Below, piece after piece: positions 1 through 64,000 of a stretch of 64,000 bases of DNA. This stretch comes from Mycobacterium sp. NBC_00419 (GTDB lineage Bacteria > Actinomycetota > Actinomycetes > Mycobacteriales > Mycobacteriaceae). Both the position numbers and the translations under genes were made by a program. Each line of letters starts with the position of its first letter. Position 1 is the first letter of the stretch. The stretch lies in assembly GCF_036023875.1 (NCBI RefSeq), contig NZ_CP107931.1:1798001-1862000 (forward strand), written 5' to 3'. The notes under the pieces were generated by a model. It saw only the letters and a list, made by a program, of their open reading frames with translations. It searched no databases and had not been told where the DNA came from.

Positions 1-1895
1 CGGGAGACCAGGAACACCTCGTAGTCCATCGACAGCCCGAAGGCGATGCAGAACAGCAGCACCGGCATATTCGCCACCAGGGTGCCGGTGGAGGTGGTCC
101 CGAGCGCCCCGAGATTGCCGTCCTGGAAGATCCACACCATCGCGCCGAAGGCGGCCGACAGCGACAGGATGTTGAGCAACAGCGCCTTGATCGGCAGCAC
201 CACGCTGCCGGTCAGCAGGAACAGCAGCACCAGCATGATCGCGCCGATGAGGCCGAGTACCAGCGGCAGCCGCGAGGCGATCGCCTGCACGCTGTCGCGG
301 TTGGTCTGGGCGATGCCGGTGAACTCGACGCCTCGTCCGCCGGGGGCGGCCACGGCGTGCAACATGTCGAGCTGGTGCTCGGAGGCCTCGGAGAACAGCG
401 GGGCCTTGCTGTCCACGGTCAGCAGCGTGCTGCCCGACGCCTGTCCGGTCGCCGCCGTCGGCGGTCCCGCCAGTTGCCCGTCGACGAACGCCCCCGTCGG
501 CGAGGACACCGACACCACATCGGGCACCCTGGACAGGTCGGCCGCGTAGCGGGATACCTCCCCGGCGGACAGTCCGTCGGAATCCACGATGACGACCGGC
601 ACCGCCGTCTCGAAGTTGTTGGTGAAGTCGCGGCGCAGCTGATCGCCCACCTGGTGCGCGGACGCCGATTGCGGCAACACCCGGTCATCGGGGAAGCCGG
701 GACGCACCCCCAGGAACGGCGTGCCGAGAATCAGCAACAGCGCCACGCCCGCCAACCCGATCGGGATGGCCCGCTTCATCACGAATGTGGTTGAGCGATA
801 CCAGAATTGCTCCTGCACAGGCTTTACCGCAGGTTCGGCGCGCTTGAAGATGCGGCGGAACAGCCGCCGGACGTCCAGCGAGTCGAGCCGGTCACCGAGC
901 AGCATGATCGCCGCAGGAGTGATGACGATGGCGGCCAGCACGGCGAACGCGACGGTGGCGACACCGGCGTAGGCGAACGAGCGCAGGAAGTTCATCGGGA
1001 ACACGACCATGACCGCCATGGACAGCGCCACCGTCGTCGCCGAGAACAGCACCGTGCGCCCCGCCGACATCATCGTCCTGGTCAGCGCCAGTTCGCGGGG
1101 CGACCCTTCGGCCAGCTCGTCGCGGTAGCGGCTGATCATCAGCAGGGTGTAGTCGATGGCCAGCGCGAGGCCCATCGCGGTGGTCAGGTTGAGCGCGAAG
1201 ATCGAGACGTCGGTGAAGAACGTGGTGACACGGAGCACGGCCAGCGATCCCAGGATCGCCATCAGTCCGACGGCGACGGGCAGCGCGGCGGCGAACATCC
1301 CGCCGAACACCCACACCAGCACCAGGAAGCTCAGCGGTACCACGATCGATTCCATCAACAACAGGTCGTGCTGCGACTGCTCGGTGACCTGGAGGTTGAC
1401 CATCGCGGTCCCCCCGGAGCGGACCACCATGCCGTCGGAGTCGCGGGCGATGTCCTCGGAGAGCGTCTTGGTGTAGCCCTGCAGCTTGTCTTCGTCGCCG
1501 ACGACGCCGGTGACGATGAGCCCGGACTTCTTGTCGGCGCTGACCAGGGCGGCGGCGGCCTGCGGCGGCGAGGTCCACGGCGAGGTGATGGCGGCGACGT
1601 GCCCGGAGCGCTGCAGGCGGTCGATGACGTCGGTGGCGGCCGTACGGGCCTGCGGGCTGTCGAAGCGGTCCGGCGCGGTGATCACGACGAGGAGCTGGAC
1701 GTCACCCTGATCGAACTTCTCGGTCAGCAGCTGGGCCGCCCGTGCCGACTCCGAGGTCGGGTCCTGGAAGCCGCCCGGGGACAGGTGCGTGGCCACCGGG
1801 ACCCCGAAGATTCCGACGGCGACCATGACGAGCACCGCGACAACGATCACTCGCCGCGGGGCCGCGATGGCCAGCCGGGCGATCGCTTGCAGCAA
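1..1895 (-). CDS. MMPL/RND family transporter (3' end cut by window edge)
   Basis: Integral membrane transporter of the MMPL (RND superfamily) type, expected to export lipid or drug substrates using proton motive force. 631 codons are present and the C-terminus runs off the left edge. The protein opens with a hydrophobic helix, then a periplasmic loop, then a run of membrane segments. Two proton-relay Asp-Tyr pairs are visible, in AIDYTLLMISR (near residue 247) and SMDYEVFLVSR (near residue 622), matching the duplicated RND fold. I place the start at a TTG preceded by GAAGGACG at good spacing; the next upstream codons in frame reach a stop. The methyltransferase gene at 1978-2724 lies just upstream in the same direction. 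Substrate cannot be inferred. Confidence 0.9.
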   Translation of the reverse strand, partial: MLQAIARLAIAAPRRVIVVAVLVMVAVGIFGVPVATHLSPGGFQDPTSESARAAQLLTEKFDQGDVQLLVVITAPDRFDSPQARTAATDVIDRLQRSGHVAAITSPWTSPPQAAAALVSADKKSGLIVTGVVGDEDKLQGYTKTLSEDIARDSDGMVVRSGGTAMVNLQVTEQSQHDLLLMESIVVPLSFLVLVWVFGGMFAAALPVAVGLMAILGSLAVLRVTTFFTDVSIFALNLTTAMGLALAIDYTLLMISRYRDELAEGSPRELALTRTMMSAGRTVLFSATTVALSMAVMVVFPMNFLRSFAYAGVATVAFAVLAAIVITPAAIMLLGDRLDSLDVRRLFRRIFKRAEPAVKPVQEQFWYRSTTFVMKRAIPIGLAGVALLLILGTPFLGVRPGFPDDRVLPQSASAHQVGDQLRRDFTNNFETAVPVVIVDSDGLSAGEVSRYAADLSRVPDVVSVSSPTGAFVDGQLAGPPTAATGQASGSTLLTVDSKAPLFSEASEHQLDMLHAVAAPGGRGVEFTGIAQTNRDSVQAIASRLPLVLGLIGAIMLVLLFLLTGSVVLPIKALLLNILSLSAAFGAMVWIFQDGNLGALGTTSTGTLVANMPVLLFCIAFGLSMDYEVFLVS

Positions 1896-1977
1896 TGTTT
1901 CGTCCTTCGGTTATCGGTGACGTCTTGAAGCTGACACGTACATCATGGCGCTCCGGTTCATCAAAGCTACGGGGGGT

Positions 1978-2724
1978 TCAGCGCCGCTTTCGCGGCAATG
2001 GCAGCCAGTAGGGCACGGCGCTGGCGTACTCGTCGAATGCCGCACCGTGTATCCGCCGGAACCGCGCCTCCTTGAACAGCGGAGCCACCAGGCAATACCC
2101 GGTCAATGTCAGGGCGACGACCAGCTGGTCGGGCGTCCACGTCGGCACCGTCCACAGCGTCAGGGCGAACGCCACGTAGATCGGCTGGCGGGTGAGCCGG
2201 AACAGGCCCGTGGTGGGCATCGGCGGGTAGACCGGCTTTCGTCCGCGCAGCAGCGCCGTCCACCCCAGACTGCCGGTCTGCACCGACAGGCCCGCGTCGG
2301 CCATCGCCTTGCCCAGCAGCAACCAGGATGCGGCGTAGAGCGCAATGAGGACCCACAGGGCGGCGCCGCCGGCCTGCCACCAGATGATGCCGGTGGGCGA
2401 CCACAGGGCGAACAAGGCCAACACCTGCAGCGCGGCAATAGTGGCGTACGTCGTCGTCACGAGCGTGCCGCCGGTGCCCCGGGGGGCCAGCCGTACCAGC
2501 ACGGCCCTGCCGGAGCCGGTGAGCAACAGGGAGTGGGCCACGGGAAACTGCACCAGCAGTGCGGCGTTGGCGACCCAACTCCACGGCGCGCTCAACGTGC
2601 CCAGGGAGCGGCTCATGCCGAAGAACATCGCCACCATCATGGCGCCCACACCGAGGACGAAGACGACATGACAGATCACGCCGTAACACAGCGCCACAGC
2701 TGTCCGGTCCCCGCTTGACTGCAC
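1978..2724 (-). CDS. Membrane methyltransferase, isoprenylcysteine carboxyl methyltransferase-like
   Basis: A 248-residue polytopic membrane protein with about five to six hydrophobic segments. The C-terminal half has the ICMT/NnrU-like signature: RLTRQPIYVAFALTLW, then FKEARFRRIHGAAFDEY and a terminal YWLP. Members methylate thiol or carboxyl groups of small or lipidic substrates with S-adenosylmethionine at the membrane; the acceptor is unknown here. I chose the GTG preceded by GGAGG, although a TTG 30 bases further upstream (2754) would give 258 residues. It diverges from the soluble O-methyltransferase at 2769 across about 44 bases and lies upstream of the MMPL transporter. Related sulfur methyltransferases (MddA) are similar in fold, but the sequence does not clearly belong to that subgroup. 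Confidence 0.75.
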   Translation of the reverse strand: MQSSGDRTAVALCYGVICHVVFVLGVGAMMVAMFFGMSRSLGTLSAPWSWVANAALLVQFPVAHSLLLTGSGRAVLVRLAPRGTGGTLVTTTYATIAALQVLALFALWSPTGIIWWQAGGAALWVLIALYAASWLLLGKAMADAGLSVQTGSLGWTALLRGRKPVYPPMPTTGLFRLTRQPIYVAFALTLWTVPTWTPDQLVVALTLTGYCLVAPLFKEARFRRIHGAAFDEYASAVPYWLPLPRKRR

Positions 2725-2768
2725 AAAACCTCCGGGTGGCACCCCCGGGCACAACGTAGCGTGAGGTC

Positions 2769-3521
2769 ATGAAGCTTCGCCAGCGTCTGCCCCTGTTGCG
2801 ATGGTCGGTTCTGCGGACCGGGATCGGCATCCGTAACTTCAACAAGACCGGGCAGATCGGCGACGGCCGGGAAGCCGCCGCTGCGGACTACGTCGAAGCC
2901 AATGCCCGCCAGGGTGACATCGACGATGTGCTGGCCAAACTCGACGAGTACGCCTACGCCAAATCGTTCCTGGTCAACATCGGCGACGAGAAGGGCGAAT
3001 TGCTCGACGCCGCGGTCCGGGCCGCAGATCCGCGGGTCGCGGTGGAACTGGGCACCTACTGCGGGTACAGCGCGCTGCGGATCGCCCGGTGCGCGCCGCA
3101 GGCACGGGTGTTGTCGGTGGAACTCTCCGAGGCCAATGCTGAAGTAGCCAAACGCATTTGGACTCACGCCGGGGCGGCGGACCGGATCACCTGCGTGGTC
3201 GGGACGATCGGTGACAACGGCCGCACCCTCGACAGGCTGCGCGACGAACACGGTGTGATGCCCGGCTCTGTCGACTTTCTGTTCATCGACCACGACAAGA
3301 ACGCCTACCTGGCCGACCTGCTCAGCATCGCCGCGCGCGGCTGGTTGCATCCCGGCACTGTCGCGGTCGCCGACAATGTCGGCTTCCCGGGCTCGCCGAA
3401 GTACCGGGCCTACATGCGCGAGCAACAGGGCCGCGGCTGGAAGACCGTCGAACACCGCACCCACATGGAGTACCAGAAACTGGTGCCGGATCTGGTGCTG
3501 GAGTCGGTGTACCTCGGCTGA
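2769..3521 (+). CDS. SAM-dependent O-methyltransferase, catechol O-methyltransferase type
   Basis: A 250-residue soluble class I methyltransferase. The SAM-binding loop is ELGTYCGYSA at residues 93-102, and the metal/active-site strand is VDFLFIDHDKNAYL near residues 174-187, followed by ADNVGFPGSP. This pattern matches the mycobacterial catechol O-methyltransferase homologues, which transfer methyl groups to vicinal hydroxyls with a divalent metal. ATG start with GTGAGGT just upstream. It diverges from the membrane methyltransferase gene and is followed by a strong hairpin terminator. The natural substrate is not evident. Confidence 0.88.
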   Translation: MKLRQRLPLLRWSVLRTGIGIRNFNKTGQIGDGREAAAADYVEANARQGDIDDVLAKLDEYAYAKSFLVNIGDEKGELLDAAVRAADPRVAVELGTYCGYSALRIARCAPQARVLSVELSEANAEVAKRIWTHAGAADRITCVVGTIGDNGRTLDRLRDEHGVMPGSVDFLFIDHDKNAYLADLLSIAARGWLHPGTVAVADNVGFPGSPKYRAYMREQQGRGWKTVEHRTHMEYQKLVPDLVLESVYLG

Positions 3522-3527
3522 ACGCGA

Positions 3528-3558
3528 ATCGGCCCCCTCCGGTGTGGAGGGGGCCGAT
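3528..3558. terminator. Bidirectional hairpin between convergent genes
   Basis: A 13-bp perfect stem (ATCGGCCCCCTCC and its complement) with a GGTGT loop, seven bases after the O-methyltransferase stop and 18 bases from the stop of the convergent phosphatase gene. There is no U-tract, as is common for mycobacterial terminators. It can serve both strands. Confidence 0.8.
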
Positions 3559-3575
3559 GTCGCGAGCGGGGAGAG

Positions 3576-4868
3576 TCAGGCAGCGTCCTTCTCGCTGGCG
3601 CGCTTGCTGCCGCCCGTGGACTTCTTGGCCGAGCCGCCGGAGGTGCCGGCCGACGAGCTGTCGTCAGCCTTGTCCGACACCGACTGCAGCGAACCCGCAT
3701 GCCGGGCCGAGCCGGACTTGCCCGGCTCGACCTTGTTGCCGTCGCTGAGATCGGTTGCGCCGTTGCCGCTTTCGGAGGCCGCCGGGGCGGTATCCGAGGA
3801 GTCCTTGACCGGCTCGGTTGCCGGCTCGGTTCCCGAAACCAGCGACGTGGTCGCCGGCGACGCGGACTTGACGGCCGCGGCCTTGGTCGCCGCGGCGGTG
3901 GCCTGCGCCCCACCCGGCAGCGCGCCGACGATCGCGTTGACGATGTCGGTCACCGAGTCCTTGACGAAGTCGACGCCGGCCTTGGCGACCAGCGCCACGC
4001 CGCCGGCGATCGCGTTGATGATCGTCGGCAGGTCCAGGGTCTTGACCGCCTGGACGACGTTGTAGATGGCGGTCTGCGGAGCGACGATCAGATTGCGGGT
4101 GTTCACGAAGAGCTGGGTGCCCAGGCCCGGAGTCTGGCTGACCGGGATGCCGGCGTAGCTGACCAGCGTCCAGCCGTCCTCCGGATTGCCGGTGATGACG
4201 ACCTGCTCCGCGTTGCCCAGCGGATGGCTCAGCAGCAGCGGAATATCCGGGTTGTCGACGTTCATCATCGTCCAGATCATGATGGTCGCGCCGTGCGAGA
4301 AGATCACCGGATCGGTGCCGCCGTTGGCGATGACGGAGGCCAGCGCGCCATTGACGCGCGCCTCGAACTCGTTTCCGCCCTCACCGAGCGGGATGGGCAC
4401 CGAACGCAGGCCCAGGGTCCAGGTCAGCGGGATCAGGAAGTAGAAGATGCGCCCGAGGCCGCTGTCGATGGGAGCGCCCTCGAAGATGCCGGCGCTGATC
4501 TCGTTGAAGCCCGCATTTGCGGTCGCCGTCTGATGGGTGATGCCCAGCATCGGCGCCGCTGTCTGCGCGGTGCGGACCATGGTGGAGGTGTAGACGCTGG
4601 AGTAGCCGGCGTTGGCCAGGCTCTGGGCGATGCCTTGAGCCTGCTGCACGCCCAGCGTGGTGAGGTTCGGGCCGGGTACCTGCGTGTCGATGCCGGCGCC
4701 GGGCACGTTGCCTTCGGACTGCGCATGGCGGACGAAAGTCACGGTGACCGAGTCGGCCGCCCACGCCGGCAACGCCGACGTGACGAAGAGGGCGACGGCC
4801 GCCAGGACCGTCATGACCGCGTTGAAGGCTCGGCGCGGCATCAGCGCGCCGCCTGTCTGATCTCGCAT
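3576..4868 (-). CDS. Secreted histidine phosphatase (phosphoglycerate mutase fold) with disordered tail
   Basis: 430 residues. A Sec signal peptide covers about residues 1-37, ending in LPAWA-AD. The catalytic RHG-type motif is RHAQSEGN (residues 47-54, His48 being the likely phospho-acceptor), and the second catalytic His is in VIFSHGATIMIW. After the phosphatase fold comes a hydrophobic helical stretch ending DIVNAIVGALPGGAQ, then about 110 residues of Ala/Ser/Thr/Lys-rich, probably unstructured sequence. The same helical stretch plus low-complexity tail occurs in the unrelated secreted protein at 35132-36319. The ATG is preceded by GGAG. It probably acts in the cell envelope; the substrate is unknown. 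Confidence 0.85.
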   Translation of the reverse strand: MRDQTGGALMPRRAFNAVMTVLAAVALFVTSALPAWAADSVTVTFVRHAQSEGNVPGAGIDTQVPGPNLTTLGVQQAQGIAQSLANAGYSSVYTSTMVRTAQTAAPMLGITHQTATANAGFNEISAGIFEGAPIDSGLGRIFYFLIPLTWTLGLRSVPIPLGEGGNEFEARVNGALASVIANGGTDPVIFSHGATIMIWTMMNVDNPDIPLLLSHPLGNAEQVVITGNPEDGWTLVSYAGIPVSQTPGLGTQLFVNTRNLIVAPQTAIYNVVQAVKTLDLPTIINAIAGGVALVAKAGVDFVKDSVTDIVNAIVGALPGGAQATAAATKAAAVKSASPATTSLVSGTEPATEPVKDSSDTAPAASESGNGATDLSDGNKVEPGKSGSARHAGSLQSVSDKADDSSSAGTSGGSAKKSTGGSKRASEKDAA

Positions 4869-5069
4869 CCAAACTCCATCTGTGACCCCCCGCTGTGTGG
4901 TTGCTCACACCCATCTCTGAATGTGCGCTCCGACACTGTACAAGAACGGAAAACTGTCTACCGATGATTATCGAACGACGCGTCGGTCGCGTTCGGCACC
5001 GCGCCGGGTATCGGGACACTAACGATCTCGTACTTTCTCGGCATCGACCCTCGTAACCGGAGCTCACCC

Positions 5070-5090
5070 ATGGTGTCGTGGATGGAGTGA
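5070..5090 (+). other. Possible six-codon leader ORF (MVSWME)
   Basis: ATG at 5070 follows GGAG (5059-5062) at normal spacing and reads MVSWME before a TGA at 5088-5090 that overlaps the ATG of the next gene (TGATG). The main gene's own GGAG is only two bases from its ATG, so translation coupled to this mini-ORF is plausible. Speculative without ribosome profiling. Confidence 0.35.
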
Positions 5091-5641
5091 TGTCATCTGT
5101 GTGGGTCCGTACCGCCCGAGTCGCGGCGGTCGCGGCCGTGTCGTCCATGTTCGTCATCGGCCTGCCGTCGGCGGCCGCTGCGCCCTCCTACGACTCCCTG
5201 GGCTACATCGATTCCACGGCTCGCTGCTCCGCTTCGGAGACCGCCGTGCTGTTCGGCAGCACCGAGACCTCCCGCGTGGCGATCTGCAAGGACTCGGGCG
5301 GACAGTACGAGTACCGCGGCGTGCGAGTGCGCGACGGCGCCAAGCTGATCCTGTCGGCCTCGGCCTATGGCAGCGGCGCCTACGACGCCGAGAACGACGG
5401 CATCACCTATCTGGTCGACTCGAAGTCGCTGACGGTGAACTCCGGCGGCAAGACCATCCGCAGTGAGTCATGGGTGGACTTCCACGGGCCCCAGGCTCCG
5501 AAGTCGACGACGGACAGCTCCGCCCCGAGCACGTCCGGGACGGCCACGCCCACGACGTCGGCCAAGCCCAGCCCCACCACACCCACCTCGACCACGCCGT
5601 TGCCGCCGCCGTTGCCCGCCGAGGTGGGCGGCAGCCGCTAG
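5090..5641 (+). CDS. Small secreted protein with Ser/Thr/Pro-rich tail
   Basis: 183 residues, not assigned to a named family. A signal peptide covers roughly residues 1-31 (hydrophobic core AAVAAVSSMFVIGL, cleavage around AAAA-P). The mature globular part of about 100 residues has two cysteines (ARCSAS and VAICKDS) that could form a disulfide. The last 50 residues are Thr/Ser/Pro-rich (TPTTSAKPSPTTPTSTTP), typical of mannosylated, wall-spanning mycobacterial exoproteins. Two starts are possible: ATG at 5090, used here because a mini-ORF stop overlaps it, or the in-frame GTG at 5078. It converges on the MarR gene with only five bases between stops. Confidence 0.75.
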   Translation: MSSVWVRTARVAAVAAVSSMFVIGLPSAAAAPSYDSLGYIDSTARCSASETAVLFGSTETSRVAICKDSGGQYEYRGVRVRDGAKLILSASAYGSGAYDAENDGITYLVDSKSLTVNSGGKTIRSESWVDFHGPQAPKSTTDSSAPSTSGTATPTTSAKPSPTTPTSTTPLPPPLPAEVGGSR

Positions 5642-5646
5642 GCCAG

Positions 5647-6069
5647 TCAGGATCTGAGCGCGTCGATCATCTGCCGCACCCCGTCTCGGGTGGCCCGCAG
5701 TCGCCTCGCGCCCAGCGCCTCGGCCAGTCGCTGGTTGTCGTGCGCCGCCTGCTCGGTGATCGCGGCCAGGGTGTGCCGGCCGGAACGGGTCAGCACCAAC
5801 AGCGCCGACGTCTGGTGGTCGGGGTTGTCCCGAAACTCGATCAGCCGTTCGGTTGCCAGATCGTTGGCCACCCGCTGAATGCCCTGACGGGTGATCCCCA
5901 GTCGGCGGGCCGCCTGCGGCACGGTGAGCGCCTCGTCGCCGATCACGCTGAGCAATTGCCAGCGCGCCTGGGTCTGCCCTTCGCGGGCAGCCACCGCATC
6001 ACCGCTGCGCCGCAGCAGGCCGGCGAGTTCGAACACGTCGGCCACCAATAGAGCCACCTCATCAGGCAT
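5647..6069 (-). CDS. MarR family transcriptional regulator
   Basis: 140 residues with the MarR winged-helix layout: helix 1, then LSVIGDEALTVPQAARRLGITRQGIQRVANDLATE (helix-turn-helix near residues 41-75), then the wing RDNPDHQTSALLVLTRSGR and a C-terminal dimerisation helix. Such repressors are released by small phenolic or oxidative ligands. The ATG has AGGAAGG at ideal spacing; a GTG six bases upstream is less likely. It diverges from the DUF1398 gene, and the shared 51-base gap holds a perfect 16-bp palindrome, so self-regulation and control of the neighbour are likely. Confidence 0.88.
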   Translation of the reverse strand: MPDEVALLVADVFELAGLLRRSGDAVAAREGQTQARWQLLSVIGDEALTVPQAARRLGITRQGIQRVANDLATERLIEFRDNPDHQTSALLVLTRSGRHTLAAITEQAAHDNQRLAEALGARRLRATRDGVRQMIDALRS

Positions 6070-6086
6070 CCGCACACCTTCCTATT

Positions 6087-6102
6087 TGACAATATATTGT
6101 CA
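6087..6102. promoter_or_regulatory. Probable MarR operator palindrome
   Basis: TGACAATATATTGTCA is a perfect 16-bp palindrome in the gap between the divergent MarR and DUF1398 genes. Its AT-rich core is unusual for this genome, and its placement and size fit a MarR dimer site overlapping both promoters. Confidence 0.75.
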
Positions 6103-6120
6103 TATTGGTTGCATGTTGTC

Positions 6121-6558
6121 ATGACTTCCGATGCCGTCGTCGTACTCGATGCTGCACTGCGCGAGGGTGCGGCCCGCCGTCCGGCTGTCGCAGGCTTCCC
6201 ACATTTCGCAGAGGCCCTGCACCGCAACGGCGTTCACCAGTTCACCTACTGGCTGCCCGCGATGCAGTGCCTCTACCGGACCGACCTGGGCGCCGTGCTC
6301 ACCCAGGACGCACCCCTGCGCCAGGGCATGCACGATGTGCCGGAGTTCGACGAGGCTGCGCTCGTCGGTGCGCTACGCGCCGACCAGGCGGGCAAGACCG
6401 ATTTCCCGGAGTTCGCCGAGGCGGCGTGGCGCGCCGGCGTCGTGCACTTCGTCGTCGACCTCGACGAGCGCACCTGTACCTACACCGGCCTGGATGAGCA
6501 GAGCTACGTCGAGCACTTTCCGGCCGTGACCGTGTGCGGTGAGCTCCCGCGCGACTGA
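6121..6558 (+). CDS. DUF1398 family protein
   Basis: 145 residues resembling the DUF1398 family (small cytosolic proteins of unknown function). Visible features are FPHFAEALHRNGVHQFTYWLP near the N-terminus and a later repeat-like block DFPEFAEAAWRAGVVHFVVDLDER; both contain F-x-x-A-x-x-x-x-G-V-x-x-F, suggesting an internal duplication. I start at ATG 6121; no clear ribosome site precedes it, so the transcript may be leaderless. The divergent MarR gene and its operator suggest inducible expression. No enzymatic motif is apparent. Confidence 0.7.
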   Translation: MTSDAVVVLDAALREGAARRPAVAGFPHFAEALHRNGVHQFTYWLPAMQCLYRTDLGAVLTQDAPLRQGMHDVPEFDEAALVGALRADQAGKTDFPEFAEAAWRAGVVHFVVDLDERTCTYTGLDEQSYVEHFPAVTVCGELPRD

Positions 6559-6699
6559 ACACTCAGCGGATGCTTTGCGCCGGATGCGGTCGTACTCGGT
6601 GCCGGCGCAGCACTCCTGGGCGCCGCCGGATCCGCGTTGCCGGTCGATGATGCCGGCCAGTAGCCACCCCGCCTCTGGCCAGCGCCTCTTCTGTCGGAC

Positions 6700-7446
6700 A
6701 TGCTTGACGACATGACGACCAGAGAATCCGATGAGGTGTCGACGCCCGACGGCACCGTCGAGCCTCAGGCGGTCTTCGCGAACCTGGCCGACATCGTCTA
6801 CCAGGGGTCGGGCTTGGACGACGTTCATCCGGCCATCTGCGTTGCCGCGACCATGATCGTCCCCGGCTGCGACCACGCCAGCATCCTGCTCAAACGCAAG
6901 GGCGACTACGTGACCGTGGCTGCCACCGATGAGGTCGCGCGGCGGGTGGACGACCTAGAGCGCGAGATCGGCGAAGGCCCATGCGTGGATGCCATCGAGG
7001 ATGAGTCGGCGCAGGTGGAGCCGGATCTGCACGTCTCCAGTCAGTGGCCGACGCTGGCGCAGCGAGTGCTGGCGGAGACGCCGGTGCGCTCGATGATGGC
7101 GTTTCGTTTGATGGTCGACGAGCACAAGGTGGGCGCGCTCAACCTGTTCTCCGACACCCCGGGCGCATTCGACTCCTATGCGGCCGGCCGGGCGATCGTC
7201 ATGGCGTCATTCGCCAGCGTCGCGGCCGCCGCGGCGGCCCGCGGGGAAGACGCCGACGGTCTGCGGTCCGCGCTGTTGAGCAACCGGGAGATCGGCAAGG
7301 CCGTCGGCATGCTCATGGTGCTCAACGACATCGACGAACCGCGGGCATTCGAGGTACTGCGCCGCAGTTCGCAGGACTTCAACATCAAGCTGACCGATGT
7401 CGCCAAGGCCGTGATCGCCAGCCGGGGCAAGCCCCCCGCCAGCTGA
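6700..7446 (+). CDS. GAF-ANTAR domain regulator
   Basis: 248 residues. A GAF sensory domain spans about residues 25-170 (IGEGPCVDAIEDES and VGALNLFSDTPGAFD are typical). A C-terminal ANTAR RNA-binding domain follows (near residues 185-240: LLSNREIGKAVGMLMVLNDIDEPRAFEVLRRSSQDFN). ANTAR proteins bind paired hairpins in nascent mRNA and prevent termination; the GAF domain would sense a small ligand or redox state. No adjacent target leader is obvious. ATG at 6700 is used, with a second ATG at 6712 equally possible. The 141 bases upstream show nothing I can identify. Confidence 0.88.
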   Translation: MLDDMTTRESDEVSTPDGTVEPQAVFANLADIVYQGSGLDDVHPAICVAATMIVPGCDHASILLKRKGDYVTVAATDEVARRVDDLEREIGEGPCVDAIEDESAQVEPDLHVSSQWPTLAQRVLAETPVRSMMAFRLMVDEHKVGALNLFSDTPGAFDSYAAGRAIVMASFASVAAAAAARGEDADGLRSALLSNREIGKAVGMLMVLNDIDEPRAFEVLRRSSQDFNIKLTDVAKAVIASRGKPPAS

Positions 7447-7458
7447 GGCCGCCCGCGG

Positions 7459-8079
7459 TCAGGGGTGGTCGTGGTGGTCGCCGCCGGTATGCAGCCCCAT
7501 GTTCGTGACCGGTTCCGCGTGCGGGGTATGCGCCGGTTCGGCGGGCGCGGCCGGTGCCGCCGGTGTGGCCAGCGGCGGTAGGTCGTGGCGGTGGCCCTGC
7601 AATCCGGACGCCAGGCCGACCGTGACGGCGAGCGCCATCACCGAATTGGCGCCGACGAGGACGAGCACTCGTCCCTTACCGGAAACCTGTTGTGCCCGAG
7701 AGCTTCTCAGCCAGGTCCACAATGCGCCCATGATCACGTAGCACTGCAGCAGAAGCACGCAGATGCCGGCCGCTTCCACCGCTTCGGGCTGACCGGCGTG
7801 CGGACCGAAGGGTGCGCCTGCGGTCCGGGACATGACCCACAGGCCCACGCAACCCGCGTTGACCGCGACCCCTGCCCCGAGCGCCAGCGCCGTCGGCCGC
7901 GACCAGGCCACGAATCCCCAGATCAGTTGGAACACCGCGATGGCGGCGAAGAACACCCCGGAGACCGCCCAGTCCTGCCAGTGCGCAGGCGCGACGCCGA
8001 GATGGATGACGGCTGCGCCGATCGACGCGACCGCCGCACAGCGCGCGGACAGCCTGTTGTCGATCCTCATCGGATCCAT
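7459..8079 (-). CDS. Membrane protein with His-rich C-terminal tail
   Basis: About 206 residues with five predicted membrane helices, for example AVSGVFFAAIAVFQLIWGFV and ICVLLLQCYVIMGALW. A Pro/Ala-rich linker leads to a C-terminal tail ending GGDHHDHP, with further HxxH-like spacing upstream (HRHD, HTPHAE). The histidines suggest transition-metal binding, but no characterised family is recognised. Start is uncertain among GTG 8088, ATG 8079 and ATG 8070. It converges on the GAF-ANTAR gene and lies next to the CGNR regulator gene, from which it is separated by about 100 bases. Confidence 0.65.
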   Translation of the reverse strand: MDPMRIDNRLSARCAAVASIGAAVIHLGVAPAHWQDWAVSGVFFAAIAVFQLIWGFVAWSRPTALALGAGVAVNAGCVGLWVMSRTAGAPFGPHAGQPEAVEAAGICVLLLQCYVIMGALWTWLRSSRAQQVSGKGRVLVLVGANSVMALAVTVGLASGLQGHRHDLPPLATPAAPAAPAEPAHTPHAEPVTNMGLHTGGDHHDHP

Positions 8080-8182
8080 GAATGCCACGGGATCGACAGT
8101 GACACGGCCCGGGTGGTCACGACGAGCAGGAACTCATAACGTTCGGGTGCCAGATCGACAACACAGGTCCGGGCGCCGGGGG

Positions 8183-8779
8183 TCAGCTGTCGCGGTGACG
8201 GCGGTAATGACGGGCCACCCGCGTGCGGTTGGCGCAGATGTTCTGGGTGCAGAACTTCCGGCGCGCGTCGGAGGCGACGAACAGCATGCTGCAGGCGGGA
8301 TTCTGGCACCTGCGCAGGCGCCCGAGGCCGGGCCCGGTCAGCAGGTCGATGAGGCTGTCGGCGACCACCGCCAGTGCGATGTCATAGGGCCCGTCGGCGG
8401 GAGACCGCCACGTCGTGGCGGCGGTCCACCCCGCAGCGGAGTGCTCGAGACGCCGGACCGCGGTCGCCTGGGCCCTGGTGTTGTTGACCACCGCGACGGC
8501 GGCCAGGTCCGGGGTTGCGCCGGTCAGCTGGGCGTCGAGGATGTTCCGGACGGCGTGGCGCAACTCGACGGTGGGCCCACGTGGCGGTGCCGTGGCCCCC
8601 TCCGGCAGGCGGTCGGCCTGCAGGTCCCACCACCGCCGGCATGCGGTTTCATCAGGCAGAAGGTCGACCGGCGGGTCTTGCACGGTGATGAGTGTGTCCG
8701 CGAGATCCACGGCCAGCGGCTCCCCGGCGACGAAGAAGCCAGCCGCCTGGGCGTCGGCGAGCCGTGACTCGGTATCCAT
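8183..8779 (-). CDS. CGNR zinc-finger (ABATE domain) transcriptional regulator
   Basis: 198 residues. The N-terminal ABATE region carries the family's LADTLITV and W-x-x-x-R pattern. The C-terminal zinc finger is RCQNPACSMLFVASD followed by KFCTQNICANR (four Cys, ending in a CANR variant of CGNR). Members are ligand-responsive DNA-binding regulators. It diverges from the TIGR03086/PPOX operon at 8884, and the shared 104-base gap carries four TAACG-type boxes, pointing to regulation of that operon and itself. ATG start. Confidence 0.85.
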   Translation of the reverse strand: MDTESRLADAQAAGFFVAGEPLAVDLADTLITVQDPPVDLLPDETACRRWWDLQADRLPEGATAPPRGPTVELRHAVRNILDAQLTGATPDLAAVAVVNNTRAQATAVRRLEHSAAGWTAATTWRSPADGPYDIALAVVADSLIDLLTGPGLGRLRRCQNPACSMLFVASDARRKFCTQNICANRTRVARHYRRHRDS

Positions 8780-8782
8780 CAG

Positions 8783-8863
8783 ACTAACGATAGCAGTGAC
8801 TTGACAACGTTAGAAGGTTCTGCGCATGCTTACTAACGGCAAGATCGATCAACTACCGTTAGT
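8783..8863. promoter_or_regulatory. Repeated TAACG boxes between divergent genes
   Basis: Four related boxes: ACTAACG (8783-8789), CGTTAG (8808-8813), ACTAACGG (8832-8839) and CCGTTAGT (8856-8863). The last two are a perfect inverted pair. Adjacent boxes lie about 24-25 bases apart, so the array could seat two dimers of the CGNR regulator. TTGACA at 8801-8806 may be a -35 element for the rightward operon. Confidence 0.6.
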
Positions 8864-8883
8864 ACGTCAGAAAAGGATCCCCG

Positions 8884-9453
8884 ATGAACTCGCTCGACCT
8901 CCTGCACAGCGCCGACCGGCGACTCCTGGCCCTGACCGCCGCGCTCGCTGCGCCGGATCTCGACCTGCCCAGCCCCTGCACGGGCTGGAACGTGCGCTCG
9001 CTGCTGAGCCACACCGTCGCCTCGATCGACGCCTTCGCCCACGGCATCGACGGACAGGGCGGGCCGACCGAGGAAGAGCTCTTCAGCGGCGCGGACATTC
9101 TCGGTGCCGCACCGCTTGCGGTGGCCGAGCATTCGGTGCAGCGTTCACACCATGCGTGGGCGACTGTGACCGACTGGCAGTCCCCGATCTCGACGGTCCT
9201 CGGTGTGATGGCCGCCGAGCAGGCCGTCGGCATCATCACCTACTCCACGCTGATCCACAGTTGGGATCTCGCTGTCGCCCTCGACCAGACCGTGGAGTTC
9301 GACGCCGCCGAGGCCGAGTTGGCCGAAGCCGTCGGCGCTCAACTCGTCCCGGCCCTGCGGCCGCAGAACCTCTTCGGTCCGGCGATTGCGACGGAGACTG
9401 CAGCCACGCCAACACAGCGCGTCATCGCGTTCGCCGGCAGGCACCCGCTGTGA
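8884..9453 (+). CDS. TIGR03086 family protein (mycothiol-dependent maleylpyruvate isomerase N-terminal fold)
   Basis: 189 residues. The DinB-like four-helix fold is recognised from LPSPCTGWNVRSLLSHTV (residues 28-45) with the family P-C-x-x-W and metal-ligand His, and a second His region TYSTLIHSWDLAVAL. Family members bind a divalent metal and some use mycothiol. The actual reaction is unknown. GGATCCCCG precedes the ATG. Its stop overlaps the next gene's start by four bases (GTGA), so the two are translationally coupled and probably work together under the divergent CGNR regulator. Confidence 0.82.
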   Translation: MNSLDLLHSADRRLLALTAALAAPDLDLPSPCTGWNVRSLLSHTVASIDAFAHGIDGQGGPTEEELFSGADILGAAPLAVAEHSVQRSHHAWATVTDWQSPISTVLGVMAAEQAVGIITYSTLIHSWDLAVALDQTVEFDAAEAELAEAVGAQLVPALRPQNLFGPAIATETAATPTQRVIAFAGRHPL

Positions 9454-10325
9454 CGAGCAACGGAAACGGGGACGCCGCTGTGGGATTCCACAGCGGCGAA
9501 CTCGCCGTACAGACCCAGGCGGGAGTTAGTGCGCAAGCCGAGCGGCTGGCCCCCATGCTCGCCCGCGGTCATCTCCGCGGCAGCAGCACCGCCCTGCTGG
9601 CCAGTGCCCGGCTGGCCGTCCTGACCGCCCGCGACGCGGAAGGCCGACTGTGGACGTCGCCGGTGTTCGGTGATCCGGGCTTCCTCGCGGCCGTCAACCC
9701 GACGACCCTGCATGTCGATGCCCGCATTCCCGACGCCGACCCGCTGCACGACATGCCGGCGGGGCAGCCCGCCGGCGCGATCGTCATCGACTTCGCCACC
9801 CGGCGTCGCTGGCGCATCAACGGGGTGGTGAGCCCGAGTCCGTCGGGGCTCACGATCGAGGTCGACCAGTCCTACGGCAATTGCCCGAAGTACATCCACA
9901 CCTCGAATACTCCCGATGGTGCGGCCGGTGCAGATCGCGAGCCGGTGTTCACCGGGGAGGCCCTGCGCGAAGAGGACCGCCGGCTGATCCAGCGCGCCGA
10001 CACGTTCTTCTTGGGTACGACGCATCCGGTGTCGGGAGCCGACGCGTCACACCGTGGTGGCCCAGCCGGTTTCGTGATCGCCGCCCATGACCGGCTGTGG
10101 TTCCCCGACTATCCCGGCAACAACCTGTTCAACAGCCTGGGCAACATCGCCATCGATCCGAGCGCAGCCCTGCTGTTCATCGACTTCGACACGGGGACAA
10201 CGCTTCAGCTCTCCGGGCGGGCCGCACTGACGTGGGATGACAGCGCCCCTGCCGACGGCGTGCACACCGGCCGCGGCGTGAGCTTCACGCCCGAGCGGGT
10301 GGTGGTGGCGAGACTGCCGCGATAG
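9450..10325 (+). CDS. Pyridoxamine 5'-phosphate oxidase-like flavin-binding protein
   Basis: 291 residues with two split-barrel PPOX-type halves. The first has RLAVLTARDAEGRLWTSPVFG, and the second has DTFFLGTTHPVSGADASHRGG followed by LLFIDFDTGTTLQLSGRAAL. These are FMN- or F420-linked oxidoreductase or binding folds, here in the long subfamily that often sits beside redox genes. GTG start overlapping the previous stop. The TAG stop adjoins the left copy of the direct repeat that borders the toxin island, so this gene marks the core-genome edge. Confidence 0.83.
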   Translation: MTSNGNGDAAVGFHSGELAVQTQAGVSAQAERLAPMLARGHLRGSSTALLASARLAVLTARDAEGRLWTSPVFGDPGFLAAVNPTTLHVDARIPDADPLHDMPAGQPAGAIVIDFATRRRWRINGVVSPSPSGLTIEVDQSYGNCPKYIHTSNTPDGAAGADREPVFTGEALREEDRRLIQRADTFFLGTTHPVSGADASHRGGPAGFVIAAHDRLWFPDYPGNNLFNSLGNIAIDPSAALLFIDFDTGTTLQLSGRAALTWDDSAPADGVHTGRGVSFTPERVVVARLPR

Positions 10326-10357
10326 CGGGCCTGCCGGTACAAACTGAGTGGAATTAG
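10325..10357. repeat. Left direct repeat flanking toxin island
   Basis: A 33-base segment beginning GCGGGCCTGCCGG matches 13100-13132 at 28 of 33 positions by eye. It starts at the last base of the PPOX gene. The right copy ends within the 3' end of tRNA-Ala. The pair brackets the toxin/immunity genes and may be remnants of an attachment site or of a duplication. Confidence 0.6.
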
Positions 10358-10471
10358 CAGGACAACTCTCGAACTCGGCACCGTTGACTGGACAGTCCAT
10401 CTGGCCAGAGCAGGACGTTGGATCGGGTCAGTCAACCGTATGCGACCACGTGGCGGTTACGCGACTGCGCA

Positions 10472-10918
10472 TCAGAGCTGTTCGCCGATGTCGGGAAGCA
10501 GCGCAATGTCTTCGGGCTGACCGTTGCGGAACATCGCGGCCGTTTCGCGTACATTGCGCTTGGCCCATTCGGGGTTGAGGCGACTGAGAACCTCGTACTC
10601 GAAATGGAACCGCTGTGCACGGTCTCCTATAGGGCGGGCCAATGTGTGGGTGACCACGCCCTGGCAGTACCAGTACAGAACATCGTCGAAGCCGCCTGCA
10701 CGATCGAATCCGAGCTGCCCGCGCTCATAGAAAGTGTAATGATACAAACCATCATCGGCGACGAAGATGTTCAACCCATCATTGGTCAACAATCCAACGG
10801 GCGGGGGGCTGACCCCCAATTGCACTGCAAGCCGACCCATCTCGGTTTGCAGCTCACTCGACCTAGCGTCCAAGGGGCGGCCCACAGTCGTCAAAGATAC
10901 CCCTACGCCACAATTCAT
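10472..10918 (-). CDS. Putative TNT-toxin immunity protein (Imm61-like)
   Basis: 148 residues, cytosolic, lying immediately downstream of the toxin gene and overlapping its 3' end by 56 bases. The central block DGLNIFVADDGLYHYTFYER followed by GFDDVLYWYCQGV and the late LNPEWAKRNVRETA resembles the Imm61 immunity family that neutralises TNT NAD glycohydrolases, the family of the IFT antitoxin of CpnT. I start at ATG 10918, which has AAGG upstream; a GTG at 10885 is the alternative. Overlap and order strongly suggest a cognate pair. The family name is from memory of the consensus and should be treated as probable. Confidence 0.7.
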   Translation of the reverse strand: MNCGVGVSLTTVGRPLDARSSELQTEMGRLAVQLGVSPPPVGLLTNDGLNIFVADDGLYHYTFYERGQLGFDRAGGFDDVLYWYCQGVVTHTLARPIGDRAQRFHFEYEVLSRLNPEWAKRNVRETAAMFRNGQPEDIALLPDIGEQL

Positions 10919-12545
10919 ATGCGCTGACCTTAACCCCGGGGGGACCGACGAGCATATATTGGGGGACCCCAGGGTTCGGCGTTTGCCCGAACCACGGTTG
11001 TATCGGCCCCTCGACAATCTGCCACCCTTCAGGAAGCGGCTTACCGGTGAGCATGTAACGGTTGTACTCCCCGCCAGCACTTTCCGGCATTATCGCCCGG
11101 CCGCCAAAAGGAGTGCCGTCCGGAGCGAAATAGCGCCCATCCATGGATCCGATTCTGTCGATGATCGTCCCCGCCGGTAGATGGGCGGGTTGCGGGACAT
11201 AGCCTGGCGGAAATCCGTTGTTGTCGGGGAAAACCCGAGCCCCCGCCCCGCCGAACTGATTGTCAAACTCTGTTGGGTGCATGCCTCCCAACGGATCCCA
11301 CCCACGCATGGCCGACAATGGGATGCCACCTTCGGTAACCAGCTCGGCCGGCAGGCCAGCACGCACCGCAGCGCCCTCCAACCCGAACGGGGCAGTCGCC
11401 GCGACGGAGGCGAAATCGAAGGTCTTCTCCCCCGCGTAGTAAGCCGCGCTGGGTGAATCCGCGGCGTGTTGGATCTCTCCGACGACCGCGCCCACCGGAT
11501 TGGTCACGGTGTCGGAAATCCCCGTGGCGATGTCTTTCCAAGACTCCAGCACACCCGGGGCCCCCGGGCCACCTTGCCCCAAGAGATTCTTGATGCCCTG
11601 CTCGGTATTACGCCACGCATCGCCAAAACCCTCACCGAACCCCGGCGCAGGCATACGAACCGGCTCCGGCGGGTGGTAATCCGGAAAATCCCACCCCATC
11701 GCCTGTGCGCGCGCCACCATGCCGTCCAATGCCGACTCGATCTGCTCCGCTGACATGCCCTCACTTGCCAAAGCCCTGCGCGCGGTAGCCTTGAAACCCT
11801 CGATCTCCTTGGCAGAGAACACCACTGGCTTCGCCACCCTGACAGGCGCCGGAACACCCGCTATCCGATCCAGCGTCTGGTTCACATCGGCGGGCTGACC
11901 ACCTGCATCAGGACGGCCCGCCCCGGTAAGCAAGTCCTGCACGCTTGGCGTGGGATCCGCCGCACGCCCCCCGTTCAACTGATCGTGATTCTCAGGCCAC
12001 GACGGACGATGCGTCGACGGCACACCGGGGCCGTCGATGCGCGTTAATGGCGGAATCGGCACCTTGCCGCCGGCCATGTTGATGGCGTTGGCCAGGGCCA
12101 TATCGATCAAGTTGGCTTCGGCGACGATCTTGTCCAACCGCGGCTGCAGTTGCGCCTGTTTGAGTTCGGCCTCCATCGGGTTGCGCACCTTGGGACCGGG
12201 CAGCACAGTGCCCGCAACAGGATCGATCTCCATACCCAGCGATTCGGCGTCGGCTCTCAGACTCGCCAGCTCCAACTTGATCCGCTCGATTTCGTCCGCT
12301 GCACTACCGGCCGCATTCGCGACCGCCAGCGCTTCATTGCCAGCGGCGTCCAGATCTCTTCGCGTCTGGCCGATTGCCTCCTTGGCAGCCTCGGCGGCCT
12401 GGCCGCCCCACGTCTCGAACGCCGGAAGCGTCGCCAACCCGTCGGCAGCTTCCATGGCCGCCTGGGCGCGGCTGGTGGCCGCATGGAACACCTCACGCAC
12501 ATCACCGGCATTCCAGCGCTCGATATCCAGAACGGTCAGGGTCAT
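10863..12545 (-). CDS. ESX-type polymorphic toxin with C-terminal TNT (NAD+ glycohydrolase) domain
   Basis: 560 residues. Residues 1-160 are helical and of the WXG100-like ESX effector type (FETWGGQAAEAAKEAIGQTR), a module found with various C-terminal toxins in mycobacteria. A Pro-rich linker follows. Residues about 435-548 fit the TNT domain of CpnT: LPAGTIIDRIGSMDGRYFAP, DGTPFGGRAIMP, GPIQPWFGQ and PQYMLVG. TNT hydrolyses NAD+. CpnT's catalytic His and Gln are known; here a matching Gln (PQY) is present, but the place where many members read Y-H-x-Y reads YNRY, so the His may be lost. ATG start six bases after the remnant of the upstream WXG100 partner. Confidence 0.85.
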   Translation of the reverse strand: MTLTVLDIERWNAGDVREVFHAATSRAQAAMEAADGLATLPAFETWGGQAAEAAKEAIGQTRRDLDAAGNEALAVANAAGSAADEIERIKLELASLRADAESLGMEIDPVAGTVLPGPKVRNPMEAELKQAQLQPRLDKIVAEANLIDMALANAINMAGGKVPIPPLTRIDGPGVPSTHRPSWPENHDQLNGGRAADPTPSVQDLLTGAGRPDAGGQPADVNQTLDRIAGVPAPVRVAKPVVFSAKEIEGFKATARRALASEGMSAEQIESALDGMVARAQAMGWDFPDYHPPEPVRMPAPGFGEGFGDAWRNTEQGIKNLLGQGGPGAPGVLESWKDIATGISDTVTNPVGAVVGEIQHAADSPSAAYYAGEKTFDFASVAATAPFGLEGAAVRAGLPAELVTEGGIPLSAMRGWDPLGGMHPTEFDNQFGGAGARVFPDNNGFPPGYVPQPAHLPAGTIIDRIGSMDGRYFAPDGTPFGGRAIMPESAGGEYNRYMLTGKPLPEGWQIVEGPIQPWFGQTPNPGVPQYMLVGPPGVKVSAYELWRRGIFDDCGPPLGR

Positions 12546-12551
12546 CGCGGC

Positions 12552-12883
12552 TCAGAGATCGGTCGGGCCAGCAATCGTGTTGGCGGCCTGCGCCGACTCC
12601 TGCAAGGCTTGGTTGTTTCGCTACTCCATCTCGGCGAACCCCTGAAGCACGGGCCTTGAAGCCCCAAGGCGCGGTCGTTCAAGCGGAACAGCGGCGCGGC
12701 AGTCGTGACCAACCACTGCTCGGACAGGCCAGCCAATGCCAGAGCGGACACCCCCTGCCAGCCGACCTGCGCAGCTGCCATGCCGCCATCGTCCGCAGCA
12801 TGCGTCGTCGCCAAGTCCTCACCATGACCAGCGGCCGCCGAATGCGACGCGGCCAGATCCTCGACATTGACCCGAAGCGACAT
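12552..12883 (-). pseudogene. WXG100/EspC-like ESX partner, frameshifted with in-frame amber
   Basis: The first 75 or so codons read cleanly: MSLRVNVEDLAASHSAAAG through GWQGVSALALAGLSEQWL and LFRLNDRA, a WXG100-type small secreted protein, with GGGGGA before the ATG. Around 12650-12690 the family-like sequence leaves this frame. It resumes in another frame as LQGFAEME-stop-RNNQALQESA and AANTIAGPTDL, ending at a TGA seven bases before the toxin ATG. So both a frameshift and a TAG codon interrupt it. In the uninterrupted frame the ORF instead reads 37 Arg/Pro-rich unnatural residues and stops overlapping the toxin start. Upstream helices of this kind normally pair with the ESX effector. Confidence 0.75.
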
Positions 12884-13081
12884 CCAGTCCCCCATAAGAC
12901 CTGCTGGTCCATGAATTCCAGCAAAGGGTAACAACGCGCCAACAACCCATCAATTCAGAACTGCGAAACATGCGCTTCGTAAGCACGAAAGACAAACTCC
13001 GAGCGCATAACAGCTCGGCGCACATCGCACTGGTGCCAGCCAGAAGCCACCGGCACGCAGTAAGAGCGATTCAGCCCCTTG

Positions 13082-13097
13082 CCGACATTCCTGTCGG
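13082..13097. terminator. Possible terminator hairpin downstream of tRNA-Ala
   Basis: CCGACA-TTCC-TGTCGG, a six-bp perfect stem about 27 bases beyond the tRNA 3' end in the direction of tRNA transcription. Short and without a U-tract, so only a candidate. Confidence 0.35.
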
Positions 13098-13099
13098 GG

Positions 13100-13132
13100 G
13101 CGGGCCTGCCGGCACAAACAGAGTGGAGCTAA
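13100..13132. repeat. Right direct repeat, overlapping the tRNA-Ala 3' end
   Basis: Partner of 10325-10357. The last nine bases lie inside the tRNA acceptor arm (TGGAGCTAA on the plus strand). A repeat that includes a tRNA 3' end is the classic footprint of site-specific integration, although no integrase is present. Confidence 0.6.
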
Positions 13133-13196
13133 GGGGAATCGAACCCCTGACCTTCTCGATGCGAACGAGACGCGCTACCAACTGCGCTATAGCCCC
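13124..13196 (-). tRNA. tRNA-Ala (anticodon CGC)
   Basis: 73 nucleotides forming a full cloverleaf: acceptor GGGGCTA with TAGCTCC, D-arm GCGC...GCGC, anticodon stem TCTCG/CGAGA around loop TTCGCAT (anticodon CGC, reading GCG), and T-arm AGGGG-TTCGATT-CCCCT. The discriminator is A; CCA is not encoded. Its 3' end coincides with the right repeat of the toxin island. Confidence 0.95.
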
Positions 13197-13247
13197 TTGG
13201 TCGGTAGCAGGTTACCAGTCCAAGGCACACCGGCCGAAACCGGCGGG

Positions 13248-14318
13248 CTACTGGCCGGCCGCACGCGGCAGGTCGTAATGCCGCGCGAACGGCACCTCGT
13301 CGAGGTGCTCGAAGATCGGGTCCTCGTCGTCGATGTCGAGCACGGCGGCACCCGGTCGGCGCAGCCGTGAGGGCACCACGTCGTAGTCGCGATCCTCGGT
13401 GTTCTCCACCCCGAGCCGCGAGCGCGCCATCCGCTGTTGACGACGGCGGCGCACCTGCTCCTCGATACGGGTCTGGCGGCGCAGGTAACCCAGGTACAGG
13501 ATCGTGACCACGGCAGTGCTGGCACATGCCCACCACAGGTCGCGGCTGACGGTGAACGCCAGCACGGCGGTGAGGATCATGGTGGCCGACATGGCCGTCA
13601 ACACCCGCCTGCGGAACCGGTACTTTCGTGCAGTTACCGCCGCAGCGGTGCTGGACTCCAGCCGCCGCGAGCGTCCCACCCTGGGCGTGGCCGCGGTCGC
13701 CGGCTCGTCCTCGGTTTCCAAACCCGAGGTGTCGTCGACATATTCGTAGTCGTCGGCGGTGCCGTCCTGCGGGTCGTCGTCGGTGACGGCGTCGAACTCC
13801 TGGGTGGCGTCCAGCTCGGCGACGGGCTCGGGAGCGGGTTCGGGCTGGGGCTTGGCGACTGGCTCTGCCGCCTCGTCGAACAGCGTCGGTTGTGCGGTCT
13901 GGGCGCGCACAGCGCCGCCGCCGACCGGCAGTGCGCCGGAATCCTCGTCGACCACGTCGACGTCGAGATAGTCCTGGTCGAGCCGCACCTCTTCGGCGAC
14001 CGCGGCGACAACGACCACGGCGCGGGTGCGCACCGGTTCGGCTAGGTCTTGGGCGGACTCGTCCGACTCGGACTCGTCGTAGTCGTCGAACTCGTCTTCG
14101 TCGCGCTGCCAATCGGGATCGTGGTGGTGACCGGCGGCCGGTCGGCCCTTGCGCCGTAACAGTCGGGACTTGTCGTCGCCGTTGAGGACTCTGGTGGCCA
14201 GCGCGACGTCGCTCGTGCGACGAACAGTGTCGCGCTTACTGATGAGCATCGGCACCAACACGAACAACCAGAGCACCACAAGTGAGATCCAGAGCAATGA
14301 CTGGGGGATGCTTGGCAT
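13248..14318 (-). CDS. glpR: Divisome membrane protein GlpR/SepX
   Basis: 356 residues. It begins with one transmembrane helix (SLLWISLVVLWLFVLVPML) directly followed by SKRDTVRRTSDVALATRVL, the conserved opening of the actinobacterial SepX/GlpR family. A long acidic, proline-rich, disordered middle follows. A pair of C-terminal membrane helices (VLTAMSATMILTAVLAF and ACASTAVVTILYLGYL) precedes a basic, then acidic tail. GlpR is the membrane receptor of the gephyrin-like protein Glp in corynebacteria, and SepX acts at Streptomyces division sites. The Glp/MoeA homologue is two genes upstream in the same direction, which supports the assignment. AAAGGAG lies nine bases before the ATG. Confidence 0.82.
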   Translation of the reverse strand: MPSIPQSLLWISLVVLWLFVLVPMLISKRDTVRRTSDVALATRVLNGDDKSRLLRRKGRPAAGHHHDPDWQRDEDEFDDYDESESDESAQDLAEPVRTRAVVVVAAVAEEVRLDQDYLDVDVVDEDSGALPVGGGAVRAQTAQPTLFDEAAEPVAKPQPEPAPEPVAELDATQEFDAVTDDDPQDGTADDYEYVDDTSGLETEDEPATAATPRVGRSRRLESSTAAAVTARKYRFRRRVLTAMSATMILTAVLAFTVSRDLWWACASTAVVTILYLGYLRRQTRIEEQVRRRRQQRMARSRLGVENTEDRDYDVVPSRLRRPGAAVLDIDDEDPIFEHLDEVPFARHYDLPRAAGQ

Positions 14319-14387
14319 GGTGGCCTGCTCCTTTCCCGTTCAGGCTAGGTCCGTGACCTACGCAACCCGAGACGGCGCGCCGCAGAC

Positions 14388-14405
14388 AATTACACACGTG
14401 TAATT
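14388..14405. promoter_or_regulatory. Inverted repeat upstream of glpR
   Basis: AATTACAC-AC-GTGTAATT, two perfect eight-base arms with a two-base centre, 70 bases before the glpR start. It is very AT-rich for this genome and symmetrical, so a dimeric regulator site is likely. A second imperfect palindrome, TGTCACATTAGTAACA, lies at 14435-14450. The regulators are not identified. Confidence 0.5.
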
Positions 14406-14463
14406 AGGCCATGACAAGCACCAACAGCCACAAATGTCACATTAGTAACAGGTGACGTGGGCG

Positions 14464-15117
14464 TCAGCTCCAGCGGGCGAGTCCTCGGTCGACCAGACGG
14501 GCCGCCACCGAGCCGTCCACCTCCTCGACCGTCATGGCCACCAGAAGGTGGTCACGCCACGCCCCGTCGACGTCGAGATAGCGCCTCAGAAGGCCCTCCT
14601 CGCGGAACCCAGCCTTGGCCAGCACCGCCCGGCTCGCCGCGTTCTCCGGCCGTACCGTGGCCTCCACCCGGTGCAGAGTCACCGGCCCGAAGCAGTGGTC
14701 CAGTCCCAGCGCGAGCGCGCCGGTAGCTATCCCCCGCCCGGTCACCGCACTGGACACCCAATAGCCGATCCAGGCCGACCGCAACGCCCCGTGCGTCACA
14801 TTCCCGATCGTCAGCTGACCACAGAGGTGCCCGTCGAGCTCGATCACATACGGCAGCATCCTGCCCTTGCGTGCCTCGCCCCGAAGACCCGAACATATCG
14901 GCGGCCATGACGAAACAGCATGGCGCACAGCCCAATCCACCTCAGCCGTCGGCTCCCAGGGCTCCAGCCTCGACTGGTCGGCCATCCGGATCCGGCTCCA
15001 TTGCGCGGCATCACGCATCCGCACCGGGCGCAGCCGGATCAGCCCGGCAGGCACCCGCAGCGGACCGACGGTCATCGGCCAGCCAGGATGCAGCGAGCTA
15101 CTACGCCAGAGGTTCAC
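14464..15117 (-). CDS. rimJ: RimJ-like GNAT N-acetyltransferase
   Basis: 217 residues, GNAT fold. The acetyl-CoA loop region is VSSAVTGRGIATGALALGLD, followed by HRVEATVRPENAASRAVLAK and GFREEGLLRRYLDVDGAWRDH, the pattern of ribosomal-protein-alanine N-acetyltransferases. It would acetylate a protein N-terminus in the cytosol; the target in mycobacteria is not established. GTG start five bases after the moeA stop, so it is co-transcribed with galU and moeA. The length and opening NLWRS match the M. tuberculosis homologue as I recall it. Confidence 0.88.
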   Translation of the reverse strand: MNLWRSSSLHPGWPMTVGPLRVPAGLIRLRPVRMRDAAQWSRIRMADQSRLEPWEPTAEVDWAVRHAVSSWPPICSGLRGEARKGRMLPYVIELDGHLCGQLTIGNVTHGALRSAWIGYWVSSAVTGRGIATGALALGLDHCFGPVTLHRVEATVRPENAASRAVLAKAGFREEGLLRRYLDVDGAWRDHLLVAMTVEEVDGSVAARLVDRGLARWS

Positions 15118-15122
15118 CGGGC

Positions 15123-16370
15123 TCAGCCGCGCTGAGCCAGGAAGGCCACGTCGACGACCTCGCCGGTGCGCACCTGCTCGGTCTCGGTGGGCACCACAAC
15201 CAGGCAGTTGGCCTCGGCCAGCGTGGCCAGCAGATGCGATGAGGCACCGGGTGCACCGCCGAGCGCCTGCACCAGGTAATCGCCGGTGTCCTGGTCGCGC
15301 ATCAGCTGCCCGCGCAGGAAGCCTTTGCGTCCCGCGACCGACGTGATCGGGGACAGCGCGCGGGCCTGCACGACACGCCGCATGGGCGATCGCTTGCCCA
15401 ACGACAGCCGGATCAGCGGGCGCACCATCACCTCGAAGACCACCAGGGCGCTCACCGGATTGGCCGGCAGCAGGAACGTCGGCACCGCGTCGCGGCCGAG
15501 CTGACCGAAGCCCTGCACCGAACCGGGATGCATCGCGATCCGGCTGACCTCCATCTCGCCCAGCTGGGACAGCACGGTGCGTACGCCTTCGGCCGCTGCG
15601 CCGCCGACCGCGCCGGCGATGATGACGACCTCGGCGCGACTGAGCTGGCCCTCGACCACCTCACGCAGTTCCTTGGGTTCGGTGGTGACGATCCCGATCC
15701 GGTTCACCTCGGCACCGGCATCGCGGGCGGCCGCGGCCAACGCGTAGGAGTTGACGTCGTAGACCTGGCCATTGCCGGGAGTGCGGCTGATGTCGACGAG
15801 CTCGCCGCCCACGCTCATCACCGTCACCCGCGGCCGGGGATGCACCAGCACCCGTTCGCGTCCCACCGCGGCCAGCAGGCCGACCTGTGCGGCGCCGATG
15901 ATCGCGCCGGCGCGCACCGCGACGTCACCGGGCTGTACGTCGTCACCGGTGTGCCGGACGTAGGCACCCGACCGGACCCCACGCAGCACCCGCACCCGGG
16001 TCTGACCGCCGTCGGTCCAGCGCAGCGGCAGCACCGCGTCGGCCAGTGTCGGCATCGGGGCGCCGGTCTGGACCCGAGCGGCCTGCTTGGGTTGCAGCCG
16101 GCTCGGCGTACGGGTACCTGCCTCGATGACGCCCATGACGGGAAGGCTGATCTCACCGCCCTGCTCGTCATCATCACCGACGGCCAGCACGTCGACGCTG
16201 CGCACCGCGTAGCCGTCGATGGCGGCCTGGTCGAATCCGGGCAGCGGATGTTCGGTGATGACTTCCTCGGCGCACATCAGTCCCTGCGCCTCGGCGATCG
16301 CAACCCGAACCGGGCGGGGCGCCACAGCGGCAGCCGCCACCCTGGCCTGCTGTTCTTCTACCGAGCGCAC
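15123..16370 (-). CDS. moeA: Gephyrin-like MoeA protein (Glp), molybdopterin molybdotransferase family
   Basis: 415 residues with the MoeA domain order: domains I and II (AEEVITEHPLPGFDQAAIDGYAVRS, QTGAPMPTLADAVLPL), the MogA-like domain III (RVTVMSVGGELVDISRTPGNGQVYDVN), and C-terminal domain IV. The usual G-G-x-S/T-G-D molybdopterin loop is replaced here by IAGAVGGAAAEGVRTVL, lacking the family's Ser-x-Gly-Asp, so catalysis of molybdate insertion is doubtful. This degenerate form fits Glp, the moonlighting division protein that binds FtsZ, and its receptor gene glpR is two genes downstream. AAAGG six bases before the GTG decides the start. Confidence 0.82.
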   Translation of the reverse strand: MRSVEEQQARVAAAAVAPRPVRVAIAEAQGLMCAEEVITEHPLPGFDQAAIDGYAVRSVDVLAVGDDDEQGGEISLPVMGVIEAGTRTPSRLQPKQAARVQTGAPMPTLADAVLPLRWTDGGQTRVRVLRGVRSGAYVRHTGDDVQPGDVAVRAGAIIGAAQVGLLAAVGRERVLVHPRPRVTVMSVGGELVDISRTPGNGQVYDVNSYALAAAARDAGAEVNRIGIVTTEPKELREVVEGQLSRAEVVIIAGAVGGAAAEGVRTVLSQLGEMEVSRIAMHPGSVQGFGQLGRDAVPTFLLPANPVSALVVFEVMVRPLIRLSLGKRSPMRRVVQARALSPITSVAGRKGFLRGQLMRDQDTGDYLVQALGGAPGASSHLLATLAEANCLVVVPTETEQVRTGEVVDVAFLAQRG

Positions 16371-16419
16371 AGTGCGCCTTTCTGCCTCGAGCCCCGATCG
16401 CGCGGGCCCGCCGCAGCCC

Positions 16420-17340
16420 CTACTGTTCGGTCTTTTCGGCCAGGCCCAGTCGCGCGACCAACCATTGCCGCAAGTCCGGGCCATAGTCGTCACGATCCAA
16501 GGCAAAGTCAACCGCAGCCTTGAGGTAGCCGCCGGGATTTCCCAAGTCGTGTCGAGACCCGCGATGGACCACCACGTGCACCGGATGGCCCTCTTTGATC
16601 AACAACTCGATGGCATCGGTGAGCTGAATCTCGCCGCCCACCCCACGCTCCACCCGGCGCAGAGCGTCGAAGATCGCCCGGTCCAGCAGGTAGCGCCCGG
16701 CCGCGGCGAACTGCGACGGCGCATCCTCGGGTTTGGGCTTTTCCACCATGCCCTTGACCCGCAACACGTTCGGGTTGGTTGCATCGGGCACCGTCTCGAC
16801 GTCGAAGACGCCGTAGGAGCTGACCTCGGCCGGCGAGACCTCGATGGCGCACAACACCGTGCCGCCCCGTTTGGCGCGCACCTTGGCCATCGTCTCGAGC
16901 ACACCCGTGGGCAGCACGAGGTCATCGGGCAGGAGCACCGACACCGCATCCTCGTCGTCGGAGAGCACCGGCTCCACGCAGCTGACCGCATGGCCCAGAC
17001 CCAGCGGCTCGTGCTGGATCACCGATTCGACCTTGATCAGCGCCGGGGCCCGGCGCACCTTGGCCAGCATCGCCTTCTTGCCGCGGGCCTCGAGCGTGCC
17101 CTCGAGCACCAGGTCCTCGACGAAGTGGGCGACCACCCCGTCCTTACCCTCGGAGGTGACGATCACCAGCCGTTCGGCACCGGCCTCGGCGGCCTCCGCG
17201 GCGACCAACTCGATACCCGGAGTGTCGACGACCGGCAGCAGCTCCTTGGGGACCGTCTTGGTCGCCGGCAAAAACCGCGTACCCAGGCCCGCCGCAGGCA
17301 CAATCGCCGTGCGCGGAATCGGAACCTCTGGCGGCGTCAT
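16420..17340 (-). CDS. galU: UTP-glucose-1-phosphate uridylyltransferase
   Basis: 306 residues, the usual bacterial GalU length. The nucleotide-binding signature AIVPAAGLGTRFLPATKTVPK spans residues 12-32, and VLLPDDLVL, FDVETVPD and VEKPKPEDAPS mark the sugar-nucleotide core. It makes UDP-glucose for trehalose, glycogen and wall polysaccharide synthesis in the cytosol. First gene of the galU-moeA-rimJ-glpR run; divergent from the folate cyclo-ligase gene across 61 bases. Confidence 0.96.
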   Translation of the reverse strand: MTPPEVPIPRTAIVPAAGLGTRFLPATKTVPKELLPVVDTPGIELVAAEAAEAGAERLVIVTSEGKDGVVAHFVEDLVLEGTLEARGKKAMLAKVRRAPALIKVESVIQHEPLGLGHAVSCVEPVLSDDEDAVSVLLPDDLVLPTGVLETMAKVRAKRGGTVLCAIEVSPAEVSSYGVFDVETVPDATNPNVLRVKGMVEKPKPEDAPSQFAAAGRYLLDRAIFDALRRVERGVGGEIQLTDAIELLIKEGHPVHVVVHRGSRHDLGNPGGYLKAAVDFALDRDDYGPDLRQWLVARLGLAEKTEQ

Positions 17341-17401
17341 CGTTCACACCCTATCCGCATCCCCTGGCCTTCCCTATGGCGCAATTGATGCGCTCGCTGA
17401 C

Positions 17402-17998
17402 ATGGTGGACGTCGTGCTTGCCGGATCGAAAGCTCAACACAGGGCCGCCCTGCTGGCCGCGCGCCGCGCCGTTCCCGACCAGGTCCGTGAGACCGAGGCG
17501 CAAGCACTGAGCAGCCACCTGGCGGCTGTCGCCCGGCCCGGCGACACGGTCTGCGCCTACGTGCCGGCCGGCGCCGAACCGGGCTCGCCGGAGCTGTTGG
17601 ACCGACTGCGCGAGCTGGGTGCCCGGGTGCTGCTGCCGGTGACCCGCCCCGGCGACCCGGAGGCGTTGCTGTGGGGCGAGTACGAGCCCGGGAAGTTGGC
17701 GGCCGGCAGGTTCGGCCTGCTCGAACCGGCCGGGCCGCGGCTGGATGAGACGGCGGTGGCCCAGGCTTGCGTCGTGCTGGTGCCGGCGTTGGCGGTGGAC
17801 CGCCGTGGCGTGCGGCTGGGCCGCGGCGGCGGGTATTACGACCGCTCGCTGGGGCTGTGCGCACCGGGCGCGCGGCTGGTGGCGGTGGTCCGCGACGAGG
17901 AAGTCCTCGCGGAATTGCCCAGCGAGGCGCACGACATCCGGATGACGCATGCGCTGACCCCGCATCGGGGTCTGGTCGCTCTCGGCGACGGCTATTGA
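17402..17998 (+). CDS. 5-formyltetrahydrofolate cyclo-ligase
   Basis: 198 residues. Family marks are KAQHRAALLAARRAV near the N-terminus, VLVPALAVDRRGVRLGRGGGYYDRSL (ATP/folate-binding glycine-rich loop, residues about 130-155) and a closing HDIRMTHALTP. It converts 5-formyl-THF to methenyl-THF with ATP hydrolysis, recycling a dead-end folate. ATG 17402 is used; GTG 17405 or GTG 17414 are alternatives. Divergent from galU, as in M. tuberculosis. Confidence 0.93.
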   Translation: MVDVVLAGSKAQHRAALLAARRAVPDQVRETEAQALSSHLAAVARPGDTVCAYVPAGAEPGSPELLDRLRELGARVLLPVTRPGDPEALLWGEYEPGKLAAGRFGLLEPAGPRLDETAVAQACVVLVPALAVDRRGVRLGRGGGYYDRSLGLCAPGARLVAVVRDEEVLAELPSEAHDIRMTHALTPHRGLVALGDGY

Positions 17999-18086
17999 CG
18001 CCACGGAAACACCTTGCACCGCCGGACTCCCCTTGAAACCGCTTTCGTGGCATTTTCGGCCCACCGCTCCCCGTGTGCGGCGTGAG

Positions 18087-18113
18087 GGGAATGATACCCA
18101 CCAGATGGCGGTT
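18087..18113 (+). promoter_or_regulatory. SigH-like stress promoter for ruc
   Basis: GGGAAT at 18087-18092 and GGTT at 18110-18113, 17 bases apart, fit the mycobacterial SigH pattern (GGGAAY, spacer, GTT). The -10 abuts the CIRCE element. Inference from consensus only. Confidence 0.5.
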
Positions 18114-18140
18114 CTAGCACTTGGCACGGTAGAGTGCTAA
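18114..18140 (+). promoter_or_regulatory. CIRCE element (HrcA operator)
   Basis: Left arm CTAGCACTT, nine-base spacer, right arm GAGTGCTAA. The right arm matches the CIRCE consensus exactly, the left at seven of nine, and the spacing is canonical. HrcA would repress ruc until heat shock. It lies 29-55 bases before the ruc start. Confidence 0.85.
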
Positions 18141-18168
18141 CAAGTTTTGTTCCCTTCCGGAGGTTCAT

Positions 18169-18498
18169 GTGCCGACCTACAGCTATGCGTGCACCGAGTG
18201 CGACAACCGCTTCGATGCTGTGCAGGCCTTCACGGAGGATGCACTGACCACCTGCCCCCAGTGCTCTGGTCGGCTGCGCAAGCTGTTCAACTCGGTGGGC
18301 GTGGTCTTCAAGGGCAGCGGCTTCTACCGCACCGACAGCCGGGACGCCTCGAAGAGCACCGCCAAGGCGGAGTCGTCGACGTCCTCGAGTTCGGAGAAGT
18401 CGAGTTCGGAGAAGTCGTCGAGCACCAGCGACTCGTCGTCGTCCTCGTCGAGCACGGGTTCGAGTTCGTCTACTCCTGCTGCAGCAGCCTCCAGCTAG
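18169..18498 (+). CDS. ruc: Redox-regulated chaperone Ruc (FmdB zinc-ribbon family)
   Basis: 109 residues. An N-terminal FmdB zinc ribbon has CTEC and CPQC pairs (residues 8/11 and 29/32) within PTYSYACTECDNRFD and LTTCPQCSGRLRKLF. A 55-residue disordered tail made almost wholly of Ser, with Glu and Lys, follows. In M. tuberculosis the homologue (Rv0991c) is a heat-induced chaperone whose cysteines lose zinc and form disulfides on oxidation, preventing aggregation and feeding clients to DnaK. CIRCE and a SigH-like promoter precede it, supporting the same role. GGAGG is seven bases from the GTG. The SAF-domain gene follows 62 bases later. Confidence 0.9.
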   Translation: MPTYSYACTECDNRFDAVQAFTEDALTTCPQCSGRLRKLFNSVGVVFKGSGFYRTDSRDASKSTAKAESSTSSSSEKSSSEKSSSTSDSSSSSSSTGSSSSTPAAAASS

Positions 18499-18560
18499 TT
18501 ATCCACAGGCCCGCCGCCCGCCCGACGGCTCGGACTCCATCGGTCACCTAGCGTGGCGGC

Positions 18561-19214
18561 ATGGGCGAATCGCTCAATCCGACTCTGCTGAACCGTCTTT
18601 CGCGTGCCCTGCGACCGGACTTCGCCCGCACCATACTGGCGCGACGCGTCGCCGCCGCCGGTCTGGTCATTCTCGCCGGGGTCGCAGCGCTGCGTCCGGA
18701 TCCCGGCGATGCCCGTAACGACGTCGTGGTCGCCACCCGCGACCTCAGCCCCGGTGTCACGCTGACGGCTGACGACATCCGGGTGGAACATCGTTCTGCG
18801 GCAACACTTCCCGACGGCTACCAACATGCCACCGCGCAGATCGTCGGCGCGACCCTGGCCGGGCCGGCTCGCCGCGGGGAGATCCTGACCGATGTCCGCG
18901 TGCTGGGCTCGCGGCTGGCCGGGCTGGCGGCAGGACCGGACGCACGGGTGGTGCCGCTACATCTGGCCGATGCCGCCCTGTTGGACCTGATCCGCCCCGG
19001 CGACGTCGTGGACGTGCTCGGCGCAGTCTCGGCCGAACCGGACGCCCAACCGCGCGTGGTCGCCGCCAATGCCATCGTGGTGCTGGTGTCGGCCAAACCG
19101 AAGGCAGTGGGATCCGGCGACGACCGGGTGGTCCTGGTGGCCCTGCCCGCCTCGGCGGCCAACTCGCTAGCCGGCGCGACCCTGGTGCAGACCGTCACGC
19201 TGACGATCCACTAG
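18561..19214 (+). CDS. SAF-domain protein, CpaB/RcpC-like
   Basis: 217 residues. One N-terminal membrane helix ([15 protein letters not shown]) is followed by a SAF domain: [23 protein letters not shown] through [20 protein letters not shown] second domain contains [17 protein letters not shown] proteins such as CpaB assemble pilus or flagellar outer parts, but no pilus genes are nearby, so the partner is unknown. The gene trails ruc and is probably carried on the same stress transcript, as in M. tuberculosis where Rv0990c follows Rv0991c. Confidence 0.82.
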
Positions 19215-19314
19215 CCGCCCGAACTGGACCTTTGGTCTGCTTTGGCGGGAGCTGACAGGTATTACCCTTCGAGGTCTCTGCGAATCAATCTCGCCACCAG
19301 AAAGGGCAAAGCTC

Positions 19315-19770
19315 GTGTTAAAAGGCTTCAAGGAGTTCCTCTCCCGCGGCAACATCGTGGACCTGTCGGTCGCGGTGGTCATCGGCACCGCGTTCACCGC
19401 GCTCGTCACCAAGTTCACTGACAGCATTCTCCAGCCGCTGATCAACCGCATCGGGGCCGACAAAAACACCGAGTACGGCATCCTGCAGATCGACATCGGC
19501 GGCGGCCAGACCATCGACCTCAACGTCGTGCTGTCGGCGTTCATCAACTTCATCCTGGTCGCCGCGGTGGTCTACTTCCTGGTCGTCATGCCCTACAACC
19601 GGCTGCGCAAGAAGGGCGAGGTCGAGCAGGCCGACGACACCGAACTGGCGATCCTGACCGAGATCCGTGACCTGCTCGCCGACGCCAGCGGCACGGCCAA
19701 GCAGGTGACCGGCCCCGGCACCGGCCCGAGTCCTGACACCGCCAAGCACACCAGCGGCGATCGGGACTGA
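19315..19770 (+). CDS. mscL: Large-conductance mechanosensitive channel MscL
   Basis: 151 residues. The cytoplasmic start [31 protein letters not shown] is the conserved TM1 entry (residues 1-31). TM2 is [22 protein letters not shown], and the C-terminal helical bundle runs to about residue 125, followed by a Thr/Gly/Pro tail. It forms a pentameric safety valve opened by membrane tension on hypo-osmotic shock. GTG start behind AAAGGG. A strong hairpin follows. Confidence 0.97.
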
Positions 19771-19780
19771 TCCCACACAC

Positions 19781-19818
19781 ACAAAACGGCCCCCGGCGTG
19801 AGCCGGGGGCCGTTTTGT
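19781..19818. terminator. Bidirectional terminator between mscL and mspA
   Basis: A 17-bp perfect stem (arms 19781-19797 and 19802-19818) around a GTGA loop. It is GC-rich in the middle and flanked by AAAA and TTTT, so it carries a short U-tract in either direction. It separates the convergent mscL and porin genes. Confidence 0.92.
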
Positions 19819-19833
19819 CTGACGTGCAGGGAG

Positions 19834-20472
19834 TTAGTTCATGTTCCAGGGTTCGCCGTAGGTGGTGACGCTGTCACCGGCCTTGGAGATCAGGCGAGCG
19901 AAGGGGCGCAGCAGCACGCCGCCGGCCGCACCGGTGACGGTGCCGTGGGCATTCGCCACGGCCACCGAGCCGTTAGGGCCCTCGACGTCCACCGAGAAGG
20001 TGGCGACTTCCTGGATACCGGGGCCGTTGCCCAGGTCAGCGCTGATCGACACACCCGGGAACAGGTTCGGGGTGATGACCGAGCCCAGCGGGTTGAAACC
20101 CGTCGGGGAGATGTTCGCGTCATCCAGCAGGATGTTGGGGGTGGTGTAGCTGAAGTTGATACCCACACCCAGCGACCACGGGAAGCCAACCTGGTAGCCC
20201 AGCTCCAAGGTGCCCGCGAAGTCGTCGGCACCGGAGCCCACGACGCTGTAGACCGCCTTGCCGGAGTGGAACCACTCACGGGTCAGCCGGTTGCGGTCCA
20301 GGGGGAACACGCCATCGAGGAAGGTGTCCCACTGCTGAATCGTCAACGTACGGCCACCGCCGTCGACCAGACTCAACTGATTGTCCAAACCTGCGTGAGA
20401 GGTACCTGTCCCGACGAACATCGCCGCGACGGCGGCGACGAGGGCCACCAGTACCCGACCGATTACCTTCAT
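19834..20472 (-). CDS. mspA: MspA-type outer-membrane porin
   Basis: 212 residues. A signal peptide of about 27 residues (cleavage at SHA-GLDN) leads into a mature chain nearly identical in pattern to MspA: RTLTIQQWDTFLDGVFPLDRNR, GFPWSLGVGINFSYTTPN, VITPNLFPGVSISADLGNG and a C-terminal TTYGEPWNMN. The constriction-zone acidic pair is present in ILLDDANIS. MspA octamers form the main hydrophilic channel through the mycolate membrane, admitting sugars, phosphate and small drugs. Its presence argues against the tuberculosis complex. A small gene and a Crp site lie in the long upstream region. Confidence 0.96.
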   Translation of the reverse strand: MKVIGRVLVALVAAVAAMFVGTGTSHAGLDNQLSLVDGGGRTLTIQQWDTFLDGVFPLDRNRLTREWFHSGKAVYSVVGSGADDFAGTLELGYQVGFPWSLGVGINFSYTTPNILLDDANISPTGFNPLGSVITPNLFPGVSISADLGNGPGIQEVATFSVDVEGPNGSVAVANAHGTVTGAAGGVLLRPFARLISKAGDSVTTYGEPWNMN

Positions 20473-20846
20473 GTTCTCCCTAGCTATGTCGTCGGTGATC
20501 CCGGAGGAGGATCACCGAATTTGGTCCGTGCTCGGGTCCCAACATGCTGACACCGCACACTGCGTAGTGCAGATCAAATGAGAGTCCTCACACTCTGCTC
20601 TTACGCTTTGCTCATCGTTGACACGAGGAACATAACGGCACCGCATCGAGGCGGCAACGCATAGAGATGAGGTGCGCCGGATCGATGCTTGCAAGGCAAA
20701 GTTTGCTGGCGGGCGGTCCACGTCTCACAGGAATCCGCAGGCCCGAAGGCCAGCGGCAGTCGCCGGCAATGTGCTCGGATGACCTTCACGCGCGGCCCGC
20801 GACTCAAAATGGGGCGGCCGGGTCACCTGCCACCACCTGCAAGGCA
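20473..20846. other. Non-coding stretch between the small upstream gene and mspA
   Basis: 374 bases with no convincing ORF on either strand. In M. smegmatis the mspA promoter is known to lie about 500 bases upstream of the gene, giving a long leader. This stretch could be that leader's inner part. I see no clear promoter or terminator in it. Confidence 0.5.
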
Positions 20847-21002
20847 TTAATGGTGGTGTGGCGGAACGTTATCCCGCAGCCAGTCGTCACGGTCCGAGTC
20901 TTCGCCCCCGCCGTTCGGATCCCGTTCATCGGAGGACGCCTGCGGGAGTTCGGTACCGAAGATCTTGTTAACTGTGTTGCGGTCGTGGCGCTTGGCGTCC
21001 AT
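20847..21002 (-). CDS. Small acidic protein of 51 residues upstream of mspA
   Basis: Translation begins MDAKRHDRNTVNKIFG and ends DRDDWLRDNVPPHHH. It looks coding rather than random: it is strongly hydrophilic, has an ordered N-terminal basic segment, an acidic Gly/Ser/Asp middle and a Trp-containing end, and starts with ATG behind GGGGTG. No signal peptide or membrane helix. I do not recognise a characterised family. A perfect Crp palindrome ends 17 bases before the start. If the mspA transcript starts about 500 bases upstream, as in M. smegmatis, this gene would sit at the head of that transcript. Confidence 0.6.
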   Translation of the reverse strand: MDAKRHDRNTVNKIFGTELPQASSDERDPNGGGEDSDRDDWLRDNVPPHHH

Positions 21003-21018
21003 CACACCCCGTCCAAAT

Positions 21019-21034
21019 TGTGACTAAGATCACA
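21019..21034 (-). promoter_or_regulatory. Crp (cAMP receptor protein) binding site
   Basis: TGTGACTAAGATCACA: both half-sites TGTGA and TCACA are perfect with six bases between, matching the consensus of E. coli CRP and the mycobacterial Crp regulators. It lies just upstream of the 51-codon gene and about 550 bases upstream of mspA. Regulation by cAMP is inferred. Confidence 0.7.
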
Positions 21035-21153
21035 TTTGCTGCATTTGCCCAGTTCACAGACTTGTAACACAAGGGCTCCCAGCCGTATTACAACAACCTT
21101 AAGAAACGGTACGCCGAACGAACGGCGACCGCGGAATGACCAGAGAAGGCCGG

Positions 21154-21681
21154 TCAGATCTCCAGACTCGATAACTGACCGATGACATGGGCGGCCAGCG
21201 GATTCAACGTCGCCATGCCGTCGCGAACGGCGTAGCGCGACCCGGCGATGTTCACCACGAGCGTGCTGCCCGAGATCCCCACCAGCCCGCGGGACAGCCC
21301 GGCGTCGGTGATGCCGGCCGACAGGCCCGAGGCCCGCAGCGCCTCGGCGATGCCGAGCAGTTCGCGGTCGAGGATCGTGCGGGTGGCCTCCGGGGTCACG
21401 TCGCGCGGTGTCACCCCGGTGCCACCGACCGAAACCACCAGGTCAACGCCCCCGATGACGGCGGTGTTGAGCGCATTGCGGATCTCGATCTCGTCGGCCG
21501 AGACCACGACGACTCCGTCGACCACAAAGCCCGCCTCAGCGAGCAGTTCGGTGACCAACGGCCCACTGTGGTCCTGCTCGTCGCCGTGCGCTGTGCGGTC
21601 GTCGACAACGACGACGAGGGCACGGCCCACCAGCTCCCCTGGCTGTTCCATGGATCTCACCGTATATCCGGCGACCGACAT
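21154..21681 (-). CDS. moaB2: Molybdenum cofactor biosynthesis protein MoaB2 (MogA/MoaB family)
   Basis: 175 residues. MoCF-domain signatures are LVVVVDDRTAHGDEQDHSGPL and VDLVVSVGGTGVTPRDVTPEAT (the GGTG molybdopterin-binding loop), then ASGLSAGITDAGLSRGLVGIS. It would adenylylate or hold molybdopterin during cofactor assembly. Start chosen at ATG 21681 by comparison with M. tuberculosis Rv0984; a GTG at 21735 overlapping the pepD stop would lengthen it by 18 residues. Downstream of pepD in the same direction, as in M. tuberculosis. Confidence 0.88.
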   Translation of the reverse strand: MSVAGYTVRSMEQPGELVGRALVVVVDDRTAHGDEQDHSGPLVTELLAEAGFVVDGVVVVSADEIEIRNALNTAVIGGVDLVVSVGGTGVTPRDVTPEATRTILDRELLGIAEALRASGLSAGITDAGLSRGLVGISGSTLVVNIAGSRYAVRDGMATLNPLAAHVIGQLSSLEI

Positions 21682-21731
21682 CGCGGCAGTCGCATCGGCC
21701 CGTGTCACGGGAAGTTCACCCACGACGCGGA

Positions 21732-23177
21732 TCACTGGGCGGCCTTGCCGAGCGTGACCTGCACCGTCTTGTCCCCGCCGGCGGGCGCGATGTAGGTCAG
21801 CGTGACCTTGTCACCGGGAGCCCGCGACCGGACGGCGGCGACCAGCGCATCGGCACTGCCGATGACCCGGTCGTCGACCTTGGTGACGACCACCCCGCTG
21901 GGCAGGCCGGCGGTATCGGCTGCACCCCCCTTGGTGACGTCGACGATCTTGGCGCCGTGGGTGGTGGTGTCGTTGCTGACCTGCACGCCCAGGGACGCGT
22001 GCGAGGCGGTGCCGGTACTGATCAGCTCGTCGGCGATGCGCTTGGCCTGGTCCACCGGGATGGCGAAGCCCAGACCGATCGAACCACTCTGGGCGTCCGG
22101 CGAGTCGCCGCCGATGGTGGCGATCGCCGAGTTCACGCCGACGAGCTCACCGGCCATGTTCACCAGCGCTCCGCCGGAGTTACCGGGGTTGATCGCCGCA
22201 TCCGTCTGGATGGCGTCGAGCACGGTGTTCTGGTTCTTGACGTCACCGCCGGTGGCCACCGGGCGGTTCAGCGCGCTCACGATGCCGGTGGTGACGGTGC
22301 CTTCCAGGCCCAGCGGCGAGCCGATCGCCACCACGTCCTGGCCGACCCGCAGGTTGGCCGACGAACCCAGGGTGATGGGGGTCAGCCCGGAGATGCCCTG
22401 AACGCGCACGACGGCGATATCGCTGGCGGGATCGGTGCCCACCACGGTGAACGGCGCGGTGCGGCCGTCGGCGAAGGTGACCGTCGTGGTCGGGGCGCCA
22501 CCTGGGGCCGCGCCACCGGGTCCACCGGGTCCGCCGGGCCCGCCAGGGGCACCGGGGGCTCCGGGGGCTCCGGGCAGACCCGGGATGATCGGCGGTGCGG
22601 CAGGCGCGCCGCCCGGGCCTTTGTCCATCGCCGCGGCAACGACGTGGTTATTGGTCAGGATCAGCCCGTCGGAGGACAGGATGATGCCCGAGCCCTCCTC
22701 GGACTGGCGGCCGAACTCGGTCTCGAGCTTGACCACACTGGGCACCACCTTGGCGGCGACCTGCTCCACCGAGCCGACCGGAAGGTTGGCGGCCGGCACG
22801 TTGGCCGGGCCGTTGGGCGCCGCGCCGGTGACGCTGGTGACCGGCTGGTGGTCCGGGTGGGCCAGCAGCACCACGGTGCCGCCGATACCCGCCGACACCA
22901 CGGCGATCGCGAGCGCACCCGCGGTCAGGGCGCCCGCACGCGAGCGCTGCCGGGCGGGCTGCAGCACCGGCCCGGTAGCCGGATTACCTTGGCGGAGAGC
23001 GGCATACGGGTCGTAGGGCTGCCGATACTGCGGCTGCTGCTGCTGAGTGGCGTAGCGCCAGTCGTACTGCTGCTGATAACCGGCCTGAGGGTGCTGGGAA
23101 TACCCCGGCGCCGCATGCGGATTCGGCGTCGTGTGGCCGGGCTGCTGCGGCGGCGTGTACCTCGAGTGGTCGGTCAT
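21732..23177 (-). CDS. pepD: HtrA-like serine protease PepD with collagen-like insertion
   Basis: 481 residues. A Gln/Tyr/Pro-rich cytosolic N-terminus (1-80) precedes one membrane helix (LTAGALAIAVVSAGIGGTVV), an extracytoplasmic trypsin-like domain and a C-terminal PDZ domain (SLGVQVSNDTTTHGAKIVDV). The triad is His in LTNNHVV (near 178), Asp in DPASDIAVV (near 254) and Ser in INPGNSGGALV (near 333). Between His and Asp lies a Gly-X-Y stretch of about 34 residues. PepD degrades misfolded envelope proteins and is under MprAB control in M. tuberculosis; an MprA box precedes it here. Confidence 0.93.
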   Translation of the reverse strand: MTDHSRYTPPQQPGHTTPNPHAAPGYSQHPQAGYQQQYDWRYATQQQQPQYRQPYDPYAALRQGNPATGPVLQPARQRSRAGALTAGALAIAVVSAGIGGTVVLLAHPDHQPVTSVTGAAPNGPANVPAANLPVGSVEQVAAKVVPSVVKLETEFGRQSEEGSGIILSSDGLILTNNHVVAAAMDKGPGGAPAAPPIIPGLPGAPGAPGAPGGPGGPGGPGGAAPGGAPTTTVTFADGRTAPFTVVGTDPASDIAVVRVQGISGLTPITLGSSANLRVGQDVVAIGSPLGLEGTVTTGIVSALNRPVATGGDVKNQNTVLDAIQTDAAINPGNSGGALVNMAGELVGVNSAIATIGGDSPDAQSGSIGLGFAIPVDQAKRIADELISTGTASHASLGVQVSNDTTTHGAKIVDVTKGGAADTAGLPSGVVVTKVDDRVIGSADALVAAVRSRAPGDKVTLTYIAPAGGDKTVQVTLGKAAQ

Positions 23178-23224
23178 GGTGTCAGGTCGCTCTTTCCCTG
23201 GACGAGATGCGTGAAACGTTGGTT

Positions 23225-24787
23225 CTAGCTTGCCTTGGGCTTCTGAGAATCGTCTGAGATATCACCCGGCGCGTCTGGTGGGTTCACGCCTGATGAGCCG
23301 ATGTCCCCGTGTCTCTTCGGCATTCGGGTAGTTATTTCGCTCTCAGCCGAATCCGAATACGAGTACGCCGACGGCGCGATCGGCTGGCCGGGCAACAGGA
23401 CGAAGAACGAGGTGCCGGGCGGCTGGCCGCCGGGGATCGTATCGCCGATGCGGATCATGCCGCCGTGCTTGACCACGACCTGCTTGACGATTGCCAACCC
23501 CAGACCCGAGCCGGGCATCGCGCGGGCCGATGCCGACCGGTAGAACCGCTCGAACACCAGACCCCTTTCCTGAGGCGGAATTCCGGGCCCCTGGTCGGAT
23601 ACGACGAGTTCGGCGTGCGCGGCGTCGACCTGGCGCAGCCGCACCCCGACATGCCCGCCGGACGGGCTCCACTTGGCCGCGTTGTCGAGCAGGTTGAGCA
23701 CTGCCCGCGACAGGCCCGCGACATCGCCGAACACTTCCCAGCCGATCACGTCGACGTCGAACTGAACGTCGTTGCGGCGCCTGCGGGCGCGCTCGAGGCT
23801 GCGGTCGACGACCTCGCTCACGTCGATGGCCTCGTGGACGACGCCACCGGCATCGTCACGGGTGAGATCGACGAGATCGCCCACCAGCGTTGACAATTCC
23901 TCGATCTGGGCGACGACGTCGGTGCGCAGTTCGGCCATCTCACTGTCCGGCAGCTGCGGGGCGCCCGGTGTCGAGGACGCGATCAGAAGCTCGACGTTGG
24001 TGCGCATCGAGGTCAACGGCGTGCGCAACTCGTGCCCGGCGTCGGCGACCAGGCGGGCCTGACGCTCCCGGGACTCCGCCAGCGCACGCAGCATCGTGTT
24101 GAACGTTTCGGTGAGCCGGGCCAGCTCGTCGCTGCCGAACACCGGGATGGGGCGCAGGTCGTCGGTGCGGGCCACCCGTTCGGCGGCCTCGGTGAGCCGC
24201 CCGACCGGTCTCAGCCCCGTGCGGGCCACCGTGCCACCGGCGATTGCAGCCACCACCACACCGATCCCGCCGACCGCGAGCAGCACCCACTTCAGCTTCG
24301 TCATCACCGCGTTGGTAGGCGCCAGGCTCTTGGAGATCAGCAGTGAGCTGCCGTTAGGCAGGTGCACCGCCAGTACCCGCTGGTTGGACACCGTGCGCCG
24401 GGACATGAACAGCTCACCGCGGATCACTGCTTTTTCCGGCTGCCCGACGGGAAGCGTCTGGCCCTGCTGGTTGGCGGTGTAAATCGAGCGGCCCGGGTTG
24501 ACCAGCATCGCGTTGACGTCGGAGTAGGCCGTGCCCTCGATGGCCTTGCCCGGGTCGGCGGCCAGCGAGCCGCTGGCGATCAGCAGCTGCGCCCGGCTCT
24601 GCAGCTGGTTGTCGATATCGGTGTAGAGAGCAGCCGAGACCACCGCGTAGACGGCGAGCGCCATCAAAACCACGACCATCGCCACCATCGACATGGCCAG
24701 CAACATCACGCGCCATCGCAAGGACAGCGAAGTTGACGGTTCTTCTGGCGCCCGCGGTTCCCGCGAACGCCGCCACATCGGCGACAT
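23225..24787 (-). CDS. mprB: Envelope-stress sensor histidine kinase MprB
   Basis: 520 residues. Two membrane helices (residues about 27-52 and 165-187) bracket an extracytoplasmic sensor domain. A HAMP region follows, then the H-box ADAGHELRTPLTSMRTNVE, the N-box LLDNAAKWSPSG, DQGPGIPPQERG and the G-box SGLGLAIVKQ. The 50-residue C-terminal tail is Ser/Pro-rich. MprB senses surfactant or wall stress, restrained by DnaK, and phosphorylates MprA. Its ATG overlaps the mprA stop by one base (TGATG). Confidence 0.96.
   Translation of the reverse strand: MSPMWRRSREPRAPEEPSTSLSLRWRVMLLAMSMVAMVVVLMALAVYAVVSAALYTDIDNQLQSRAQLLIASGSLAADPGKAIEGTAYSDVNAMLVNPGRSIYTANQQGQTLPVGQPEKAVIRGELFMSRRTVSNQRVLAVHLPNGSSLLISKSLAPTNAVMTKLKWVLLAVGGIGVVVAAIAGGTVARTGLRPVGRLTEAAERVARTDDLRPIPVFGSDELARLTETFNTMLRALAESRERQARLVADAGHELRTPLTSMRTNVELLIASSTPGAPQLPDSEMAELRTDVVAQIEELSTLVGDLVDLTRDDAGGVVHEAIDVSEVVDRSLERARRRRNDVQFDVDVIGWEVFGDVAGLSRAVLNLLDNAAKWSPSGGHVGVRLRQVDAAHAELVVSDQGPGIPPQERGLVFERFYRSASARAMPGSGLGLAIVKQVVVKHGGMIRIGDTIPGGQPPGTSFFVLLPGQPIAPSAYSYSDSAESEITTRMPKRHGDIGSSGVNPPDAPGDISDDSQKPKAS
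23243..23259 (-). promoter_or_regulatory. MprA box upstream of pepD
   Basis: On the minus strand, TCTCAG-ACGAT-TCTCAG: two direct copies 11 bases apart, one helical turn, matching the MprA recognition repeat. It lies within the 3' end of mprB, 66-82 bases before the pepD start, so MprA can drive pepD separately from the upstream genes. Confidence 0.75.
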
Positions 24788-25479
24788 CAGGGCGGTGTCT
24801 CACGCAGCACGTAACCCACACCTCGAACGGTGTGAATCAGCCGCGGTTCTCCTTCCGCTTCGGTCTTCCGGCGCAGATAGCCGACGTATACCTCCAGCGC
24901 ATTGCCTGAGGTGGGGAAGTCGAAACCCCACACCTCCTCCAGGATGCGGCTGCGGGTGAGCACTCGGCGGGGGTTCGCGATGAGCATCTCCAGCAGCGCG
25001 AACTCGGTGCGGGTGAGGCTGATCGCGCGTTTGCCGCGATGGACCTCGCGGGTCACCGGGTCCAGCGTCAGATCGGAGAACGCCATGATCGCCGAATCGG
25101 ACTGGTCGTCGGGGGTGGTGCGACGCAGCAGTGCCCTCATGCGGGCCAGCAGTTCCTCGAGGGCGAACGGCTTGGGCAGATAGTCGTCGGCGCCGGCATC
25201 CAGGCCGGCCACCCGCTCGGACACCGAGTCACGGGCGGTTAGCACCAGGATCGGCAGATCGTCGCCGGTGCTGCGGAGCTGACGGCAGACCTCGAGCCCG
25301 TCCAGCCGCGGCATCATCACGTCGAGAACGACCGCATCAGGGCGTTCGTTGGCGATCGCGTCGAGCGCTTCCACCCCGTCCTGGGCCAGATCGACGGAGT
25401 AGCCATTGAACGACAGGGACCGGCGCAACGATTCGCGCACAGCGCGATCATCGTCCACCACAAGGATTCGCACGGCCAC
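24787..25479 (-). CDS. mprA: Response regulator MprA (OmpR family)
   Basis: 230 residues, the same length as M. tuberculosis MprA with the GTG-GCC-GTG start used here. The receiver domain has acidic DDDR, phospho-acceptor Asp in [11 protein letters not shown], and Lys in [11 protein letters not shown]. The C-terminal winged helix contains [18 protein letters not shown] and [16 protein letters not shown]. It activates stress genes including sigB, sigE and pepD, and itself. An MprA box lies 18 bases upstream of the start. Confidence 0.96.
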
Positions 25480-25496
25480 AAGTGTTAACCCAACGC

Positions 25497-25513
25497 CTGA
25501 GATTGGGCTGAGA
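25497..25513 (-). promoter_or_regulatory. MprA box upstream of mprA (autoregulation)
   Basis: TCTCAG-CCCAA-TCTCAG on the minus strand, direct repeat with 11-base period, 18-34 bases before the mprA start. It is the same half-site and spacing as the copy upstream of pepD. Autoregulation by MprA is established in M. tuberculosis. Confidence 0.8.
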
Positions 25514-25555
25514 GGCACGCCGTGCTAGCAGGCAATTCGCTGCCGGCGAACGGTG

Positions 25556-25729
25556 TCAGCGCTTGTCGAGGTCGATCAGACCGAGGCGGGCAGCCTTCAG
25601 CAGCCGACGCGGAACCTTGTGCGCGCGACCGGCGACGGACACGTTGACCAAGCCGGTGGCTTCGGTCTTCCACTGCGAACGCCGACTGCGGGTGTTCGAG
25701 CGCGACATTCTGCGCTTGGGCACAGCCAT
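25556..25729 (-). CDS. rpmF: 50S ribosomal protein L32, zinc-free form
   Basis: 57 residues beginning [20 protein letters not shown], the standard L32 opening, and ending [12 protein letters not shown]. It contains no cysteines, so it lacks the zinc ribbon found in C+ L32 proteins; the single chromosomal L32 of mycobacteria I know is of this kind. ATG 25729 follows the usual MAVPK start; an upstream in-frame ATG at 25738 is less likely. Divergent from the acyl-CoA operon. Confidence 0.95.
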
Positions 25730-25920
25730 GACGTACATCTCCTTGATCAGGGGTGTCGCCGCGCAGAGACATGAATGCCGGCGGCCAACAGTTGCGCTTC
25801 AGGATAGCCGCTCACCTCTGCGGGGTCCAAAACGTCTCCCGGCAACCGGCCACGGCAGCATCCCGGGCGATTCGCCTGTGATGCGGGACACCCCTTGACG
25901 GGGCGCCGATACCGACCAGT

Positions 25921-25936
25921 AACCTACCGGTTGGTT
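25921..25936. promoter_or_regulatory. Probable operator of the acyl-CoA operon
   Basis: AACCTACCGGTTGGTT, symmetric at 14 of 16 positions about CCGG, 24 bases before the operon's first start. Size and form resemble TetR-type fatty-acid regulators. No regulator gene is adjacent. Confidence 0.45.
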
Positions 25937-25959
25937 GGGTATCGAAGGGGATATAGCGC

Positions 25960-27657
25960 GTGACGAATGCGGTGCGCATCGGCAACTGCTCCGGCTTCTA
26001 CGGCGATCGCATCGCGGCCATGCACGAAATGCTCACCGGCGGCGAGCTGGATTACCTCACCGGCGACTACCTCGCCGAGCTCACCATGCTCATCCTCGGC
26101 CGCGACAAGATGAAAAGCCCGGAGCGTGGCTACGCCAAGACGTTCCTGACCCAACTCGAACAGTGTCTGGGCCTCGCACATGACCGCGGGGTGCGCATCG
26201 TCGCCAATGCCGGTGGCCTCAATCCGGCAGGCTTGGCCGACGCGGTGCGCGGCCTGGCCGAGCGCCTCGGCGTCCCGGCGACGGTGGCCCACGTGGAGGG
26301 CGACGACCTGCTGCCCCGCGCGGCCGAACTGCAGTTGGGTTCGCCGCTGACAGCCAACGCCTACCTGGGCGCGTGGGGTATCGCGGATTGCGTGCACGCC
26401 GGGGCCGACATCGTCATCACCGGACGGGTGACCGACGCGTCGGTGGTGGTCGGTCCCGCCGCGGCGCATTTTGGATGGTCCCGCCATGACTACGACCGGC
26501 TGGCCGGTGCGGTGGTGGCAGGCCACGTCATCGAATGCGGCACCCAGGCCACCGGCGGAAACTATTCGTTCTTCACCGAGATCGACGACCTGGCGCACCC
26601 CGGGTTCCCCCTGGCCGAGGTCTACGACGACGGCTCGTCGGTGATCACCAAACATCCGGGGACCGGTGGACAGGTCAGCATCGGCACGGTCACCGCGCAG
26701 CTGCTCTACGAGATCGGCGGGGCCCGCTACGCCAATCCGGATGCCACGGCCCGGTTCGACACCATCACGCTGCGCGACGACGGTCCCGACCGGGTGCGCA
26801 TCAGCGGGATACGGGGCGAGGCGCCACCACCGACGCTGAAGGTCTCGCTCAACAGCATCGGCGGTTTCCGCAACGCGGCGAGCTTCGTGCTGACCGGCCT
26901 GGACATCGACGCCAAAGCCGCGCTGGTGCGCGGGCAACTCGATGCCGCACTCACCGACACGCCCGCCGAACTGGAGTGGACGCTGAGCCGAACCGACCAC
27001 GCCGATGCCGACACCGAGCAGGCGGCCAGCGCGCTGTTGACGTGCGTGGTGCGCGATCCGGACGCCAAGAAGGTCGGCCGCCAATTCACCTCGGCCGCAG
27101 TCGAACTCGCTCTCGGTAGCTATCCCGGCTTCCACACCACCGCCCCACCGGGTGACGGGCAGGTGTACGGGGTGTTCACCCCCGGCTATGTGCTCGCCGA
27201 CGAGGTCAAGCATGTCGCCGTGCACCCCGACGGCCACCGCGTCGTCATCGCTTCGGCCACCGAGACCGTCGAACTCGCCGAGACCGAATCACCGCACCTG
27301 CCCGAACCGTTGGCAGCGGGGCCCACCCGGCGTCTGCCGCTGGGCACGATCGCCGGCGCCCGCAGCGGTGACAAGGGCGGCGCGGCCAACATCGGCGTCT
27401 GGGTGCGCACCGACGAGCAGTGGCGCTGGCTGGCCCACCAGCTGACCGCCGACGCGCTGCGCGAACTGCTGCCCGAGACAAAGGATCTGCCGATCACGCG
27501 CCATCTTTTCCCCGCACTGCGTGCGGTGAACTTCGTCATCGACGGAATCCTCGGCGAGGGCGTCGCCTACAACGCCCGGTTCGACCCCCAGGCCAAGGGC
27601 CTTGGTGAATGGCTGCGCAGCCGCCACATCGACATCCCGGAGGCGATCCTTTCGTGA
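25960..27657 (+). CDS. AtuA-like protein (acyclic terpene utilisation / DUF1446)
   Basis: 565 residues. The N-terminal DUF1446 domain has VRIGNCSGFYGDRIAAMHEML and VRIVANAGGLNPAGLADAVR. The C-terminal ferredoxin-like AtuA domain has GTIAGARSGDKGGAANIGVWV and GEGVAYNARFDPQAKGLGE. AtuA is needed for growth on citronellol-type terpenes in Pseudomonas, but its reaction is not known. It leads a run of four genes that overlap by four bases, encoding an acyl-CoA dehydrogenase and both acyl-CoA carboxylase subunits, so it likely acts on the same acyl-CoA. GTG start with AAGGGG upstream. Confidence 0.85.
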   Translation: MTNAVRIGNCSGFYGDRIAAMHEMLTGGELDYLTGDYLAELTMLILGRDKMKSPERGYAKTFLTQLEQCLGLAHDRGVRIVANAGGLNPAGLADAVRGLAERLGVPATVAHVEGDDLLPRAAELQLGSPLTANAYLGAWGIADCVHAGADIVITGRVTDASVVVGPAAAHFGWSRHDYDRLAGAVVAGHVIECGTQATGGNYSFFTEIDDLAHPGFPLAEVYDDGSSVITKHPGTGGQVSIGTVTAQLLYEIGGARYANPDATARFDTITLRDDGPDRVRISGIRGEAPPPTLKVSLNSIGGFRNAASFVLTGLDIDAKAALVRGQLDAALTDTPAELEWTLSRTDHADADTEQAASALLTCVVRDPDAKKVGRQFTSAAVELALGSYPGFHTTAPPGDGQVYGVFTPGYVLADEVKHVAVHPDGHRVVIASATETVELAETESPHLPEPLAAGPTRRLPLGTIAGARSGDKGGAANIGVWVRTDEQWRWLAHQLTADALRELLPETKDLPITRHLFPALRAVNFVIDGILGEGVAYNARFDPQAKGLGEWLRSRHIDIPEAILS

Positions 27658-28832
27658 GTATCTGGACCACCCCCGAGCGCCGGCAGCTGCGCCAGACCGT
27701 GCACAGCTTCGCCGAGCGCGAGATCCTGCCGTACGCCGACGACTGGGAGCGCGCCGGTGAGCTCCCCCGCGATCTGCATCGCCGGGCCGCCGCAGCCGGA
27801 CTGCTGGGCACCGAGTTTCCGGAGTCGGTCGGCGGCGGCGGTGGCGACGCCGTCGATTCGGTGCTCATCTGCGAGGGGCTGCACGAAGCCGGCACGCCCG
27901 GTGGCGTTTTCGCCTCGCTGTTCACCTGCGGGATCGCCGTGCCGCATATGGTCGCCTCCGGCGACGAGTACCTCATCGAGAAGTTCGTGCGCCCCACCTT
28001 GGGCGGTGAGCTGATCGGATCGCTGGCCATCACCGAACCCGGCGGCGGTTCGGATGTCGGGCATCTGCGGACCACCGCGGTGCGCGACGGCGACCACTAC
28101 GTGGTCAACGGCGCCAAGACCTTCATCACCTCCGGGGTGCGGGCCGACTACGTCGTCACCGCCGTGCGCACCGGCGGTCCCGGCGCAGCCGGGGTGTCGC
28201 TTCTCGTCGTCGAGAAGGGCACACCGGGATTCGAGGTGAGCCGCAAGCTGGACAAGATGGGCTGGCGATCCTCGGACACCGCAGAGTTGTCCTACACCGA
28301 TGCCCGCGTGCCGGTCGCCAACCTGGTGGGCGCCGAGAACAGCGGTTTCGCCCAGATCGCCGGGGCCTTCGTCTCGGAGCGGATCGGGCTTGCCGCGCAG
28401 GCATATTCGTCTGCTCAGCGGTGTCTGGACCTCACTGTGCAGTGGTGCCGGGATCGCGAGACGTTCGGCCGTCCGCTGATCTCGCGGCAGGCGGTGCAGA
28501 ACACCCTGGCCGAGATGGCCCGTCGCATCGACGTGGCGCGGGTGTACTCGCGCAATGTCGTCGAGCGGCAACTGTCGGGCGGAGCCGCTGGGTCGGCGAC
28601 ATCAGACTCGAGCACCAATCTGATCGCCGAGGTGTGCTTCGCCAAGAACACCGCGGTCGAAGCCGGTGAATGGGTGGCACATCAGGCCGTCCAACTCTTC
28701 GGCGGGATGGGTTACATGACCGAATCCGAAGTCGAACGCCAATACCGCGATATGCGCATCATCGGCATCGGCGGCGGCACCACCGAGATCCTCACCGGTT
28801 TGGCCGCAAAAGCGTTGGGATATCAGCCATGA
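27654..28832 (+). CDS. fadE13: Acyl-CoA dehydrogenase FadE13
   Basis: 392 residues. Typical marks are SLAITEPGGGSDVGHLRTTA (FAD/substrate loop), FITSGVRADYVVTAVRT and QLFGGMGYMTESEVERQYRDMR near the C-terminus. It introduces the 2,3-double bond into an acyl-CoA, passing electrons to ETF. GTG start within GTGA overlapping the upstream stop, with GGAGG at proper distance. It is the position-equivalent of M. tuberculosis Rv0975c. Confidence 0.93.
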   Translation: MSIWTTPERRQLRQTVHSFAEREILPYADDWERAGELPRDLHRRAAAAGLLGTEFPESVGGGGGDAVDSVLICEGLHEAGTPGGVFASLFTCGIAVPHMVASGDEYLIEKFVRPTLGGELIGSLAITEPGGGSDVGHLRTTAVRDGDHYVVNGAKTFITSGVRADYVVTAVRTGGPGAAGVSLLVVEKGTPGFEVSRKLDKMGWRSSDTAELSYTDARVPVANLVGAENSGFAQIAGAFVSERIGLAAQAYSSAQRCLDLTVQWCRDRETFGRPLISRQAVQNTLAEMARRIDVARVYSRNVVERQLSGGAAGSATSDSSTNLIAEVCFAKNTAVEAGEWVAHQAVQLFGGMGYMTESEVERQYRDMRIIGIGGGTTEILTGLAAKALGYQP

Positions 28833-30424
28833 CCGCTCTGCACAGCATCGTCGACCCGACCGCGCCCACCTACACCGAGGCCGCCGAGGTGATGGCAGCC
28901 AAGCTCGCCGAGATCGACGGCGAGCTGGCCAAGGCGCTCGGCGGGGGCGGCCCGAAGTACATCGAGCGCCACCACGCCCGCGGCAAGCTCACCGCCCGTG
29001 AACGCATCGAGTTGCTGGTGGACCCCGACGCGGCCTTCCTCGAACTGTGCCCACTGGCCGGCTACGGCACCGACTTCGCGGTCGGGGCCAGCGTGGTCAC
29101 CGGCATCGGCGTGGTCGAGGGTGTCGAATGCATGCTGGTCGCCAATGACCCGACGGTCAAGGGCGGCACCAGCAATCCGTGGACACTGAAGAAGATTCTG
29201 CGCGCCAACCAGATTGCCCTGGAGAACCGCCTGCCGATGATCTCCCTGGTGGAGTCCGGCGGCGCGGACCTGCCGACGCAGAAGGACATCTTCATCCCCG
29301 GTGGCCGGATGTTCCGGGACCTGACCCGGCTGTCGGCGGCGGGGATCCCGACCGTCGCCCTGGTGTTCGGCAACTCCACGGCCGGCGGTGCCTATATCCC
29401 CGGGATGTCCGACCATGTGGTGATGATCAAGGAACGCTCGAAGGTGTTCCTCGCCGGGCCGCCCCTGGTCAAAATGGCCACCGGTGAGGAGTCCGACGAC
29501 GAATCCCTGGGCGGGGCCGAAATGCATGCTCGGGTATCGGGTTTGGCCGACTACTTCGCCATCGACGAGCTCGACGCGATCCGCATCGGTCGGCGCGTCG
29601 TGGCCCGGCTCAACTGGGTCAAGCGCGGCCCGGCGGCCAAACCCGTCGTGGCGCCACTGGCCGACCCCGAGGAACTGCTGGGCATCGTGTCGGCCGACCT
29701 GCGTATCCCGTTCGACCCCCGCGAGATCATCGCCCGCATCGTCGACGGGTCCGATTTCGACGAGTTCAAGCCGATGTACGGGTCGTCACTGGTCACGGGA
29801 TGGGCCACCCTGCATGGCTACCCGCTGGGCATCCTGGCCAACGCCCGCGGAGTGCTGTTCAGCGAGGAGTCGCAGAAAGCCACGCAGTTCATCCAGCTGG
29901 CCAACCGCTCCAATACGCCATTGCTGTTCCTGCACAACACAACCGGATACATGGTCGGCAAGGCCTACGAGGAAGGCGGGATGGTCAAGCACGGCTCGAT
30001 GATGATCAACGCCGTATCCAACTCAGGAGTCCCGCACATCTCGCTGCTGATCGGCGCCTCCTACGGGGCGGGCCACTACGGCATGTGCGGCCGGGCCTAT
30101 GACCCACGCTTCCTGTTCGCCTGGCCCAGCGCCAAATCCGCGGTGATGGGCGGCGCGCAACTGGCCGGTGTGCTCTCGATCGTGAACCGCGCGGCCACCG
30201 AGGCCCGCGGCGGCACCGTCGATGAGGAGGCCGACGCCGCCCTGCGGGCAGCCGTCGAAGCCCAGATCGAAGCGGAGTCGCTACCGATGTTCCTGTCCGG
30301 CCGGCTCTACGACGACGGGGTGATCGATCCGCGCGACACCCGCACGGTGCTGGGAATCTGCCTGTCCGCCATCGCCAACGGACCGATCGAGGGGACGTCG
30401 AACTTCGGCGTCTTCCGGATGTGA
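28829..30424 (+). CDS. accD2: Acyl-CoA carboxylase carboxyltransferase subunit AccD2
   Basis: 531 residues with both crotonase-like halves. N-terminal half: RIELLVDPDAAFLELCPLAG, VESGGADLPTQ and NSTAGGAYIPGMSD. C-terminal half: FDPREIIARIVDGSDFDEF, FLHNTTGYMVGKAYEEGG and YGAGHYGMCGRAYDPRF. The GKAYEEGGMVKHG segment resembles methylcrotonyl/geranyl-CoA carboxylase beta subunits more than propionyl-CoA ones. It transfers CO2 from biotin on AccA2 to the acyl-CoA. The ATGA overlap with fadE13 gives translational coupling. Confidence 0.93.
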   Translation: MTALHSIVDPTAPTYTEAAEVMAAKLAEIDGELAKALGGGGPKYIERHHARGKLTARERIELLVDPDAAFLELCPLAGYGTDFAVGASVVTGIGVVEGVECMLVANDPTVKGGTSNPWTLKKILRANQIALENRLPMISLVESGGADLPTQKDIFIPGGRMFRDLTRLSAAGIPTVALVFGNSTAGGAYIPGMSDHVVMIKERSKVFLAGPPLVKMATGEESDDESLGGAEMHARVSGLADYFAIDELDAIRIGRRVVARLNWVKRGPAAKPVVAPLADPEELLGIVSADLRIPFDPREIIARIVDGSDFDEFKPMYGSSLVTGWATLHGYPLGILANARGVLFSEESQKATQFIQLANRSNTPLLFLHNTTGYMVGKAYEEGGMVKHGSMMINAVSNSGVPHISLLIGASYGAGHYGMCGRAYDPRFLFAWPSAKSAVMGGAQLAGVLSIVNRAATEARGGTVDEEADAALRAAVEAQIEAESLPMFLSGRLYDDGVIDPRDTRTVLGICLSAIANGPIEGTSNFGVFRM

Positions 30425-32439
30425 GCCGCATGATCACTCGAGTTCTGGTCGCCAACCGCGGTGAGATCGCCCGCCGCGTGTTCGCCACCTGCCGCCGGCT
30501 CGGCATCAGCACCGTCGCGGTCTACACCGACCCCGACGTCGGGTCACCCCATGTGGCCGAGGCCGACGTCCGGGTGCGACTGGACGATACTCGATCCGAT
30601 GTCGCCGGCCGAGCGGCTCCGACCGGCTATCTCGACGCCGCCCAGTTGATCGCCGCCGCCATCGCATCCGGTGCCGACGCCATCCACCCCGGCTACGGAT
30701 TCCTCTCGGAGAACGCCGAATTCGCGGCCGCCGTCCTCGACGCCGGGCTCACCTGGATTGGGCCGCCCGTTGCGGCGGTGCGGGCGATGGGCTCCAAGAT
30801 CGAGGCCAAGAAGATGATGGCGAGCGCCGGTGTGCCGGTGCTGGCCGAACTGGACCCGGCCACCGTCACCGACGCCCAGCTGCCGGTTCTGGTGAAGGCA
30901 TCCGCCGGGGGCGGCGGCCGCGGCATGCGGGTGGTGACCGACCTGGCCGAGCTGACCGGCCAGGTCGCGGCCGCACAACGTGAGGCCCAGTCCGCCTTCG
31001 GCGATCCGACGGTGTTCTGCGAGCGCTACCTGGCAGGAGGCCACCACGTCGAGGTGCAGGTGCTCGCCGACCAGCACGGCACCGTGTGGGCGGTCGGCGA
31101 GCGGGAGTGCTCGATTCAGCGCCGCCACCAGAAGATCATCGAAGAGGCCCCCTCTCCCCTGGTGGAACGGATCCCCGGGATGCGGGAACGGCTCTTCGAA
31201 GCCGCCCGGCTGGCCGCCGATGCCATCGGATACACCGGGGCGGGCACCGTCGAGTTCCTGGCCGACGATGACGGCGAGTTCTACTTCCTGGAGATGAACA
31301 CCCGCCTGCAAGTGGAGCACCCGGTCACCGAACTCACCACCGGCCTGGATCTGGTGGAGCTGCAGCTGCTGGCCGCCGATGGTGAGGCACTGCCCGCCGA
31401 TCCACCGAGGGCCCGCGGACACTCTATCGAGGCACGGATCTACGCCGAGGACCCGGCCCGCAACTGGCAGCCGCAGGCAGGTCGCATTCATCGCTTCGAC
31501 GTACCAGGTGTGGCAACACAATTCGGCCGCATCCATGGCACCGGAATCCGGCTGGACTCCGGTGTCACCGACGGCACCACCGTGTCGATCCACTACGACC
31601 CGATGCTGGCCAAGGTCATCTCCTACGCCCCGACCCGCCGACGCGCCGCGCAGGTACTCGCCGACGCGCTGGCCCGCACCCGGGTGCACGGTGTCCGGAC
31701 CAACCGCGACCTGCTGGTCAATGTGCTGCGACACAACGGGTTCCTCGACGGCGCCACCGACACGGCGTTCTTCGATACCCACGGACTCGCCGAACTGGCC
31801 AGCCCACTGGCCGGCTCCCCCACGGTTCGGCTGTCCGCGGTGGCTGCCGCACTGGCCGAGGCCGCCCACAACCGCGCCGGTGCGACGGTGCTGGCCGAGA
31901 TTCCCAGCGGCTGGCGCAATCTGGTATCGAGCAACCAGCACAAGAGCTATCGGGATGCTGGCGGCGACGAACACGAGGTGGCCTACCGGTTCACCCGTAG
32001 CGGTGTGCTGCTGCCCGACGACCACGAGGTACGAGTGGTGTCGTCGGCATCCGAGGAGGTCGTGCTGGCCGACGCGAACGGTGTCGCGACCCCGTTCGCG
32101 GTGCAACGCTACGGTACCGAGGTCTTCGTCGACTCCCCCATGGGCGCAGTCGCTTTCACGGTGGTCCCCCGGTTCCCGGAGCCCGGTTCGGTCGTGGAGC
32201 AGGGTTCGCTGCTGGCACCCATGCCCGGCTCGGTGATCCGGCTCGGCGCGAGTCTCGGCGACACCGTGACGCTCGGCCAGCCACTGGTGTGGCTGGAGGC
32301 GATGAAGATGGAGCACACCATCACCGCGCCGTCCGACGGTGTGCTCACCCAACTCGATGTCAGCGTCGGTCAGCAGGTCGACGTGGGAACTGTTCTGGCC
32401 CGGGTGGAAAGCCCCGCATCCGAAGAAGGAGAAGCATGA
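30421..32439 (+). CDS. accA2: Biotin carboxylase / biotin carrier subunit AccA2
   Basis: 672 residues. Biotin carboxylase domain: RVLVANRGEIARRVF, the ATP-grasp glycine loop KASAGGGGRGMRVV, YFLEMNTRLQVEHPVTE. A BT linker region follows, then a C-terminal biotinyl domain with EAMKMEHTITAPSDG, the biotinylated Lys lying near residue 629. With AccD2 it forms the acyl-CoA carboxylase. Start at GTG 30421 overlapping the accD2 stop; ATG 30430 is also possible. Confidence 0.95.
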   Translation: MSRMITRVLVANRGEIARRVFATCRRLGISTVAVYTDPDVGSPHVAEADVRVRLDDTRSDVAGRAAPTGYLDAAQLIAAAIASGADAIHPGYGFLSENAEFAAAVLDAGLTWIGPPVAAVRAMGSKIEAKKMMASAGVPVLAELDPATVTDAQLPVLVKASAGGGGRGMRVVTDLAELTGQVAAAQREAQSAFGDPTVFCERYLAGGHHVEVQVLADQHGTVWAVGERECSIQRRHQKIIEEAPSPLVERIPGMRERLFEAARLAADAIGYTGAGTVEFLADDDGEFYFLEMNTRLQVEHPVTELTTGLDLVELQLLAADGEALPADPPRARGHSIEARIYAEDPARNWQPQAGRIHRFDVPGVATQFGRIHGTGIRLDSGVTDGTTVSIHYDPMLAKVISYAPTRRRAAQVLADALARTRVHGVRTNRDLLVNVLRHNGFLDGATDTAFFDTHGLAELASPLAGSPTVRLSAVAAALAEAAHNRAGATVLAEIPSGWRNLVSSNQHKSYRDAGGDEHEVAYRFTRSGVLLPDDHEVRVVSSASEEVVLADANGVATPFAVQRYGTEVFVDSPMGAVAFTVVPRFPEPGSVVEQGSLLAPMPGSVIRLGASLGDTVTLGQPLVWLEAMKMEHTITAPSDGVLTQLDVSVGQQVDVGTVLARVESPASEEGEA

Positions 32440-33602
32440 CCGACACCAGCTTCATCGAAAGCGAGGAGCGGCTGGCATTACGCAAAGCCGTCACAGCCCT
32501 CGGTGCGAACTACGGCCCGGAGTACTACCTGGAGAAGGCCCGCTCCGGTGGGCACACCACCGAATTGTGGCGGGAGGCAGGCGAACTCGGCTTCATCGGG
32601 GTGAACCTGCCCGAAGAGTATGGTGGCGGCGGCGCCGGCATGTACGAGCTGTCGCTGGTGATGGAGGAACTGTCCGCGGCGGGCTGCCCGCTGCTGATGA
32701 TGGTGGTCTCCCCGGCGATCAACGGCACCATCATCGCCAAGTTCGGCACCGACGAGCAGAAGAAGCGCTGGGTGCCCGGGATCGCCGACGGCTCGATCAC
32801 CATGGCGTTCGCCATCACCGAGCCCGATGCCGGATCGAACTCGCACCGCATCACCACCACCGCGCGCCGCGACGGCAGCGACTGGATCCTGTCCGGACAG
32901 AAGGTGTGGATCTCCGGGGTGGATCAGGCCCAGGCGCTGCTGGTCGTCGGCCGCACCGAGGAAGCGAAAACCGGCAACCTGCGCCCGGCACTGTTCGTCG
33001 TGCCCATCGACACCCCCGGGCTCAGCTACACCAAGATCCCGATGGAACTCGTCATGCCGGAGAGCCAGTTCCAGGTGTTCCTCGACGAGGTGCGGCTTCC
33101 CGCCGACGCTCTGGTCGGCGCCGAGGACGCCGCGATCGCGCAGTTGTTCGCGGGCCTGAACCCGGAACGGATCATGGGTGCGGCCAGCGCGGTCGGCATG
33201 GGCCGGCTCGCGCTGACCAAGGCCGCCGAATACGTCAAGACCCGCCAGGTGTGGAAGACCCCGATCGGCGCGCACCAAGGTATCGCGCACCCGTTGGCGG
33301 CGGCCCACATCGAACTCGAGCTGGCCAAGCTGATGATGCAGAAGGCGGCCGCCCTCTACGACGCCGGCGACGACGCCGGGGCGGCCGAGGCGGCGAACAT
33401 GGCGAAGTACGCCGCGGGTGAATCCTCCACCCGCGCTGTCGACCAGGCTGTGCAGTCCCACGGCGGCAACGGGCTGAGCCAGGAGTACGGCATCGCGGCG
33501 ATGCTCACCGCCTCAAGGCTGTCGCGCATCGCGCCGGTCAGCCGGGAGATGATCCTCAACTTCGTGGCGCAGACCTCGCTGGGCCTGCCGCGGTCGTACT
33601 GA
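32436..33602 (+). CDS. fadE12: Acyl-CoA dehydrogenase FadE12
   Basis: 388 residues. AFAITEPDAGSNSHRITTTA is the FAD loop, and AVQSHGGNGLSQEYGIAAML carries the C-terminal family signature with the QSHGGNG loop. It is only distantly similar to the FadE13 encoded earlier in the operon, so the pathway includes two dehydrogenation steps or two chain classes. AAGGAG precedes an ATGA overlap with the accA2 stop. Confidence 0.93.
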   Translation: MTDTSFIESEERLALRKAVTALGANYGPEYYLEKARSGGHTTELWREAGELGFIGVNLPEEYGGGGAGMYELSLVMEELSAAGCPLLMMVVSPAINGTIIAKFGTDEQKKRWVPGIADGSITMAFAITEPDAGSNSHRITTTARRDGSDWILSGQKVWISGVDQAQALLVVGRTEEAKTGNLRPALFVVPIDTPGLSYTKIPMELVMPESQFQVFLDEVRLPADALVGAEDAAIAQLFAGLNPERIMGAASAVGMGRLALTKAAEYVKTRQVWKTPIGAHQGIAHPLAAAHIELELAKLMMQKAAALYDAGDDAGAAEAANMAKYAAGESSTRAVDQAVQSHGGNGLSQEYGIAAMLTASRLSRIAPVSREMILNFVAQTSLGLPRSY

Positions 33603-33609
33603 TCCGCCC

Positions 33610-34389
33610 GTGGACACCCTCGTTGCCTACGCGGGACCCGATGAGACAGGCGGGCACGTCGCCCGGCTGACGTTGGACTCGCCGCACAACCGCAATGCGT
33701 TGTCGGCGCGACTGGTCGAGCAGCTGCACGACGGGTTACGCAATGCCGCTGACGACCCGGCGGTGCGCGTGGTGGTGCTCGGCCACACCGGTGGCACGTT
33801 CTGCGCCGGCGCGGACCTGAGCGAGGCTTCTGGCGGCGATCCGTTCGAGACCACCGCCGCACGGGCCCACGAGCTGGCCGCGGTGCTGCGCGCGATCGTC
33901 GAGTCGCCGCGGCCGGTGGTGGCTGCCGTCGACGGTCACGTCCGGGCCGGCGGTATGGGGCTGGTCGGGGCGTGCGATATCGCCGTCGCAGGCCCACGGG
34001 CCACGTTCGCCCTGACCGAGGCGCGCATCGGCGTGGCACCGGCGATCATCTCGCTGACCCTGCTGCCGAAACTGTCGGCGCGGGCGGCCGCCCGGTACTA
34101 CCTGACGGGTGAGACGTTCACCGCCGCGCAGGCCGCCGAGATCGGGCTCGTCACCGTCGCGGCGGACGACGTCGAGGCGGCCGTCGCCGGACTGGTTGCG
34201 GATCTGGCCAAGGGCTCGCCACAGGGTCTGGCCGCGTCGAAGGCGTTGATCACGGCCGAAGTCCTGGCCGGTTTCGACCGCGACGCACAGCGGCTGGCAA
34301 CGGAATCAGCGCGGCTGTTCGTCTCCGACGAAGCTCGCGAGGGGATGCTGGCGTTCCTGCAGAAGCGCCCGCCGCGCTGGCTGCAATAG
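33610..34389 (+). CDS. echA7: Enoyl-CoA hydratase family protein EchA7, methylglutaconyl-CoA hydratase-like
   Basis: 259 residues with the crotonase fold: RLTLDSPHNRNALSARLVEQL, HTGGTFCAGADLSE (oxyanion hole) and GHVRAGGMGLVGACDIAVAG, then FALTEARIGVAPAIISLTLLP. Of the two catalytic glutamates of classic enoyl-CoA hydratase, the second (in TEARIG) is present but the first is replaced by Gly in GGMGLVG. LiuC-type methylglutaconyl-CoA hydratases show the same pattern as I recall it, which fits a preceding carboxylase step. GTG start eight bases after fadE12. Confidence 0.85.
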   Translation: MDTLVAYAGPDETGGHVARLTLDSPHNRNALSARLVEQLHDGLRNAADDPAVRVVVLGHTGGTFCAGADLSEASGGDPFETTAARAHELAAVLRAIVESPRPVVAAVDGHVRAGGMGLVGACDIAVAGPRATFALTEARIGVAPAIISLTLLPKLSARAAARYYLTGETFTAAQAAEIGLVTVAADDVEAAVAGLVADLAKGSPQGLAASKALITAEVLAGFDRDAQRLATESARLFVSDEAREGMLAFLQKRPPRWLQ

Positions 34390-34455
34390 AACGCTCCTAT
34401 GACAGTTGGGCGAACACTCTTGCGGTTGTGAAGCAGAGTCGTACCCTCGTATGCG

Positions 34456-35058
34456 ATGAGCAACTCGACACCGCGGGACGCATCGACGCGTGCCGCCGAC
34501 GCTGACCGCATCCAGGTCGCGCAGTTGCTCGGCGACGCCGCAGCCCAGGGCCGTCTCGATATCACCGAATACGAGCGCAGGCTGGCCCAGGCCTACGCCG
34601 CGACGACGTACGAAGACCTCGAACGGCTCACCGACGACCTGCCCGGCGCGCCCGAATCCTCACGACGGCCCGGTTCGGGCCGGCCGGCCCCCTCGACTCT
34701 GCTGCTGGCGATCCTCAGCGGGTTCGAACGGCGCGGCCGGTGGAACGTGCCCGGCCGGATGACGACCTTCACGCTGTTCGGCGGCGGTGTGGTCGATCTG
34801 CGGTATGCCGACTTCACCTCGACCGATGTTGAGATCCACGCCTACTCGATCATGGGCGGACAGACGATCCTGCTGCCGCCGGAGGTCAACGTCGAAGTTC
34901 GTGGCGTCGGGGTGATGGGCGGCTTCGACCACAACGTCGAGGAGCACGGCACACCCGGGGCACCGAAGGTCACCATCCGCGGCTTCTCACTGTGGGGCGG
35001 GGTCGGCGTCAAGCGCAAGAACCGCAAGACCGGAACATCCGACCCGACGGCCACCTAG
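34456..35058 (+). CDS. DUF1707 (SHOCT-like) and LiaF-like C-terminal domain protein
   Basis: 200 residues. The N-terminal DUF1707 domain is recognised from IQVAQLLGDAAAQGRLDITEYERRLAQAYAA. The C-terminal half (FTLFGGGVVDLRYADF, IHAYSIMGGQTILLPPEV, VGVMGGFDHNV) is the repetitive beta domain related to LiaF/'cell wall-active antibiotic response' proteins. It has no membrane helix. Probably a cytosolic membrane-associated stress protein; function unknown. It closes the operon region, ahead of a terminator, at the place of Rv0966c. Confidence 0.85.
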   Translation: MSNSTPRDASTRAADADRIQVAQLLGDAAAQGRLDITEYERRLAQAYAATTYEDLERLTDDLPGAPESSRRPGSGRPAPSTLLLAILSGFERRGRWNVPGRMTTFTLFGGGVVDLRYADFTSTDVEIHAYSIMGGQTILLPPEVNVEVRGVGVMGGFDHNVEEHGTPGAPKVTIRGFSLWGGVGVKRKNRKTGTSDPTAT

Positions 35059-35080
35059 CCACACACACAGCTAGCCACAC

Positions 35081-35120
35081 ACAACGACGGCCCCTTCCAA
35101 CCGGAAGGGGCCGTCGTTGT
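35081..35120. terminator. Bidirectional terminator hairpin
   Basis: An 18-bp perfect stem (35081-35098 and 35103-35120) with AACC loop, between the DUF1707 gene and a convergent secreted-protein gene. GC-rich core with GTTGT/ACAAC ends. Confidence 0.92.
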
Positions 35121-35131
35121 TGTGCTGGTTG

Positions 35132-36319
35132 TCAGCCCTTGGCGCTGCCGCCGGCCGAGCCGGAGCCGCCGCTGCCCGAATCGCTCGAGGAGCTGGAATC
35201 CGACTTCGATTCCTTCTTGCCCGAGATCGCATCGGAGATCTTCTGGCCGATCTTGGCCAGCGGGTTCTCCGACTTGGCCGTCTTCGGGGCCTTGACCGTC
35301 GGGGTCGCCTTCGGCAGTGTGCCGGTGCTGGCGTCCGTGGTGTCGGTCGTGGTGGTGGTGGTGTCGGTCGACGTGGTGGTGTCGGTCGACGGTGCTGCCT
35401 CGGTAGTGGCCTCGGTGGTGGCGGCCGCGGTAGCGACCGAGTCGGTGGTCGCCGCCTCGGTCTCCTTCTTGAAGCCGCCGGTGGCCTTCGGGGCCGCCTC
35501 GGTGGCGGTCTCGGCCTCGGTGGTCGTCTCCGCCGACTTGGTGTCACCGGTGGTCGCGGTCTCCGTGGTGGCCGTTGCCGACAGCGCGGTGGCGGTCTTG
35601 GTGGCCGCCGCAGTCGTGGCAGCCGCTGACGGCAGAGCGTCGCTGATCGAGGTGACGATGTAGCTCAGCACCGCCGACAGGCCCGGAGTCCCGTAGTCGA
35701 AGCTGCCATCCGGGGTGGCACCGTAGAGGAACAGACCCGCCAGGATGCCGGCGCCGACGGTGATCGGTCCCAGCGTGATCTTCGGCAACGCCTGGGCAGC
35801 CGAGTAGAGCAGCGAGTTGACGACGTTGGTCACGCCGTACTTGAAGATCGAGTCGGCGAGCAGGCCGGGGACGGAGCCCACGCCGAAGACCTTGTTGACC
35901 GCCACGTCGAGAACTGCGGGCAGGCCGCCGGCCTCGAAGAAGTAGTTGTCCAGGGTCAGGCCGCTGCTGCCCTCGTTGCTCGTGCAGGTATTCGAGGTCG
36001 CGCAGTCGATGGCGTAGTAGAGGACACCCGACAGGCCGCTGACGTAGATGGGGCTGCTGGTGTCGTAACCGTAGGGATCACCGGTCGCGGGAAGGAAGCC
36101 GCCCCAGCCGAACCAGTAGGCATCGTTGATGCCCTGCAGCGTGATCTCGCTGATCGAGGTCAGCTCGTATTTCGCTGTCGAAAGCGCGAGCGGTGCGGGT
36201 GACGATGATGCCACCGCGACATCGTGAGAAGGAACGATCGCCGGCACTGCGGCGACGACGGCCGCGGCGCTGGCGAGCGCGACTCCCGTCATGACGATTG
36301 GCCGAGTTCGTGACGCCAT
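35132..36319 (-). CDS. Secreted Thr/Ala-rich protein of unknown function
   Basis: 395 residues. A signal peptide spans roughly residues 1-37 (VMTGVALASAAAVVAAVPAI). About 190 residues follow with a conserved-looking aromatic region (LQGINDAYWFGWGGFLPATG), one likely disulfide (IDCATSNTC) and hydrophobic helices. Then comes SYIVTSISDALPSAAATTAA, the same helix-plus-AAATK transition seen in the secreted phosphatase at 3576-4868. The last 165 residues are Thr/Ala/Ser-rich, ending SGSAGGSAKG. I cannot name the family. The ATG at 36319 has GGGGAA upstream. Confidence 0.72.
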   Translation of the reverse strand: MASRTRPIVMTGVALASAAAVVAAVPAIVPSHDVAVASSSPAPLALSTAKYELTSISEITLQGINDAYWFGWGGFLPATGDPYGYDTSSPIYVSGLSGVLYYAIDCATSNTCTSNEGSSGLTLDNYFFEAGGLPAVLDVAVNKVFGVGSVPGLLADSIFKYGVTNVVNSLLYSAAQALPKITLGPITVGAGILAGLFLYGATPDGSFDYGTPGLSAVLSYIVTSISDALPSAAATTAAATKTATALSATATTETATTGDTKSAETTTEAETATEAAPKATGGFKKETEAATTDSVATAAATTEATTEAAPSTDTTTSTDTTTTTTDTTDASTGTLPKATPTVKAPKTAKSENPLAKIGQKISDAISGKKESKSDSSSSSDSGSGGSGSAGGSAKG

Positions 36320-36692
36320 TGCTGATTCCCCTTGCTGTGCGGGTTCGCCAAGGTCGTGACGAACTCGATGCTTTGCTGATACGAAACTTAGAAGATCCTG
36401 ATGAATACTAAGGGGCTGTTTGCCGTCTAGCAAGCGGAACCAGGGAAATGGGTAGCAGGCAAGTTTCTCACCCGTCACAGCAATTACATAGGTTCGACAC
36501 CCCGCGCGTTGCCGAACGACTTCCTTGGTACCGTGCCCCAACCAGCACGTCCCACGTGTTCGCTAGAATTGCATGCCATCGAACAGTGGCGTTAATAACC
36601 TCGATGTTTGCCACGCTCTCCGCGACCCGCTGTGACGGGTGGAAACACGGCGAAACAATCACGTTGTTTGCTGAGCGACTGTTCGAGCCAGC
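36320..36692. other. Intergenic region with an AT-rich promoter zone
   Basis: 373 bases between the VWA gene stop and the start of the secreted protein gene. Short ORFs here have no codon pattern or family resemblance. It is visibly less GC-rich than its surroundings and contains the candidate promoter at 36405-36433. Confidence 0.5.
36405..36433 (-). promoter_or_regulatory. SigA-type promoter for the secreted Thr/Ala-rich protein
   Basis: On the minus strand TTGCTA (36433-36428), a 17-base spacer and TAGTAT (36410-36405). The predicted start would give a leader of about 75-80 bases before the ATG at 36319. Confidence 0.45.
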
Positions 36693-38714
36693 TCAGCGGC
36701 GCCGTCTACGCGACCGTAGATAGTCGCCGACAACCGCAGCACCGAGCCCATCAAGATCGGGTTCGACCACCCTGCCCTCGACTCGGCGAGCAACCTGATC
36801 GATGAAACGGGCCAGCCCGGGATCGTTCCCCAACCTGAAAATTGTCACCTGCGCGCCGAGCCGGGCGACCTCGTCGAACCCGCGCACAGTGTGGGCGATG
36901 GTCCGCGGGTGCGGCGGGTAGTCAAAGAACACCGACGACCCGCGGCCGTCGAAGTCTTCGAGGTGCGCGGTCGGCTCACCGTCGGTGACCACGAGCACTA
37001 CCGGCTGAGCGTTCGGGTGCCTGCGCAGATGTCGGACCGCCAGCGCCAGCGCATGGTGCAGGTTGGTGCCCTGCTCGTAGACGCCTTCCAGTCCGGTCAG
37101 CTCGGCAGCGGTGACGGTTCTGGCGTGGCGGCCGAAGGCGATGATCTGCAGCGCGTCGGACCGGAACCGGGTGCTGACGAGATGGTTGAGGGCCAGCGCA
37201 GTCTGCTTCATCGGCAGCCACCGGTTCTCCATCACCATCGAGAACGAGGTGTCGACCAGCAGTGCGACCGCGGCCTGGGTGCGGGTTTCGGTCTCCGACA
37301 CCTCGACGTCGTCGACGGCGATGCGCAGCGGCCCGCCGACGACGCCGGCGCTAATTCCCCGGTCGCTTCGCTCCTGCCCTCCGGTGCCGGCCCGGCGCAG
37401 CACCGCGTTGGTCAGCGTCCGTGTCACGTTCCACGGCTCGGTGTCACCGAACGCCCACGGCCGGGTGGCACCGGTGAGCTCACCGGCCGCACCGGCCCGG
37501 CGGGTGGCCCGATCGCCATGGCGCCCGGAAAGCTGCTGTGCCACATCCCGAAGCGCGGCCTGGCCCAGCTGACGCATCGCCTTCGGCGACAGCCGCCACT
37601 GCCCGTCCGAGCCGCGGTCCAGGAAGCCCTGGTTCATCAGTGCGCGTTCGAGGTCGGCCAGCGTGCGGGCGTCGATGGCGGCCTGGTCGCCGAGCTGGCG
37701 GGCCAGCGCGTCGAGGTCGACGTCGTCCATGGTTGCCCCGGCGTAGCTCTGCGACAGCTGCTCGGCGAGCTGCTCGAGTTCGGCGATATCGGAGAGCGCC
37801 TGCGCACCCTCCCCCATGCCCAGCGGGTTCTCGCCGGAGAACTCCGAGGAGCCGTTCCAGTCCTCGCCCGGCCGAGCGGCCTGCAGATGGCCGTCGAGCC
37901 GGTTGAGCGCGTTCATCAGCTGCGGTGAGCCGAATGCCTGCTGGGCCAGGGCATCCAGTTCGGCGCGCTGATCAGGGGTCAGGCTGTTGCGGAACCGCTG
38001 AGCCGCCGCGGCGCGCTTGGCCAGTGAGTCCAGCAGCTCCTCGACATTCTTCGGATTCTCCGGGAAGTACTGGCCATGCTTGCTCATGAAGTTCTGAAAA
38101 TCTTCGGGGCCGTCTTCCCCGCGAGAGTGCTTGTCCAGCAAGTCATTCAGGTCGTCGAGCATCTCGTTGACGGCTTGGCGGTCCTCGTCGGTGGCGTTCT
38201 CCAGCGCCTCCTTCATGCCGGCGAACCGCTGGTCGAGCATCTCGCGGCCGAGCAGATCCTTGATCTGCTCGTACTTCTGGCGGGCCTCGGGGCTGCGCCA
38301 GTCGTAGTCGGACAGCTCCTGTACCGCCTTGGCCGGCGACGGGGACAGCGATTCGATCTGCAGCTCGGAGAACCTGGCGTCGTCGTCGAGTGCCCGCGCG
38401 AGTTCTTTGCGCTCGGCTAGCACGGCCTCGTCGAGCAGTTTCTTGATCTCCTGCAACGTCCCGTCAAGGTTGTTGCGGTTCAACAACTCTCGCCGCCGAC
38501 GGTTGGCCTCGGCGGCCAGCCGGTCGGCGCCGCGCATGTTCGGGGTCCCGCGACGCAGCAGCTCGGACAGCGCACGGCGCGGCGAGGTGCCCTCCATGAC
38601 GTCCTGGCCGATCTGTTCGAGCGCCTCACGCAGGTCCACCGGCGGGGCCAGCGGATCGGGGCCCCCGGTGTACGGCGAGTACCGGGAGTCGTGCCCGTGC
38701 CGGGGTTTAGCCAT
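36693..38714 (-). CDS. VWA-domain protein, partner of a MoxR ATPase
   Basis: 673 residues. A long helical, acidic N-terminal two-thirds (many Glu/Gln/Leu) leads to a C-terminal von Willebrand A domain. Its MIDAS motif is LLVDTSFSMVMENRW (DxSxS), with a downstream Thr in YEQGTNLHHAL and Asp in VTDGEPTAHL. Such proteins act with MoxR AAA+ ATPases as chaperones inserting metals or remodelling complexes. Its ATG overlaps the MoxR stop by eight bases, so the two are translated together (equivalent to Rv0959 and Rv0958). Cytosolic. Confidence 0.85.
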   Translation of the reverse strand: MAKPRHGHDSRYSPYTGGPDPLAPPVDLREALEQIGQDVMEGTSPRRALSELLRRGTPNMRGADRLAAEANRRRRELLNRNNLDGTLQEIKKLLDEAVLAERKELARALDDDARFSELQIESLSPSPAKAVQELSDYDWRSPEARQKYEQIKDLLGREMLDQRFAGMKEALENATDEDRQAVNEMLDDLNDLLDKHSRGEDGPEDFQNFMSKHGQYFPENPKNVEELLDSLAKRAAAAQRFRNSLTPDQRAELDALAQQAFGSPQLMNALNRLDGHLQAARPGEDWNGSSEFSGENPLGMGEGAQALSDIAELEQLAEQLSQSYAGATMDDVDLDALARQLGDQAAIDARTLADLERALMNQGFLDRGSDGQWRLSPKAMRQLGQAALRDVAQQLSGRHGDRATRRAGAAGELTGATRPWAFGDTEPWNVTRTLTNAVLRRAGTGGQERSDRGISAGVVGGPLRIAVDDVEVSETETRTQAAVALLVDTSFSMVMENRWLPMKQTALALNHLVSTRFRSDALQIIAFGRHARTVTAAELTGLEGVYEQGTNLHHALALAVRHLRRHPNAQPVVLVVTDGEPTAHLEDFDGRGSSVFFDYPPHPRTIAHTVRGFDEVARLGAQVTIFRLGNDPGLARFIDQVARRVEGRVVEPDLDGLGAAVVGDYLRSRRRRR

Positions 38715-40089
38715 AGACGGTTTCACCCTCGCCGGTCACCTTGTCGATGCGCTTGGCCAGATACAGCGCCTCGAGCGCCAATTCGAGGGCGGCGGCGCGC
38801 TGACCGTCGGATTCGGCACCGAGCCGCTCGGCGATCGCTTCGATGACCGGCAGATCGGGAAGCGCGGCCAGCACGTCCTTGGCCGACACCAGCTCACCGG
38901 TGGTCACCGCTGAACCGCCCTCGACCGCCGACACCAGCGGGCCGACGTCGATGCCGCCGAGCGCCCGCTGGGCGGTGTCGGCGGTCGCGCGGCGCAGCAG
39001 GTGCTCGAGAACCGCCTGTTCGCGGCCCTCCTCGCCGGACTCGAATTCGAGCTTGCCGCGCAGCACGTCGATGATCGTGCCCAGATCGACCACCCGGGCC
39101 ACCGGGTCGTCCTCGCCGAGCACCGCGCCGCGGTGCCGTGCCGAGGCGGCGACCGTCTCGGCGGCCGCGATGGCAAAGCGCGCCGAGACCCCGGAGCGCT
39201 GGTCGACGGAGTTGGACTCGCGAAGGTACCGGGCGAAGCGCGCAACGATTTGCATCAGGTAGGCCGGAACCTGCGCCGAGAGGTGCGCTTCCTGGGTGAT
39301 GACGCCGACTTCGGCGTCCAGCTCACGCGGATAGTGGGTACGGATCTCGGCACCGAACCGGTCCTTGAGCGGAGTGATGATGCGCCCGCGGTTGGTGTAG
39401 TCCTCCGGGTTGGCGCTGGCGACGACGAGCACGTCCAGCGGCAGCCGCAGGGTGTAGCCGCGGACCTGGATGTCGCGCTCCTCCATCACGTTGAGCATCG
39501 AGACCTGGATGCGCTCGGCGAGGTCGGGCAGCTCGTTGACGGCGACGATGCCGCGGTGTGACCGCGGGATCAGGCCGAACGCGATGGTCTCCGGGTCGCC
39601 CAGCGTGCGGCCTTCGGCAACCTTGATCGGGTCGATGTCGCCGACCAGGTCGGCCACGCTGGTGTCCGGGGTGGCCAGCTTCTCGGTGTAGCGCTCGCTG
39701 CGATGACGCCAGGTCACCGGCAGGTCGTCGCCGGAGTCCGCGGCACGGCGGATCGATTCCGGGGTGATCGGCGAATAGGGGTGCTCGCCGAGCTCGGCGC
39801 CGGCGATCACCGGCGTCCACTCGTCGAGCAGGTTGACCAGCGAGCGCAGGATGCGCGTCTTGCCCTGACCCCGCTCGCCGAGCATCACGAAGTCGTGCCC
39901 GGCGATCAGCGCCCGCTCGAGCTGCGGGATGACGGTGTCCTCGAAGCCGAAAATGCCTGGCCAGATGTCGTGGCCTTCGGCCAGCGCAGCAAGCAGGTTC
40001 TCCCGGAGTTCCTCCTTGACGCTGCGCTCACGATGGCCGGAGGCACGCAGTTCACCAAGGGTGCGGGGCAGGTTGTCAGGTGACGTCAC
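38707..40089 (-). CDS. MoxR-type AAA+ ATPase (magnesium-chelatase-like)
   Basis: 460 residues. Walker A is MLGERGQGKTRIL, Walker B-like GIVAVNELPDLAERIQ, sensor 1 region VVASANPEDYTNRGRI and arginine region LKDRFGAEIRTHYPRE. The C-terminal lid is helical. It forms rings that power the partner VWA protein encoded next. Substrate unknown. GTG start. Confidence 0.88.
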   Translation of the reverse strand: MTSPDNLPRTLGELRASGHRERSVKEELRENLLAALAEGHDIWPGIFGFEDTVIPQLERALIAGHDFVMLGERGQGKTRILRSLVNLLDEWTPVIAGAELGEHPYSPITPESIRRAADSGDDLPVTWRHRSERYTEKLATPDTSVADLVGDIDPIKVAEGRTLGDPETIAFGLIPRSHRGIVAVNELPDLAERIQVSMLNVMEERDIQVRGYTLRLPLDVLVVASANPEDYTNRGRIITPLKDRFGAEIRTHYPRELDAEVGVITQEAHLSAQVPAYLMQIVARFARYLRESNSVDQRSGVSARFAIAAAETVAASARHRGAVLGEDDPVARVVDLGTIIDVLRGKLEFESGEEGREQAVLEHLLRRATADTAQRALGGIDVGPLVSAVEGGSAVTTGELVSAKDVLAALPDLPVIEAIAERLGAESDGQRAAALELALEALYLAKRIDKVTGEGETVYG

Positions 40090-40160
40090 GCCTCCACGCT
40101 ACGACTGCCGTCGCCCGCAGGCACCTGCTACCTCCTTACCCGTGCGTGACGGTTGGCCTG

Positions 40161-40796
40161 CTAAGCGGGCGAGAGCATCTGGAATCCGGTCAGGATCGTC
40201 TCGGCATCACGCTGATATGTGGGGTTGCCGGGGTCTGCGCTCTGCACGGTCAGTGTCATGGCAAAGGTCCGGCCGTCGGTCTGCAGCACCGCACACAGCA
40301 CCCGCGCCGGGTGGGGTGGCAGGCCGCCCACCGAGGGCATCTCGTAGTCGACCATCTCGGCGGGCAGACCGCACAGCGTGGTCTTGGCCGACTGCATGTC
40401 CCGGGCGCCGATACCGGAGCGCAGACCCTTGCGCTGCGCGTCGAACACGTCGTTGGGCTCGATCAAACCGGGTCTGCTCTCCAAGGTGACCACCGCCGTC
40501 GGCGCGAAGCCGGCACTGACCAGATCGGTGTTGCGCATGGTGTAGCGGATCAGCTCGGAGTCCATCATCCGCACGCGCTCCCAGCCGGCCGGCTGCGGGA
40601 CCTTGAGCACCGGCTCGTCCCGATCCTGGCTGGGAATCGTGGTCAGCGGGACGTCGACCGAGGTGCAGTCGGCGGCCGTGGCACCAGCGCTGCCCATGTT
40701 CGGCGCAGCGAACCCGCGGGCGTCGTCGACCACCCGGGTGCACGAGGTGAGCAGCACCAGGGCCGTCGCCGCGACCAGCACCACCCGCGGGGTCAT
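40161..40796 (-). CDS. Lipoprotein, LpqN/LpqT-like
   Basis: 211 residues. Signal peptide with lipobox LLTSC (Cys19), so it is diacylated and anchored in the envelope. The mature part (VPQPAGWERVRMMDSELIRYTM, VVTLESRP, ETILTGFQ) resembles the LpqN/LpqT family of mycobacterial lipoproteins, which fold like Mog1/PsbP proteins. Two further Cys (DCTSV and TTLCGL) may bridge. Located 11 bases after the purH stop, in the same direction, though functionally unrelated. Confidence 0.75.
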   Translation of the reverse strand: MTPRVVLVAATALVLLTSCTRVVDDARGFAAPNMGSAGATAADCTSVDVPLTTIPSQDRDEPVLKVPQPAGWERVRMMDSELIRYTMRNTDLVSAGFAPTAVVTLESRPGLIEPNDVFDAQRKGLRSGIGARDMQSAKTTLCGLPAEMVDYEMPSVGGLPPHPARVLCAVLQTDGRTFAMTLTVQSADPGNPTYQRDAETILTGFQMLSPA

Positions 40797-40806
40797 CAGC
40801 CGGATC

Positions 40807-42390
40807 TCAGTGCGCGAAATGCCGGGCGCCGGTGAGATACAACGTGATTCCCGCCTTGGCGGCGGCCTCGGTGACCAGTTCGTCGCGCATCGAGCCGCCG
40901 GGATGGACGATCGCCTTGACCCCGGCTGCGGTCAGCGTCTCCAGTCCGTCGGGGAACGGGAAGAAGGCGTCGCTGGCCGCGACAGCGCCGCGTACCCGGT
41001 CCCCGCCGCGCTCGACGGCCAACCGGGCCGCATCGACCCGGTTGACCTGGCCCATGCCCACGCCGACCGTGGCGCCGTCGGCGGCGATGACGATCGCGTT
41101 GGACTTGACCGCGCGGCAGGTACGCCAGGCGAATGCCAGATCGGAGAGAGTCGGCGCATCCGCCACGGTGCCGGTGGCCAGCGTCCAGTTGGCCGGGTCG
41201 TCACCCGGGGCGTTGATGCTGTCGCGCTCCTGCATCAGCAGCCCGCCGCTGATCTGGCGGATCTCCACCCCGTCGACGGGCGGCTCGGCGGCGACCAGGA
41301 CGCGAATGTTCTTCTTGCGCGCCAGCACCTCCACCGCACCGGGCTCGTAGGCCGGCGCGATGATGACCTCGGTGAAGATCTCCGAGACGAACTCGGCCAT
41401 CTCCACCGTCACTTCGGTGTTGGCCGCGATCACCCCGCCGAACGCGGACAGTGGATCACACTCGTGGGCCTTGCGGTGGGCGTCGGCCACCGACGTGTGC
41501 GAGATCGCGATACCGCACGGGTTGGCGTGCTTGATGATCGCCACGCAGATCTGCTCGTGGTCGAAGGCGGCTCGCCACGCGGCGTCGGCGTCGGTGAAGT
41601 TGTTGTAGGACATCTCTTTTCCGTGCAACTGCTCGGCCTGGGCCAGGCCGGGCCAGCCGACGTCGTCGCTGTAGAGCGCGGCCTGCTGATGCGGGTTCTC
41701 GCCGTAGCGCAGCAGCGAGGTGCGGCGCCAGGTGCGGCCGAACCACGGCGGCAGGAACGGCGGTGCGTCGCCCTCCTCGGGGGCCAGGGTGAACCCCATC
41801 CAGCTGGCGACCGCGACGTCGTACTCGGCGGTGTGCCGGAAGGCCAGTGACGCCAGCTTCTTGCGCTCGGTCAGGGTGAAGCCACCGGCGCGCACTGCCG
41901 CCAGCACCCCGTCGTAGCCGAGGGGGTCGACCACGACGGCAACACTGGCGTGGTTCTTGGCGGCCGCGCGGACCATCGACGGCCCGCCGATGTCGATCTG
42001 CTCGACGCATTCGTCGATCTCGGCCCCGGAGTCGACCGTCTCGCTGAACGGGTAGAGGTTGACCACGACGAGGTCGAACGGCTCGATGTTGAGCTTCTCC
42101 AGCGCCTGCACGTGCTCGGCGTTGCGGGTGTCGGCGAGCAGGCCGGCGTGGATATGCGGGTGCAGGGTCTTGACCCGGCCGTCGAGCACCTCGGGGAAAC
42201 CGGTGACCGTCTCGACCGGGGTGACCGGAATGCCCTTGCTGGCAATAGTTTTCGCTGTCGAACCGGTGGAAACGATGTCCACGCCTGCCTCGTGCAGACC
42301 CTGCGCCAGCGGGATCAGCCCGCTCTTGTCGTACACGCTGATCAGCGCGCGCCGGATCGGTCTCTTGCCGATCAATGTCCCCGACGTCAT
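40807..42390 (-). CDS. purH: Bifunctional AICAR formyltransferase / IMP cyclohydrolase
   Basis: 527 residues. The N-terminal IMP cyclohydrolase domain begins [20 protein letters not shown] and has [17 protein letters not shown]. The C-terminal AICAR transformylase has [14 protein letters not shown] and [15 protein letters not shown], closing [20 protein letters not shown]. It performs the last two steps of IMP synthesis. Its ATG overlaps the purN stop by four bases. Confidence 0.97.
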
Positions 42391-43016
42391 CCTATGGTCG
42401 CCTTTCTGCCAATCCAGGTCACACCGCGGGTTGCCACCGCGGCCAGCACGTCCACCAGCAATCGTCGTTCGACGATCTTGATGCGTTCGTGCAACGTGTC
42501 TTCATCGTCGCTGTCGAGAACCTCGACCGCCTCCTGAGCCAGGATCGGCCCAGTGTCCATGCCGGCGTCCACCAGATGCACGGTGCACCCGGTGACCCTG
42601 ACCCCGTAGTTCAGCGCATCCGGCACGGCGTGCGCACCGGGGAAAGCGGGCAGCAACGCGGGGTGGGTATTGACCACCCGGCCGATGAATCGCGAAAGAA
42701 ATTCGGGGCCAAGGATTTTCATGAATCCCGCCGACACGATGAGGTCGGGCTGGTGGGCGGCGGTGGCATCGGCGATCGCGGCGTCCCAGCTAGAGCGGTC
42801 CGGGTGGTCGCCGAGGCGTTCGCAGTAGGCGGGGATCCCGGCGGCCTGCGCGATCTGCACGGCACGGCAGTCGCGGTCGACGCCGACCGCCACGATGCGG
42901 GCCGGGTAGTCCCCGACCGCGGAGTCCAGCAGGGACTGCAGCAGCGTCCCGGTCCCGGAGGCCAGGACAACGACGCGAGCCGGCGCGCTGGCCGGGATGC
43001 GAAGGGGATGCTGCAC
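42387..43016 (-). CDS. purN: Phosphoribosylglycinamide formyltransferase
   Basis: 209 residues. Starts [18 protein letters not shown] (phosphate loop). The catalytic region is [31 protein letters not shown], including the invariant Asn-x-His, and the late Asp is in [14 protein letters not shown]. It transfers formyl from 10-formyl-THF to GAR, step three of purine synthesis. GTG start; followed by purH. Confidence 0.97.
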
Positions 43017-43122
43017 GGCGATGAGCCTAACGGTGATGGGCCACCGACGAGACCGGGCACCCGGCTGATCACCGCGAGATTGACGTCACGCAGGCCGCTA
43101 CTCGCACGTTGTCGGCGTGAGC

Positions 43123-44589
43123 TCAGTCTCGCGGGGGCCGGGGCTCGTCGGCCTCGAGATCGTCGTCGACGACCATCAGGTCCTCGACGTCTTCCAGGTC
43201 GGGGGCGGGGCGCACCGGCCGCGCCGGCACAGCCGGCTCCCGCTCGGGCTCGGGTTCGGGTTCGGGCGCGGCCTCGACCTCGGGTTCCGGTTCGAACCCT
43301 CCGTCCACGTCGTCAGGGAGCAGCGCCAGGTCCTCGACGTCGGCGGGCTCGCCGAACACGATCGGCTCCGTCATCGGCTCACTGGCCGGATCACCCGCCA
43401 GCTCACCTTCCGGCACGGCAATCGGCACCGGCGGCGCGACGCGCCTGGGCCGCCGGATCACACCGCCGGACATCACGACGGTCAGGCCACCGACGAGGAA
43501 GAACCAGAAGAACACTCCGGGGCCGAACGTCGACTGGTCGACACCGACATCGCCGAAGTTGCCCAGCTTGCCGCCGCCGGCGTAGCCGAGCAGCGCCATC
43601 GTCACCGCCGACAGCACCGCGGCCACCGCCAGCTTGCCCAGCGCCGCAGGCAGCGGCAACGGCCGGCGGGCACACTGCTGTCCCACCGCGACACCGGCAG
43701 CGGCACCGACGATCAGCAACGCCACCCACACCGGTCCCAGCGGCGGGGTGGGTACCGCGGCCAGGATCGGCACCGCCGGAATGTCACCGCCGAACACCGT
43801 GAAGGAACTGAACGTCGCGAAGCCGATGTGTGCGCTGGAGCCGACGGCCACCGCCGAGGTCCCGACGATCACATTGGGCGCGTACAGCACGGACAGCACC
43901 GTCAGACTCAGCTGGCCGAACACCGAATCGGTGATCGCGAACAGTTCGTGCATGGTGCCCCAATGCACCACCAGTGATGCGGCCGTCACCGCCGCCGATA
44001 GGCCGAACAGCGCGAGGATCCCGGCAAGCGCGGCACGGACGGTGTCGCCCAGCCACATCGGCAGCCCGGCCGATCGCAGCGCCCGCCAGCCCACCTGCGA
44101 GCCCACCCCGATCAGCGCGCCGACAGCGTGCACCGCCAGTACCCCGGAGAACGCCCGCAACGCGCTCGGCGTCTGCAGGTCGGTGATCACCGAGGAGGCG
44201 TCGTGGATGACTGCCAGGGCGATCGCAGCGATCAGCAGGGGCCCGCCGAGCGCGGAGGCGGCGATCCAGCGGATCACGAACCATGACGCCCGCGGCGAGG
44301 TCGCCTGGGCAGTCGTGCGCGCGGTACCCCACACCATCAGCAGCACCGGCAGCAGCGGGAGCATCCCGATCTGATGACCGGCGATCGAGATCGGCACCTG
44401 GTGCACGGCCAGCCACATACTGGCCACCGCACCCAGCGTGCCGGTCATATCGCTGTTGGCGATGACGAGTTGCATCAAGGTCACCGCGGTGATGACCACC
44501 AGGGCGACCACCGACGGCCCGAATGCGACCCGAACCAGGTCACGCGCCTGGCGCGCGCCGACGGGCCGCTGGTCTTCCATTCGCGTCAC
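43123..44589 (-). CDS. perM: Polytopic membrane protein PerM
   Basis: 488 residues with about ten membrane helices over residues 20-390 (for example [38 protein letters not shown]). A cytosolic C-terminal tail of about 90 residues is strongly acidic with Glu-Pro repeats. Position after purN and family appearance match M. tuberculosis PerM (Rv0955), a divisome-associated protein that stabilises FtsB and is needed for persistence. Start could be GTG 44589 or ATG 44580. Confidence 0.85.
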
Positions 44590-44629
44590 TGGTCGCGCTG
44601 GTTATCCGGAGCGCGCGAGGCGCACCCGG

Positions 44630-45439
44630 TTAGGACGGTGTCGGGCCCGATGACGGCGACGATGACGGCGCCTGTGACTGCTGACCGGGCTGCCCGGGCG
44701 CCGGCTGCTGCTGACCTGACCCGACCGACGGCGGCGGGCTGAAACTGGGGAATCCGGTGGGCGGGGTGGGCGGACCATTCTGCGGTCCGGGCCCGGAGAA
44801 ACCGCCGGTCGGCGGTCCCGACGGGTATCCGCTGCCGTACTGCGGCGGGTAGGGACGCTGCGCGGGTCCCTGCGGGCCGGGCTGGCCGTAGTAGCCACCG
44901 GGGGGCGGACCGTACTGGCCGTACTGCTCGTAGCGGGGCCGCGGCGCCGGCGCGGTGATGACCCCGGCCTCGAGCAGGAGCGCGGCTACTGCGGCAATGG
45001 CCTCGAGAATGGTGAAGGCGAGCACCAGCCACAGTGCCCAGCCGATCGAGAAACCGCTCGGCTTGCTGACCACCTGGGCGATCACCAGCAGCACGGCGAG
45101 AACCGATACCGCCGCGACGACCGCGGTGTAGGGCTTGGCCTTGGGCACCAGGCTGACCGCAGCCAGCAAGGCGGCCAGGACCGCCGCGATGACCGGATAG
45201 CCACCGCCGCTTCCGGTGAGTTCGGCTCCGCCGAACGGGCCGAGTTCGGCGGTGACGGTGAACACCGGGCCGAAGCTGGCCAAGTAGGCGGCCAGCCCGG
45301 CGACAACTACGGCGATCGTCAGATAGAACGGCAGCTTGCTGGGTCCGGGCTCGCCCTGCGCGAACGACGGCCCGGTCACCCCGTACGCGCCTTGCGGCTG
45401 CGTGGGCGGGTAGCCCGGGTTGTTGGGCGGGTAAGTCAT
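44630..45439 (-). CDS. Proline/glycine-rich membrane protein, DUF5336 (34-kDa antigen family)
   Basis: 269 residues. A Pro/Tyr-rich N-terminus ([15 protein letters not shown]) precedes four membrane helices between residues 35 and 160, with loop [21 protein letters not shown] 100-residue Gly/Pro/Tyr/Gln-rich C-terminal tail follows. This layout matches mycobacterial Rv0954 and the 34-kDa antigen homologues, which are linked to wall maintenance and division by genetic data. It sits directly upstream of perM in the same direction. Confidence 0.82.
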
Positions 45440-45606
45440 GGCCTCTCCTCCAGCCTTGTCACGCCGCGCTCCCCTGCGGCGCTGCGTCGGTTGTGGCACT
45501 CGAACCGGCCCGGGGGCCAGTCCGATCATCAACGCTAGCGCACAGCGCCGCGGGGGCGGCGACCATCGGCGTGTCACACAGGCAGTTGGCAAACTGCCCG
45601 CAGGAC

Positions 45607-46737
45607 TCAGGCGGAGGCCAGCAACGGGGCCCCCACCGAATCGCTCTCGGCTGCTTCGATTTCGCGGACCAGGGGCAGCACCTTGGCGCCGAAGTACTCG
45701 ATCTCTTCCTGGAAGTGCAGGAAGCCGCCGAGGATGAGGTCGACACCGCGTTTGCGGTAGGCGGCGATGCGTTCGGCGATCTGTTCGGGGGTACCGATCA
45801 GCTGGGTGCGGAAGCCGTCGTTGTACTGCACGAGGTCTTCGAAGCTGGAGTCGGCCCACATCCCACGCTTGTCACCGGTGGAGCTGCCGGCTTGCTGAAC
45901 AGCCGACTTGAAGCCTTCGACGGCGGGTTTGTTGGCCTTGGCAATGATCTCGCGCAGCGTCTCCTTGGCTTCTTTCTCGGTGTCGCGGGCGATGATGAAG
46001 CCGTTGAGACCGAAGCGGACCTCCCGGCCGGCGTCGCGGGCGTGGTCACGGACCTCGACGACCTGCTCGGTGACGCCGTCGAAGTCCTTGCCGTTGGAGA
46101 AGTACCAGTCGGAGTAGTAGCCGCCGTTGCGTCGCGCCGCGGTGGAGTTGCCGCCTTGGAACAGTTCAGGATTGGGACGCGCCTCGGTGTTGAGCGGCTT
46201 GGGCTTGAGGGTGAAGTCGTGGATGCGGTAGAAGTCGCCGCGGAAGTCGACGTTGTCCTCGGTCCAGATCTTGCGGATCACCTGCAGGAATTCCGCGCTG
46301 CGCCGGTAGCGCTCGTCATGCTCGAGCCACGGCTCACCCAAGTGGGTGAACTCGTCTTTGAACCAGCCCGAGACCACGTTGATGGCGAAGCGTCCACCGG
46401 AGAGGTGATCGGCGGTCGCACCGAGCTTGGCCAGCACGGCTGGATGCCACAATCCCGGGTGCACTGCGGCGATGACCTTGAGCCGCTGGGTCGCCAACAG
46501 CAGCGCCAGGCTGAAGCTGGTCGACTCGTGCTGGAACTCCGCGCCGTAACTCGCCTCGTAGCGCACCTGGCTCAACGCGTACTCGAAGCCGTTGTTCTCC
46601 GCGGTCTGCGCCAGCTTCGCGTTGTACTCGTAGTTCCAGTCGGTGCGCTGCTCGATATCACTGGTCACCAGCCCACCACTGACGTTGGGCACCCAGTAGG
46701 CGAATTTCACTTGGTCTGCAATACGTTCGGTCGTCAC
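45607..46737 (-). CDS. sfnG: FMNH2-dependent dimethylsulfone monooxygenase, SfnG-like
   Basis: 376 residues, luciferase-like monooxygenase fold. [21 protein letters not shown] at the N-terminus and [20 protein letters not shown] match SfnG and related alkanesulfonate monooxygenases, as do [15 protein letters not shown] and [20 protein letters not shown]. SfnG cleaves dimethylsulfone to methanesulfinate and formaldehyde for sulfur supply, using reduced flavin from a partner reductase not seen here. GTG start, divergent from the F420 oxidoreductase gene. Confidence 0.87.
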
Positions 46738-46855
46738 GGTGTGCCATGTTCGCCACGCTGCCCGAACCCGTCACCGGTTTAACTCTCCCAGAGTTCAGTG
46801 TCGCGATCGGGACCCGGCCTTGCCCCGACGATTGGAACTCGTTCTAATTCTCGGC

Positions 46856-47704
46856 ATGGATTACGGGCTTGTGCTGTTCACCAGCGACCGCGGCATCACC
46901 CCGGCCGCGGCCGCCAAACTCGCCGATGACCACGGCTTCCAGACGTTCTACGTACCGGAGCACACCCACATCCCGGTCAAACGGGAGGCCGCGCACCCGA
47001 GCACCGGTGACGAGACGCTGCCCGACGACCGCTACATGCGCACGCTGGATCCGTGGGTGAGCCTGGGCACCGCGGCCGCGGTGACCTCCAGGGTCCGGCT
47101 GTCCACCGCCGTCGCACTGCCCGTCGAGCACGACCCGATCACACTGGCGAAATCGATTGCCACACTTGATCATCTGTCGGGCGGACGGGTGAGCCTCGGT
47201 GTCGGCTTCGGCTGGAACACCGACGAGTTGCTCGATCACCACGTGCCGCCCAACCGCAGGCGCACGGTGCTGCGCGAGTACATCGAGGCCATGCGCGCGC
47301 TGTGGACCCAGGAAGAGGCGTCCTACGAGGGCGAGTTCGTGAACTTCGGACCGAGCTGGGCGTGGCCCAAGCCGGTGCAGTCGCACATCCCGGTTCTGGT
47401 GGGCGCCGGCGGCACCGAGAACACCTTCAAGTGGATCTCCCGCCACGCTGACGGCTGGATCACCACCCCGCGCGACTTCGACATCGACGCCCCGGTGCAG
47501 CTGCTGCATGACACCTGGGCCGCCGCCGGGCGCGATGGTGCCCCGCAGATCGTGGCGCTGGACTACAAGCCGGTTCCCGAGAAGCTCGAGCACTGGCGCG
47601 AGATCGGCGTGACCGAGGTGCTGTTCGGACTGCCGGACAAATCCGCCGACGAGGTGAGTGCGTACGTCGAGCGGCTGGCGGGCAAGCTCAGCGCGCTCGC
47701 CTAA
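46856..47704 (+). CDS. LLM-class F420-dependent oxidoreductase
   Basis: 282 residues, same length as M. tuberculosis Rv0953c. LLM signatures: LADDHGFQTFYVPEHTHIPV, LSGGRVSLGVGFGWNTDEL and PVLVGAGGTENTFKWISRHADGW. These enzymes use deazaflavin F420 for hydride transfer; the substrate is unknown. ATG start. It converges on the thiolase-like gene, overlapping its stop by four bases. Confidence 0.9.
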   Translation: MDYGLVLFTSDRGITPAAAAKLADDHGFQTFYVPEHTHIPVKREAAHPSTGDETLPDDRYMRTLDPWVSLGTAAAVTSRVRLSTAVALPVEHDPITLAKSIATLDHLSGGRVSLGVGFGWNTDELLDHHVPPNRRRTVLREYIEAMRALWTQEEASYEGEFVNFGPSWAWPKPVQSHIPVLVGAGGTENTFKWISRHADGWITTPRDFDIDAPVQLLHDTWAAAGRDGAPQIVALDYKPVPEKLEHWREIGVTEVLFGLPDKSADEVSAYVERLAGKLSALA

Positions 47705-49233
47705 CCCAGCACGGCCCGGTTCACCCCGTCCGCACCGGACGTGACGGTGATGGCCGCACCCAGCGGGTCACCGTCTGACATCAGTGCCACCAGGTCCGCG
47801 TCGGTGGTCAGGGCCATGAACCGGCTGTCGTCGGCTCCAAGCCGGCCGATGATGACGCCGGTGCGTTCGGGCCAGTCGTACCGCACCGAGTATGTCTCGA
47901 TGACGCCGGGACCGTCGGCGTTGCGGGTGACGGCCACCGTCGGCAGCGCGGCGATGTCTGCCTGCAACGCCTTGCTGCGATCGGGCGTCCAGTCGACGGG
48001 CGAGGTCGAGTACACACCGGTGGAGTACTTGCTCATCACGCCGCCATTGGCACCCACCAAGCCGAACGCGCCTGGCTTGTCCCGCATTTCGGCGACCGTC
48101 TCGGCGATTGCATGCAACGAGTAGCTGTTGCCGGGACCGCCGAAGAACGGCAGACCGCCAGTGAGGGTGAACCCACGCGGGTCGTCGGTTGCCAATCCGA
48201 ACGCATCACACACCGCGAAGACCGGGAAGGGGAAGCAGCTGTAGAGGTCGAAGGTGCTGACCTCGTCGATACCGATTCCGGCGACCCGAAGTGCTTCTGC
48301 CACCGACTGTTTCGCCGCGTTACTGATGCTGACGTCGACGCGGTCCAGCAGATCCTGCTCGGTCTGGTCTGCGTGCCCGTGCAGATAGACCCACTTCTCC
48401 TCGGGCACCCCGAGACGGCGGGCCGCATCCACCGACATGATCAGCGCGGCGGCGCCCTGGTTCACCTGGTCACGAGCCACCATCAACCGGGGGTAGGGGT
48501 CGCAGATCATTCGGTTCTGTTCGGTGACAGTGATCAGCTCGGTGACCGAGCGCTCCACCGGTGAGAACGAAAACGGGTTCTTGGCAGCGACTTTCGAGAA
48601 CGGCGCGAACAGCTCGGCCATGTCGAGGCGGTAGTCGGCGACACCGCGTCCGAGACGGGCCCGCCTGGCGTTGTCGAGCAATCCGTACTGGACGGGCGCG
48701 CCGGTCAACCCGTGGTTGGCGGTGTATTCGCTCATGTACTGCTCGTAGCCGTACCCGCGATCCTCGAGTTGGCCGCCGACCGTCTCGGTGAAGTCCGGCT
48801 TGTCGTCGCGGTTCGCGTAGTACTTCTCGGTGGAACCCGGCTCGGAACCGAGGAGCAACGCCACTTCGATGTCACCGGCGGCGATCAAGCCGGCGAACTC
48901 TGTCATCAGCTTCTGGGGGCTGTTGCCGCCGATCGACTCCAGCACCGCACGGGCGGGATCCGCGCCGACGCGACGAGCCACCGAGCGCACGTAGTTGTCC
49001 GAGCATCCGAAGGCGGGTTTGGTGAAGGGCGAGCAGATCTCGAACTGCCGCAGCCCGGCAAACACCTCGATCGCCTTGGCCACTGCGGCGACGTCTGCGC
49101 CGGTGTCAGCGAGCGCGGCGCGAACCGCCTCGGTGGCCAGTTCCACCGACGACATGCCGCGGTAGGCGGGGTCGTCGACTCGCTCGGTGAACTGACCGAC
49201 GCCGACGATGACGGGTGTGCGCGGATCGACCAT
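47701..49233 (-). CDS. Thiolase-like protein (acetyl-CoA acetyltransferase / SCP-x type)
   Basis: 510 residues. It opens VDPRTPVIVGVGQFTERVDD and has thiolase-fold motifs LLLGSEPGSTEKYYANRDD and DQVNQGAAALIMSVDAARR, with SCFPFPVFAVCDAFGL and GVMSKYSTGVYSTSP. The usual active-site Cys of degradative thiolases near residue 90 is not evident at a canonical position (FGCSDNYV is the nearest). It may be a non-classical lipid thiolase. ATG 49233 is chosen over an upstream start at 49272. Divergent from a TetR gene with two operators between. Confidence 0.8.
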   Translation of the reverse strand: MVDPRTPVIVGVGQFTERVDDPAYRGMSSVELATEAVRAALADTGADVAAVAKAIEVFAGLRQFEICSPFTKPAFGCSDNYVRSVARRVGADPARAVLESIGGNSPQKLMTEFAGLIAAGDIEVALLLGSEPGSTEKYYANRDDKPDFTETVGGQLEDRGYGYEQYMSEYTANHGLTGAPVQYGLLDNARRARLGRGVADYRLDMAELFAPFSKVAAKNPFSFSPVERSVTELITVTEQNRMICDPYPRLMVARDQVNQGAAALIMSVDAARRLGVPEEKWVYLHGHADQTEQDLLDRVDVSISNAAKQSVAEALRVAGIGIDEVSTFDLYSCFPFPVFAVCDAFGLATDDPRGFTLTGGLPFFGGPGNSYSLHAIAETVAEMRDKPGAFGLVGANGGVMSKYSTGVYSTSPVDWTPDRSKALQADIAALPTVAVTRNADGPGVIETYSVRYDWPERTGVIIGRLGADDSRFMALTTDADLVALMSDGDPLGAAITVTSGADGVNRAVLG

Positions 49234-49294
49234 AGTTCGACAGGCTAATAGAACACGTTCCTGTTGCGCCAACCCGCGACTTCCTTGACCGCCT

Positions 49295-49309
49295 TGTCAC
49301 TTAGTGACA
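49295..49309. promoter_or_regulatory. TetR operator copy 1
   Basis: TGTCACTTAGTGACA, a perfect palindrome apart from its odd central base, in the gap between the divergent thiolase and TetR genes. A second near-identical copy starts 24 bases later. Confidence 0.8.
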
Positions 49310-49318
49310 GTGTGGTGG

Positions 49319-49333
49319 TGTCACTAAGTGACA
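49319..49333. promoter_or_regulatory. TetR operator copy 2, overlapping the TetR start codon
   Basis: TGTCACTAAGTGACA differs from copy 1 only at one central base. The proposed GTG start of the TetR gene (49328) lies inside it, so bound repressor would block its own initiation region. Confidence 0.8.
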
Positions 49334-49972
49334 GGGACGGGGAGAAGGGGCGAAGCCATCGGCGGCAAGCCTTCGCAGGCGCGACTGGACGTGTCGCGCA
49401 AGGCGGCAGCGTTGTTCTGGGATCGTGGCGTCTCCGCGACGAGCGGCGACGACATCGCCGCCGCGGCGGGGTTGTCCACGAGGACGATCTGGCGCTACTT
49501 CCGGACGAAGGAGAGCTGCGTCGAGCCATTGCTCGCCAAGACGGCCGAACGATTTCTGGCCTCGGCGCGACGCTGGCCGCACGAGCTGTCCCTGATCGAG
49601 CACCTCGTCGCGGACGCGGTCACATACCCGCTGTCGGCACAGGACATCGAGGACGAGATCGCCGCGTTGCGGATCGGCACGCTCTCGGCGACCGAACCGG
49701 CACTGCGCACGGCCTATCTGATGGTGCACGACGAGATGGAACGCGGGCTCCTACCGGTGATCGCCGATCGCCTGGGCCTGCCCGCTGACGATCTGACCGT
49801 ACGACTCTGTGCGGCCACCGTCACCGGGGCGTTCCGCGTCATCGACGAGGACGTCGGCAGAACCGTCATCGTCGAGGGCAAACCGGTCACCCAAGCCGAA
49901 GCGCTGGGGCTGATCGATCGGGCCATCACCGAGGCGACCAACGGCCGCCTCGGCGGCCCGGTGACCCGCTGA
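49328..49972 (+). CDS. TetR family transcriptional regulator
   Basis: 214 residues. N-terminal helix-turn-helix: LDVSRKAAALFWDRGVSATS, then GDDIAAAAGLSTRTIWRYFRTKESC. The C-terminal ligand domain is of the mycobacterial MftR-like type (AALRIGTLSATEPALRTAYL). The GTG start lies in the second operator, and no better ribosome site is visible. Likely represses the divergent thiolase gene and itself. Confidence 0.87.
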   Translation: MTGTGRRGEAIGGKPSQARLDVSRKAAALFWDRGVSATSGDDIAAAAGLSTRTIWRYFRTKESCVEPLLAKTAERFLASARRWPHELSLIEHLVADAVTYPLSAQDIEDEIAALRIGTLSATEPALRTAYLMVHDEMERGLLPVIADRLGLPADDLTVRLCAATVTGAFRVIDEDVGRTVIVEGKPVTQAEALGLIDRAITEATNGRLGGPVTR

Positions 49973-50069
49973 CCCCATATCGCCACTCCCCCAACCCAAT
50001 ACAGATCGCGAGCCTCAGCAGCGCAGGCCCGTCGACCACGCACGTCGTAATCATGGGGAAGGGATTCCA

Positions 50070-51935
50070 GTGCTACCCGAATTCATCACCGTCGAAGACT
50101 TCTTCAGCCCACCCGAACGCGCCGGCGCGACCATCTCGCCGGACGGGACCCGGATCGCCTACCTGGCGCCCTGGCGCAACCGGCTCAACGTGTGGGTACA
50201 AGACATCGAGGCCACCGAACCGGCGCGATGTGTCACCGCCGACGACACCCGCAGCGTGTACATCTACCGCTGGACCCACGACTCGCGCTGGCTGCTCTAC
50301 ATGCAGGACGGCGGCGGTGATGAGAACTGGCACGTGTTCCGCGTCGACCTCGCCGACCCGGCCGCGCCGGCCGTTGACCTCACCCCGTTCCCCGGCGCCA
50401 GAGCCGATTTCACGCTCCTCAAAGGACGTCCGGGCAAGGCCGTCGTCCAGCTCAACAACCGCAACCCCGAACTCTTCGACGCCTACGAACTCGACATCGC
50501 CTCGGGCGAACTGACTCTGCTGGCACAGAATCCGGGCACCGTCGTGCAGTGGCTCTGCAGCCAGAACGGTGAGTTGTTCACCTCGGTGCTGAACGCCGAG
50601 GGCGATGTCGAGCTGTCGCAGTGGCAGCACGACACGAAGTCGTTGCGCACCATCAGGGTTTACGACGGCGCCGACTACCCCGTCGGCATGTACCCCGTCG
50701 TCGTCACCCCGGACGGTACCGGGATGTGGCTGGGATCCAGTCAGGGCAGTGATCGAACACGACTGGTGCGCGTCGATGTGGCGACGGGCCAGGAGACTGA
50801 GGTTGATCAGCACCCGAGTTTCGATCTGGCCGCGCAGGCGGTGCTGCCCTCCCCGCTGATCGTCAGTGGATCCACCGGTGACCTGATCGGTGCCCGCTAC
50901 TACGGCGAGCGTCAGGTGATCCACCCGCTGGATCCGGAATTCGCCGCCGTGCTGGGCAATCTGGCCGCGCTCTCGGATGGTGATCTCGCCGGGTTGTCCA
51001 CCGACGCCACCGGGCAACGGTGGGTGGTGAGCTTCACCCACGACCGAGACCCGTGGGCCACCTACTTCTACGATCACTCCACCGGTGCGAGCCGGCTGCT
51101 GTTCCGGCCCTATCCGCGCCTGGATCCCGAGGCACTGGCGCCCATGCAACCGGTCACCATCACCTCACGCGACGGGCTGGACCTGCACTCGTATCTGACC
51201 CTGCCGGTGGGTGTCGATCCGGTCGGACTGCCGATGGTCCTGCTGGTGCACGGCGGCCCGTGGGCACGCGACTGCTGGGGTTTCCAACCCGATGTCCAGT
51301 TCCTGGCCAACCGCGGATATGCCGTGCTGCAGGTCAACTTTCGCGGATCCACCGGGTACGGCAAGTCGTTCACCACGGCGGCGATCGGTGAGTTCGCCGG
51401 CACGATGCATGACGATCTGATCGACGCCGTCGACTGGGCGGTGAGCCAGGGCGTCGCAGACCGGGACCGGGTGGCGATCTTCGGCGGCTCCTACGGCGGC
51501 TACGCGGCGCTGGTCGGTGTGACCTTCACCCCGGACGTCTTCGCCGCGGCCATCGACTACGTCGGCATCTCGAGTCTGGCGAACTTCATGCGGACACTAC
51601 CCACGGTCGCCCGGCCGTTCCTGGCCAACAACTGGCATCGCTACGTCGGCGATCCGTCCGACCCGGCGCAAGAGGCCGACATGCTCGCCCGTTCGCCGAT
51701 CACCCGGGTCGACCAGATCCGAACCCCGCTGCTGGTTATCCAGGGCGCCAACGACTCTCGGGTGGTGAAGGCCGAATCCGACAACATGGTCGACGCGCTG
51801 CGCGAGCGCGGGGTCGAGGTGGAGTACCTGGTCAAGGACGACGAGGGACACGGATTCGTCAACCCGGACAACCAAATCGACATGTACCACGCCGTCGAAC
51901 GCTTCCTGGCCCAGCACCTGGGCGGTCGCGTCTGA
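50070..51935 (+). CDS. S9 family serine peptidase (prolyl oligopeptidase / acylaminoacyl peptidase type)
   Basis: 621 residues. An N-terminal beta-propeller (repeats such as ISPDGTRIAYLAPW and WTHDSRWLLYMQDGG) precedes a C-terminal alpha/beta hydrolase from about residue 375. The nucleophile is in FGGSYGGYAAL, with Asp in IQGANDSRVVKAESD and His in DDEGHGFVNPDN. No signal peptide, so probably cytosolic, trimming short peptides. GTG start behind GGGAAGGGA. A strong hairpin terminates it. Confidence 0.92.
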   Translation: MLPEFITVEDFFSPPERAGATISPDGTRIAYLAPWRNRLNVWVQDIEATEPARCVTADDTRSVYIYRWTHDSRWLLYMQDGGGDENWHVFRVDLADPAAPAVDLTPFPGARADFTLLKGRPGKAVVQLNNRNPELFDAYELDIASGELTLLAQNPGTVVQWLCSQNGELFTSVLNAEGDVELSQWQHDTKSLRTIRVYDGADYPVGMYPVVVTPDGTGMWLGSSQGSDRTRLVRVDVATGQETEVDQHPSFDLAAQAVLPSPLIVSGSTGDLIGARYYGERQVIHPLDPEFAAVLGNLAALSDGDLAGLSTDATGQRWVVSFTHDRDPWATYFYDHSTGASRLLFRPYPRLDPEALAPMQPVTITSRDGLDLHSYLTLPVGVDPVGLPMVLLVHGGPWARDCWGFQPDVQFLANRGYAVLQVNFRGSTGYGKSFTTAAIGEFAGTMHDDLIDAVDWAVSQGVADRDRVAIFGGSYGGYAALVGVTFTPDVFAAAIDYVGISSLANFMRTLPTVARPFLANNWHRYVGDPSDPAQEADMLARSPITRVDQIRTPLLVIQGANDSRVVKAESDNMVDALRERGVEVEYLVKDDEGHGFVNPDNQIDMYHAVERFLAQHLGGRV

Positions 51936-51957
51936 GTCGCGGCTGGCGCCGAAATCG

Positions 51958-51998
51958 ACATCAGGGCTGTGATCCGATGAGGATCACAGCCCTGATGT
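51958..51998. terminator. Bidirectional terminator between S9 peptidase and sucD
   Basis: An 18-bp perfect stem with a five-base GATGA loop (arms 51958-51975 and 51981-51998). It lies between two convergent genes, with the sucD stop 29 bases further on. Confidence 0.92.
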
Positions 51999-52026
51999 GG
52001 AACTCGCGGTGGAGGATCCCCGCCGA

Positions 52027-52929
52027 TTACAGGCTGTTGAGGATTTCCCGGGCCAGAGTGGCAGTCTCCGACGGCGTCTTGCCGACCTTGACCCCGGCCG
52101 CCTCGAGGGCTTCCTTCTTGCCCTGGGCGGTGCCGGCACCGTCGGACACGATGGCACCGGCGTGGCCCATCGTCTTGCCCTCCGGAGCGGTGAAGCCCGC
52201 GACGTAGCCGACGACCGGCTTGGAGACGTTGGCCTTGATGTAGGCGCCCGCCTTCTCTTCGGCGTCGCCGCCGATCTCGCCGATCATCACGATGATCTTG
52301 GTCTCCGGATCTTCCTCGAAGGCCTTGATCGCGTCGATGTGGGTGGTGCCGATGACCGGGTCGCCGCCGATGCCGATCGCGGTGGAGAAACCGAGGTCGC
52401 GCAGCTCGTACATCATCTGGTAGGTCAGCGTGCCGGACTTCGACACCAGACCGATCGGGCCCTTGCCGGTGATGTTGTTCGGCGTGATGCCGACCAGCGA
52501 CTCACCGGGGGTGATGATGCCGGGACAGTTCGGGCCGATGATCCGGGTCTTCTCGCCCTTGTCGACGTTGTAGGCCCACGCATAGGCGCTGTCCTGCACC
52601 GGAATTCCCTCGGTGATGACCACCAGCAGCGGGATCTCGGCGTCGATGGCCTCGATGATGGCGTCCTTGGAGAACGCCGGCGGCACGAAGGCGATCGACA
52701 CGTCGGCGCCGGTCTCCTTGATGGCCTCGGCGACGCTGCCGAACACCGGCAGTTCGATGTCGTTGCCGTCCTTGTCGACATGCGACACGGTGGTGCCGGC
52801 CTTGCGCGCGTTGACGCCACCGACGACCTGGGTACCGGCCTTGAGCATCAGCTTGGTGTGCTTGGTGCCCTCACCGCCGGTGATGCCCTGGACGATGACC
52901 TTGCTGTCTTTGTTCAGGAAGATAGACAT
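52027..52929 (-). CDS. sucD: Succinyl-CoA synthetase alpha subunit
   Basis: 300 residues. CoA-binding fold [34 protein letters not shown] and [13 protein letters not shown]. The phosphorylated active-site His is in [16 protein letters not shown] near residue 240-250. With SucC it interconverts succinyl-CoA and succinate with substrate-level phosphorylation in the TCA cycle. ATG start 14 bases after sucC. Confidence 0.97.
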
Positions 52930-52943
52930 TGTGGTTGGCTCCC

Positions 52944-54107
<1,164 letters not shown>

Positions 54108-54363
54108 GTGCTCACTGTCTGGTCGGCGCTGACAATTTGGTGATGTTGCGTGGGGGAAGTCGCTCCGGGGGAACTGTATCGACACGCGCGAAAGGCGCTA
54201 GCCCCGCCTACCACTCATGTGGCACATCTCACCGACGAGCCCAAGTGATTCAACTCACAATCTCCTGAGGAATAGCCGCATCGGTTGCCACCCGCATTGG
54301 AGATTGGTTAACGTCTCTGGGGTCTAGATAACGCTTTGGTTACGGTACGAGGGGTATTCAGTT

Positions 54364-55398
54364 TTGCGGCAGCATCGGACGGATCCAGGTCTCCCCGGGG
54401 ATGATCGGGCCGCAGACGCCGCGACCAGGGCTTTTGATCCCGAACGGGTCGACGTCACCGACATAATCCCCTTTAACGAGTTCGGTGACCTCTGCGACGT
54501 AGACTTCCGCGAGCACTCCGCCTTCGACACCGAGTCGCAAGTGGTGCACTCCCCGGAACTTGATGACATGCATGACGCTGACGACCTGACCCCGCTGCGA
54601 CTCGTGGTTCCCACCGATTTCGCCACCACACGGGACCGCGACCGCGCCGAGCAGCCGATGTTCACCAACACCGAGATCACCGACATCCTGCCGCGCACGC
54701 CGCAGCACCGCCGCCAGCCGACCAGCGCCGCCAAGGGCCGCGTGATGATCGCTGCGATGGCTGCCGGCGCCGCCGCTGCCGCCGCCTACACCGCGGTGCA
54801 GCCGGCGACGGAGACGACCACTCAGACCGTGCTGGCCGCCGACAAGACCCCGATCGAGGGCGGCGTCACCACACCGCGCGGGATGCAGCTCATCGCCGTG
54901 GCGCCGGTCGCTGACGCATCCGTGCACAGCGAGGAACTGTCCAAGGGCGCGGCGTTCGCCCAGGAACGCGCAGAGCGCGAGGCCCGGCTTCAGCGGCCGC
55001 TGTTCGTGATGCCGACCAAGGGCGTGTTCACCTCGGGCTTCGGCTACCGCTGGGGTGCACTGCACGCCGGTATCGACCTCGCGGGCCCGATCGGCACCCC
55101 GATCTACGCCGCGGGCGACGGCGTCGTCGTCGACGCGGGACCGACCGCCGGATACGGCGCGTGGGTCAAGATCCGCCACTCGGACGGCTCAGTGACGCTC
55201 TACGGCCACGTCAACACCTGGAACGTGCAGATCGGTCAGCGGGTGTTCGCGGGCGATCAGATCGCCACCATCGGCAACCGCGGCAACTCCACCGGGCCGC
55301 ACTTGCACTTCTCGGTTCTGCAGAACGGCACGAACTTCATCGACCCGGTGCCGTGGCTCGCCGCCCGGGGCATATCGCTCGGGCCCTACGTCGGCTGA
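54364..55398 (+). CDS. M23 family metallopeptidase (membrane-anchored peptidoglycan hydrolase)
   Basis: 344 residues. A 125-residue acidic cytosolic region leads to one membrane helix (VMIAAMAAGAAAAAAYTAV, about residues 127-145), a linker, then the LytM/M23 domain. Zinc ligands are visible: His and Asp in HAGIDLAGPIG, and the HLH pair in STGPHLHFSVLQNG. It would cleave wall peptides outside the membrane. TTG start behind GAGGGG. Upstream, 256 bases separate it from divergent sucC; a possible -10 (TAGATA near 54325) is the only signal noticed. Confidence 0.88.
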   Translation: MRQHRTDPGLPGDDRAADAATRAFDPERVDVTDIIPFNEFGDLCDVDFREHSAFDTESQVVHSPELDDMHDADDLTPLRLVVPTDFATTRDRDRAEQPMFTNTEITDILPRTPQHRRQPTSAAKGRVMIAAMAAGAAAAAAYTAVQPATETTTQTVLAADKTPIEGGVTTPRGMQLIAVAPVADASVHSEELSKGAAFAQERAEREARLQRPLFVMPTKGVFTSGFGYRWGALHAGIDLAGPIGTPIYAAGDGVVVDAGPTAGYGAWVKIRHSDGSVTLYGHVNTWNVQIGQRVFAGDQIATIGNRGNSTGPHLHFSVLQNGTNFIDPVPWLAARGISLGPYVG

Positions 55399-55400
55399 GC

Positions 55401-56018
55401 GTGGCTCACCCGAACGACCCACGTTCCACCTCGCCGATCATCCGGCGCCAGCCCTCCGGGCCCATTCCCCCGCCCGACGACACCCGCACCGGCATCATCC
55501 GCCGCGCGCCGACGGGTCCGATCCCGCCGATCGCCGAAGGGCGCACGACGCACATTCCCCGGCCGGCCGGCGAGGATGCCCCCACCGGCCTGATCCGCCG
55601 CGCGGAGCCGGTGACGGTTGCGCCGCGCGCCGCGGCGGTCATCGACATCTCGACCGGCCGGACCGCGATCGCCGCCAGCGCGGTGAGCATCGTCAGCGGC
55701 TGGGCGACGTCAGTGGTGGCCACTGATCTGATAACCGGGTGGTGGCACACCGACCGATTATTCTGTGTCGCAGTCGGTTTCCTCACGCTGCTGTTCGCGG
55801 CGACCACGACCTCGGGTGTGATCCTGGTTCTGCTGCGACGGGTGGTGGGCTGCTATCTGATTACCTTCGGCGCCGTGGTGGCCCTGCTGACGTTCGGCAG
55901 TGTGTTCCTCGCCGGCGCCCACATCCCCTGGCCGGTGTACCTGATCCCGGTGCTGCCAGTGGCCAGTATTGTTCTGGCACTGCACTCTTCGACCAAGCGC
56001 TGGTGCCGCGTCCGCTAG
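55401..56018 (+). CDS. Membrane protein with repeated IIRR...GPIPP cytosolic motifs
   Basis: 205 residues, no family recognised. The N-terminal 75 residues contain imperfect repeats: PIIRRQPSGPIPP, GIIRRAPTGPIPP, and a shorter GLIRRAEP. Thr/Ser next to the Arg pairs could be kinase sites. Four membrane helices follow (e.g. LFCVAVGFLTLLFAATTTSG, CYLITFGAVVALLTFGSVFL) and a basic end. GTG start two bases after the M23 peptidase stop, so co-expressed with it. It overlaps the convergent PAP2 gene by four bases. Confidence 0.68.
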   Translation: MAHPNDPRSTSPIIRRQPSGPIPPPDDTRTGIIRRAPTGPIPPIAEGRTTHIPRPAGEDAPTGLIRRAEPVTVAPRAAAVIDISTGRTAIAASAVSIVSGWATSVVATDLITGWWHTDRLFCVAVGFLTLLFAATTTSGVILVLLRRVVGCYLITFGAVVALLTFGSVFLAGAHIPWPVYLIPVLPVASIVLALHSSTKRWCRVR

Positions 56019-56893
56019 CCGGGTACGCGGGAGCGGGTGCTTTCCCACCATGACGCGACCGCGATCACCGCACCGGCCCAGGCCGCACCCAGCAGCCATC
56101 CCGCCAGCACGTCGCTGACGAAGTGCACGCCCAGGTAGACCCTGGAGAAGCCGACCGCTCCGGTGACCCCGACGGCGATAGCCCACACCACGACTCGCCC
56201 CGCCCACGACGTGATCACCCACCGGCTCACCATCCACGCGCACAGCAGGGCCACCGCGGCGGTGCCCGTCGCGTGACCGGACGGGAAGGAGTAGCCGTCC
56301 TCCGGCAGCAGCGCGAACCGCGGAGCGGGCCGGCTTCGGCCGACGACCCATTTGGCGGTGACGATGACCAATCCGATCCCGGCGACGCCGACCAGCCCGA
56401 CAACGGCCGGAAACCACGTACCGGAGCGCCACACCGCGACGGCGGTCACCAGCACCGCAATCGCGGCGATGGTCGGCGAATCACCAATGATCGTCACGAC
56501 TTTCAGGGCTGCGGTCAGCCACTGCTCACGGTGACCGGCCAGCCATTCGGCGGCCGGCCCGTCGACGCCGTTGACCCCGTCGCCGACGAGGACGTCCTCG
56601 AGGATCTCGGTGAAAGCCGCCGCGAATCCCGCGACGACGACGAATCCGGCGACCAGCGCCAGGCCGGCGGCCACGGTGAGTGACGATTTCTTCGCGAGCG
56701 CAGCCGCCGCCTCGCCGAAGTGCCGGTCCGCCCAGGCCACCACCGCCGAGCCGCGGACGCGGGCCAGCAGCCGGGGCACCAGCTGTGAATGGCGGGCAAG
56801 CCAGAACACCGCGACGACGAAGGCTGTCAGCAGCCCCACGGCCAGCGCTCCAACCCACCCGAAGCCGGCGGCTCCGGATCCGTACGCCTGCAC
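56015..56893 (-). CDS. PAP2 superfamily membrane phosphatase
   Basis: 292 residues, about six to seven membrane helices. The acid phosphatase signature is complete: KWVVGRSRPAP (motif 1, KxxxxxxRP), SFPSGHATGTAAV (motif 2, PSGH) and SRVYLGVHFVSDVLAGW (motif 3, SRxxxxxHxxxD). It likely dephosphorylates a lipid pyrophosphate or phosphatidate on the outer face. GTG start three bases after the uvrD1 stop; no clear ribosome site, so translation may be coupled to uvrD1. Confidence 0.87.
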   Translation of the reverse strand: MQAYGSGAAGFGWVGALAVGLLTAFVVAVFWLARHSQLVPRLLARVRGSAVVAWADRHFGEAAAALAKKSSLTVAAGLALVAGFVVVAGFAAAFTEILEDVLVGDGVNGVDGPAAEWLAGHREQWLTAALKVVTIIGDSPTIAAIAVLVTAVAVWRSGTWFPAVVGLVGVAGIGLVIVTAKWVVGRSRPAPRFALLPEDGYSFPSGHATGTAAVALLCAWMVSRWVITSWAGRVVVWAIAVGVTGAVGFSRVYLGVHFVSDVLAGWLLGAAWAGAVIAVASWWESTRSRVPG

Positions 56894-56895
56894 CG

Positions 56896-59244
56896 CTAGA
56901 GCTTGCTGACCGGGGCGTGGTTGTGCATCAGCTTCACGCGGCCTGCGCTGCCGAAGTCGATCAGCGACATCGCCGACTCCCCCATTCCGGAGACCTCTTC
57001 GACGCGGCCGAGACCGTACTTGTCGTGAGTGACCCGGTCGCCGGGTTCGAGCACCAGCAGCGGGCGCTTGCTGCCACCGGACGGCCGCATCGGTGACGGG
57101 CGCGGGGTGCCGAATCGGCCGGCGCCGCTGATCGGCGCGCTGTAGGACGGCGCGGGATCGGTGCGCCGCCAATCCAGCAGATGCTCGGGAATCTCACGCA
57201 GAAAACGGGATTCGGGGTTGAGCATCGGCTGCCCCCACGACGAGCGCACCTTGGCGCGGGTGAGGTAGAGCCGCTGACGCGCCCGGGTGATCCCGACGTA
57301 GGCCAACCGGCGTTCCTCGGACAGCTCGGTCGGATCGCCCAGCGCCCGCATGTGCGGGAACATGCCGTCCTCCCAGCCGGTCACGAACACCATGGGGAAC
57401 TCCAGTCCCTTGGCGGTGTGCAGGGTCATCATGGTGACCACGCCGGAGTCGTGCTCCGGCAGCTCGTCGGAGTCGGCGACCAGCGATACCCGCTCCAAGA
57501 ACTCAGCGAGTATGCCGGTCTGGGGAACATCCTCGTCGGCCTCATCGGCCCCGTCAGCATTGTCAGCCTCGTCGGCCAGCGCGGCTGCGTTGGCCCGGTC
57601 GGTGCTGAATTCGTGTGCGACGCTGACCAATTCGTTGAGGTTGTCCAGGCGGGCCAGGTCCTGCGGATCACTGGAGGACTCGAGATCGTTGCGGTAGCCG
57701 GTGCGGTCGAGGACGGCCTCCACCAGATCGCCGAGTTCGTCGTCGAGGCGGCCGCGCAGGTCGTCGAGCAGGTTGACGAAACTGGCGATCGCCTTCTCCG
57801 AACGGGTGTTCAGCATCGGCACCTTGCCCTGCGCGGCGGCGGCCAGCGCATCGGCGAACGTCGAACCGGTGTTCTCGGCGTAGACCGCGACGCAGGCCTC
57901 GGCCCGGTCGCCGATGCCGCGGCGCGGGGTGTTGAGGATGCGCCGCAGGCTGACGGCGTCACCGGGGTTGTCGAGCACGCGCAGGTAGGCGACGATGTCG
58001 CGAATCTCCTTGCGCTCGTAGAACCGAACGCCACCGACCACCTTGTAGGGAATGCCGGCGCGGATGAACACCTCTTCGAGGGCGCGCGAGGAGTTGTTGG
58101 TCCGGTAGAACACCGCGACGTCGTTGTACGTGATATCGCCGCGGTCGGCCAGCGCGTCGATCTCCCCCGCGACGAACCTGGCCTCGTCGTGTTCGTTGTC
58201 GGCGACGTAGCCGACGATCATCTCGCCGTCACCGGCGTCGGTCCACAGCCGCTTCTCGCGGCGGCCCGCGTTGCGGGAGATCACCGAGTTGGCCGCCGTC
58301 AGGATGTTCTGGGTGGAGCGGTAGTTCTGTTCGAGCAGGATCGTGGTGGCGTCCGGGAAGTCGCGCTCGAAGTCTTCGATGTTGCGGATCGTGGCGCCGC
58401 GGAAGGCATAGATCGACTGGTCGGCGTCACCGACCACGCACAGCTCACTGGGCGGCACCTCGTCGGCGCCGACGGCACCATGACCGGCGAGCTCGCGGAC
58501 CAGAACGTACTGCGCGTGGTTGGTGTCCTGATACTCGTCGACCAGGACATGGCGGAACCGCCTGCGGTAGTACTGGGCGATCTGCGGGAACGCCTGCAGC
58601 ACAGCGACCGTCTCGCCGATCAGGTCGTCGAAGTCGAGCGCATTGGCTGACCGCAGCCGCCGCTGGTATTCGCCGTAGACGCTGGCGACGGTGCGGGCCA
58701 GGTCGTCGGCGCCCGGCTCCAGGGCGGCCACCGCGTCCTCGGGGCTGATGAGTTCGTTCTTGAGGTTGGAGATTCCGTTGGACAGCAGCCGCGGTGAGTA
58801 CCGCTTGACGTCCAGGCCCATGTCCTTGCCGATCATCAGCAGCAGCCGGCGCGAGTCGTCGGCGTCGTAGATCGAGAAGTTGGAGTTCAGGCCCGGCAGC
58901 AGCGAGGCCTGGTTGCGCAGGATTCGCACACAGGTCGAGTGGAACGTCGACACCCACATGTTGCGGGCCCGCGGGCCGACCAGGGCGACCACCCGTTCCC
59001 GCATCTCGGCGGCGGCCTTGTTGGTGAACGTGATCGCCAGGATCTGGCCCGGGCCGACGTCGCGGGCAGCCAGCAGGTAGGCGATCCGCCGGGTGAGCAC
59101 AGCCGTCTTGCCCGATCCCGCGCCGGCGACGATGAGCAACGGGGCACCCTCGTGCAGCACCGCCTGACGCTGCTGCGGGTTGAGGCCGTCGAGAAGCTCG
59201 GCTGCGTCGGCAGGGGGTTTGAACTGGGTCACGTGCACGCTCAT
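56896..59244 (-). CDS. uvrD1: ATP-dependent DNA helicase UvrD1 (PcrA-type)
   Basis: 782 residues. SF1A motifs in order: Q-motif LNPQQRQAVLHEG, Walker A VAGAGSGKTAVLTRRIAYLL, motif Ia ITFTNKAAAEMRERV, motif II VDEYQDTNHAQY, motif III VVGDADQSIYAFRGA, motif IV EQNYRST, motif V TLHTAKGLEFPMVF and motif VI RRLAYVGITRARQRL. The C-terminal Tudor-like end LEPGDRVTHDKYGLGRVEEV binds RNA polymerase or Ku in relatives. It works in nucleotide excision repair and with Ku. No mycobacterial SOS box is visible upstream. Confidence 0.97.
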   Translation of the reverse strand: MSVHVTQFKPPADAAELLDGLNPQQRQAVLHEGAPLLIVAGAGSGKTAVLTRRIAYLLAARDVGPGQILAITFTNKAAAEMRERVVALVGPRARNMWVSTFHSTCVRILRNQASLLPGLNSNFSIYDADDSRRLLLMIGKDMGLDVKRYSPRLLSNGISNLKNELISPEDAVAALEPGADDLARTVASVYGEYQRRLRSANALDFDDLIGETVAVLQAFPQIAQYYRRRFRHVLVDEYQDTNHAQYVLVRELAGHGAVGADEVPPSELCVVGDADQSIYAFRGATIRNIEDFERDFPDATTILLEQNYRSTQNILTAANSVISRNAGRREKRLWTDAGDGEMIVGYVADNEHDEARFVAGEIDALADRGDITYNDVAVFYRTNNSSRALEEVFIRAGIPYKVVGGVRFYERKEIRDIVAYLRVLDNPGDAVSLRRILNTPRRGIGDRAEACVAVYAENTGSTFADALAAAAQGKVPMLNTRSEKAIASFVNLLDDLRGRLDDELGDLVEAVLDRTGYRNDLESSSDPQDLARLDNLNELVSVAHEFSTDRANAAALADEADNADGADEADEDVPQTGILAEFLERVSLVADSDELPEHDSGVVTMMTLHTAKGLEFPMVFVTGWEDGMFPHMRALGDPTELSEERRLAYVGITRARQRLYLTRAKVRSSWGQPMLNPESRFLREIPEHLLDWRRTDPAPSYSAPISGAGRFGTPRPSPMRPSGGSKRPLLVLEPGDRVTHDKYGLGRVEEVSGMGESAMSLIDFGSAGRVKLMHNHAPVSKL

Positions 59245-59344
59245 GTCTGACCCAACTTACCGCTGTTAGGCGACAGTTTTTTGCACAGGACCGGCGCGTG
59301 GTGGCACACTTCTTGAGTGCTCACTGCACGGCGGCGATTTTTCT

Positions 59345-59482
59345 ACGGGTACCGGAGCGCGGTACCCGTGGAGGCTTAGCTGTTCGAAACCCGAGAGCCC
59401 CGCGGTCCGCATCCGGATCCGGGGCTCGTCTCTTGTGTGAGGTCCGGACCGCGATGAGACCAGCAGCTTCACACGAGGAGAA
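59345..59482 (+). ncRNA. Candidate structured leader RNA of chorismate mutase
   Basis: The 246-base gap before the chorismate mutase gene contains several helices. P1: ACGGGTACC with GGTACCCGT (59345-59353/59361-59369). P2: GAGCCCCG with CGGGGCTC (59395-59402/59420-59427). A competing nine-bp pairing joins CGCGGTCCG (59401-59409) with CGGACCGCG (59445-59453). P4: GTGTGA with TCACAC (59435-59440/59469-59474), which ends at the GAGGAG ribosome site. Helices that exclude each other next to the ribosome site are what a riboswitch or attenuator shows. It does not fit a riboswitch class I know. Confidence 0.45.
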
Positions 59483-59490
59483 ACGAAGCG

Positions 59491-59754
59491 ATGACTGTAG
59501 AAGCAGAACAGATGCCTGACATCGACGCATTGCGGATCGAGATCGACCGGCTGGACGCCGAGATCCTGGCCGCCGTCAAGCGCCGCACCGAGGTCTCCCA
59601 GGAGATCGGCCGCGCCCGGATGGCCTCCGGCGGAACCCGGCTGGTGCACAGCCGCGAGATGAAGGTGATCGAGCGCTACAGCGAGCTCGGTCCCGACGGC
59701 AAGGACATGGCGATGCTGCTGCTGCGTATGGGCAGGGGCCGACTCGGGCACTGA
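59491..59754 (+). CDS. Chorismate mutase, AroQ-delta type
   Basis: 87 residues, the short all-helical form (M. tuberculosis Rv0948c). Active-site helices: IDALRIEIDRLDAEILAAVK, KRRTEVSQEIGRARMASGGT and RLVHSREMKVIERYSELG, closing RMGRGRLGH. It converts chorismate to prephenate for Phe and Tyr, and in M. tuberculosis is active only when bound to DAHP synthase, through which aromatic amino acids feed back. GAGGAG precedes the ATG within the structured leader. Convergent with the dehydrogenase gene. Confidence 0.95.
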   Translation: MTVEAEQMPDIDALRIEIDRLDAEILAAVKRRTEVSQEIGRARMASGGTRLVHSREMKVIERYSELGPDGKDMAMLLLRMGRGRLGH

Positions 59755-59778
59755 GCCCGAGGCGGCGCCCAGCCGCCA

Positions 59779-61236
59779 CTACTTGGTCAGCGCGATGTAT
59801 TTGGTGTCGAGGTATTCCTCGATGCCCTCGTAGCCGCCTTCGCGGCCGAACCCGGACTCCTTGACCCCGCCAAACGGCGCGGCCGGATCGGAGATCACAC
59901 CGCGGTTCACGCCGACCATGCCGGATTCGAGGGCCTCGGCCACCCGAAGCGCCCGGTCCAGCGACTCGGTGTAGATGTAGGACGCCAGCCCGTACTCGGT
60001 GTCGTTCGCGGCGGCGATGCCTTCTTCTTCGGTGTCGAAGCCAATGATCGGGGCGACGGGCCCGAAGACCTCTTCCTTGAGGATGCGGGCGTTCGCCGGG
60101 ACGTCGGTCAGCACGGTCGCCGGGTAGAAGCAGCCCGGGCCGCCGGGGGCCTGGCCGCCCAGGGCCACGGTGGCACCCTTCTCCACGGCGTCGTCGACCA
60201 GGTCCTGGACCGTGGACACCTGCTTGGCGTTGACCAGCGGGCCGAGCTTGGCGCTCGGGTCCAGGCCGTTACCGAGGTTGACCTCGGCCATCCGCTTGAC
60301 GAACTTGTCGGTGAACTCGTCGATGACCGCGTTGGAGACGTGCAGGCGGTTGGCCGCCGTGCAGGCCTCACCGCCGTTGCGCATCTTGGCGAGCATGGCG
60401 CCCTCGACGGCCGCGTCGACGTCGGCGTCGTCGAACACCACGAACGGGGCGTTGCCGCCAAGTTCCATCGAGGTGCGCAGCAGCGCGTCGGCGGATTGCT
60501 TCACCAGCGCCTTGCCCACCCCGGTCGAGCCGGTGAAGGTCAGCTTGCGCAGCCGGCCGTCGTCGATCAGCGCGGTGGTGACCTCCCGCGGCTGGTTGGT
60601 CGGCAGCACCGAGAGCACACCCTTGGGTAGGCCGGCCTCGCCGATGAGCTTGGCCAGCAGCAGCATGCTCAGCGGCGTCTCCTGGGCGGGCTTGACGATC
60701 ATCGTGCAGCCGGCGGCCAGCGCCGGACCGATCTTGCGGGTTCCCATGGCCAGCGGGAAGTTCCACGGCGTGATGGCGTAGCACGGCCCGACGGGCGCCT
60801 TGGTGACGATGATGCGCCCGGTGCCGGCCGGCGCCTGGGTGTAGCGGCCGCCGATGCGGACCGCCTCCTCGGCGAACCAGCGGAAGAACTCCGCTCCGTA
60901 GCGCACCTCGCCCTGACTCTCGGCGAACACCTTGCCCATTTCCAGGGTCATCAGGGTGGCGATCTCGTCGGTGCGCTCGATGATCGTCTCGAACACCGTG
61001 CGCAGGATCTCGCCGCGCTCGCGCGGCGGGGTGGCGGCCCACTGCGCCTGCACCGCGCAGGCCGCGTCGAGTGCGGCGAGCGCGTCGTCGGCCGTCGCGT
61101 TGCCCACCGTGGTCAAGACCTCGTCGTTGGACGGGTCGAGCACGTCGTAAGTCGACGAGGCCTTTCGCTCCTCGCCGCCGATCCACAATCCGGTCGGAAC
61201 CGACGTCAACAGTCGTTCAATGTCTGGAGTGCTCAT
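59779..61236 (-). CDS. NAD(P)-dependent succinate-semialdehyde dehydrogenase-type aldehyde dehydrogenase
   Basis: 485 residues. The Rossmann and catalytic motifs are [34 protein letters not shown], catalytic Glu in [17 protein letters not shown], catalytic Cys in [14 protein letters not shown] and a late [15 protein letters not shown]. It is closest by eye to GabD, oxidising succinate semialdehyde to succinate, which would feed the sucCD reaction in the TCA cycle variant. ATG 61236 is used by family length; GGAGGG lies unusually close to it. Confidence 0.88.
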
Positions 61237-61287
61237 ACCCTCCATCATCTACTCCCTCGGACACTTCTCCGCACTAGGGTTCGTGGA

Positions 61288-62937
61288 ATGACCGCCGACA
61301 TTTCCGCCACCCCGCAATGGAACGCACTGCGCCGCAACTACGACGAGATCGCCGGCAAACACCTTCGTGAGCTCTTCGCCGAGGACCCCGACCGCGGCCG
61401 TGAGCTGACCATGACCGTCGGGGACCTGTACATCGACTACAGCAAACACCGCGTGACGCGGGAGACGCTGTCGCTGCTCGTCGACCTGGCCCGGGCTGCC
61501 GACCTCGAGGGACGGCGCGACGCGATGCTGTCCGGGGTGCACATCAACACCTCGGAGGACCGCGCGGTGTTGCACACCGCGCTGCGGTTGCCGCGCGATG
61601 CCGCCTTGACCGTCGACGGGCAGGACGTGGTCGCCGACGTGCACGAGGTGCTCGACGCGATGGGCGCGTTCACCGACCGGCTGCGCAACGGCGACTGGAC
61701 CGGCGCCACCGGCGAGCGCATCAAGACGGTGGTCAACATCGGCATCGGCGGCTCGGATCTGGGCCCGGTGATGGTCTATCAGGCGTTGCGGCACTACGCC
61801 GACGCCGGCATCTCTGCACGGTTCGTTTCCAACGTCGACCCGGCTGATCTGGTGGCCAAACTCGACGGGCTTGACCCTGCCACAACGCTTTTCATCGTCG
61901 CCTCCAAGACGTTCTCGACGCTGGAGACGCTGACGAACGCCACCGCAGCGCGCCGCTGGCTGACCGATGCGCTCGGTGATGCGGCGGTGTCCAAGCACTT
62001 CGTGGCGGTGTCGACGAACGCCAAGCTGGTCGACGGGTTCGGGATCGACACCGCCAACATGTTCGGTTTCTGGGACTGGGTGGGCGGCCGTTATTCGGTG
62101 GACTCCGCGATCGGCCTGTCGGTGATGGCGGTGATCGGCAAGGAGGCGTTCGCCGACTTCCTCTCCGGATTCCACGTCGTGGACCGGCATTTCGCCACCG
62201 CGCCGCTGGAGCAGAATGCGCCGGCGCTGCTGGGCCTGATCGGCTTGTGGTACTCGGATTTCTTCGGCGCCGAAACCCGTGCGGTGCTGCCGTACTCCAA
62301 TGACCTGTCGCGCTTCGCGGCCTATCTGCAGCAGCTGACGATGGAGTCCAACGGCAAGTCGGTCCAGGCCGACGGCACCCCGGTGACGACGTCGACGGGT
62401 GAGATCTTCTGGGGCGAACCGGGCACCAACGGTCAGCACGCGTTCTATCAGCTGCTGCACCAGGGCACCCGGCTGGTGCCCGCCGACTTCATCGGGTTCA
62501 GCGAGCCCACTGACGACCTGCCGACAGCCGACGGCGGCGGCAGCATGCACGACCTGCTGATGAGCAACTTCTTCGCCCAGACCCAGGTGCTGGCGTTCGG
62601 CAAGACCGCCGAGGAGATCGCCGCCGAGGGAACCCCGCCGAATGTGGTGCCGCACAAGGTGATGCCGGGCAACCGGCCGACGACGTCGATCCTGGCGCAG
62701 CGGTTGACACCGTCGGTGGTCGGCCAGTTGATCGCACTCTACGAGCACCAGGTGTTCACCGAAGGCGTGATCTGGGGCATCGACTCGTTCGACCAGTGGG
62801 GTGTCGAACTGGGCAAGACCCAGGCCAAGGCCCTGCTCGGGGTGATCACCAGCGACGGGTCCCCGGCGAAGCAGACCGACAGCTCGACCGATGAGCTGGT
62901 GCGCCGCTACCGCGAGGAGAGGGGCCGGGTTCGCTGA
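61288..62937 (+). CDS. pgi: Glucose-6-phosphate isomerase
   Basis: 549 residues. Signatures: [60 protein letters not shown] and the catalytic [27 protein letters not shown] and [17 protein letters not shown] complete the fold. It interconverts glucose- and fructose-6-phosphate. Divergent from the aldehyde dehydrogenase gene across 51 bases. Confidence 0.97.
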
Positions 62938-62949
62938 GCTAGCAGGTCG

Positions 62950-63324
62950 TCAGCCGACGCCGATCTCATCGCAGATCGGCGGGATGATGATCAGCGACCC
63001 TCGCGGGCTGCAGAACGGCGTGCCCGGGGGCGGTCCCGGCGGCGGCGGTATCGGGGTCGGGAACTGGTTGGGCCCCTCCCAGTAGTTGGCGGCCGAGTGG
63101 GTGAACACGTCCCAGTCGTAGTAGTACGTGTGGCAGACGCTCATGTCCCAGTTCAGCTGGCCGTCCGGCCGGGGTGGATCGTTGGGTAGGGCGTCGCCGG
63201 GACACCATTGGAACGGCCCATAGGTGTAGGCCTGCGCCGGTCCGGATCCGATGGCGACGGCGGCCACGCTGAACCCAGCGAACATCGCCGCGGCCGCCGC
63301 CACTCGTGCGATATTTACCTTCAT
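62950..63324 (-). CDS. Small secreted Pro-rich cysteine protein
   Basis: 124 residues. Signal peptide of about 32 residues (AAAAAMFAGFSVAAVAIG, cleavage at AQA-YTY). The mature chain has four Cys (QWCPGD, SVCHTYYYDW, PFCSPRG and PICDEIG), able to form two disulfides, and a Pro-rich linker (TPIPPPPGPPPGTP). This type, opening with YGPFQWCPGD, is common in mycobacteria and has no known function. ATG start; converges on pgi. Confidence 0.78.
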   Translation of the reverse strand: MKVNIARVAAAAAMFAGFSVAAVAIGSGPAQAYTYGPFQWCPGDALPNDPPRPDGQLNWDMSVCHTYYYDWDVFTHSAANYWEGPNQFPTPIPPPPGPPPGTPFCSPRGSLIIIPPICDEIGVG

Positions 63325-63391
63325 CTGCGGATACTAAGACCGCTGCACGCGGCTGCACGGCGATTTGGCAATTCAGATCGGCGAACCGACA

Positions 63392-64000
63392 TCAGCCGAA
63401 CGCCTTGGTGAACCGCGGCGGCAACAACCGCAGCAGCGTGACCAGCGGCACCCACGGCCAGGCGGGCACGATCGCCCGTCCGGTCTCGCGTTCGACGGCC
63501 TTCACGATCTGCCGCACACCGGTCTCGTTGTCGACCATCAGCATGGTGGAGTTCGACTTGGCCGTCATCTCCGACTCGATGTACCCCGGCTCGATGACGG
63601 TGACTGTGATTGGGCCGGAAGCATATTCGCCGCGCAGCGACTCTCCGAGGGAGGACACCCCGGCCTTGCTGGCGCAGTAGGCCGCCTTCACGCCGGGTAC
63701 GCCCTTGTTGCCCAGCACGCTGGAGATCAGCACCAGGTGCCCGGAGCCGGCCTTCTTGAAGATCTCCAGGGCCGTCTCGACCTGCACCAGCGCGGAGACG
63801 AGGTTAGTTTCGATGGTGGCCTTGTTGGCCCACACCTTGCCGGTGCCCAGCGGGGCACCCTTGCCGATGCCGGCGTTGACGATGACGCGGTCGAGTCCGC
63901 CGAGTTCGTCGGCGAGCTGGGCGAATACCACGGGCACCTGCTCGTGGTCGTTGACGTCGAGGGCGGCTACGGCGACGGTGATGCCGGGGTGGCGGGCGGT
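63392..64000 (-). CDS. Short-chain dehydrogenase/reductase (5' end cut by window edge)
   Basis: At least 202 residues are present; the cofactor-binding N-terminus lies beyond the right edge. SDR landmarks: IVNAGIGKG (NAG motif), catalytic Ser in LVLISSVLGNKG, and YCASK with Tyr and Lys in KAAYCASKAGVSSLGESL, then IEPGYIESEM. Substrate unknown; the position matches Rv0945. The last 30 residues contain a hydrophobic segment (IVPAWPWVPLVTLLRLL) that may touch the membrane. Confidence 0.9.
   Translation of the reverse strand, partial: TARHPGITVAVAALDVNDHEQVPVVFAQLADELGGLDRVIVNAGIGKGAPLGTGKVWANKATIETNLVSALVQVETALEIFKKAGSGHLVLISSVLGNKGVPGVKAAYCASKAGVSSLGESLRGEYASGPITVTVIEPGYIESEMTAKSNSTMLMVDNETGVRQIVKAVERETGRAIVPAWPWVPLVTLLRLLPPRFTKAFG

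Follow-up and report, generated by a model that had tools for sequence, protein, structure and literature searches.

A short open reading frame (ORF) with a perfect Crp-type palindrome in front of it lies upstream of an mspA-type porin gene in Mycobacterium sp. NBC_00419, raising the question of whether it is a gene in its own right or part of the leader of the porin transcript. We addressed this question by comparative analysis of the surrounding 64,000 nucleotides of the genome (hereafter, the window) and of related loci. The minus strand of the window reads, in order, mprB-pepD-moaB2-[small ORF]-mspA, where the names moaB2, pepD and mprB are presumed from the usual mycobacterial gene order. 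The small ORF (20847–21002, minus strand) runs from an ATG at 21002 to a stop codon ending at 20847 and encodes 51 amino acids; an in-frame GTG at 21005, one codon before the ATG, offers an alternative start, and GGGG (21010–21007) lies ahead of the start. Directly upstream is the moaB2-like gene (21154–21735, minus strand; PF00994), and 374 nt separate the stop of the small ORF from the ATG of the porin gene at 20472 (19834–20472, minus strand; NF053716, 387.8 bits; PF09203), which is followed by a convergent mscL gene (19315–19770, plus strand; PF01741). A previous sequence-only reading had placed an unannotated 51-codon ORF with ATG and GGGGTG ahead of mspA on the same strand; we found the ORF as it was described, and the word 'unannotated' holds in part, several relatives having been deposited as 'hypothetical protein'. 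The genome also carries 3 further full-length mspA-like genes (G000:C1:1525457, 2545891 and 4168775; 97, 95 and 77% identical), and the regions upstream of 2 of these extra genes are little like that of mspA, save for the last bases before the start.

A protein database search with the small ORF returned 122 proteins at E ≤ 10, one of them the window's own, and the 120 relatives listed all matched at E ≤ 1.7e-4. In an alignment of 42 chosen relatives (A1), 8 residues (W, D, N, V, P, P, H and H) are invariant. Over the last 41 codons, the median dN/dS was 0.18 for 395 pairs of loci, compared with 1.4 and 2.0 in the shifted frames; the pairs, 75–99% identical, were drawn from 97 distinct sequences and are not independent, and 3 sequences with a stop within the fixed stretch were dropped. 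Of 8,815 nucleotide changes, 5,168 fell at third codon positions. Because dN/dS is low relative to the shifted frames, the frame appears to be constrained as a protein, and comparison among the loci confirms the small ORF as a sequence feature under selection that behaves as a real protein-coding gene. The small gene claimed in the sequence-only reading is thus borne out by its relatives and by purifying selection, the homologues and the synonymous bias proposed there as checks having both been found. As for frame-breaking changes in relatives, named there as evidence against a gene, the frame is constrained overall, and one carrier genome (G366, locus L186) has an in-frame stop close to the start of the small gene.

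The protein belongs, as judged from profile searches, to an old, large and unnamed family of actinobacterial small proteins with the consensus [VI]FGD.LP.TT.DERD ... WLR..VPPHHG. Scored against a broad profile (A5) whose 20 rows include other genera, 5,719 of 7,991 candidates matched at E ≤ 1e-5, and five positions (P20, D25, P47, P48 and H49) are invariant among those rows. The window ORF matches A5 at E 3.2e-21, though it is itself a row of the profile; independent support for the family comes from the single-sequence search and from the mycobacterial profile A1, which finds members in other genera at E values as low as 5e-14. Furthermore, the window ORF carries the C-terminal W-LR-x2-VPPHH and the DE motif that were used as a test of membership. 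Within the taxonomic family of the window, presumably Mycobacteriaceae, 55 of the 61 sampled genomes matched at E ≤ 0.01, as did 30 of the 31 genera, with one match apiece, the weakest at 0.004, although some of these sampled genomes had supplied rows of the broad profile. The narrower profile, at E ≤ 0.001, found a match in 268 of the 396 genus genomes and, at E ≤ 0.01, in 55 of 296 genomes of the class, 14 of these 55 being within the genus.

Known families and structures gave little to identify the protein by. Among the best 120 of the 5,719 broad-profile matches, every named protein is a 'hypothetical protein'. Neither Pfam nor NCBIfam contained a family above cut-off for the small ORF or for 5 distant members, and the sole Pfam match among the 42 A1 relatives was DUF1138, to one row (E 0.057). 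The best match in a PDB search was a de novo design (E 0.17). The AlphaFold model is mostly of low confidence (mean pLDDT 69, pTM 0.25), with helices at residues 8–15 and 34–45. An RNA family was considered as another reading of the region and rejected, with just 5 matches at E ≤ 1, every one below the gathering score. A literature search on the C-terminal motif found no paper, and the small gene is not mentioned in the titles and examined passages of the related literature.

To place the gene in its genomic context, we compared its neighbours across genomes. Of 80 loci, 79 have moaB2 upstream in the same orientation. Where the sequence extends 650 nt or more beyond the ORF (62 loci), 44 have mspA in the same orientation no more than 600 nt behind it. 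No mspA lies behind the ORF in the remaining 18, mainly Mycolicibacter-type loci plus one Nocardioidaceae metagenome-assembled genome (MAG); the MAG excepted, the small gene in these porin-less loci sits directly behind moaB2. In other genera, we surveyed 20 stretches chosen from 41 narrow-profile matches outside the genus. Within 14 of these stretches there was an mscL, which in 10 (L147–L151, L156, L162–L165) was the direct tail-to-tail neighbour of the small gene; 4 (L152, L153, L155, L161) had moaB2 upstream in the same orientation, and L154 had it on the opposite strand. The window shows the same moaB2/mscL neighbourhood, and 14 of the 20 other-genus loci have either tail-to-tail mscL or same-strand upstream moaB2; the other 6 have neither, and around the weak matches L157–L160 there was a Zn-ribbon gene alone or none of these neighbours. 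A porin match was found in a single stretch (L155), behind the small gene, at 41% identity. Five upstream genes were tested: four encode LytR-CpsA-Psr (LCP) proteins (L147, L150, L151, L163; one genus, which the names of the listed matches suggest is Nocardioides), and the one in L156 encodes an epimerase. Because the gene adjoins mscL or moaB2 in other genera, we conclude from gene order that it predates its association with mspA.

We next asked whether gene and porin occur together. Among 80 author-chosen carrier genomes, 45 had MspA and 35 did not; the 36 carriers whose ORF match reached E ≤ 1e-14 all had MspA, as did 9 of the 44 whose match was weaker. Of the 128 genomes of the genus without the gene, 80 were tested for MspA, and 76 had no match; the close matches in the other 4 were partial, one of these genomes having in addition a distant full-length match (34%). 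The comparison thus reveals a joint absence, and the association proposed in the sequence-only reading, in which the small gene and the Crp-type site go with the porin, is upheld. In 17 non-carriers, 16 of which are genomes of 1–2 contigs, moaB2 could be located, and an mscL match was visible in 16. The moaB2-mscL gap in those 16 spans −2 to 164 nt and contains neither the palindrome nor the downstream promoter motif described below. Likewise, a broad-profile search of 50 non-carriers gave matches at E ≤ 1 in 33 genomes (best 0.001, next 0.011) and no clear copy. The genomes without the small gene appear to be mainly slow growers; a passage of PMC6386362 states that mspA occurs in fast growers only. 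Because the loci are related, the presence and absence classes may reflect few evolutionary events. At one locus (L183, genome G075, 3.3 Mb), the moaB2 match has two in-frame stops, which suggests gene decay.

The explanation that we favour, and consider fairly probable, is that the small gene has its own promoter within a Crp-type operator at which it is repressed, that mspA has a separate promoter, and that the small protein acts in trans in a role related to the cell envelope. The small gene would have kept its place between moaB2 and mscL, where mspA also sits in porin-bearing mycobacteria. The protein, small, acidic and largely flexible, would bind a partner through its conserved C-terminal tail; the envelope role is a best guess drawn from the envelope-associated neighbours, mscL, the LCP genes and mspA.

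The evidence for an operator comes from the palindrome TGTGATCTTAGTCACA (21019–21034, minus strand), which ends 16 bases before the ATG of the small ORF. It is the sole perfect TGTGA-N6-TCACA in the window (expected 0.03), and the genome (5.6 Mb) has 7 such sites compared with 1 match to the reversed control pattern. With up to 2 mismatches allowed, a site precedes the conserved Trp codon in 81 of 100 distinct loci, at 152 nt (64 loci), 153 nt (11) or 144 nt (6), and occurs in 54 of 55 porin loci, all 7 loci too short to be classified and none of the 18 porin-less loci. The perfect palindrome reported before the ORF in the sequence-only reading is therefore not only present but conserved. In 65 non-redundant loci its arms are 92–100% conserved, compared with a mean of 0.42 and a maximum of 0.77 over 39 flanking columns. 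This conservation of TGTGA-N6-TCACA across orthologous loci is what a Crp operator is expected to display, and the site is a candidate for one. M. smegmatis cydAB has sites of the same type upstream, one at −58 to −73 and another at −86 to −101, and induction is reported in the title of the paper describing it (PMC7739888, as far as its title and available passages go), whereas the site described here appears to overlap a −10 element.

The overlap is suggested by an asymmetric TT at core positions 7–8 (65/65 and 63/65 loci), which by eye is missing from the genome's 6 other palindromes. A candidate −10 element, GATCTT preceded by TGT, would lie in the left arm (21026–21031, minus strand), with a predicted start near 21019; a consensus scanner (threshold 9 of 12) reported no promoter anywhere in 19700–21200, this candidate included. 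A start codon is in place in 62 of the loci and absent in 3; in 48 of the 62, a Shine-Dalgarno-like motif lies between the site and the start, compared with 47% in shuffles. Because the asymmetric core fits an overlapping −10, Crp would more likely repress the small gene than drive the porin: cAMP-Crp bound at the operator would compete with RNA polymerase. The Crp-type site is likely to be linked to the small gene. That the palindrome might instead be a mere promoter element or an RNA hairpin is suggested by 6 Mycobacteroides-type loci in which the left arm TGTGACCTT is kept and the right arm decays. However, the right arm TCACA is 98–100% conserved in the 65 non-redundant loci and the site matches the M. 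smegmatis Crp consensus given in the available part of PMC7739888, and we consider this alternative unlikely.

A second element, the direct repeat GTTA..N5..GTGAAC with an 11-bp period (21052–21069, minus strand), stands at a fixed spacing from the palindrome. Among porin loci, 32 of 55 carry its strict pattern, and none of the 18 porin-less loci does. The RegX3- and MtrA-type repeats described in passages of PMC7884335 and PMC6265350 are similar in that a direct repeat of 11-bp period lies upstream of an inferred promoter, and the complement of the window repeat, GTTCAC-N5-TGTAAC, resembles RegX3 or MtrA boxes. In contrast to those, the degenerate motif GTTAMN6GTKAAC occurs just once in the genome, and a RegX3 or MtrA regulon was rejected on account of this uniqueness.

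The porin gene appears to have a promoter of its own. Between the small ORF and mspA lies a promoter-like element, TTGCCG-N17-TATGTT (20629–20657, minus strand), with a predicted start near 20622. Leader comparison showed that the pattern TTGC[CT]G-N17-TA[TC]GTT is conserved in 58 of 75 distinct leaders, the window included, and a looser pattern in 69 of 75, these leaders being related; the strict pattern was found in 0 of 20 mononucleotide-shuffled leader sets. The two hexamers agree with the sigma-70 consensus at 8 of 12 positions, one below the scanner's threshold. At the M. fortuitum porM1 locus (PMC2651896, in the passages available), the predicted −10 is likewise TATGTT, and a molybdopterin-synthesis-like ORF and mscL lie by the porin; unlike here, the further ORFs named there are two complete ones and a partial third, and the small gene is not among them. 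Because this conserved element lies downstream of the ORF, mspA probably starts at it, and TTGCCG-N17-TATGTT is probably the main, sigma-A-like, mspA promoter. Just past the predicted start, a four-codon mini-ORF, ATG-AGC-AAA-GCG-TAA in the window (20601–20615, minus strand), follows the form ATG-AGY-NNN-NNN-TAA in 59 of 63 leaders, counted among those matching a slightly wider promoter pattern, with 12 leaders dropped. Single leader sequences fold more stably than shuffles (z −2.0 to −3.3, 6 sequences), and the consensus fold of 33 sequences is weak (−0.11 kcal/mol). A conserved leader hairpin is a possibility: in 22 sequences of one clade, 92.7% of cells are paired compared with 24–58% when the structure is slid, and covariation is slight (1 pair has changed on both sides, a count that 270 of 500 shuffles also attain). 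In one clade, the mini-ORF stop falls in the 5' arm of this possible hairpin.

With mspA probably having a separate promoter, the small gene is probably more than a leader of the porin. A decidedly doubtful alternative is that one cAMP-Crp-controlled transcript carries both genes, the ORF being a regulatory upstream ORF of mspA. The moaB2-ORF-mspA order and the restriction of the palindrome to loci that either have mspA or are too short to be classified would suit such a transcript, and the conserved VPPHH just ahead of the stop might resemble a stalling peptide. Neither of two terminator-like sites in the region exceeds shuffles; the site that separates the ORF from mspA is weak, so that transcription from further upstream could run on into mspA. 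Against a single transcript stand the promoter-like element after the ORF, the 374-nt distance to the mspA start and the family members that lie tail-to-tail with mscL in other genera. A leader peptide would be expected only upstream of the gene it regulates; the small gene occurs in carriers without MspA and in other genera, and relatives with no porin behind them weaken the stalling reading. Furthermore, deletion of crp1 in M. smegmatis brought no significant change in mspA mRNA, according to a passage of PMC12713383. The interpretation in the sequence-only reading accordingly stands in part: the gene is real, the Crp-type site is conserved and both go with the porin. The proposal that the long leader of mspA encodes the small protein, with Crp linking porin expression to cAMP, is not supported, given the separate promoter-like element, the carriers without MspA (with a porin match in 1 of 20 other-genus stretches) and the crp1 result, and it is unlikely that the gene and the site are tied to mspA transcription in that way.

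Within the coding sequence, AGTTAAC (20967–20973, minus strand) is conserved at synonymous positions. Codons 10–12 of the small ORF read ..A-GTT-AAC, and the first two end in A or T in 97% and 90% of 70 non-redundant loci, compared with expected values of 13% and 8%; in the neighbouring genes, 6% of Val codons are GTT. The motif is absent from Mycobacteroides-type rows and lies about 500 nt before the mspA start. It may be an overlapping nucleic-acid element that the favoured explanation does not account for; as a sigma-A −10 or −35 it was rejected, lacking both a TANNNT and a partner at the right spacing. That Crp activates a class I promoter starting inside the ORF at AGTTAAC, giving mspA a non-coding leader of about 500 nt, would fit the synonymous constraint at these neighbouring codons, the mspA start some 500 nt upstream given in the sequence-only reading and a palindrome distance like that of the −58 to −73 cydA site (PMC7739888, available part), but is very unlikely, as AGTTAAC does not fit TANNNT, Mycobacteroides-type loci without it retain the left arm of the palindrome and mspA mRNA is unchanged by crp1 deletion (PMC12713383, passage cited above).

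Returning to the favoured explanation, in which a repressible small gene precedes a separately transcribed porin gene, a close mycobacterial precedent is the set of conserved small upstream ORFs described in passages of PMC4633059, which are likewise small, unannotated, located 5' of an annotated gene and conserved between species. The gene described here differs from them in that a short leader with a ribosome-binding site is predicted, rather than leaderless translation, in that it occurs in other genera without the downstream gene, and in that a separate promoter-like element follows it. A wider reading, which is rather improbable, is that the protein is a near-core actinobacterial envelope protein that came under cAMP control through promoter/operator overlap in porin-bearing mycobacteria, with AGTTAAC as a second signal, at the nucleic-acid level, within its coding sequence.

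For the control of mspA, these results put forward a best sequence candidate for the promoter, some 155 nt ahead of the mspA ATG, with a conserved ORF of four codons after it. The small gene adjoining mspA, present in most sampled genomes of its taxonomic family and in thousands of sequence clusters, matched no model in Pfam or NCBIfam. The joint absence of the small gene and the porin in many mycobacteria provides a lead on differences in outer-membrane permeability, and if the near-core envelope reading were true, this joint absence would mark one unit controlling envelope permeability.
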